From contig CAJQRP010000037.1 of the NCBI GenBank assembly GCA_905612365.1, positions 1-37,144 on the forward strand: a DNA stretch of 37,144 bases, in the 5' to 3' direction. A program made the position numbers and the translations under genes. Each line of letters begins with the position of its first letter. The stretch's first letter is position 1. The notes under the pieces were generated by a model. It did not search any database, was not told the origin of the DNA, and worked only from the letters and a program-made list of their open reading frames with translations. The DNA is from an uncultured Candidatus Pelagibacter sp. Lineage in GTDB: Bacteria > Pseudomonadota > Alphaproteobacteria > Pelagibacterales > Pelagibacteraceae. Shown here piece after piece: positions 1 through 37,144 of the stretch.

Positions 1-682
1 AACCCATTACACTATTAACTTTCATTACTGGTTTTCTTTTTTTTCCATCCTTGATACCTAGTTTAAGCGCCCAATCTGGATCATAAACTGGTGATGGTGC
101 TCCCTTACCAAACGAAATAAGCTTATGTTTATTCAGGTCACTGATTGTTTTTGGCATACCATATTTTTCTAAATATTTATTAGAACCATAAATGTAGTAT
201 TTTATATCTACTAATTTCTTTTGAATATAATTAAGTTGCTTAGGTCTTCTCATAAAAATACCTATATCTGCTTGTCTTGTACTTAAGTCTAATTCTTTAT
301 CATCAAAAATTAATTCAATCTCTATTTCAGGGTTTAAAGTCATGAACTCTTGAATTCTGGGTGTAAGCCAGTGAGTTCCAAAACTTCTAACTGTGGTAAT
401 TGTTAATTTTCCTGTTGGTTTATTTTTTTGATCACCTAAAGTAGATTCAACTTCTTTTAATTTGCTAATTACATCATGTGCAGTTTTAAATAGGTATTCA
501 CCATTTTCAGTTAATGTGAGTCCCCTTGCGTGTCTCTCAAAGAGTTGTACTTTAAGATCTTGCTCTAGTGATTGAATTTGTCTACTGATTGCAGATTGAC
601 TAAGGTTTAGGTTTATGGTTGCATTGGTAAAGCTGCCAGCTTCTGCAACTGCATGAAATATTTTTAGTTTATCCCAATCCAT
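1..682 (-). CDS. LysR-family transcriptional regulator (C-terminus truncated by window edge)
   Basis: Reverse-strand reading from ATG at 682: MDWDKLKIFHAVAEAGSFTNATINLNLSQSAISRQIQSLEQDLKVQLFERHARGLTLTENGEYL..., a typical LysR wHTH; frame stays open to position 1. Not in the supplied ORF track. Confidence 0.93.
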   Translation of the reverse strand, partial: MDWDKLKIFHAVAEAGSFTNATINLNLSQSAISRQIQSLEQDLKVQLFERHARGLTLTENGEYLFKTAHDVISKLKEVESTLGDQKNKPTGKLTITTVRSFGTHWLTPRIQEFMTLNPEIEIELIFDDKELDLSTRQADIGIFMRRPKQLNYIQKKLVDIKYYIYGSNKYLEKYGMPKTISDLNKHKLISFGKGAPSPVYDPDWALKLGIKDGKKRKPVMKVNSVMG

Positions 683-1690
683 TTATTTATTAAGGTCAAC
701 AATATATCTTCCTGATGTTTCACCTTTAAGCATCTTTGGATATATATCTATTAAATCCTCTAGGCTTACTGTCTTTATTGATTTTTCTAATTGTTCAAAA
801 TCAATAAGGCTTTTAACTTCATTCCAAACAAATTCTCTTCTCTTAATAGATGCGGTAACAGAATTAATTCCCCAAAGCTTAACACCTCTAATAATAAAGG
901 GCATAACTGTTGTATTTAATTTATAATCAGAGGCATTCCCACAAGCAGCAACAATTCCGTTGTCTCTAGTTTGTGCAAGTGCATTAGCAAGTATCTTTCC
1001 ACCAACTGTATCAACAACGCCGTCCCATAGACCTTTATCTAATGGTCTGGCGTCTTTGTCTAAATCTGCTTTATTTATTATGTTTTTAGCACCTAATGAC
1101 CTTAAATATTCTTCATTTTCAACTTTTCCTGTAACAGCTGTCACATCATAACCAAATTTACTTAATATCATTACCGCAATACTTCCAACGCCACCAGAGG
1201 CACCTGTAACTAAAACATCTTTAACTTTTTCTCCTAATAAAAGTTCTTCTCGTGCTTTAATTGCAAAAGAACATAGTAAGGCAGTTAATCCAGCAGTACC
1301 TAAAATCATAGCTTGCTTAGATGTAATATCTTTTGGTTTTTTAATTAAAAAATCTCCATTAACTTTTGCCATTTGAGAATAACCACCAAAATAAATCTCT
1401 CCTACTCTCCACCCTGTAAGAATAACCTCGTCCCCTTTTACAAATTTAGAATTATCACTTTCTAAAACAGTTCCTGAAAAATCAATACCCGGTATATGTG
1501 GAAATTCTTTTACTAATTTTGCACCATTATTTAAAATAAGTGCATCTTTATAGTTTAAGTCTGAATAATCTACTTTCACAAGTACATCACCATGTTTTAA
1601 AAATGATTTATCTATTGATTTTACTTCTCGTGTAAAATTTTCACCTTCTTGATTAACTACTAATGCTTTAAAATTATCTGACATGACCAT
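683..1690 (-). CDS. acuI: Acrylyl-CoA reductase / YhdH-family NADPH:quinone oxidoreductase (MDR superfamily)
   Basis: ORF 335 aa; MDR features (HIPGIDFSGTV, GASGGVGSIAVMILSKFGYDVTAVTGK) resembling AcuI/YhdH. Confidence 0.8.
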   Translation of the reverse strand: MVMSDNFKALVVNQEGENFTREVKSIDKSFLKHGDVLVKVDYSDLNYKDALILNNGAKLVKEFPHIPGIDFSGTVLESDNSKFVKGDEVILTGWRVGEIYFGGYSQMAKVNGDFLIKKPKDITSKQAMILGTAGLTALLCSFAIKAREELLLGEKVKDVLVTGASGGVGSIAVMILSKFGYDVTAVTGKVENEEYLRSLGAKNIINKADLDKDARPLDKGLWDGVVDTVGGKILANALAQTRDNGIVAACGNASDYKLNTTVMPFIIRGVKLWGINSVTASIKRREFVWNEVKSLIDFEQLEKSIKTVSLEDLIDIYPKMLKGETSGRYIVDLNK

Positions 1691-1705
1691 CTCCTCTCGA
1701 GAAAG

Positions 1706-2314
1706 TTACTTACTAATAAATCTTAAGTATCTATTTTGGATACTTAAATCCTCTTTGAATTGTCCCAAGAAGTAATTTGTGACAGTTGTTGCATTTTCTT
1801 TTTTAATACCTCTCATAGTCATGCATTGGTGAGCTGCATCAATTGTAACTGCAACACCTTTTGCATCTAAAGAAGTCATTAAAGCTTTTGCAACTTGCAT
1901 TGTTAATCTCTCTTGCGTTTGTAATCTTTTTGAAAAGACTTCAACAACTCTTGCAAGTTTACTTAAGCCAACAACTCTTTCATTTGGAATATACGCAACA
2001 TGCGCTGTTCCAACTATTGGTGCCATATGATGCTCACAATGACTTGAAACTGAAATATTTTTTTCAACTACCATATCGTCATAACCCTCTACATCACCAA
2101 ATGTTTTCTCTAAAATTTGTCCAGCATCTTGTGAATAACCACCAAAATATTCTTTAAATGCTTTAACAACTCTCTTTGGAGTTTCTAATAAACCTTCTCT
2201 GCTAGGGTCTTCACCTATCCAAGTTAAGATTGTCTTAAATGCTTCTTCAGCTTCTTTATCAGAAACTTTTTTAGCGTCTAAAATTTTGCTATCTGTGTCT
2301 TCTACTAATTTCAT
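1706..2314 (-). CDS. folE: GTP cyclohydrolase I
   Basis: ORF 202 aa with SHCEHHMAPIVGTAHVAYIPNERVVGLSKLARVVEVFSKRLQTQERLT, the FolE signature. Confidence 0.96.
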   Translation of the reverse strand: MKLVEDTDSKILDAKKVSDKEAEEAFKTILTWIGEDPSREGLLETPKRVVKAFKEYFGGYSQDAGQILEKTFGDVEGYDDMVVEKNISVSSHCEHHMAPIVGTAHVAYIPNERVVGLSKLARVVEVFSKRLQTQERLTMQVAKALMTSLDAKGVAVTIDAAHQCMTMRGIKKENATTVTNYFLGQFKEDLSIQNRYLRFISK

Positions 2315-2370
2315 ATGGCAAGTTTATACAGTAAAACACTATTTTTAAAATATTTAATATATTAACTAGT

Positions 2371-2859
2371 ATGCTACATAATTACCTAGAAATGTTTAAA
2401 AAAAGAGAAAATATAGTAGAAATTGAAGAGGGAAAACTCCTTTCACCAAAATTTGACAATGATGGGTTAATTCCAGTCATTACAATGTGCTCAAAAACTA
2501 AAGATGTTTTGATGCATGGTTATATGAATGTTGAAGCTTTTAAAAAAACTATAGAAACTAAAGAGGCTCATTACTTTAGCAGATCTAGACAGCAAATATG
2601 GCATAAAGGTAAAACTAGTGGCTATACTCAAAAAGTAAAAGAAATCAGAATTGATGATGATCAAGATTCAATTTGGTTAACTGTTGATATTGGAGATGGT
2701 TCAAGTTGCCATGTTGGTTATCGATCATGTTTTTATAGATCAATACCATTAGGCCCAATTGAAAATGGTAGAGAAATTGAAATGAAATTTGAAGAAAAAG
2801 AAAAATCATTTGATCCTGAAGTTGTTTACAAAGGTCAACCTAACCCTACAAAAATTTAA
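2371..2859 (+). CDS. hisI: Phosphoribosyl-AMP cyclohydrolase
   Basis: ORF 162 aa; MHGYMNVEAFKKTIETKEAHYFSRSRQQIWHKGKTSG and C..HVGYRSCFYR motifs of HisI. Confidence 0.93.
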   Translation: MLHNYLEMFKKRENIVEIEEGKLLSPKFDNDGLIPVITMCSKTKDVLMHGYMNVEAFKKTIETKEAHYFSRSRQQIWHKGKTSGYTQKVKEIRIDDDQDSIWLTVDIGDGSSCHVGYRSCFYRSIPLGPIENGREIEMKFEEKEKSFDPEVVYKGQPNPTKI

Positions 2860-3234
2860 ATGAGTGATAAACAAAAGAATGTTCTGGGGGAAGATCTAGA
2901 AGAATGCTCTAACGATCCCTTAACTGGATGGCATAGAGATGGCTGTTGTAGTACTGATGAAAATGATCATGGTGTTCATACTGTTTGTGCAAAAGTTACT
3001 ACTGAATTTTTAGAATGGTGTAAAGAAGCTGGTAACGATTTAATAACTCCTCATCCAGAATTTGGTTTTCCAGGTTTAAAAGCTGGAGATGGTTGGTGTG
3101 TTTGTGCTAGTTGGTACGCAAGAGCTGCTGATGCTGGAAAGCCTTGCCCTGTTTATTTAAAAAGAACACATGAAAAAACTTTAAAACTTGTTTCTATGGA
3201 AGTTCTAAAAAAAAATGCTATTGATTTGTCTTAG
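2860..3234 (+). CDS. DUF2237 family protein
   Basis: ORF 124 aa; NVLGEDLEECSNDPLTGWHRDGCC...GDGWCVCASWYARA pattern typical of DUF2237; abuts hisI stop. Confidence 0.8.
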   Translation: MSDKQKNVLGEDLEECSNDPLTGWHRDGCCSTDENDHGVHTVCAKVTTEFLEWCKEAGNDLITPHPEFGFPGLKAGDGWCVCASWYARAADAGKPCPVYLKRTHEKTLKLVSMEVLKKNAIDLS

Positions 3235-3295
3235 TTAACCCTAAGTTTAAAATCATTTTCTTGTAAAACTCAAAATGAACTAATAAGTTTTATAA

Positions 3296-4147
3296 ATGGA
3301 AATTGCTACAAAAATAGCTCCAGTTGGTTTGGCTCTTATAATGTTGGGGCTTGGAATGAGTTTAACTATCCAAGACTTCATAAGAGTAGCTAAAATTCCA
3401 AAAGATTTTTTGGTTGGCTTTATTTGTCAATTAGTTTTACTACCAATCATAGCACTATCTATAGCTTTACTACTAAACTTGCCTGCAGAACTTGCTGTTG
3501 GGTTAATACTAATTGCATGTGCGCCTGGTGGTGTTACATCAAATGTTCTTACTAAATTTGCTAATGGCGATGTTGCCCTTTCAATAACACTAACTGCAGT
3601 TGTTAGTTTGGTTAGTATTATTTCCGTTCCATTTATAATGTTTACAGCTATTGATTTTTTTGAGATTGGCATTGTTAAAAAGATATCTATGACTGGTATT
3701 GCTTTAAAAATGTTTCTTGTTGTTACAGTTCCAGTAATAGTTGGAATGTTAATTAAACATTTTGCCGAAAATTTTATTGATAAGCAAGCCTCGCTAATTC
3801 AAAAAATTTCAGTAATATTATTTATGCTAGTGTTTGCTGCTATTTATATAGAAGAATGGGATAATATCATTTCTTATATTATAACTGCAGGTTTGGTTGC
3901 TTTGCTATTAAACATATCAATGATGATAATAGGTTTTTATATTGCAAAATATTTTGCATCTGGAGTTGCACAGCAAAGATGTATTTCAATAGAATGTGGC
4001 CTTCAAAATGGAACATTGGCTCTTTTCGTTGGTACACAAATTTTTGGTGAAAATATAACTACTTTTATTGTACCAACAGCTGCTTATGCTTTAATAATGA
4101 TGGTAACTTCAATAATTTTTATATTTATTCTTAAAAAAAATACTTAA
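3296..4147 (+). CDS. Bile acid:sodium symporter (BASS) family transporter
   Basis: ORF 283 aa, multiple TM helices; LILIACAPGGVTSNVLTKFANGDVALSITLTAV and IECGLQNGTLAL are BASS hallmarks. Confidence 0.9.
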   Translation: MEIATKIAPVGLALIMLGLGMSLTIQDFIRVAKIPKDFLVGFICQLVLLPIIALSIALLLNLPAELAVGLILIACAPGGVTSNVLTKFANGDVALSITLTAVVSLVSIISVPFIMFTAIDFFEIGIVKKISMTGIALKMFLVVTVPVIVGMLIKHFAENFIDKQASLIQKISVILFMLVFAAIYIEEWDNIISYIITAGLVALLLNISMMIIGFYIAKYFASGVAQQRCISIECGLQNGTLALFVGTQIFGENITTFIVPTAAYALIMMVTSIIFIFILKKNT

Positions 4148-4154
4148 AATTTAA

Positions 4155-5120
4155 TTATTTTATTAAAGTTAAATTATAAATACGTGAAACAAAATTAGAT
4201 AAATTATTAAAGGTATTTTTTTGTACCTCTAAGATTTCTTTTTGGTGAAAACCTGTTGCAGAATAATGTTTTTTAATATCTATTTCTAAAAATTTCTCCT
4301 TAACCAGTATATTCAATTTTCTCATAACTGTAGCTCTTGGAATACCTGTGATATCTGAAATAGACATAGCACTTACACCTGAAAAATCTTTTTTATCAGC
4401 AAAGAAATACTTTTCTATGTAAAATTCTTTACTCATTTCACTATTATCATTTTTTTTTGAGTTTAAAGCGTGATTACTCAAACAAATACCATGAACATGA
4501 AAGGTCTCTAGGTCTCCATGAACTTTTTTAAAGTCTAATAAAAAAGGCATTTGCATTTCATAATAGAGTTTCCAAATATGTGAAAAATATTCCTTAGTTG
4601 TTTTCATTATATTTTCAGCACTGATTTGCTCTGACATTAACCCCATATCAAAAACCATTTTTGAAAGAGTTGATAAAAATCTTGATATTTTTTTCATCGT
4701 TTCTACAGGTTGAATGTTTGGATAAGTGCTTCTATTAACTATAATTTTTTTATTTATTCTTTTAATTGCTCCTAATTTTTCTAATTCATTAATTTTTCTT
4801 CTGGTAGTTTCCTTTGGTATATTAAGAGTTTTTGATATTTCCATTACATTAATCATTTCTATTTCAATCTCAGTTTGATTAAAAAACTCTTTATAATTCA
4901 ACTTCACAAAGTTTTTTGAATAAGATTCATATGTCTTCATCAATAAATGCATAATGATCATAAATTTTTCATAATCATGAAAAGTTCTATAAATAGCATT
5001 CATCCATGAGATTTGTAATGGTATCCAAATAGGTGTTATCGAAGTAAAGTTTTTTTCTAATGCTTCTCTAATGTCCTCACTGCTAATTAGTTTTGATATT
5101 TCTGGAATCTTAACATTCAT
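4155..5120 (-). CDS. Putative transcriptional regulator with two internal winged-HTH-like segments
   Basis: ORF 4155..5156; likely start is the internal Met at 5120 (MNVKIPE). Two HTH-like segments: VMEISKTLNIPKETTRRKINELEKLGAIKR and AMSISDITGIPRATVMRKLNILVKEKFLEI. Confidence 0.75.
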   Translation of the reverse strand: MNVKIPEISKLISSEDIREALEKNFTSITPIWIPLQISWMNAIYRTFHDYEKFMIIMHLLMKTYESYSKNFVKLNYKEFFNQTEIEIEMINVMEISKTLNIPKETTRRKINELEKLGAIKRINKKIIVNRSTYPNIQPVETMKKISRFLSTLSKMVFDMGLMSEQISAENIMKTTKEYFSHIWKLYYEMQMPFLLDFKKVHGDLETFHVHGICLSNHALNSKKNDNSEMSKEFYIEKYFFADKKDFSGVSAMSISDITGIPRATVMRKLNILVKEKFLEIDIKKHYSATGFHQKEILEVQKNTFNNLSNFVSRIYNLTLIK

Positions 5121-5130
5121 AATAAGATCA

Positions 5131-5243
5131 TAACTTCTTAAACCCAAAATGAACACTGAATATAACTAGTTAAACCGAGATAAATATTCAATATAACTAG
5201 TTAAACCGAAATAAATATTCAATATAACTAGCAAAACCCAAAA
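5131..5243. repeat. Tandem array of ~31-bp units, each carrying a TAACTAGTTA-type palindrome (operator-like)
   Basis: Palindrome cores at 5131-5140 (TAACTTCTTA), 5163-5172 (TAACTAGTTA), 5194-5203 (TAACTAGTTA), 5225-5234 (TAACTAGCAA); spacing 32, 31, 31 bp; surrounding AATATAACTAGTTAAACCGARATAAATATTC repeated. Confidence 0.85.
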
Positions 5244-5293
5244 TGAGCTTTTAACAAATTGTTTACGTTACTAATTGATGGTTAATTACACAT

Positions 5294-5506
5294 ATGAGTG
5301 CTGAAAAAATTATATATGAAGAGCAAAACCAAAAGGTTTTGAAGACCCCCGTACTAAGTAAGATCAAGTTTTCTGGGCGCGTTGATATCAATGATTTATT
5401 GACGAGAGCAAGAAATGTAAAAGCAAAAGAAAATAAAATAAATTTAGTTTTCTTTGCTTTAATTTCTGCACTTGTAGTAATTGTTGGAATTATCTTATCC
5501 CTTTAA
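5294..5506 (+). CDS. Small protein with C-terminal transmembrane segment, unknown function
   Basis: ORF 70 aa; hydrophobic C-terminus INLVFFALISALVVIVGIILSL; lies just downstream of the palindrome array. Confidence 0.6.
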   Translation: MSAEKIIYEEQNQKVLKTPVLSKIKFSGRVDINDLLTRARNVKAKENKINLVFFALISALVVIVGIILSL

Positions 5507-7126
5507 TTACATATTTCCATATTTAGGTCCACCACCACCTTCAGGTGTTACCCAAGTAATATTTTGAGAAGGTTCTTTAATATCACAAGTTTTACAGTGA
5601 ATGCAATTTTGAGAATTTATGACAAATTTGTTAACATTGTTTTCAACTTGCACTTCATAAACACCAGCAGGACAATATCTTTGAGCCGGTTCATCAAATT
5701 TTTCTAAAGTATAATTAATTGGTAAATTTGGATCTTTAAGTTGTAGGTGCACTGGCTGATTTTCAGTATGGTTTGTGCCTGTTAAATAAACTGAGCTAGT
5801 TTTATCAAAAGTAATAACATTATCAGGTTTGGGATAATCAATTTTTGGCATTTCATTTGCTGGCTTTAAAGTTTCATGATCAGCATGCTTATGTTTGAGT
5901 GTTAAAGGTAATTTTCCTCTAAATAAAATTTGATCTATTCCTGTAAATATTATTCCAAGTATTAAACCCCAGCTAAAACTGGGTTTAACATTTCGTGCCT
6001 GATGAAGCTCTTTATAAACCCAACTTTTTTTAAACTTATCCTCATAAATTGATAACTCTTTATCTTCTTTTAAATTTTCAAAAATAGTTTCTGCTGCAAT
6101 CATTCCACTTTTCATTGCAGTGTGAGACCCTTTGATTTTAGGCATATTTAAAGTTCCAGCATCACAACCGATTAATAAAGCACCCGGCATAAACATTTTG
6201 GGTAGACTTTGAAGTCCACCTTCAATTAAAGCTCTTGCTCCATAAGAAATACGTTTTCCACCTTCAATTATCTTTTTAATTGCAGGATGAGTTTTAAATC
6301 TTTGAAATTCATCAAACGGTGAAAGATGTGGGTTTTTATAATCAAGACCAATTACATAACCTAAAAAAACTTGTTTGTTTTCTGCATGATAGATAAAACT
6401 TCCACCATAAGTATTATTATCAAGTGGCCAACCTGCAGTATGCATTACCATTCCTTTTTCATGATTTTGTTCATTAATTTCCCAAATTTCTTTAAATCCA
6501 ATTCCATATTGCTGAGGATCTTTACCTTCTGATAAATTATATTTTTCAATTAATTGTTTTCCAAGATGCCCCCTACATCCTTCTGCAAAAACAGTAACTT
6601 TTCCTAAAAGTTCTATGCCTGGTTCAAAGCCATCTTTTTTGTTTCCATCTTTATCAACTCCCATGTCTTGAGTTGCAACTCCCTTAACTGATCCATCTTC
6701 TTTATATAAAATTTCACTTGCAGGAAAGCCTGGAAATATCTCAACACCTAAGGCTTCAGCTTGTTCTGCTAACCATCTACATAGGTTTGCTAAACTGATT
6801 ATGTAATTATTATGATTTTGCTGAACAGAAGGTAGTAGCCATGTTGGCCAACTTAACGATTTTGTTTTACTTAAAAATAAGAATTTTTCTTTTAAAACCC
6901 TTGTTTTAACTGGTGTATTTAACTCTTTCCAGTTAGGAAATAATTCATCTAAAGCTCTAGTTTCAAACACGTTACCACTTAAAATATGGGCACCAATCTC
7001 TGGAGCTTTTTCAAGTAAACAAACATTTAATTCTGGATCTAATTGTTTAAGTTTTATAGCCGTAGACAGTCCTGATGGACCACCACCAACGATTACCACA
7101 TCATAATCCATTGCTTCTCTAGGCAT
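5507..7126 (-). CDS. Electron transfer flavoprotein-ubiquinone oxidoreductase
   Basis: ORF 539 aa; N-terminal FAD motif VVIVGGGPSGLSTAIKLKQ; C-terminal 4Fe-4S CPAGVYEV...NCIHCKTCDIKEPSQNITWVTPEGGGGPKYGNM typical of ETF-QO. Confidence 0.97.
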   Translation of the reverse strand: MPREAMDYDVVIVGGGPSGLSTAIKLKQLDPELNVCLLEKAPEIGAHILSGNVFETRALDELFPNWKELNTPVKTRVLKEKFLFLSKTKSLSWPTWLLPSVQQNHNNYIISLANLCRWLAEQAEALGVEIFPGFPASEILYKEDGSVKGVATQDMGVDKDGNKKDGFEPGIELLGKVTVFAEGCRGHLGKQLIEKYNLSEGKDPQQYGIGFKEIWEINEQNHEKGMVMHTAGWPLDNNTYGGSFIYHAENKQVFLGYVIGLDYKNPHLSPFDEFQRFKTHPAIKKIIEGGKRISYGARALIEGGLQSLPKMFMPGALLIGCDAGTLNMPKIKGSHTAMKSGMIAAETIFENLKEDKELSIYEDKFKKSWVYKELHQARNVKPSFSWGLILGIIFTGIDQILFRGKLPLTLKHKHADHETLKPANEMPKIDYPKPDNVITFDKTSSVYLTGTNHTENQPVHLQLKDPNLPINYTLEKFDEPAQRYCPAGVYEVQVENNVNKFVINSQNCIHCKTCDIKEPSQNITWVTPEGGGGPKYGNM

Positions 7127-7149
7127 ATCTTAAATTTTTACAGTACTGA

Positions 7150-8103
7150 TTATTTTTGTATACTATTTAATTTATTCAATTCTTCTAGGAATTGAGGTAA
7201 TGCCTCAAATAAATCAGCTTCTAGACCATAGTCTGCGACACTAAATATTGGAGCTTCACCATCTTTATTTATAGCAACAATTATTTTACTTTCTTTCATT
7301 CCAGCTAGATGCTGAATTGCCCCTGAAATTCCAACTGCAATATATAAATCAGGTACAACTACTTTACCTGTTTGACCGACTTGGTGTTCATTGCTTATAT
7401 ACCCTGCGTCAACTGCAGCACGTGATGCTCCAATTGCAGCATTTAATTTATCTGCAATATCAGCAATCAATTTAAAATTTTCTCCATTCTGCATTCCTCT
7501 ACCCCCTGAAATTACAATTCTAGCTGTTCCAAGTTCAGGTCTATCTGATTTAACTTCTTCTCTTTTAATAAATTTTGATAAAGTAAACTCTTCAGTTGCT
7601 TCAATTTTTTCTATTGGAGCAGATCCACCAGACGTTTCGCAAGGTTCAAAAGAAGTTGGTCTAATTGTTATGCATTTTTTAGTATCTATGCTTTTTACTG
7701 TAGCAAATGCATTTCCTGCATAAATAGGTCTTATGAATGTATCAGCTGATATCACTTTAGTAATGTCACTTACTTGAGATATATCTAAGTGTGCTGCTAT
7801 TCTTGGCATTAAGTTTTTACCAAATGTATTTGCAGAGCTAACAATATGAGAATAATTTTCTGAAACTTTTACAACTAATGGGGCAAAGTTTTCAGCTAAA
7901 TAGTTTTCATAATGGGCAGCTTCAGCATGCAACACTTTTTTAACAGCTGACATTTTAGATAATGCTTTAGCAACATCACCACAATTATTTCCAATTAATA
8001 AAACATGCACATCTCCATCCATTTGTGATGCTGCAGTAATTGCATTTAATGTAAAAGGTTTTACTTCTTTGTTATTATGTTCTGCTATTAATAAAACTGA
8101 CAT
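7150..8103 (-). CDS. etfA: Electron transfer flavoprotein alpha subunit
   Basis: ORF 317 aa; SGGRGMQNGENFKLI...VGQTGKVVVPDLYIAVGISGAIQHLAGMKESKIIVAINKDGEAPIF. Confidence 0.97.
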   Translation of the reverse strand: MSVLLIAEHNNKEVKPFTLNAITAASQMDGDVHVLLIGNNCGDVAKALSKMSAVKKVLHAEAAHYENYLAENFAPLVVKVSENYSHIVSSANTFGKNLMPRIAAHLDISQVSDITKVISADTFIRPIYAGNAFATVKSIDTKKCITIRPTSFEPCETSGGSAPIEKIEATEEFTLSKFIKREEVKSDRPELGTARIVISGGRGMQNGENFKLIADIADKLNAAIGASRAAVDAGYISNEHQVGQTGKVVVPDLYIAVGISGAIQHLAGMKESKIIVAINKDGEAPIFSVADYGLEADLFEALPQFLEELNKLNSIQK

Positions 8104-8852
8104 TATATTACCTTTGCCTCATTTTTAAGTTTGCTAACTAATTCAGCAACACTTGCAACTTTAATTCCTGCTTTTCTTTTTGGGGGCTCTTCTACTTTAA
8201 TTTGTTGAACTCTAGGTGTTATATCAACTCCTAGATCTGCGGCTGTAAATATCTCTATAGGTTTTTTTTTAGCTTTCATAATATTTGGTAAAGACGCATA
8301 TCTCGGTTCATTTAATCTTAAATCACATGTAACAATAGCTGGAAGATTAACTTCGATTGTTTCTAATCCTTCATCGATTTCTCTTGTTACTTCTAGAATT
8401 TTATCTTTTATTTCAATTTTTGATGCAAATGTTGCTTGAGGCCAATTTAATAAGGCACTTAACATTTGACCTGTCTGATTACAATCATCATCAATTGCTT
8501 GTTTACCCATAAACACTAGGTCTGGTTTTTCTTTATCAACAATTTTTTGAAGTGCTTTTGCTACAGCTAACGGCTCAACAGTTCCTTCAGTTTTGATTAA
8601 AATTCCTCTATCAGCACCCACTGCTAAAGCTTTTCTTACAGTTTCTTGTGATTTTTCTTCACCCACTGTAATTGCAATAATTTCTGTTGCTTTACCGGCT
8701 TCTTTAATTTTTACAGCTTCTTCAATTGCATTGTCATCAGGTGGGTTACTAGACATTTTAACATTATCTGTAACGACTCCAGTTCCATCCTCTTTAACCC
8801 TAACTTGAACATTGTAATCAATTACCCTTTTAACAGCGACTAATATTTTCAT
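8103..8852 (-). CDS. etfB: Electron transfer flavoprotein beta subunit
   Basis: ORF 249 aa; [20 protein letters not shown]...[31 protein letters not shown]. Confidence 0.97.
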
Positions 8853-11284
8853 TATGATCTCAATAAATTATTTTCAGGATCGTAAGGGCTTTCCTCTAAA
8901 ATAGTACAATCATACATTTTACCAAGAATATCAATTTTCAATTTTTGACCAGTTGTCGCGATATCAGGTTTTATCATTCCTAACGCAATAGATTTTCCTA
9001 ATCTAAAACCATAATCGCCACCTGTAGCTCTTCCTATTACTTTTCCATTTTCATAAATTGGATTATTACCTAAGACATCTGCATCTTCAACGTTATGAAT
9101 TTCCATTGTTACTAATTTATTTGAAAAACCTTTTTCTCTCCATTGATTAAGTGCGTCCAGACCAACAAAGTTTCCTTTATTAGGATGTATAAATCTATCT
9201 AACCCAGATTCGTATGGTGAATATTCAATTGATAATTCTGTTCCAACAAGTTTATAAGATTTTTCAAGTCTCAAACTATTCATTGCTCTAATTCCATAAG
9301 GCTTAATACCCAGGTCTTTTCCTGCTTCCATCAACTTATCAAATATATGATTTTGATATTCAATTGGATGATGAAGCTCCCAACCCAACTCACCAACAAA
9401 GTTTACTCTCATAGCATTCACAGGTGCATTTCCAACATTTACGTTTTTGGCACTTAACCATTTAAAGTTTTCTTTTGAGAAGTCATCTCTTGATACTCTT
9501 GTCATTAATTCTCTAGCTTTTGGACCAGACACAACAAGTACACCCATACTATTAGTTAAATTTTCAAATTGAACTGTCCCATCAGTTGGCATCCATTTTT
9601 GAATCCAGTCATGATCTAATCTTTGGTTGGCTCCTGCTGAAACTAAATAGAAACTATCTGGGGCTTCTCTCATTATTGTAAATTCAGAATGAACTCCTCC
9701 CTTAGTATTAAGGGCATGACATAAACCAATTCTTCCTATTTTTTTTGGAAGTTTATTTGCTACTAAATAATCTAAAAACTCTTCAGCACCAGGACCTTTA
9801 ATTCTACACTTTGCAAATGCAGTCATATCTAAAAGACCCACATTTTCTTTAACATTTTTACATTCTTTTTTTATTGCTTCAAACCACTTGGATCTTCTAA
9901 AAGACCAATCATCTTTTTGCTCCATTCCATCTGTTGCAAAGAAGTTTGGTCTCTCCCAGCCAAATTTTTGTCCAAATACAGCACCTAAATCCTTCATTCT
10001 GTCATAACAAGGTGATGTTCTTAATTCTCTAGCAGCACCTCTTTCTTCATCAGGATAATGAACTTTAAATACATGATTATAAGCTTCTTCATTCTTTTCT
10101 TTTAAGTATGATTTTGTTGCATAGTCACCAAATCTTCTTGGATCAACACCAAGCATATCAACCGTTGGTTCTCCATCAACTATCCATTCTGCAAGTTGCC
10201 ACCCCGCTCCACCTGCAGCAGTAATACCAAAACTATGTCCTTCATTAATCCAAAAATTTTTAAGTCCCCAAGCTGGACCAACAATAGGATTTCCATCTGG
10301 TGTGTAACAAATTGCACCATTATAAACTTTTTTAACGCCTACTTCTCCAAAGGCTGGAACTCGATGAATTGCACCTTCAATATGTGGAGCCAATCTATCT
10401 AAATCTTCTTGAAATAATTCATACTCAGAATCTTTTGATGGTCCATCAACATAACAAGCTGGGGCACCATCTTCATAGGGTCCTAAAATTAAACCACCTG
10501 CTTCTTCTCTCATGTACCATCTGCTATCACTATCTCTTAAAACTCCCATCTCTGGTAAGCCTTCTTTTTTTCTCTTTAAAATATCTGGGTGTGCTTCTGT
10601 AACAATATATTGATGCTCAACAGGTATAGCAGGAATATCTAAACCAACCATTTTTCCAGTTTGTCTTGCAAAGTTTCCTGAACAAGAAATTACATGTTCA
10701 CATTCAATAGATCCTTTGTCAGTTTCAACAACCCATCCATCTTTAGTTTGTTTAATTCCAACTACAGCTGTGTTTCTATAAATTTCTGCACCCATATTTC
10801 TTGCACCCGTAGCCATTGCTTGAGTTAAATCAGCAGGCTGAATATAACCATCTTCTGGGTGTTGGATTGCTCCAAGCAAATCATCTGTACGACATAGAGG
10901 CCAAATTTCTTTTACTTGATCTGGCGTTAAAAATTTTACATCAACGCCTATAGTTTGTGCAACACCTGCGTATTGATGATACTCATCCATTCGATCTTTA
11001 GTGCTTGCTAAACGAATATTTGACACAACACTGAAACCAACATTCTGTCCAGTCTCTTCTTCTAATTTTTTATAAAGATCAACTGCATACTTGTGAAGTT
11101 GCCCAACTGAATAACTCATATTGAATAATGGAAGCAGACCTGCTGCATGCCAAGTTGATCCTGAAGTTAATTCTTTTCTCTCGACAAGAACAACATCTGA
11201 TAAACCTTTTTTTGCTAAATGATAAAGAGCACTTACCCCTACTACACCACCACCAACTACTACAACTTTTGCTTTAGATTTCAT
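8852..11284 (-). CDS. Dimethylglycine/sarcosine dehydrogenase-type flavoprotein (DAO domain + C-terminal GcvT domain)
   Basis: ORF 810 aa; [46 protein letters not shown] plus C-terminal GcvT-like region; stop overlaps etfB start. Confidence 0.9.
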
Positions 11285-11343
11285 TAATGCGATTCCTACT
11301 AAATTTTTATAATTTACGAAACAAAATTCGTTTAGTTATTAAA

Positions 11344-11847
11344 TTAAATTGAGGATCCGAGTAGCGTTGGGGCTGTGACCATTGTGGTCAACCAACAACC
11401 TTTCAGCGGACCTTCTGCAGTGTATTTTTCAACAGTCCAATTGAATTTATAATAGGCCTTATTCTTATCAAGAACTGTTACTTCAAAAAGAGCTGTTAAA
11501 TCAGTTGTTTTTATCTCAACAACTTTATGATCTAGGTGGTTAAGAAGCATTTCATAGGACTTACCCTTAATCATAGTTTTAAACCTATCTAAAGGACCTG
11601 TATTTTTTCGATTACTTGGATGTGCAAATTCCCAGGTCTGTTCAATTCCATTATCTTTTTTAGGGTTGTCATTCTGTTTTAGGCTTCTTAATTGAATTTG
11701 GACAACTAGAAAGGGTTCGATCCCATTGTTAGGCTTTACTAGTTCTGCATAAGATATTGATGAGTTTAATAAAGTAATTAAAATTACCCTATATATTAAG
11801 TGCTGTATTTTTGACGTCTTCCAAAAATTGCTTTCTTTTTTCATCAT
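11344..11847 (-). CDS. Secreted protein of unknown function, possibly DUF4864-like
   Basis: ORF 167 aa; N-terminal signal-like segment LIYRVILITLLNSSISYA; C-terminal YYKFNWTVEKYTAEGPLKGCWLTTMV. Overlaps upstream ORF by 59 bp. Confidence 0.6.
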   Translation of the reverse strand: MMKKESNFWKTSKIQHLIYRVILITLLNSSISYAELVKPNNGIEPFLVVQIQLRSLKQNDNPKKDNGIEQTWEFAHPSNRKNTGPLDRFKTMIKGKSYEMLLNHLDHKVVEIKTTDLTALFEVTVLDKNKAYYKFNWTVEKYTAEGPLKGCWLTTMVTAPTLLGSSI

Positions 11848-12358
11848 TTACAAACGGTACAGCAAAGTATCTTCTGTAGACAATATTATAAATGCCACAC
11901 ATATGAAACACACCTCTTTTTAACCTTCTAATTGGTAAATTTAAGAAAAATGTTGTGATTGCTAATCTTGGAGATCCATATGTACAAAATATAATCGCTT
12001 TTTTTTTATGCAAGTTACCAATTGGATAACCGTAGTTTCCCCATAATTGCTTAAACGTAAACGCCCAAGGTGGTGCTAAAACTTTATCTATCCATCCCTC
12101 GACTATTGCTGGCATTCTAAAATTCCAAATCGGTGCAATTAGAACAATTATATCACATTCTTCTATTCTTTTACGATGACTCAAAACATCTTCGCCTGGT
12201 TCCTCACCAGCAAAAACTGGATCAAATTTTTCTTTATAAAGATCAACAGCATCAACTTTATTGCCATTTTCTTCTACAGTTTTGATAAAAGTATCTCTTA
12301 TTGCTGCATTAAAAGATTTGTCATTATAATGACCATATATAAGAAATATTTTTTTCAT
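11789..12358 (-). CDS. NAD(P)H dehydrogenase (quinone)-like flavodoxin-fold protein
   Basis: ORF 189 aa; IFLIYGHYNDKSFNAAIRDTF...DLYKEKFDPVF...CDIIVLIAPIWNFRMPAIVEGWIDKVL, MdaB/NQO-like. Confidence 0.85.
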   Translation of the reverse strand: MKKIFLIYGHYNDKSFNAAIRDTFIKTVEENGNKVDAVDLYKEKFDPVFAGEEPGEDVLSHRKRIEECDIIVLIAPIWNFRMPAIVEGWIDKVLAPPWAFTFKQLWGNYGYPIGNLHKKKAIIFCTYGSPRLAITTFFLNLPIRRLKRGVFHMCGIYNIVYRRYFAVPFVNDEKRKQFLEDVKNTALNI

Positions 12359-12392
12359 TTGTGTATTTTTAAACTAGTTCTATAAGAAAGCC

Positions 12393-12575
12393 ATGAAAAA
12401 TTTTTACGTACTTGAAGGTGAACATACAAACCCTAACGAAATTAAAACAATATTAAAGAATACCGAAAAGAAACATGGTCCTTTTGAAGAGCAAAAAGCC
12501 ACCCAAATTGCAAAGGGATTAATTCAAAAAAATATAGATGATTTTTATCATCGAGCTTGGGTAATCAAAAACTAA
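12393..12575 (+). CDS. Small hypothetical protein
   Basis: ORF 60 aa (MKNFYVLEGEHTNPNEIKTILKNTEKKHGPFEEQKATQIAKGLIQKNIDDFYHRAWVIKN); good start context, no family recognised. Confidence 0.55.
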   Translation: MKNFYVLEGEHTNPNEIKTILKNTEKKHGPFEEQKATQIAKGLIQKNIDDFYHRAWVIKN

Positions 12576-12642
12576 TTCTGTAAAACTGGAAAAACAAGGT
12601 TTATCTTTAATATATCAATTATTAATTTAATAAAAATATTTT

Positions 12643-13068
12643 CTAAATTATTCCAAATAATTTTTCAAACTCGATTTTAGTGCATCTGTTAGCAATGTAA
12701 TAAATCTTATTTTTTATAGCTATTTCTTTAGCCTTATCATTTTCAATATTAAGTTGTAGCCACAAAACATGTGCTCCAATCTCTTTAGTTTGATTGGCTA
12801 TATCTACAGCCTCTTTACTTGGCCTAAAAACGTCTACTATATCGACTTTTTCTTTTATATCTAATAGAGTTCCATAAACTCTTTCCCCATGTATTGTGTC
12901 ATTTACACATGTTGGGTTTACAGGAATAACTTTATAACCAGATTTTTGTAAGAATTTCATTACTATATTTGAATCTTTTTCTTTTTTTTTACTTGCGCCA
13001 ACTAAGGCTATAACTCTTGAACTTATAAAGAGCTCTTTAATCTTATCGTCAATTATTTGTTTTTCCAT
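12643..13068 (-). CDS. CoA-binding domain protein (YccU-like)
   Basis: ORF 141 aa; VIALVGASKKKEKDSNIVMKFLQKSGYKVIPVNPTCVNDTIHGERVYGTL. Confidence 0.88.
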   Translation of the reverse strand: MEKQIIDDKIKELFISSRVIALVGASKKKEKDSNIVMKFLQKSGYKVIPVNPTCVNDTIHGERVYGTLLDIKEKVDIVDVFRPSKEAVDIANQTKEIGAHVLWLQLNIENDKAKEIAIKNKIYYIANRCTKIEFEKLFGII

Positions 13069-13838
13069 ATGGGTTTTCTTTTTTCTAAGAATGCAGATAT
13101 GCCTTCTTTAGCATCCATTGCCATCATATTTTGTGTCATCATTTTACTGGTATACGCATATGCTTTTCTTAGTGGCATCTCTAACTGTTTATAAAAAGTT
13201 TGCTTACCAATTTTAATTGTTAAATTAGATTTTGAAGCGATTTGTTTAGCTAATTTTAGAACCTCATTGTCTAATTTTAATTTAGAAAAATGGTCATTAA
13301 TTAAACCAATTTCTTTGGCATAATTTGCTTTAATAGGCTCACCAGTTAAGAGCATCTTCATTAATCTTTTTCTATTCACTTTTCGGCTAACTGCTACCAT
13401 CGGAGTGCTACAGAATAATCCTATATTTACTCCTGGTGTTGCAAATATTGCATCATTAGTACTGTAAGCTAAATCACAACTTGCAACCAATTGACACCCG
13501 GCAGCAAAAGCTGCTCCATGAACTTTAGCAATAACAGGTTTTTTGCCTTCAACTATTTGAAGCATTAATTTAGAACAAAGGTTAAATAGTTTTTGATATT
13601 TGGTTCTATTTTTTAAACCATTTACTTCTTTTAAATTGTGTCCAGCACTAAAACCTTTTCCTGCTCCCTCAATAATTATTACTTTTATGTTCTTGTCGTT
13701 ATCAAATTTTTTAAGAACTTTAATTAAATCATTAAGATTATTAAATGAAAGTGCGTTATATGTTTTAGGTTCATCGATAATTATTGAAGCTATTTCTTTG
13801 TCTAAAATTTTAATCTTAATATTACTCAAGCTTTCCAT
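13053..13838 (-). CDS. Enoyl-CoA hydratase/isomerase family protein
   Basis: ORF 261 aa; KVIIIEGAGKGFSAGHNLKEV and KPVIAKVHGAAFAAGCQLVASCDLAYS crotonase motifs. Confidence 0.93.
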   Translation of the reverse strand: MESLSNIKIKILDKEIASIIIDEPKTYNALSFNNLNDLIKVLKKFDNDKNIKVIIIEGAGKGFSAGHNLKEVNGLKNRTKYQKLFNLCSKLMLQIVEGKKPVIAKVHGAAFAAGCQLVASCDLAYSTNDAIFATPGVNIGLFCSTPMVAVSRKVNRKRLMKMLLTGEPIKANYAKEIGLINDHFSKLKLDNEVLKLAKQIASKSNLTIKIGKQTFYKQLEMPLRKAYAYTSKMMTQNMMAMDAKEGISAFLEKRKPIWKNK

Positions 13839-14196
13839 CTTCTCTCATTTTAGCTCTAATTTTTGTAGCTGATATTTGCTGTATCTCTTCAGATAATACT
13901 ACTTCTTCAATTTTATAACCAACACCTCTTCCATAACAAATGTTAGTAATATTTGGCACCATCATCACTTTAAATTGTCCTTCGAATTCTGGGTTTAACT
14001 TTTCTTCAATATTTTTTTTAACAGTCTCAAAATCAAATGGATTATCATCAACACCTTGAACATCTCTAATTTGAATACAAACTTGGCCTGTTTTTTTAAC
14101 TATTTCTTGAAATAAAGCATAATGACCATCATGAAATGGTTGCCATCTTCCTAACATTTGTGCTGTTGGTTTTTTATTATCCCATTCGTGAGCCAT
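13822..14196 (-). CDS. Mini nucleotidyl/adenylyltransferase-like protein (HxGH superfamily)
   Basis: ORF 124 aa; GRWQPFHDGHYALFQEIVKK (HxGH) and QQISATKIRAKMRE (ISxTxIR-like) motifs. Confidence 0.8.
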   Translation of the reverse strand: MAHEWDNKKPTAQMLGRWQPFHDGHYALFQEIVKKTGQVCIQIRDVQGVDDNPFDFETVKKNIEEKLNPEFEGQFKVMMVPNITNICYGRGVGYKIEEVVLSEEIQQISATKIRAKMREDGKLE

Positions 14197-14198
14197 AG

Positions 14199-14603
14199 TT
14201 ATATTTCCTTTGCTATTTTAGGAGCCCAATTTTCAGCATCCTGTGTTGTTACATGATAATCATATTTTTCTGGTTTTACAAACATAGCGTTAGTATCTGC
14301 AAATCTACCTTCTTTTATAGTATCAACCCAGACAACGTAGTCTGCATTAAATAATTCTCTTGCAGCAGGTGTTGGACAAACAAAATCTGCAACCACATGG
14401 TGGCCTGCTTGTTTATGTTTTTCTGCTTTTTCTGCCATTCTTTTGGCTTGTCTTTTTCTTCCTTCTTCTGAAAAATCCCAATCATCTGCAGCTTTTCTTA
14501 CTTCATCTGCATTAAGCCATTTCGCATTTATTAATGGAACTAATTTTGATGCTAGAGTTGTTTTGCCTGAACCAGGCAAACCCATAATTAATATTTTCTT
14601 CAT
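14199..14603 (-). CDS. APS-kinase-like P-loop kinase
   Basis: ORF 14199..14693; best start is internal Met at 14603 (MKKILIMGLPGSGKTTLASKL...NADEVRKAADDWDFSEEGRKRQAKRMAEKAEKHKQAGHHVVADFVCP). Confidence 0.82.
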   Translation of the reverse strand: MKKILIMGLPGSGKTTLASKLVPLINAKWLNADEVRKAADDWDFSEEGRKRQAKRMAEKAEKHKQAGHHVVADFVCPTPAARELFNADYVVWVDTIKEGRFADTNAMFVKPEKYDYHVTTQDAENWAPKIAKEI

Positions 14604-14665
14604 AGTGACTTTAACTTTCTGCACATATGGGTTAATAAAATTTAATATTATAGGAATTATTAAAA

Positions 14666-15862
14666 TTAATCTATTATATTTGTTGCTATCCACTTATGAA
14701 ATTGATGGGTTGGATTATCCATAACTGATGAGAAATTACCTCCATTATATGCTGGTGATGCTCTACCTGCCTGCATTTCCTCAATAGCAAAAATATCTTC
14801 TATCATAACTTCTTTCCAAAATTTTGAATTTTCTTTTCTCATTTCCTTAAAGTCATCACCATAAGCACTCTCTTCTCCAACATAATACATCTCTATATGT
14901 TCTTTAGTTTCATTAGTAGATATAGGCTCTAACCAAAAAATATAAAAGTGGTCTATGTGTAAACCAACCATAACATTTGGAAATAAAGCAACATACTCTG
15001 CATTTAAAGCTAGATCTTCTGACCAAGAAGGAAAGCTATTAAATTTTTTATTTCCCTTAATTGGTTGATTGTATTTATAGCTACCCTGTCCTGCAAATCT
15101 ATTTGGCAGCCCTTGTATATGGTAATGATCGCTTATATTTGACGTTTTATTTAACTCAGGATGAATAGTTGGTAAATGATAGCTCTCACAATAATTTTCA
15201 ATTGCAAATTTCCAGTTACTCTTAACATTTAGGTTAATGTAACCGTAATCCTTAGCGTGTCTTATTAGTTGTTGGTCATCTTTGGAGATAAATTTTGACC
15301 ACCTGGCCTCAAGTGGTTTGATATAATCATTAAATTCAATTTCATTATTGTTTAAATTGATAAAAATCATATCCATCCAAACCTTAGATCTGACTTCTTT
15401 TAAGTTGCTCTTGGATTTATCAAAGTTATCTACTTGATGAATATTTAAGCCACCTATGTGGGGGGTTGCAACTAAGGACCCTCTAAAATCATAAGACCAT
15501 GAATGATACGGGCATCTTAAGACATTCTTCAGGGTACAAGGTTCATTTAGGATCTTTAACCCTCTGTGACTACAGACATTATGAAAAACTCTAATTTTCT
15601 GGTCATTTCCTCTAATTATAATTAGAGGTATCCCCAAAAGCTCAAAAGGTTTAGCGTCTGCTATATCTGGAACAGAACTTCCAACGCCAATTACAGTCCA
15701 TTTATCTGAGAAAATCTTATCTCTTTCAATCTTGAGGTATTCACTGCTGGTATAACACTCGTTAGGGAGGCCATGAGCTTCCTCAATCGGTTTATCAACA
15801 GCCTCTATTTTTTTGAGGTCAAGGATTGCTGAGAGCAAAGAATTGTCATTTTTTTTACCCAT
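14666..15862 (-). CDS. Rieske non-heme iron oxygenase alpha subunit, glycine-betaine/carnitine monooxygenase-like
   Basis: ORF 14666..15898 begins with TTG; internal ATG starts at ~15862 (MGKKNDN) or ~15877. Rieske CSHRGLKILNEPCTLKNVLRCPYHSW; mononuclear Fe site ENYCESYHLPTIHPEL. Confidence 0.9.
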   Translation of the reverse strand: MGKKNDNSLLSAILDLKKIEAVDKPIEEAHGLPNECYTSSEYLKIERDKIFSDKWTVIGVGSSVPDIADAKPFELLGIPLIIIRGNDQKIRVFHNVCSHRGLKILNEPCTLKNVLRCPYHSWSYDFRGSLVATPHIGGLNIHQVDNFDKSKSNLKEVRSKVWMDMIFINLNNNEIEFNDYIKPLEARWSKFISKDDQQLIRHAKDYGYINLNVKSNWKFAIENYCESYHLPTIHPELNKTSNISDHYHIQGLPNRFAGQGSYKYNQPIKGNKKFNSFPSWSEDLALNAEYVALFPNVMVGLHIDHFYIFWLEPISTNETKEHIEMYYVGEESAYGDDFKEMRKENSKFWKEVMIEDIFAIEEMQAGRASPAYNGGNFSSVMDNPTHQFHKWIATNIID

Positions 15863-15962
15863 AAAAAATCCTAACATTGGGGAAACTTTTGACAACAAAT
15901 ATCTTTATCCACAAGATGAATTTCTTTGACAGCTTTTACAAAAAAGATAATGATCGGAAAAA

Positions 15963-16691
15963 ATGAACTTTTCACTTGAGGTAGGACCTCACACAGACCT
16001 AGATACTTTACCTCCCGTCAAGGATGTTTATATAACTATGCTTCCTGGTGGAGACTATAAAGAGACGGCTGAAAAAGCTGATGCTTTAGTAAAAAAAGGA
16101 TTTAATCCTGTTCCACATTTTCCAGCTAGATCAATTAATGATGAGGCTCAACTTAAAGATTACATTTCAAGGTGTAAAGATGTGGGTACAAAACAAGCTT
16201 TAGTAATTGGTGGTAGTAGAGATCCAATTGGAAAATTTGATAGCTCAATTCAAATTTTAGAGACCGGATTTTTTGATGGAATTAAAATAGGAATAGCAGG
16301 ACATCCAGAAGGAAGTCAGGATATGTCCGATACAAAATTAGAAAAAGCCATGATAGATAAAAAGCCTTACGCCGACTATATAGTGACCCAGTGGTTACTA
16401 GAGAGTCAACCTATCATAGATTTCATTTCTAAGCAGTCAGTACCAGTGCATGTAGGAATTACTGGGCCAATGAAAATAACTAGCTTAATAAAATTTGCTA
16501 ATATTGTCGGGGCGAAAAATTCCATTAATTTTCTTAAGTCTAATTTTAGTAAGGCATTAGATTTATTGAAACCTAAAGACCCTAATGAATTGATTGGGAA
16601 AGTGAAAGAGTTTACTGGCAACTTCCACATTTATACATTCGGCGGCTTGAAGGAAACTAACAAGTGGTTGAAGGAGAACGGTTATGTCTAA
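15963..16691 (+). CDS. Methylenetetrahydrofolate reductase (MetF)-like protein, short form
   Basis: ORF 242 aa; TIM-barrel MetF-like pattern (GFNPVPHFPARSINDEAQLKDYISRCKDVGTKQALVIGGSRDPIGKF...GIKIGIAGHPEGSQ...DYIVTQWLLES...VHVGITGP). Confidence 0.85.
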   Translation: MNFSLEVGPHTDLDTLPPVKDVYITMLPGGDYKETAEKADALVKKGFNPVPHFPARSINDEAQLKDYISRCKDVGTKQALVIGGSRDPIGKFDSSIQILETGFFDGIKIGIAGHPEGSQDMSDTKLEKAMIDKKPYADYIVTQWLLESQPIIDFISKQSVPVHVGITGPMKITSLIKFANIVGAKNSINFLKSNFSKALDLLKPKDPNELIGKVKEFTGNFHIYTFGGLKETNKWLKENGYV

Positions 16692-18042
16692 TGAATTTGA
16701 CTATACTAAACTAAATCATGCTACTTCAGTTGATCAATCAGATCGTGAAGTACCATATAACTTAAGACAGAGTGGGCCTACAAAAGTTGAAATGTTAATT
16801 TCAACAAGAGTAAGAAAATCTCCATACTGGCATCTATCAATGGAAGCTGGTTGTTGGAGAGCAACTGTTTACAATCGTATTTATCACCCAAGAGGTTATG
16901 TAAAACCTGAAGATGGTGGAGCGATGGTAGAATACGAAGCAATTAAAAATCACGTTACTATGTGGAACGTTGCTGTTGAAAGACAAATTAGAGTTAAAGG
17001 TCCTGATGCAGAAAAGTTTACAGACTACGTAATAACTAGAGATGCTACTAAAATCTCACCTATGAGAGCAAGATATGTAATTCTTTGTAATGCATATGGT
17101 GGAGTTTTAAATGATCCTATTCTTCTTAGAATTTCTAAAGATGAATTTTGGTTCTCATTATCAGACTCTGATATTGGTATGTATCTTCAAGGTGTTAATG
17201 CTGATGGAAGATTTGATTGTACTATTGAAGAGATTGATGTTTGTCCGGTACAAATTCAAGGACCTAAATCAAAAGCTTTAATGAAAGATCTTTGTGGAGA
17301 TCAAGTTGATTTCGACAATATGCCTTTCTATGGATTAGCTGAAGTTAAAGTTGGTGGAAGAAGTTGTGTAATTTCACAATCTGGTTTCTCGGGTGAAGCT
17401 GGTTATGAAATTTACTTAAGAGAAGCAACTAAATATGCTGATGATATGTGGAATGCTGTTCTTGAAGCTGGTAAAAAACATAGCTTAATGGTTATAGCTC
17501 CTGCTCACCATAGAAGAATTCAAGCTGGAATTCTTTCTTGGGGTCAAGATATGGATCATCAACACAATCCTTTTCAGTGTAACCTTGGTTACCAAGTTTC
17601 ATTAGCTGGTAAAGGTGAGTGGAATAAAAAAGCTGATTATGTTGGAAAAGCTGCATTAGAGAAAATGGGTGCTGAAATTAAGGATGGGAAAAAACCTTAT
17701 AAACTTCAACTAGTTGGACTTGAAATGGGTGGAAAACCAATTGAAGAATATGCTCCAGACTTCTGGTTAGTATCACCTGAGAATGGTGGTGATCCAGTTG
17801 GGTTTATTACTTCACCTTGGTATCATCCTGAAAAAGGTCAAAATATTGCGATGGGATATGTACCATTTGATGGAACATTAAATGCAAACGGATTCCCTAA
17901 AGGAAAAGCTGGAACTAAGTACAAAGTTCACTTACCTGCAGAATATTCTGACACCCCAGGAACGCCTGTTGATGCTGTGGTAGTAGATATGCCATTTACA
18001 GAATCTTATAACGCAAATACAAGAGAAGTCGTTAAAGGTTAA
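16684..18042 (+). CDS. GcvT-fold THF-dependent methyltransferase, LigM/DesA O-demethylase-like
   Basis: ORF 452 aa; GcvT-like VERQIRVKGPDAEKFTDYVITRD...QSGFSGEAGYEIYLRE; length and architecture like LigM; ATG overlaps metF-like stop by 8 bp. Confidence 0.8.
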   Translation: MSNEFDYTKLNHATSVDQSDREVPYNLRQSGPTKVEMLISTRVRKSPYWHLSMEAGCWRATVYNRIYHPRGYVKPEDGGAMVEYEAIKNHVTMWNVAVERQIRVKGPDAEKFTDYVITRDATKISPMRARYVILCNAYGGVLNDPILLRISKDEFWFSLSDSDIGMYLQGVNADGRFDCTIEEIDVCPVQIQGPKSKALMKDLCGDQVDFDNMPFYGLAEVKVGGRSCVISQSGFSGEAGYEIYLREATKYADDMWNAVLEAGKKHSLMVIAPAHHRRIQAGILSWGQDMDHQHNPFQCNLGYQVSLAGKGEWNKKADYVGKAALEKMGAEIKDGKKPYKLQLVGLEMGGKPIEEYAPDFWLVSPENGGDPVGFITSPWYHPEKGQNIAMGYVPFDGTLNANGFPKGKAGTKYKVHLPAEYSDTPGTPVDAVVVDMPFTESYNANTREVVKG

Positions 18043-18053
18043 ATTAATTATTT

Positions 18054-18074
18054 GGGGGAGATTAATTCTCCCCC
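18054..18074. other. Strong G/C hairpin GGGGGAGA-TTAAT-TCTCCCCC, no following T-tract
   Basis: Perfect 8-bp stem (9 with flanking T18053-A18075) in an otherwise very AT-rich intergenic segment. Confidence 0.85.
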
Positions 18075-18081
18075 ACTAATA

Positions 18082-18186
18082 ATGACAAAATCATTCCTAA
18101 TCGCAATTTGCATAATAATAGTAATTGCTTTAATACTCTTTCCACTATTTGTTTCTTACAAAGCACAAAAAAATAGAAAAAAATAA
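18082..18186 (+). CDS. 34-aa single-pass membrane microprotein (candidate)
   Basis: ATG at 18082, TAA at 18184-18186: MTKSFLIAICIIIVIALILFPLFVSYKAQKNRKK. Below the ORF-track length cutoff; fills the gap between two same-strand genes. Confidence 0.6.
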   Translation: MTKSFLIAICIIIVIALILFPLFVSYKAQKNRKK

Positions 18187-18189
18187 ATA

Positions 18190-18735
18190 ATGTTTGGTCA
18201 ATTTTTAAATATAATTGTTCGGTCTATAAAATTAGATAAAACTCTTTACAAAGATAATAAGAACTTTGGTGAAGCTGCAATATATTTTGCAGGTTTAATA
18301 ATGATACTAGATGGCTTAGCTGGTGCTGTTGCTGCAAATACTGTTATTAAAACTGCTGTTGCAATGTCTGGCTTAACTGCCATTCTTACTTGGTTTGTTT
18401 GGGCACTTTTTATTTACGTTATTGGTGTAAAATTATTTCCAGATAAAGAAACTAAAGTTCCATTTAAAAAAGTATTAACAGCTGTGGGATTTGCCCATGC
18501 GCCAGGGCTTTTAAGATTTTTTGCTGTAACACCAGATTTAATGATTCCAATAATATTTCTAACTCAATTCTGGATATTTGCAGGATTAATCATTTCAACA
18601 AAACAAGTTTTAAATCTAAAGTCTAATTTTAAATCATTTGGAATAGTCTTTTTAGCTTTTTTAATAATTGCTTTTCTCTCAATATCGTTTGTGATGAGCA
18701 AAATGAATGCACTGCCTATAAGCAATATTAGTTAA
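18190..18735 (+). CDS. Yip1-domain-like integral membrane protein
   Basis: ORF 181 aa with several TM helices; layout and FGEAAIYFAGLIMILDGLAGAV... / KVLTAVGFAHAPGLLRFF resemble bacterial YIP1-domain proteins. Confidence 0.65.
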   Translation: MFGQFLNIIVRSIKLDKTLYKDNKNFGEAAIYFAGLIMILDGLAGAVAANTVIKTAVAMSGLTAILTWFVWALFIYVIGVKLFPDKETKVPFKKVLTAVGFAHAPGLLRFFAVTPDLMIPIIFLTQFWIFAGLIISTKQVLNLKSNFKSFGIVFLAFLIIAFLSISFVMSKMNALPISNIS

Positions 18736-18929
18736 ATTGGAAATATAGTTTTTGAAAGTTTACAAGAATTGCAGGTTTTAAATCCTGTTAAAATTAAATT
18801 TTGAGAAACACTTGGGTCTTCTTTTTTACACTCTTCACAAAAATCATCTAATTGAAGAACTTCTTCATCATTATTAGTTTGATCATCAAAATCTTTAGTC
18901 ATTATCAGTAAGGCCAGCACCTGCTCCAC
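18732..18929 (-). CDS. Small CxxC-containing (putative zinc-binding) protein
   Basis: ORF 65 aa with CEECKKED...CNSCKLSK (two CxxC pairs); overlaps upstream gene by 35 bp, same strand. Confidence 0.65.
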   Translation of the reverse strand: MEQVLALLIMTKDFDDQTNNDEEVLQLDDFCEECKKEDPSVSQNLILTGFKTCNSCKLSKTIFPI

Positions 18930-19506
18930 CTTGCTTTAGGCTTTCATTTTCCTCAACAAAAGTTTCTTCTGAAAGCTTATAGAGTTCATTCCATTCTTTT
19001 TCTTCAAACGAGTCTCTATTTTCTAAAACTTTTAAGTAAATATTTTCAGCAGACTCGATAATTTCGTTTTTAGTGTAATTAGAATAAATATTATTATTGA
19101 AATTTAATAAAAACTCTCTGTCATCCATTTTTAAAAATATTCTTTTACCAATCACCTCTGCTGCCCTACTTACAAATGGTAAGAAAAGTAGTGGATATGA
19201 GACTTTTTTAAACGTTATCTCGTTTAAAGTTTCTAAAGTTTTAATCTGATCTAAAAAATTTACCCCTGCAATTATTGGACAATATTCATTTTTATTGGCG
19301 TCATTGTCTTTTTTTATGATGCTGGTATTCTCTAATCTTAATTCTTTTTTTTTCTTAAAAAAACTATTTAAGTTTTTAATTCCAGGTAGGCTAAAAATCT
19401 CAAGTAGTCTTATATTTTTTCCAATCTCTTCTGCTATACCCCACGAATATCCTGCGGCCCTACTTGATCTTTTAGAAACTGTATCTATTTCGCTTAATGA
19501 TCTCAT
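18895..19506 (-). CDS. DUF3726-like protein
   Basis: ORF 203 aa; MRSLSEIDTVSKRSSRAAGYSWGIAEEIGKNIRLLE resembles DUF3726 N-termini. Confidence 0.65.
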   Translation of the reverse strand: MRSLSEIDTVSKRSSRAAGYSWGIAEEIGKNIRLLEIFSLPGIKNLNSFFKKKKELRLENTSIIKKDNDANKNEYCPIIAGVNFLDQIKTLETLNEITFKKVSYPLLFLPFVSRAAEVIGKRIFLKMDDREFLLNFNNNIYSNYTKNEIIESAENIYLKVLENRDSFEEKEWNELYKLSEETFVEENESLKQGGAGAGLTDND

Positions 19507-19511
19507 GTTGA

Positions 19512-21164
19512 TTAATTATAAACCCAATGTTCATCAAAGTTTTTTAATTGCTCTGGTAAGGGTGCTCCTTGGAACATGCATATTCTTAACCATTTATCAG
19601 AACGTGGATCAAATTTTAAAGCTCCAAAAAAAGATAATTTTAATCTCAGCATATCAATAGGCATTATTTTTTGACCAATTGTATTATCTTGTATTTCAGA
19701 ATAAGGAAATTTCTCTACTATAAACGCTCTTCTAACAACGTGTCTTAATTCATTATTAGTTGATAAAAATTTAGCAATGGTCAAGCTATTTTTAGTAACC
19801 GATAACAATTCATAAAGCTTTTTAATGTCTCTTGCAATTGCTAGAGGTTGCTCTAACTCAGCTCCCACTTCATCAAATCTATTTGCTAGTCTTGGCTCTT
19901 CTTTATTTTTTGAAATAAACCAAAAATTTAAATTATTTTCATCTTTGGTAAAATCTATCGTTAAGATATCTGGATATTTTTTTTCTAGAATCAGCTTTAA
20001 GTCTTCTACCGTTCTTTCAGTTGGAATATTAAAATATTTTTCTTCTTCAGAACTCATTTCTTTAATTAAAGGTGAAGTAATATCGTCATAAGGTTCCATC
20101 ATCATTGAGACAACATATTCAATACATTCCTCACAATATTCTTTTTCTAAATGCAGATACAGTTCATTAAAAGCATAATCTTGCTCAAAATTAAAATCGT
20201 TATCTAGGTAGACAATAAATTCATTAAGATCTTTTAATAAAGATTTAATTTTATTTATTTGATATTCACTTTCTGTATTCCAAGAAGTGATATTTTTTAT
20301 TGATTTTTTTAGACATTCTAAAAATAAGTTTTTATCTTTCTCTGATACTGCTTTTATCTCTCTTATCTTTTTTAAAGAAATCTCTCTTGCAGAAATCCAA
20401 TTATTTAAAAGAGTTGGGTGGTTAACAATAAATGGAGCCATTCCTAGCCCTGTAGAATTTCCTATTCCTAAACTTTTACAAATATTAATGTCAAGATTTA
20501 CAGCTTTTTTTGGGTTCTTACTTTTTGCAACGTGATTAACTTGATCAAAAGTAAATTGCCTAACTAAATAAACCAACATCATCTCCAACCTAAAAGGACC
20601 ATATATTTCCTCTCTATCTTTAATTCTAAATCTATCTGCTAAGCCAAATTTACCTGACCCATAAACTGCTGTGGTTCTATATAAATAACCAACACTAGTT
20701 ATTAAGTCGTTATCAGGTTGCTTACCTTCACTTAAACATTCAACCACATGATTGAAAACTCTAACTGATTTATTGGCTCTTGAAAGGGTTAACTCTTTAT
20801 ACGAAAGCCTGCCAAATTCTTGTTTTGGTACTTCGTTTTTTAATCTTTCAATATCTTGTTTTAAAGGAACGCCATCAAAAAGTGTAAAGGCTGCATCCCA
20901 TTTAGTAGCTATAACTCTATCTGATCTTTCATTTTCATCTAATTCGTTTGCATAACAAATTAATGAATACACTCTATTTTTTTTCTTAAATGAATAAACC
21001 GCAGTGCCATAACCATGCTCATTTAATTCAAATAAATCTCTTTTATAATCCCAATCTTTAAACTCTTTTAAAAAACTTCTTAAAAATGAAAGTTTAGATT
21101 GATGAAAAGACCCTAGTCTTGATAATTTCATTACTACATTGGGGTCTCTTAAGGAGATATTCAT
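19512..21164 (-). CDS. Conserved-looking 550-aa protein of unknown function
   Basis: Long ORF, operonic spacing with both neighbours; no family recognised. Confidence 0.8.
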   Translation of the reverse strand: MNISLRDPNVVMKLSRLGSFHQSKLSFLRSFLKEFKDWDYKRDLFELNEHGYGTAVYSFKKKNRVYSLICYANELDENERSDRVIATKWDAAFTLFDGVPLKQDIERLKNEVPKQEFGRLSYKELTLSRANKSVRVFNHVVECLSEGKQPDNDLITSVGYLYRTTAVYGSGKFGLADRFRIKDREEIYGPFRLEMMLVYLVRQFTFDQVNHVAKSKNPKKAVNLDINICKSLGIGNSTGLGMAPFIVNHPTLLNNWISAREISLKKIREIKAVSEKDKNLFLECLKKSIKNITSWNTESEYQINKIKSLLKDLNEFIVYLDNDFNFEQDYAFNELYLHLEKEYCEECIEYVVSMMMEPYDDITSPLIKEMSSEEEKYFNIPTERTVEDLKLILEKKYPDILTIDFTKDENNLNFWFISKNKEEPRLANRFDEVGAELEQPLAIARDIKKLYELLSVTKNSLTIAKFLSTNNELRHVVRRAFIVEKFPYSEIQDNTIGQKIMPIDMLRLKLSFFGALKFDPRSDKWLRICMFQGAPLPEQLKNFDEHWVYN

Positions 21165-22132
21165 TGGTTCATTTCTTTATAAAAATTGTACCAGTTGTTT
21201 CCAAGAATTCCATTAACTTCACTTTCTGAAAAACCAACCTTTTTAAGTCCTACTTCTAAATTTTCAAAGCCTCTTGCATCTAAAAACCAATCAGGTTGTT
21301 TTGGGAAACCAGGTTTATTTTTTGACCCTTCTCCATAATTTTTGCTTTTAGTCCAAGTACCATTTCTCATCCACTCAACAATAGTATCTGGTTGGTTTAA
21401 ACAAAGATCTGAACCTATTCCAATTTTTTCAGCTCCCATAATCTCAGCTGTCTTAGCTGTCATTTCACAAAAGCTTTCTAAAGAACAATCAGTTCCATCT
21501 TTTAAATGATGAGGATATAAAGATAGACCCAACATTCCTTTATGTTTTGATAAAATCTTTAATAATTCATTTGATTTGTTTCTCTTAGCTGGATGCCAAA
21601 ATGATGGGTTTGCATGGGTTATTGCAATTGGTTTTTCACTTATCTTAATTGCATCAATTGTACTTTTTTCTGCTGAATGAGACATGTCTATTACAAGACC
21701 TAGTCTATTCATTTCTTTAATCACCTCTTTACCAAAATTAGTAATTCCACTATCTATTGCTTCATAACATCCTGTCGCTAGTAATGACTGATTGTTATAG
21801 GTAAGTTGCATAAACCTGCATCCCAAATCGTAAACTTTTTCAACCAATCCAATATCATCTTCAATGGGTGAGCAATTTTGAAAACCAAAAAAAACTGCTG
21901 TTTTATTTTCAGATTTAGCTTTTTCAATATCTTTAAAACTTTTGCCGTGAAAAATTAAGTCAGAATTTTCTGAAAAGTAATTTTTCCAGTTTTTTAATAC
22001 TGTTTTTAGCTCATCAAAATCTTCATGATAAACTATGGTTACGTGGATTGCATCCAGTCCTGCTTGTTTATTGATCTGAAAAATTTCTCTAGACCAGTTA
22101 CAATATTGTAAATTATCAATTTTAAAATTCAT
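21161..22132 (-). CDS. Membrane (renal-type) dipeptidase, peptidase M19 family
   Basis: ORF 21161..22162, likely start Met at 22132 (MNFKIDNLQYCNWS). VDAIHVT..., VIDMSHSAEKSTIDAIKISEKPIAITHANPSFWHPAKRN, IGIGSDL: M19 metal-site motifs. Confidence 0.92.
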   Translation of the reverse strand: MNFKIDNLQYCNWSREIFQINKQAGLDAIHVTIVYHEDFDELKTVLKNWKNYFSENSDLIFHGKSFKDIEKAKSENKTAVFFGFQNCSPIEDDIGLVEKVYDLGCRFMQLTYNNQSLLATGCYEAIDSGITNFGKEVIKEMNRLGLVIDMSHSAEKSTIDAIKISEKPIAITHANPSFWHPAKRNKSNELLKILSKHKGMLGLSLYPHHLKDGTDCSLESFCEMTAKTAEIMGAEKIGIGSDLCLNQPDTIVEWMRNGTWTKSKNYGEGSKNKPGFPKQPDWFLDARGFENLEVGLKKVGFSESEVNGILGNNWYNFYKEMNQ

Positions 22133-22247
22133 TATGATCTTATTTGTTTTAAAGAATATCAATAAGATAGATAAATTCTATTAATTTTATTGAAATTTTG
22201 GGGTTAATTTGAAATAACAATTTACGTTAGAATAAAAATTACAACAA

Positions 22248-22739
22248 ATGGCTAAAAATAAATTAAACAAAGTATCAATTGTTATGGGTAGTCAATCTGA
22301 CTACAAAACCATGATATTTTGTCAAAATATTCTTAAAAAATTAAATATAAAATTTGAAACAAAAATAATATCAGCTCATAGAACCCCCAATAGAATGTAT
22401 GAATTTGCTATTAATGCTGAAAAAAATGGTATTGCAGTAATTATTGCTGGAGCTGGTGGATCTGCGCATTTACCAGGAATGATTTCAGCCCTTACATCTC
22501 TACCAGTACTAGGAGTTCCAATTGAAAGCAAAAAGCTTAAAGGACTTGATAGTCTTTTATCTATTGCGCAAATGCCAAAAGGAATACCAGTTGGAACATT
22601 AGCAATTGGAGAAGATGGTGCAATTAATGCTGCCTTATTAGCTGCATCTATTATTGGTCTTAGTGATTTGACTGTCAAAAAAAAATTAAACCAGTTCCGT
22701 TTAAGTCAAAGCAAATCTGTTAAAAAAAAACCAAAATAG
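22248..22739 (+). CDS. purE: N5-carboxyaminoimidazole ribonucleotide mutase
   Basis: ORF 163 aa; VSIVMGSQSDYKTM...ISAHRTPNRM...AGAGGSAHLPGMISALTSLPVLGVP...GLDSLLSIAQMPKGIPVGTLAIG. Confidence 0.97.
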   Translation: MAKNKLNKVSIVMGSQSDYKTMIFCQNILKKLNIKFETKIISAHRTPNRMYEFAINAEKNGIAVIIAGAGGSAHLPGMISALTSLPVLGVPIESKKLKGLDSLLSIAQMPKGIPVGTLAIGEDGAINAALLAASIIGLSDLTVKKKLNQFRLSQSKSVKKKPK

Positions 22740-22748
22740 TTTTAAAAT

Positions 22749-23795
22749 ATGTCTAAACCAATTCTTGGAATTATAGGTGGAGGTCAGTTAGGTAGTATGC
22801 TTGCTATTGCTGCAAATAAACTTGAAATTAAAACAGTTATTTTTTGTGATGATGTTGATGCTCCTGCACAAAATTTTTCTAATGATTTTGTACACGGTGA
22901 ATATAGTGATCAAAATAAGATTAAAGAATTTTTAAATAAAGTTGATGTTGTAACATATGAATTTGAAAACATTCCATATGAAACATTAAATGAAATTAAT
23001 AAGATAAAACCTGTTTTACCTAAACCTTCTGTAAATAGAATAATTCAACATAGATTAGCAGAAAAAGACTTTATCAATAATCTTAATATAAGAACTACAA
23101 GATATGTATCTATTGAAAAAAAATCTGATATGGAAACAGTTGAAGATTTACTGCCAGGTATACTTAAAACTACAACACTCGGGTATGATGGCAAAGGGCA
23201 ATACCCTGTTAGTAGTTTGGAAGATTTAGATTCAATTAATATTGATTATTCAAAAGGTTATATTTTAGAAAAATTAGTAAAATTAAAAAAAGAAATCTCA
23301 ATAATTATTACTCGTTTTAATGATCAAAAATATGAAATTTATGAGCCTATAGAAAATATACATGAAGACCAAATTTTGAAAAACTCTAAAATTCCAGCAG
23401 CGATTAGTGACAAAATATTAGAGCAATCAAAGCTATGGGCAACTCTAATTTCAGAGGAATTAAAATATGTTGGAACATTATGTGTTGAGTTTTTCATTGA
23501 TAGGAATGACAACCTTTACGTAAATGAAATTGCACCAAGAGTTCATAACTCAGGGCACTTAACAATTGACGCATATAATATAAGTCAATTTGAAAATCAT
23601 GTAAGAGCAGTTTGTAAGCTAGAACAGATACCTCTTAAAAAAATATCAAATGCAATGATGACAAATATAATTGGTGACCAAATTACTAATTACAGAAACA
23701 AAGAGTATAACGAAAATGAATATTTCTTTGATTATCTTAAGAAAGAAATTAAACAAAAAAGAAAAATGGGACACCTAACAACCCTTCTTAAGTAG
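22749..23795 (+). CDS. purK: N5-carboxyaminoimidazole ribonucleotide synthase
   Basis: ORF 348 aa; ILGIIGGGQLGSMLAIAANKL, VNEIAPRVHNSGHLTIDA; adjacent to purE. Confidence 0.97.
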   Translation: MSKPILGIIGGGQLGSMLAIAANKLEIKTVIFCDDVDAPAQNFSNDFVHGEYSDQNKIKEFLNKVDVVTYEFENIPYETLNEINKIKPVLPKPSVNRIIQHRLAEKDFINNLNIRTTRYVSIEKKSDMETVEDLLPGILKTTTLGYDGKGQYPVSSLEDLDSINIDYSKGYILEKLVKLKKEISIIITRFNDQKYEIYEPIENIHEDQILKNSKIPAAISDKILEQSKLWATLISEELKYVGTLCVEFFIDRNDNLYVNEIAPRVHNSGHLTIDAYNISQFENHVRAVCKLEQIPLKKISNAMMTNIIGDQITNYRNKEYNENEYFFDYLKKEIKQKRKMGHLTTLLK

Positions 23796-23806
23796 ATATT
23801 ATTCAA

Positions 23807-24274
23807 ATGTTAAAATCAATAGAAGGAAATTTCGATAATCCAGAAGTTCATGGGTTTCTTATCAAACATTTCATTGAGTTAAGATCTGTATCACCTGAAG
23901 GGAGTGCTCACGTACTTGATATAGCTGGTTTAAAAGACCCATCTATTAAATTTTGGAGCCTATGGGAAGAAAATGACTTAATGGGTAGTGGTGCATTAAA
24001 ATTCCTAGATAAAGAACATGGTGAATTCAAATCTATAAGGGTTAGTGACAACTTTAGAGGCAAGGGAAATGGCATAAAAGTCATAAATCATCTAATTAAT
24101 GAGGCAAAAAAACTTAATATTAAAAGATTAAGTTTAGAAACCGGTGCTGGTGACTTCTTTTTAACTGCTAGAAAATTGTTTAATAAGTGTGGTTTTGAGG
24201 CCAGTGAGCCCTTCTCCCACTATAAAAAAGATATCAACTCTATTTATATGACCATGCTAATTAGCAACAAATAA
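23807..24274 (+). CDS. GNAT-family N-acetyltransferase
   Basis: ORF 155 aa; SIRVSDNFRGKGNGIKVINHLINEAKKLNIKRLSLETG. Confidence 0.9.
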   Translation: MLKSIEGNFDNPEVHGFLIKHFIELRSVSPEGSAHVLDIAGLKDPSIKFWSLWEENDLMGSGALKFLDKEHGEFKSIRVSDNFRGKGNGIKVINHLINEAKKLNIKRLSLETGAGDFFLTARKLFNKCGFEASEPFSHYKKDINSIYMTMLISNK

Positions 24275-24392
24275 GTCTCTAGTTATTTAATTTTTTAAAT
24301 TTAGTTGACAAAACCTCAATAAATCTAAACAAAGCGTGAATTGCTTAATTATAAGTAATAAAAGTAACACAATAAAAAGTAAGAAGATAAAT

Positions 24393-24599
24393 ATGAGTCT
24401 ACAAGGAAAAGTAAAATGGTTCAATCCAACTAAAGGTTTTGGTTTTATTGAAAGAGAAGATAAAGAAAAAGATGTATTCGTTCACGTTTCAGCTGTAAGA
24501 GATGCTGGTATGAACGGTTTAGATGAAGGTCAAGCTTTGACTTTTGAAGTTGAAGATGGTCCAAAAGGTCCTTCAGCGGTAAATTTAAAAACTGCATAA
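24393..24599 (+). CDS. Cold-shock (CspA-family) protein
   Basis: ORF 24336..24599, real start [35 protein letters not shown] at 24393. Confidence 0.96.
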
Positions 24600-24612
24600 T
24601 ATTCACACTTTC

Positions 24613-24676
24613 TATTGGCTGCGATTTTTTAATTAAATTAATTTTTTAATTATTTAGCTAAATATTTCAGCCAATA
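24613..24676. other. Inverted repeat TATTGGCTG ... CAGCCAATA enclosing AU-rich loop, downstream of cold-shock gene
   Basis: Perfect 9-bp arms at 24613-24621 and 24668-24676; 46-nt loop with internal AATTAA/TTAATT complementarity. Confidence 0.7.
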
Positions 24677-24732
24677 CCGACTAGCCCTGCCAAATTTTAT
24701 TTTAAAATATTTCTTAACTAAATTTCTTTTAA

Positions 24733-25626
24733 TTAAAAAATATTTTCGAGATATTTTATTACATCTTTACTTTTAGGGTCGCCTGCGAAGCATTCAGTTA
24801 ATGCTAATCTGTGATAGCCTCCAAGAGCTGCTTTCTTTTTACATTTTGAAGATGTGAGGTTAACAAATTTAACTTAGCTAAGGTTTCCAAACATAGAATA
24901 ATCCTCTGGACTATTAAAGATATCTTTATCATGGGTAATTATTAAAGCATTTAATTTGGACAAATCTTCAGCAAAACTATAATATCTTATATTGGTCTAC
25001 CAAGGCCAATCTTCTCTATTTTGAACTGTGCCTCCCGCACCAGGATGAAGTCCTATTACTCCTTGGATTAAATTAGAAAATTCTACTTTCAACTTAATTG
25101 ATTGCCAGCCTCCAGAAGAATGACCGGCTAAAACTATATTTTCAAATCCTTTTGCCCTTAGGTTTCAACTTTACCTTTGATAATTTTTCTTTTTTTATTT
25201 TTTTTTGCTAATTAATATAGTTCCATTTTTGTCTTTATTTTTAAATCTAAATTTACTAATTTCTTATGAGCTTTCCACATTTTAGTTTGTTCTTTATCTG
25301 ACCACCCTTTTACACCAGAACAAAGACGATAAATTACTATAGTAAAGTTTTTAATTTTTTGATTATGAAGATTACGTATTACCTTTGGAACTCTATTATG
25401 CTCACTAAGATATTTATCTATTTTTTTAACCACATGAGAGCCATGGGAATAGATGACTAAAATAGTATTTTTTTTGTCAGAAATGTTATCAATAGAATAA
25501 AATTTTTCCATTATTCTCAATTAAATCATTATCTTTTGAAACTTTTTTTAAATCTTTATCAAACTGTTTGTCTGCAAATGAATGGTTGGATAGTAGTAAA
25601 CTGAGAATGATTGTTATTAAATTTTT
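24733..25626 (-). pseudogene. Disrupted secreted alpha/beta-hydrolase gene
   Basis: Fragments in different reverse frames in collinear order: signal peptide-like LITIILSLLLSNHSFADKQFDKDLKKVSKDNDLIENNGKILFY; NTILVIYSHGSHVVKKIDKYLSEH...; KDKNGTILISKKK; GFENIVLAGHSSGGWQSIKLKVEFSNLIQGVIGLHPGAGGTVQNREDWPW*; YYSFAEDLSKLNALIITHDKDIFNSPEDYSMFGNLS*; GGYHRLALTECFAGDPKSKDVIKYLENIF*. GHSSGG matches a GxSxG nucleophile elbow. Confidence 0.82.
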
Positions 25627-25690
25627 TTATATGCCTTATATTTATAATAAAGATATTGCATAATGCTTAAAATTATAATTATTATAGATT

Positions 25691-26038
25691 ATGGAAAAAA
25701 GACAAATAATAGACTTTAACAATCTTAAGTTTAAGCCCTTTGACAACTATGGTGTTGTTGTGCCTGGTATGAGCTGGCACAAAATAAGCTATAATAAAGA
25801 GAATGGTGGTCAAGGAACTTATGTTCTCAAGATGGAGCCAGGTTCAAAGAGCTTGCTTCATGAGCATACTGGGTTTGAAGAATTTTTAATGTTAGATGGT
25901 GAATTAACTGATCCTGATGGTAAAATTTTTAAGAAAGGTGACTTTATATCTTTTGAGCCAGGGTCGAAGCACTCTTCTCACACAATAAATGGTTGCTTGG
26001 TCCTAGTTTTTATGAGAGGAATTAATAAAACAATCTAA
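25691..26038 (+). CDS. Cupin-domain protein (ChrR-like cupin)
   Basis: ORF 115 aa; MEPGSKSLLHEHTGFEEFLMLDGELTDPDGKIFKKGDFISFEPGSKHSSHT. Confidence 0.88.
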   Translation: MEKRQIIDFNNLKFKPFDNYGVVVPGMSWHKISYNKENGGQGTYVLKMEPGSKSLLHEHTGFEEFLMLDGELTDPDGKIFKKGDFISFEPGSKHSSHTINGCLVLVFMRGINKTI

Positions 26039-26062
26039 TTAAATTATTTTCAAAACTATATT

Positions 26063-26809
26063 ATGATCGGTATCTTAGGTGGAATGGGAACTCAGGCAGG
26101 TTTAGATTTTTGTAATAAACTGGCTATGCTTAATAGAGGCAAGATTGATCAAGAGTACCCTCTTTTCATGCTTTACAATAAGTCTAATATACCTGGAAGA
26201 CCAGAGTCAATTGGTGTTCAGACTAAAAGATTTTCAGACCTCCCAAGAAATTATCAAAGCAATACAAAATATAATAAAGTTTTAAAAAGCTTATTCGAGG
26301 GTTGCAGATTACTGGAGAAAAGTGGTTGTAAATTCATTGTCATACCTTGTAACACTGCTCATTATTGGTACGAAGATTTGATAAAAAAAATAAAAATTCC
26401 AATCATAAATATGCCTAAAGAAGTTTTTTTAAATACAAGAAAAGTTTGTAAAATAAATTCAAAAATTGGACTTCTTGCAACAGAGGGTACTTTAAAAACA
26501 AAAATTTATGAAAAATTATTTAAGGATGAATATAAAATAATTACACCTCTTCAAGATCTGCAAATTAAATCAGTTAATAAAACTATCAAACATGTCAAAA
26601 TGGGAAATATAAAACTAGCTGAAAAATCTATTAAACCAGCTATTAATTATTTAATTAAAAATAATTGTAAAAAAATTATATTGGGTTGTACAGAATTACC
26701 TATAGCAATTTTTGCATTTAAATCACTGAAAAATGTAAAAATGTCAAAACTATATTTAGATCCAAATTTAATATTAGCTAATGCATCTATGGCAAAATAT
26801 AGTAAATAA
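26063..26809 (+). CDS. Aspartate/glutamate racemase family protein
   Basis: ORF 248 aa; IGILGGMGTQAGLDFCNKL, FIVIPCNTAHYWYEDL, KKIILGCTELPI. Confidence 0.93.
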   Translation: MIGILGGMGTQAGLDFCNKLAMLNRGKIDQEYPLFMLYNKSNIPGRPESIGVQTKRFSDLPRNYQSNTKYNKVLKSLFEGCRLLEKSGCKFIVIPCNTAHYWYEDLIKKIKIPIINMPKEVFLNTRKVCKINSKIGLLATEGTLKTKIYEKLFKDEYKIITPLQDLQIKSVNKTIKHVKMGNIKLAEKSIKPAINYLIKNNCKKIILGCTELPIAIFAFKSLKNVKMSKLYLDPNLILANASMAKYSK

Positions 26810-26812
26810 AAG

Positions 26813-27253
26813 ATGCTTCCTAAAATCAAAAAACCTTATGTTATTAATTTAGCTGAAGTCATTTACAAAAATATAGCTGATATTAAAAAAAATAATTTAG
26901 ATATTTCTAATATAGACGCTATTGAGGGTTTCATAGGTACAAAAAAATATGAGGAAATAAGTAGCGGTAAGTTTCATGATGATTGGTTTGAGTATTTAAA
27001 AAATAATGAATTTATTGATAAGGATAGTGGAGAGAAGATACCTGACGAAACTATTAAACTTTTAAACGTACAAAAGGATGCCACAGTAAAACAGCTAATA
27101 AAGTATCCAGAGCTATATTATGCTAAAAGCTCTTTCCCACTTGAAATTTCTCAGCATGCTTTTGATTTTTTATGGAGAATGTGTGAAAGTTATGAGCTGT
27201 GGTGCAAAGAAACTGGGCAATCAGAACAACTTTTATTGAATATTACTGATTAG
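26813..27253 (+). CDS. Hypothetical protein
   Basis: ORF 146 aa immediately downstream of the racemase, 3-nt gap; no family recognised. Confidence 0.65.
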   Translation: MLPKIKKPYVINLAEVIYKNIADIKKNNLDISNIDAIEGFIGTKKYEEISSGKFHDDWFEYLKNNEFIDKDSGEKIPDETIKLLNVQKDATVKQLIKYPELYYAKSSFPLEISQHAFDFLWRMCESYELWCKETGQSEQLLLNITD

Positions 27254-27554
27254 CTAATTGAATAATTTTACTTGTTTTTTCTATTCTTCTTTTTACTAAA
27301 GCAAAAAACTCATCATAGTTTTGCTCTTCATCAATTTTTGATTTTTTATTATCTACAAGACTTTTAATGTTTTCAGTAGTTGACTTTCCTGTAATTTTTT
27401 TAACTGCTTGATTAGATCCATATGAAAGACCAGCTTGAAAGACGTTGCCAGTACTAGTTAATGTATAAGCTGGTCCTAATAAAGCTGTACTTTGCACACA
27501 ACCATTAAGAAAAAATAGCAAAATTAATCCAGCAATTATATTTTTTAAAATCAT
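27243..27554 (-). CDS. Small putative lipoprotein
   Basis: ORF 27243..27596; likely start MILKNIIAGLILLFFLNGCVQS at 27554, preceded by GGAAGGAG; lipobox-like FLNGC. Confidence 0.72.
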   Translation of the reverse strand: MILKNIIAGLILLFFLNGCVQSTALLGPAYTLTSTGNVFQAGLSYGSNQAVKKITGKSTTENIKSLVDNKKSKIDEEQNYDEFFALVKRRIEKTSKIIQLANQ

Positions 27555-27662
27555 TAAACTCCTTCCTAATCTTAGGTATTTATAAGTGCAACTCAAGAGA
27601 GAAAGTGTTCATTTTGATATTAATCTCTAATATTGGCATAAAATATAACCTATAACCTCCAT

Positions 27663-28514
27663 ATGGTTAAAATTTTTCCATTCATTTTTATTATTTTGTG
27701 GTCCTCAGCTTTTGTGACAACAAAGCCAATAATAGACAATAGTGATCCTTTTGCTGCATTAGCCTTTAGATTTTTTATTGTAGCTTTTGGTTTCTTTATT
27801 TTTTCAATTTATGCAAAACAAAAAATTTTAACCAGTACAAAGAATCTTCTGCAATCACTTTTTAGTGGTGTACTTTTTCATGGTGTTTATTTGGGGGGTG
27901 TTTTTTATTCAGTTTCAATAGGAATGCCAACAGGTATTGCAGCATTAATTGTAACCTTACAACCAATCTTAACTAATGCTTTAGCAGGAAAATTCTTGGA
28001 TGAAAAAGTTACTTTCAAACAATGGATTGGAGTGATCCTTGGATTTATTGGTGCTGCTTTAGTTTTAGGTTTTGATATTGGATCAAGCCTTCCTGTTTTT
28101 GGAGTGATATCTTCTTTTGTTGCTCTTCTAGCTATTACATCATCAACTTTATGGCAAAAAAAAATAAGTAATAATTTACCTTTGCCTGTAAGTAATATGT
28201 ATCAAGCAATAGGTGGCTGTTCTTTTCACATAATAATTATTTTAATTTTTAGTGAACCTTATATTAATTTTACATCCACATTCTTAATAGCAATGAGTCA
28301 TCAGATATTTCTTGTATCTTTTGGAGCATTTACAATTTTAATGTATTTAATTAAAAATAACTCTGCAAGTAAAACTGTTTCTATATTTTTTTTAATACCA
28401 CCAACTACAGCTATAATGGCTTGGTTATTTTTAAATGAAAAATTAAATAATTTAGATCTAATAGGTTTTGCTGTAGCAACTCTTGGTGTTTATATTGCAA
28501 CTAGAAAGCAATAA
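27663..28514 (+). CDS. EamA-family (DMT superfamily) transporter
   Basis: ORF 283 aa, ~10 TM; duplicated EamA pattern (ILWSSAFVTTKP, GVILGFIGAALVLG, FLIPPTTAIMAWLFLNEKL). Confidence 0.93.
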   Translation: MVKIFPFIFIILWSSAFVTTKPIIDNSDPFAALAFRFFIVAFGFFIFSIYAKQKILTSTKNLLQSLFSGVLFHGVYLGGVFYSVSIGMPTGIAALIVTLQPILTNALAGKFLDEKVTFKQWIGVILGFIGAALVLGFDIGSSLPVFGVISSFVALLAITSSTLWQKKISNNLPLPVSNMYQAIGGCSFHIIIILIFSEPYINFTSTFLIAMSHQIFLVSFGAFTILMYLIKNNSASKTVSIFFLIPPTTAIMAWLFLNEKLNNLDLIGFAVATLGVYIATRKQ

Positions 28515-28517
28515 ATT

Positions 28518-29105
28518 TTAAATACCTTTGTAGCCAAACTCTAAGCAAGCATCAGTAATTGAATGATAAAAAGATTCTCCAAAACTTCTTAGAGTAAATA
28601 TCCTAACTTTTTCTGGATTATCATCCACCATATCAATTGTAACTGACATTCCGTTATAAGTTGAATTTAAACAAGTATCTTTTTTTAATTCATTAAAATT
28701 AAAGGGACATCCTTTTTTTAATATCTCTTTTGTATTTTTTCCCTCTATTTGAATTATCGCTCTACTATGAGATACATTTGTTATAGCAAAATCTGTTTCT
28801 ACTAGTTTTTCTTTAATTTCTTTTAAAATTTCTTTTTTTAAAGAAACTAAAAGCCAGTTATTTGGGCCATTCCATAAAATTCTTGTATTAGTGTTGCAGT
28901 TTATATTTAGAGTTTCATTTTTTAAGCTCAGATTATCTATCTTGATGTTTTCAATAGCTGTTAAAGAGTTTTTATATTTAACTATTTGAATGATTAAAAA
29001 GTCTTTTAATTCACTTACTTTTAGCAGCTCATCTTCATTTTTTTTTTCATAATCACCAAATAGTCCTTTGATATGAGTATTCTTTAAAGCAGAAGTTGAA
29101 CTCAT
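28518..29105 (-). CDS. soxG: Sarcosine oxidase gamma subunit
   Basis: ORF 195 aa; position in soxBDAG and GPNNWLLVS...ISHSRAIIQIEG-type pattern; start overlaps soxA stop by 4 bp. Confidence 0.9.
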   Translation of the reverse strand: MSSTSALKNTHIKGLFGDYEKKNEDELLKVSELKDFLIIQIVKYKNSLTAIENIKIDNLSLKNETLNINCNTNTRILWNGPNNWLLVSLKKEILKEIKEKLVETDFAITNVSHSRAIIQIEGKNTKEILKKGCPFNFNELKKDTCLNSTYNGMSVTIDMVDDNPEKVRIFTLRSFGESFYHSITDACLEFGYKGI

Positions 29106-32098
29106 GATCTTACCCTTTCACCTTTTGGATCTACGTAGTGTGATGAAACTATCTCCACAGGTATTGTTTTATTTTTTAAAGGTGACATTGCAAATAGTTT
29201 TTGCCCTATCATATTTTTTCCATCCTTAAGTATTGCTAATGAAAACGGATTATCGTATTCAACGCTCCAACAAGATGCAGAAATATATCCTAATTTAGGA
29301 TTTGGTATCGGAGCCATTGCATCTTTAACTAAATGAGATCCTTCAGGGATACTTGTTTTCTTATCAATTGGAACAACGCCTACTACTTTTTGTCTATCCT
29401 CTGCTATAAATGCTTTTCTATCTAAAGAACGTTTTCCTATAAAGTCTTTCTTTTTACTAACAAGACCTTCTAAAGAGTTATCATAAGGAATGGTTCTGCC
29501 ATCAAGTTCTGATCCTGCAATGTGGCCCATTTCAATTCTTAGAGTTGATAATGCTTCAGTACCGTAGGGTTGAATTTTAAATTCTTGTCCTACTTCCATT
29601 ATTTTCTCCCACATGAAGTTTCCATTATCAGATTCGACATTAACCTCATAAGCAAGCTCTCCTGAAAATGAAATTCTAAAAATTCGTGCATGCACTCCAA
29701 ATAAATCTGCCTCCATATATCCCATAAAAGGTAAACCTTCGGTTGAAGCATCAATATTTGGAAATAGTTTTTGTAATAAATTTCTAGATTTTGGTCCTGC
29801 GATTGCTGCTCCTGCCCATTGTTCTGTAGTTGAAACTACATTTACATTTAGCTCTGGCCATACAAGTTGTAAATAATACTCAATATGAGACAAAACATTT
29901 GCAGCTTGCGCTGTTGTTGTTGTCATATGATAATGGTTTTCAGAGATTCTTGTCGTTGTTCCATCATCCATAACAATTCCATCTTCTCTTAACATCACAC
30001 CGTACCTTGCTTTTCCAACTGGCAACTTTAACCATGCGTTAGTATAAACTCTATTTAGTAGTTCTGCGGCGTCAGGTCCCTTAATATCAATTTTACCTAA
30101 AGTAGTTACATCGCAAACACCTACATTGGCTCTAACATTTTTTGCTTCTCTTTTTGAGCCTTCAAATAAAGTTTCTTTTCCAATTTTGTAATATCTTGGT
30201 CTCAACCAAACACCTGCATCTACAAACACTGCATTATTTTTTTCATGCCATGAATGTAATGGTGATTTTCTTGTTGGTCTCGAATGCTTTCCTACTTCTC
30301 TTCCAACAATTGCACCAATGGTAACTGGTGTGTACGGAGGTCTAAAAGTAGTATGGCCTACCTCTGGTACAATTTTATTTTCTATATTTGAAACTAATTG
30401 TAAACCATTGAGATTGCTTGTTTTACCTTGATCTGTTGCCATTCCAAGTGTTGTGTATCTTTTTACGTGTTCAATAGACCTATAACCTTCCTTTAGTGCA
30501 ATTTCTATATCAGAAACAGCCACATCATTTTGAAAATCTAAAAATCTTTTATAATTTTTTCCTTTTGGTAATGGAACGCACCAAAATTTATCATGAGTTG
30601 TTTTATTTTTTTCAACAACAGTGGGGTGTAAAATTTTGTTATCATTTTTAGTTATTTTTTTAGATAGCTCATAACCAGCATTAAATGAATCTTTTAAAGT
30701 TTCAGCAAGCGTAAATGTTCCATTTGCTGCTCCTAAAGTAGTTTCACTTTGTTTTGATACACCAGGTACAAAAGCATCTATATCTTTATCAAATTTAGTT
30801 TTGTTACCAGATTGAGACGCCAAATGTATTGTTGGCGTCCAAAAACCAGATACACAAATACAGTCACAAGTAATATTTTCTAAAATTCCTAATTCATTTT
30901 TATCATCTGAAATTTTTGCAACTTCAGCAGATTTAACTTTTTTATATCCTTTGGCTGCAACAACTACATAAGAAAATTTAATTTGTATACCTAGATTTTT
31001 AGCTTCTTCTATTATTTCTGAATTAGGTTCTTTTCTTGTGTCTAATATAATTGGTTCAACTCCATTTTTTTTAAACTCAATTGCAGTTTCATAGCCACTG
31101 TCATTATTTGTAAATATTAAAGGTTTTTTTCCAACTAAAACTCCATACACTTTTAAATATTCTTTTGCTGCAGATGACAACATCACTCCTGGTGTATCAT
31201 TATTTCCAAAAACTAATGGTCTTTCAATTGATCCTGATGAAATTAAAACTTCTTTTGCCCTAATATACCAAAGCCTTTGTTTTGGGTGATATTCTTTTGT
31301 CTTAGGTAAGTGATCACTTAATTTTTCTGACATCACTAACATATTATGATCATAGTAACCAAATACTTGAGATCTATTTTTAACAATAACATTAGGCATT
31401 TCTTTAAGTTCAGAAATAATATTTTCTGCCCACTCTTTTCCTGTTTGGTTTCCAATATTAACCTCGCTGGTTAACAAAGTTCCACCAAATCTAGGTTTAT
31501 CTTCTGCTAATATTACTCTTGCTCCATTTTTAGCTGCAGCATATGCACTTGCTAGACCAGAGGGTCCTGAACCTGCAATTAATAAATCACAGTACTCATA
31601 CTTATGTTCGTATCTTTCCTTGTCATGTTTAATTGATGCAACACCAAGACCAGCTGCTTTTCTTATAATTGGTTCATAAACTTTGTACCAAAAACTTTTT
31701 GGCCACATAAATGTCTTGTAATAAAATCCAGCTGGAAGAAATATTTTTAAAAAATTGTTGATAGCACCAATATCAAAATTAACACTTGGCCAACAATTAA
31801 CACTGGTTGCTTCTAATCCCTCAAAAAGCTCTTGTTCAGTAGTTTTTACATTGGGTTCTGTCTCGTTATTTCTATATAATTGAACAATTGCATAAGGTTC
31901 ATCAACCCCAGCACCGAAAAAGCCCCTAGGCCTGTGATATTTAAAGCTTCTTCCAATTAAATGAACTCCATTAGCAAGCAGCGCAGATGCTAAAGTATCA
32001 CCTTCATAACCAAAGTAATTTTTTCCATTAAATTTAAACGATAACTTTTTATCTCTATTTATTAATCCAATGTTATCTAGTCTATAATTTTGAGTCAT
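29102..32098 (-). CDS. soxA: Sarcosine oxidase alpha subunit
   Basis: ORF 998 aa; KLSFKFNGKNYFGYEGDTLASALLANGVHLIGRSFKYHRPRG, Rossmann LLIAGSGPSGLASAYAAA, C-terminal GcvT domain. Confidence 0.97.
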   Translation of the reverse strand: MTQNYRLDNIGLINRDKKLSFKFNGKNYFGYEGDTLASALLANGVHLIGRSFKYHRPRGFFGAGVDEPYAIVQLYRNNETEPNVKTTEQELFEGLEATSVNCWPSVNFDIGAINNFLKIFLPAGFYYKTFMWPKSFWYKVYEPIIRKAAGLGVASIKHDKERYEHKYEYCDLLIAGSGPSGLASAYAAAKNGARVILAEDKPRFGGTLLTSEVNIGNQTGKEWAENIISELKEMPNVIVKNRSQVFGYYDHNMLVMSEKLSDHLPKTKEYHPKQRLWYIRAKEVLISSGSIERPLVFGNNDTPGVMLSSAAKEYLKVYGVLVGKKPLIFTNNDSGYETAIEFKKNGVEPIILDTRKEPNSEIIEEAKNLGIQIKFSYVVVAAKGYKKVKSAEVAKISDDKNELGILENITCDCICVSGFWTPTIHLASQSGNKTKFDKDIDAFVPGVSKQSETTLGAANGTFTLAETLKDSFNAGYELSKKITKNDNKILHPTVVEKNKTTHDKFWCVPLPKGKNYKRFLDFQNDVAVSDIEIALKEGYRSIEHVKRYTTLGMATDQGKTSNLNGLQLVSNIENKIVPEVGHTTFRPPYTPVTIGAIVGREVGKHSRPTRKSPLHSWHEKNNAVFVDAGVWLRPRYYKIGKETLFEGSKREAKNVRANVGVCDVTTLGKIDIKGPDAAELLNRVYTNAWLKLPVGKARYGVMLREDGIVMDDGTTTRISENHYHMTTTTAQAANVLSHIEYYLQLVWPELNVNVVSTTEQWAGAAIAGPKSRNLLQKLFPNIDASTEGLPFMGYMEADLFGVHARIFRISFSGELAYEVNVESDNGNFMWEKIMEVGQEFKIQPYGTEALSTLRIEMGHIAGSELDGRTIPYDNSLEGLVSKKKDFIGKRSLDRKAFIAEDRQKVVGVVPIDKKTSIPEGSHLVKDAMAPIPNPKLGYISASCWSVEYDNPFSLAILKDGKNMIGQKLFAMSPLKNKTIPVEIVSSHYVDPKGERVRS

Positions 32099-32099
32099 A

Positions 32100-32366
32100 T
32101 TAGATATCTTCGTGAGCCTTAACTGTTTTAAATATTTCGTGAGTTGCTGTGTCTCTTTCTACTTTAATCCACTGTCTACATCCTGATATATGCTGCCATA
32201 ACTCTTTATGTTTTCCTCTTAGACTTTTTCTATTATAGACGAAGTTATCCCAATCTTGATCTGAAACTTCCTTATTAAGTTCTGGTCTTTTGATAGTTGC
32301 ATCACCACCGTATGAGAATTCATTTTGAGATCTCATCCCACAGTGGGGGCATTTAATATTAAGCAT
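32100..32366 (-). CDS. soxD: Sarcosine oxidase delta subunit
   Basis: ORF 88 aa; MLNIKCPHCGMRSQNEFSYGGDA...WQHISGCRQWIKVERDTATHEI. Confidence 0.96.
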   Translation of the reverse strand: MLNIKCPHCGMRSQNEFSYGGDATIKRPELNKEVSDQDWDNFVYNRKSLRGKHKELWQHISGCRQWIKVERDTATHEIFKTVKAHEDI

Positions 32367-33626
32367 TTATGAAATCCATGTTTTAGTTCCAAGTCCTTTT
32401 TCATCTAGTAAGTGACCTGTATTAAATCTACTCAAACTATAACCTTCATTTAATTTATGAACTCTATCTTGAGCAATTGTATGAGCAAATGTCCATCCAG
32501 ATGCGGGTGTTGCTTTAAAACCACCATAACACCATCCACAGTTTAGATATAATCCTTCAATATGAGTTTTATCTATTATGGGCGAACCATCCATAGACAT
32601 ATCCATTATCCCACCCCAAGTTCTAAGCATTTTTAATTTACTAAGAAACGGCATCATTGCAATTCCTTCTGTTAAAACATGTTGAAGTGTAGGCAGGTTT
32701 CCTCTTTGAGCATAACTATTATAACCATCTAGATCACCTCCCATTACCATTTCACCTTTATCAGATTGACTAATATAAAAATGTCCTGCCCCAAAAGTAA
32801 CCACACTATCTAACACGGGCTTTACAGGTTCTGTAACGCATGCCTGAAGAAGATGAGTTTCTACCGGTATTGTCATATTTAGTTTTTCAGCTAAAATATT
32901 TGTGCTACCTGCAACACATAAACCAATTTTCTTAACTTTAATATCTCCTCGTGAAGTTCTCACTCCTTGAATTTTTCCACCCACAACATCAAAACCTGTT
33001 ACCTCACAATTTTGAATTATATCTACACCCATTGAATCTGCTTGACGAGCATAACCCCATGCAACAGCATCATGCCTTGCTGTTCCTGCACTTGGCTGCA
33101 TTAATCCACCAAATATAGGAAATCTTACATTGTCTGAAAAATCTGCCATTGGAATAATTTCTTTTACCTCTTCTCTATTTAAAAGAACTGCATCAATACC
33201 ATTTAGGCGCATTGAGTTTCCTCTTCTTGCAAAAACATTCATTTGAGCATCTGAGTGTGCAAGATTAATTATTCCTCTTGGAGAAAACATTACATTGTAA
33301 TTTAAATCCTGGCTCATCTTTCTCCATAGATCCATTCCAAACTCACTGAACAAAGCATTGTCGTCATGCATATAGTTTGATCTAATAATCGTGGTATTTC
33401 TTCCCATATTTCCACCACCAAGCCATCCTTTTTCAATAATAGCTACATTCGTAATGTTGTGTTCTTTTGCAAGGTAATATGCGGTAGCTAGGCCATGGCC
33501 TCCACCTCCAATAATAACAACATCATATTTTTTTTTTGGGGTAGCATCTTTCCAAGCTAAGTCCCACTTTTGATGGCCAGAGAAGGCATTTTTTATTAGG
33601 TTAAATATTGAATATTTTTGCATCAA
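32367..33626 (-). CDS. soxB: Sarcosine oxidase beta subunit
   Basis: ORF 419 aa; YDVVIIGGGGHGLATAYYLAKEHNITNVAIIEKGWLGGGNMGRNTTIIRSNY. Confidence 0.97.
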   Translation of the reverse strand: MMQKYSIFNLIKNAFSGHQKWDLAWKDATPKKKYDVVIIGGGGHGLATAYYLAKEHNITNVAIIEKGWLGGGNMGRNTTIIRSNYMHDDNALFSEFGMDLWRKMSQDLNYNVMFSPRGIINLAHSDAQMNVFARRGNSMRLNGIDAVLLNREEVKEIIPMADFSDNVRFPIFGGLMQPSAGTARHDAVAWGYARQADSMGVDIIQNCEVTGFDVVGGKIQGVRTSRGDIKVKKIGLCVAGSTNILAEKLNMTIPVETHLLQACVTEPVKPVLDSVVTFGAGHFYISQSDKGEMVMGGDLDGYNSYAQRGNLPTLQHVLTEGIAMMPFLSKLKMLRTWGGIMDMSMDGSPIIDKTHIEGLYLNCGWCYGGFKATPASGWTFAHTIAQDRVHKLNEGYSLSRFNTGHLLDEKGLGTKTWIS

Positions 33627-33750
33627 TTAATTTTATCTAAAAGAATATAAATAGTTATTATTATTTTTATATATAATTTTTATAAGTTTTAAAAATTCAT
33701 AAAAGAAGATACTAATTCTTCAAATAAATTTTAATTTATAGGAGTTTTAA

Positions 33751-35436
33751 ATGAGCGAAGTTAAATCAGACATTCAGATAGCTAGAGAAGCTAAAATGCA
33801 ACCTATAAATGATATATTAGCAAAGATAAATGTACCAGATGAAAGTACTGCTTTCAGCCCAATGGGCAGACACATTGCAAAAATTAACCTAGAATATCTA
33901 GATACTTTAAAAGATAAACCTGATGGAAAACTTATTTTAGTAACCGCAATCACTCCCACACCAGCTGGTGAAGGTAAAACTACAACTTCTGTTGGTTTGA
34001 GTGATGGTTTAAATAAAATTGGAAAAAAATCTATTGTTTGTTTAAGAGAACCTAGTCTTGGTCCTTCTTTTGGAATGAAAGGTGGTGCTGCTGGTGGTGG
34101 GTATGCTCAAGTTGTTCCAATGGAGCAGATTAATTTACATTTTACAGGAGATTTTCATGCAATAACTTCTGCTCATAATTTATTATCAGCTTTAATTGAT
34201 AATCACATCTATTGGGGAAATAAATTAGACATAGATGTTAGAAGAATTGTTTGGAAAAGAGTGATGGATATGAATGATCGTTCTTTAAGATCAATAAATA
34301 TTAATTTAGGAGGAGTGGCTAATGGTTTTCCAAGAGAAGATGGTTTTGATATAACTGTTGCATCTGAAATCATGGCAATCTTTTGTTTATCAAATGATTT
34401 GGGAGATTTAGAAAAAAGAATTGGAAATATTACAATTGCATACACTAGAGAAAAAAAACCTGTTTATGCTAAAGATCTAAAAGCTCATGGTCCAATGACT
34501 GTATTATTAAAAGATGCAATCAGACCTAATGTAACTCAAACTTTAGAAAACAATCCTGCCATTATTCATGGTGGTCCATTTGCAAATATTGCACATGGGT
34601 GTAATTCTGTAATTGCAACTAAAACTGGGTTAAAACTTGCCGACTATGTTGTTACGGAAGCAGGTTTTGGTGCTGACTTAGGTGCTGAAAAATTTCTTGA
34701 TATAAAATGTAGAAAATCTGATTTAAAACCAAGTTGTGTTGTGATTGTTGCAACTATAAGAGCATTAAAAATGCATGGTGGTGTAGCTAAAGATGAGCTT
34801 AAAACAGAAAACGTCGAAGCTTTAAAAAAAGGATTGGTTAACCTTCAAAGACATATAGAAAATGTTAAAAAATTTGGCTTACCGGTTGCTGTTGCAGTTA
34901 ATCATTTTATTAAGGATACAGATAATGAAGTGAAAGCTTTAATAGAATTTTGTGAAAGTATTGGAGTTAAAGCAAGTCTTTGTACACATTGGGCAAATGG
35001 TGGAGAAGGAACAAAGGAACTAGCAAGCCATGTAGCCGAGTTATGTGAAAAGAATGATGATAAATTCAAATTCTTATATGAAAGTAAAACTCCTCTATTT
35101 AAGAAAATTGAAACTATTGCAAAAGAAATTTATAGAGCTGATGAGGTTATCGCTGATACAAAGATTAGAGATCAATTAAAGGGCTTTGAAGAAGCTGGTT
35201 ATGGCGACTTTCCTATCTGTATTGCAAAAACTCAATACAGTTTTTCAACAGATCCGAGCTTAAAAGGCGCTCCTACAGGGCATGCTCTACCCATAAGAGA
35301 AATTAGACTTTCTTCAGGTGCAGAATTTATTGTTGTTGTGTGTGGAGCAGTTATGACTATGCCTGGACTACCAAGAGTTCCAGCGGCTGACTCAATTAAG
35401 CTAAATAAAGATGGTGAAATTGAAGGTCTGTTTTAA
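33751..35436 (+). CDS. fhs: Formate-tetrahydrofolate ligase
   Basis: ORF 561 aa; [63 protein letters not shown]. Confidence 0.98.
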
Positions 35437-35439
35437 AAA

Positions 35440-36228
35440 CTAATTACGTATATAATTAAGCCAGTTTCTAACTTCACATGTTCTATTATTAAAATCTAAT
35501 AGTTCGTTTTGAGATTTTATGAATGAGATATGGCTTTCATACTCTTCTTCATTTAAAAAATTTTTATTTACAAATAATCGTTCTTTACGACTATCAATAA
35601 GATTAAGCATCTGAAAATATTCATAATCAGGATGATATTGTAAACCAATAATTTCTGAGCTTCCCGCATTAAAGCTAACACCCATTACATTGTTAACTTT
35701 GTCACTTGATAAAAGAATAGTGTTTTTTGGCAATTCACTTACCTCATCAAAATTAAATGCTGGTGATGTAAAAATCTTTTTTTTATCATTGTATATAAAG
35801 TGTTTTTCACCTTCATTGTTAATAATTACATTCGATGCAATTCCAATATGAGCGCCATTTTTTCCAGGATTTACTTTACCCCCAGCTGCTGTTGAGCAGA
35901 CTTGTAATCCCCAACAAATTGCTAAAATCTTATTTTTATGATGAAAGCAATTAGAGGCAAAATTGATATGTTTCTTAATGACATCTGTCATATCATTTAT
36001 TCTCATTACACCACCAGTAAACACAATGCCATTATATTTACTCATATTTTTTAGAGCACTTGTTGTCTCTTCATCATGACCAGGATTTATAATTTCTGTA
36101 TTTGTTAATGGCTCTATCTTTAAAATTAAATTTTTTAAGTTATCTGCTGCAGAAGCTCCCGCTGCTTTAATAAACTCACTATCTTCTCTAATATTTCCTT
36201 CAACAATTAAAATATTTAAATTACTCAT
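35440..36228 (-). CDS. Type 1 (class I) glutamine amidotransferase
   Basis: ORF 262 aa; KILAICWGLQVCSTAAGGKV nucleophile motif and GLQYHPDYEYF. Confidence 0.87.
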   Translation of the reverse strand: MSNLNILIVEGNIREDSEFIKAAGASAADNLKNLILKIEPLTNTEIINPGHDEETTSALKNMSKYNGIVFTGGVMRINDMTDVIKKHINFASNCFHHKNKILAICWGLQVCSTAAGGKVNPGKNGAHIGIASNVIINNEGEKHFIYNDKKKIFTSPAFNFDEVSELPKNTILLSSDKVNNVMGVSFNAGSSEIIGLQYHPDYEYFQMLNLIDSRKERLFVNKNFLNEEEYESHISFIKSQNELLDFNNRTCEVRNWLNYIRN

Positions 36229-37144
36229 TTAAACAATTCACCCGTCATACTGTGCTGATACATTATTCTCATATCATTTTCGGTTAATTTTTTTGGATTT
36301 CCTCCAGTAGACGGATCTGCTAAGGCCATTTTTGATAATCTATCAATATCAAAATCTTTTTCATCAATCACTTCTGATAATTTGTGTGGTATATCTAATT
36401 TTTTTCTTAAATCTAAAACCCAGTTAACAAAACCATCAAAAGATCTATCTTTAAGTTCTAAGTAGTCACAAACCTTAATTATCTTATCTTCGATAACGTC
36501 TTTGTTAAAAGTTAATACGTAAGGCATAAATATTGCATTAGATAAGCCGTGATGAATATTATTTAATGCATTAACAGGATGACTTAATGAATGAATTGCC
36601 CCCAAGCCTTTTTGAAATGCTGTTGATCCCATACTAGCTGCTGTTAACATGTTTTGTCGTGCTTCAATATTTGATCCATTGTTAAATGCTTCAAATAACC
36701 ATTCATTAATTAATCTCATACCTTCTAAAGCAATTCCATCAGCCATTGGATGATATCCTGGGGCGCAATATGCTTCTAAATTGTGAGCTAGCGCATCCAT
36801 ACCAGTTGCAGCTGTAATCTTTGCAGGTAAACTAAGTGTTAATACTGGATCTAAAATAACTATTGAAGGTAAAAATTTAGGATGAAAAATTATATTTTTT
36901 ACACCAGTTTCTTCATTTAAGATTACTGATGCTCGTCCTGTTTCAGATCCTGTTCCAGCAGTTGTTGGTACGGCAATAATCGGCGCAATTTTGTCAGAGT
37001 TTGCTTTGGTCCAATTATCACCAACATCTTCAAAATCCCAAATAGGTAGGGTTTGACCTGACATAAATGCAATTGCTTTACCAACATCTAAGCCGCTACC
37101 CCCTCCAAAAGCTATTACTCCATCACAATTATTTTTATTATAAT
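36225..37144 (-). CDS. Iron-containing alcohol dehydrogenase (N-terminus truncated by window edge)
   Basis: Track ORF 36225..37064, but the frame stays open to the window edge: ...YNKNNCDGVIAFGGGSGLDVGKAIAFMSGQ...VPTTAGTGSETGRASVI...AHNLEAYCAPGYHPMADGIA...LSHPVNALNNIHHGLSNAI. Confidence 0.95.
   Translation of the reverse strand, partial: YNKNNCDGVIAFGGGSGLDVGKAIAFMSGQTLPIWDFEDVGDNWTKANSDKIAPIIAVPTTAGTGSETGRASVILNEETGVKNIIFHPKFLPSIVILDPVLTLSLPAKITAATGMDALAHNLEAYCAPGYHPMADGIALEGMRLINEWLFEAFNNGSNIEARQNMLTAASMGSTAFQKGLGAIHSLSHPVNALNNIHHGLSNAIFMPYVLTFNKDVIEDKIIKVCDYLELKDRSFDGFVNWVLDLRKKLDIPHKLSEVIDEKDFDIDRLSKMALADPSTGGNPKKLTENDMRIMYQHSMTGELFK

Follow-up and report, generated by a model that had tools for sequence, protein, structure and literature searches.

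The locus analysed here raises the question of which compound gives up its methyl group to a pair of overlapping Pelagibacter genes, one encoding a short MetF-like protein and the other a 452-aa protein with the GcvT fold. SAR11 is the most abundant heterotroph in the sea, and glycine betaine, which is made by algae, is a major marine osmolyte and nutrient. An earlier note on this DNA had proposed that the pair forms a THF-dependent demethylase together with a MetF that recycles methyl-THF, and had left the substrate open. The stretch analysed, called the window hereafter, is a contig of 37,144 nt from a Pelagibacter assembly of 618 kb that is about 55% complete; AMT452 is used as a working name for the 452-aa protein.

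The pair was described in 2011 and is therefore not new. In Ca. Pelagibacter ubique HTCC1062, the type strain, the same gene pair is SAR11_1264 (metF) and SAR11_1265 (an aminomethyltransferase with no substrate assigned), for which it was speculated that the second methyl group of DMSP is removed, i.e. that methylmercaptopropionate (MMPA) is demethylated (Sun et al. 2011, PMC3160333). AMT452 is the ortholog of SAR11_1265, and the gene of the 242-aa MTHFR-like protein is, by position and description, the ortholog of SAR11_1264. In a study of sulfur limitation, the transcripts of both genes were about 5- to 10-fold lower than in the control exponential phase (PMC5069961). Our literature search found no further paper on SAR11_1265 and none assigning it a role in betaine metabolism.

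Gene structure and conservation of the pair

Both ORFs lie where the earlier note had placed them and have ATG starts, and the pair is divergent from a Rieske oxygenase gene located upstream on the minus strand (Table 1). The AMT452 gene begins with its ATG at 16684, a few bases before the TAA stop codon of metF (16689-16691), and the overlap was exactly 8 bp in all of the 78 SAR11 loci carrying both genes. Since the overlap is so constant and AMT452 is present in most Pelagibacter genomes, the arrangement is not a matter of chance. The overlap, which is kept in the related genomes, suggests translational coupling of the two genes, as had been proposed from this one sequence.

Table 1 Features of the gene pair and of its neighbours in the window
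Feature	Position	Strand	Basis
FixC-like FAD protein, probable ETF:quinone oxidoreductase partner	5507..7126	-	Same order in locus L146
Electron transfer flavoprotein (ETF) alpha-like subunit	7150..8103	-	Same order in locus L146
Electron transfer flavoprotein (ETF) beta-like subunit	8103..8852	-	Same order beside AMT452 in locus L146
Dimethylglycine dehydrogenase (DMGDH), 810 aa, FAD and GcvT domains	8852..11284	-	Match to 4p9s/5l46
Rieske oxygenase, divergent from metF	14666..15898	-	Match to carnitine monooxygenase 6y8j
MTHFR-like (metF) gene, 242 aa	15963..16691	+	ORF, ATG start; match to MTHFR 7xg9
Stop/start overlap, 8 bp	16684..16691	+	Direct sequence reading
AMT452 gene, 452-aa GcvT-fold protein of the DmdA branch	16684..18042	+	ORF, ATG start; Pfam GCV_T/GCV_T_C
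SoxA-type protein, heterotetrameric sarcosine oxidase alpha family, 998 aa	29102..32098	-	TIGR01372
Formate-THF ligase (fhs), 561 aa	33751..35436	+	49% identity to annotated haloarchaeal fhs over 98%

Family placement of AMT452 and its MTHFR-like partner

AMT452 contains the Pfam domains GCV_T and GCV_T_C, and it scored below the cut-offs of all four family models compared: 232 bits for DmdA (NF009133, cut-off 410), 151 bits for GcvT (NF001567, cut-off 300), 37 bits for LigM (NF047885, cut-off 580) and 42 bits for DesA (NF047633, cut-off 800). The orthologs from outside SAR11 all fell below the DmdA cut-off too. A tree of 58 rows was made by a quick method with SH-aLRT support; some of its branches are long. 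In this tree all 29 rows of AMT452, the haloarchaeal ones included, formed one clade with a support of 100, which is close to DmdA and to an unnamed DmdA-like group but separate from both; the only LigM-like reference, on a very long branch, was placed outside this clade. The AlphaFold model of AMT452 (mean pLDDT 87) was closest to DmdA 3tfh, which ranked first with a TM of 0.94 by target length and an rmsd of 2.2, and LigM followed at ranks 23 and below with a TM of about 0.6. The earlier note had called the protein LigM/GcvT-like, and LigM/DesA-like in size. The likeness to LigM/DesA holds for its length but not for its kinship, and the phylogeny that the note had asked for puts it in a clade of its own in the DmdA branch; on the scores, the separate clade and the structure, we rejected it as a LigM/DesA member.

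At the active site, the catalytic Asp of the GcvT motif DDL is replaced by Asn143 in all 28 AMT452 rows, as in DmdA, and the Asn-Asp-Pro stretch N143, D144 and P145 is conserved together with E242 and Y244 of the THF site. A Trp has been named as key for the interaction of DmdA with DMSP (PMC7487153); at its position, W197 in P. ubique numbering by our own mapping of that paper, 27 of the 28 AMT452 rows have Phe (Phe235). This position is a weak discriminator because DmdA itself varies there (four Trp, three Tyr and one Phe in eight rows). AMT452 is thus like DmdA (3tfh) in fold, in the Glu and Tyr of the THF site and in having Asn-Asp-Pro for the Asp-Asp of GcvT, but the two proteins are 26-30% identical, and AMT452 has about 80 more residues and carries a conserved extension at its N-terminus. 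Given its score below the cut-off, its own clade and the Phe in place of the DMSP-associated Trp, it was not accepted as a true DmdA.

An unnamed family of DmdA-like proteins, which share about 35-39% identity with AMT452 and fell below the DmdA cut-off where scored, occurs in many alphaproteobacteria (loci L131, L132, L134, L135, L137, L140 and L180-L184). One alphaproteobacterial genome, G312, carries several DmdA-like paralogs on contigs C38, C82, C83 and C84, some of them adjoining on one contig.

The 242-aa partner had no match in Pfam and scored 19-25 bits with the canonical MTHFR models TIGR00676/677, below their cut-offs of 294-310. Its residues 15-236 match the MTHFR of Sphingobium SYK-6 (7xg9, E 1e-32), the nearest solved relative, and a profile built with its orthologs gave an E-value of 2e-59 for the same structure. 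The SYK-6 enzyme reportedly works together with LigM (PMC12585457): the methyl group is passed to THF, and the MTHFR homolog then oxidises the resulting 5-CH3-THF. By analogy, the 242-aa protein is predicted to oxidise 5-methyl-THF, although in SYK-6 the demethylase comes from another branch and the MTHFR has 288 aa. The likeness to an enzyme serving LigM, and the linkage of MTHFR to AMT452 orthologs in other lineages and in haloarchaea, support the module of THF demethylase and methyl-THF-recycling MetF put forward previously.

Gene neighbourhoods and co-occurrence

The 810-aa protein of the window matches mammalian DMGDH (4p9s/5l46) over its full length with an E-value of 2e-197, and DMGDH was located 3-9 kb from AMT452 in 54 SAR11 loci. 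In the window, DMGDH is followed by the ETF beta subunit, the ETF alpha subunit and the FixC-like protein, in this order. The 998-aa SoxA-type protein scored 1300 bits with TIGR01372, above the cut-off of 1164, and may correspond to the N-methylglutamate dehydrogenase paralog described by Sun et al. An fhs homologue, which the earlier note had invoked for C1 oxidation, is likewise encoded in the window. Many Pelagibacter genomes encode a second BHMT-like protein at a distance of a few kb upstream of metF-AMT452 (L099:4775-5779, L087:4787-5791 and L063:4780-5784, all on the minus strand, and about 25 other SAR11 loci); it shares about 47-51% identity with the SAR11_1173-type BhmT and was not found in the window.

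Orthologs of AMT452 with 50-84% identity were present in 16 alphaproteobacterial genomes outside SAR11, where neighbours at high-GC loci were located by tblastn. A dimethylglycine-oxidising enzyme was encoded within about 10 kb of AMT452 in 10 of the 16 genomes, representing 6 of 12 families, for which a rough estimate of the probability by chance is 5e-8 to 1e-5; in the other six genomes AMT452 was not near DMGDH. Loci L147 and L160 show an operon-like run, soxB-soxD-soxA-soxG-DMGO-MTHFR-AMT452. Orthologs with 50-57% identity were also found on haloarchaeal megaplasmids, and Haloarcula hispanica has a plasmid-borne one; the haloarchaeal loci had an MTHFR gene nearby in 8 of 9 loci and a large FAD oxidoreductase in 7 of 9, and often also with glyA (SHMT), a Ser/Thr ammonia-lyase, fhs, folD or a BCCT transporter. 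At the H. marismortui locus, the single one tested, two FAD genes match Arthrobacter dimethylglycine oxidase (DMGO) with E-values of about 1e-175. The enzyme beside AMT452 is therefore either of the mitochondrial DMGDH type or of the Arthrobacter DMGO type, which are about 31% identical, and the finding of two such distant types in the same slot argues for a functional link rather than simple inheritance of the block from a common ancestor. Together, these neighbours make up a set leading from betaine to serine or pyruvate and to C1 oxidation, in which the first demethylation is the only step without an assigned gene.

Two further genes were noticed at the haloarchaeal loci. A creatininase-family gene lies near the AMT452 and FAD oxidoreductase genes in L144, L167, L168, L169 and L170, perhaps in connection with creatine-derived sarcosine, and a dihydrofolate reductase gene lies directly upstream of AMT452 in L142, L167, L169 and L170, which suggests a dedicated folate supply.

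We compared the occurrence of these genes in 296 Pelagibacteraceae genomes, by counts that ignore phylogeny and to which drafts add false absences. AMT452 and DMGDH were both present in 163 genomes and both absent from 103, with 10 having AMT452 alone and 20 DMGDH alone (Fisher p 2e-46); the corresponding numbers for AMT452 and DmdA were 142, 102, 31 and 21 (p 4e-30). AMT452 thus tracks DMGDH more tightly than DmdA. The genus of the Pelagibacter species (g1), in which 91 of 100 genomes have AMT452, gave p 1e-5 for AMT452 with DMGDH and p 1 for AMT452 with DmdA. All nine g1 genomes without AMT452 keep DmdA, and five of the nine also lack DMGDH, but part of this co-loss may be due to one deletion or assembly gap because the two genes are linked on the chromosome. 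In genus g4, where the association also holds (27 genomes with both, 5 and 6 with AMT452 or DMGDH alone, 64 with neither; p 4e-14), AMT452 and DMGDH are on different contigs in several draft genomes.

Known betaine demethylases carry out the net step proposed for AMT452, betaine to dimethylglycine, by other means: BHMT depends on homocysteine, GbcAB is an oxygenase and MtgB/MttB depend on a corrinoid, and these proteins are unrelated to AMT452. They were mostly absent from genomes with AMT452. No BHMT of any kind was detected in 109 of the 163 Pelagibacteraceae genomes having both AMT452 and DMGDH, the HTCC1062-type BhmT was present in only 5 of the 100 g1 genomes (e.g. G026:C1:1126234-1127292), and 12 of the 13 g4 genomes with BHMT lack AMT452. 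There are also 13 genomes, some incomplete, with DMGDH and neither AMT452 nor BHMT. Of 20 genomes searched, none had GbcA over the cut-off and two had MttB. Among the AMT452 genomes outside SAR11, one was near the GbcA cut-off but none exceeded it, and two had MttB; a stand-alone PF02574 protein was absent from four, of which G415 has no PF02574 protein and G371, G580 and G657 have only a MetH-sized one.

Glycine betaine as the probable methyl donor

From the neighbourhoods and the co-occurrence, which were observed here as were the gene structure, its conservation, the fold and the family placement, we infer the substrate, the reaction and the direction of the MTHFR. AMT452 is probably a cobalamin-free glycine betaine:THF methyltransferase whose product methyl-THF is oxidised by the MTHFR, a reading to which we give a probability of about 0.68; the substrate left open in the earlier note is thus predicted to be glycine betaine. 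AMT452 would transfer a methyl group from this onium donor to N5 of THF, in the manner of DmdA acting on DMSP, to yield dimethylglycine and 5-methyl-THF with neither cobalamin nor homocysteine. The coupled MTHFR-like protein would convert 5-methyl-THF to 5,10-methylene-THF, and FolD and Fhs would release the C1 unit as formate with a gain of ATP, to be oxidised to CO2 by formate dehydrogenase. Dimethylglycine would pass to the DMGDH encoded nearby, with electrons leaving via ETF and the ETF:quinone oxidoreductase-like protein, and sarcosine and then glycine would follow.

Several points agree with such a route. Glycine betaine fits DmdA-like chemistry because, as a carboxylate with a quaternary ammonium group, it resembles DMSP in shape, and Asn143 in place of the GcvT Asp, as in DmdA, agrees with an onium compound as the methyl donor. 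The proposed products also fit the neighbours, dimethylglycine being the substrate of DMGDH/DMGO and 5-methyl-THF that of the coupled MTHFR. In HTCC1062, methyl-14C betaine is oxidised to CO2 and the incorporation of label is negligible (PMC3160333), in line with a THF route. Against it stands the presence in HTCC1062 of the SAR11_1173-type BhmT, the published candidate; the HTCC1062 model gives betaine demethylation to BhmT and suggests SAR11_1303 for betaine (PMC3160333, PMC5069961), whereas the present evidence shifts the betaine role to SAR11_1265.

Somewhat more cautiously, we consider it rather probable that AMT452 represents a so far unrecognised family of betaine:THF methyltransferases within the GcvT superfamily, which work without cobalamin and occur in SAR11, in other Alphaproteobacteria and in haloarchaea. 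AMT452 would then be the main entry to betaine catabolism for most SAR11 cells, the majority of which would lack the BhmT route. A study from 2025 called the mechanism of betaine demethylation elusive and proposed that SAR11 uses BhmT alone (PMC12478193), against which stand the 5 g1 genomes with HTCC1062-type BhmT and the 91 with AMT452. If AMT452 is the demethylase, betaine would feed energy metabolism directly via THF without a tie to methionine synthesis, betaine use would be underestimated in surveys that rely on bhmT as the marker for SAR11, and the entry step, given to another enzyme in published SAR11 betaine models, would be B12-free.

It is unlikely that the substrate of AMT452 is instead some other onium or quaternary ammonium compound (choline, carnitine, proline betaine or a trimethylamine-type donor) feeding the same pathway, possibly in connection with the Rieske oxygenase. 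The Rieske protein is closest to carnitine monooxygenase 6y8j (E 3e-33), its gene stays adjacent to metF in most SAR11 loci, and BCCT transporters are not specific for betaine. However, no close homolog of the Rieske gene was seen beside AMT452 in the other lineages examined, one haloarchaeal AMT452 cluster having a 29% identical oxygenase, and it is from glycine betaine that the direct substrate of DMGDH comes. The Rieske protein resembles GbcA weakly and was rejected as a GbcA equivalog at 128 bits against a cut-off of 670; it may be an independent SAR11 oxygenase for quaternary amines.

That AMT452 takes off the second methyl group of DMSP by turning MMPA into mercaptopropionate, as speculated by Sun et al. 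(2011), we regard as very improbable. The closest relatives of AMT452 are DmdA and DmdA-like proteins, and the overall co-occurrence with DmdA in Pelagibacteraceae would agree with this function. But only 6 of the 16 AMT452 genomes from non-SAR11 alphaproteobacteria have DmdA over the cut-off and 10 are without it, AMT452 was lost independently of DmdA in the nine g1 genomes, and its neighbours, those in haloarchaea included, are dimethylglycine and sarcosine genes; MMPA demethylation was therefore rejected as first choice. A thioether such as MMPA is, moreover, a poorer methyl donor than an onium compound.

It is just as improbable that AMT452 is a stand-alone folate acceptor, taking the iminium or formaldehyde from DMGDH and sarcosine oxidase to give methylene-THF. 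Its GcvT fold and its linkage to these enzymes would suit such a function, but DMGDH and the sarcosine oxidases already have fused GcvT domains, AMT452 has Asn for the catalytic Asp of GcvT and sits in the DmdA branch, and methylene-THF as the product would leave the coupled MTHFR unexplained. A THF-dependent aryl O-demethylase of the LigM/DesA type, to which the similar length and the SYK-6 type of the partner MTHFR might point, is extremely improbable in view of the scores far below the LigM and DesA cut-offs, the TM values and the LigM-like row branching outside the clade.

Directly behind the Rieske gene, two short proteins resembling a nucleotidyltransferase (13822-14196) and an APS kinase (14199-14693) are encoded on the minus strand, and these two genes accompany the Rieske gene in many SAR11 loci.
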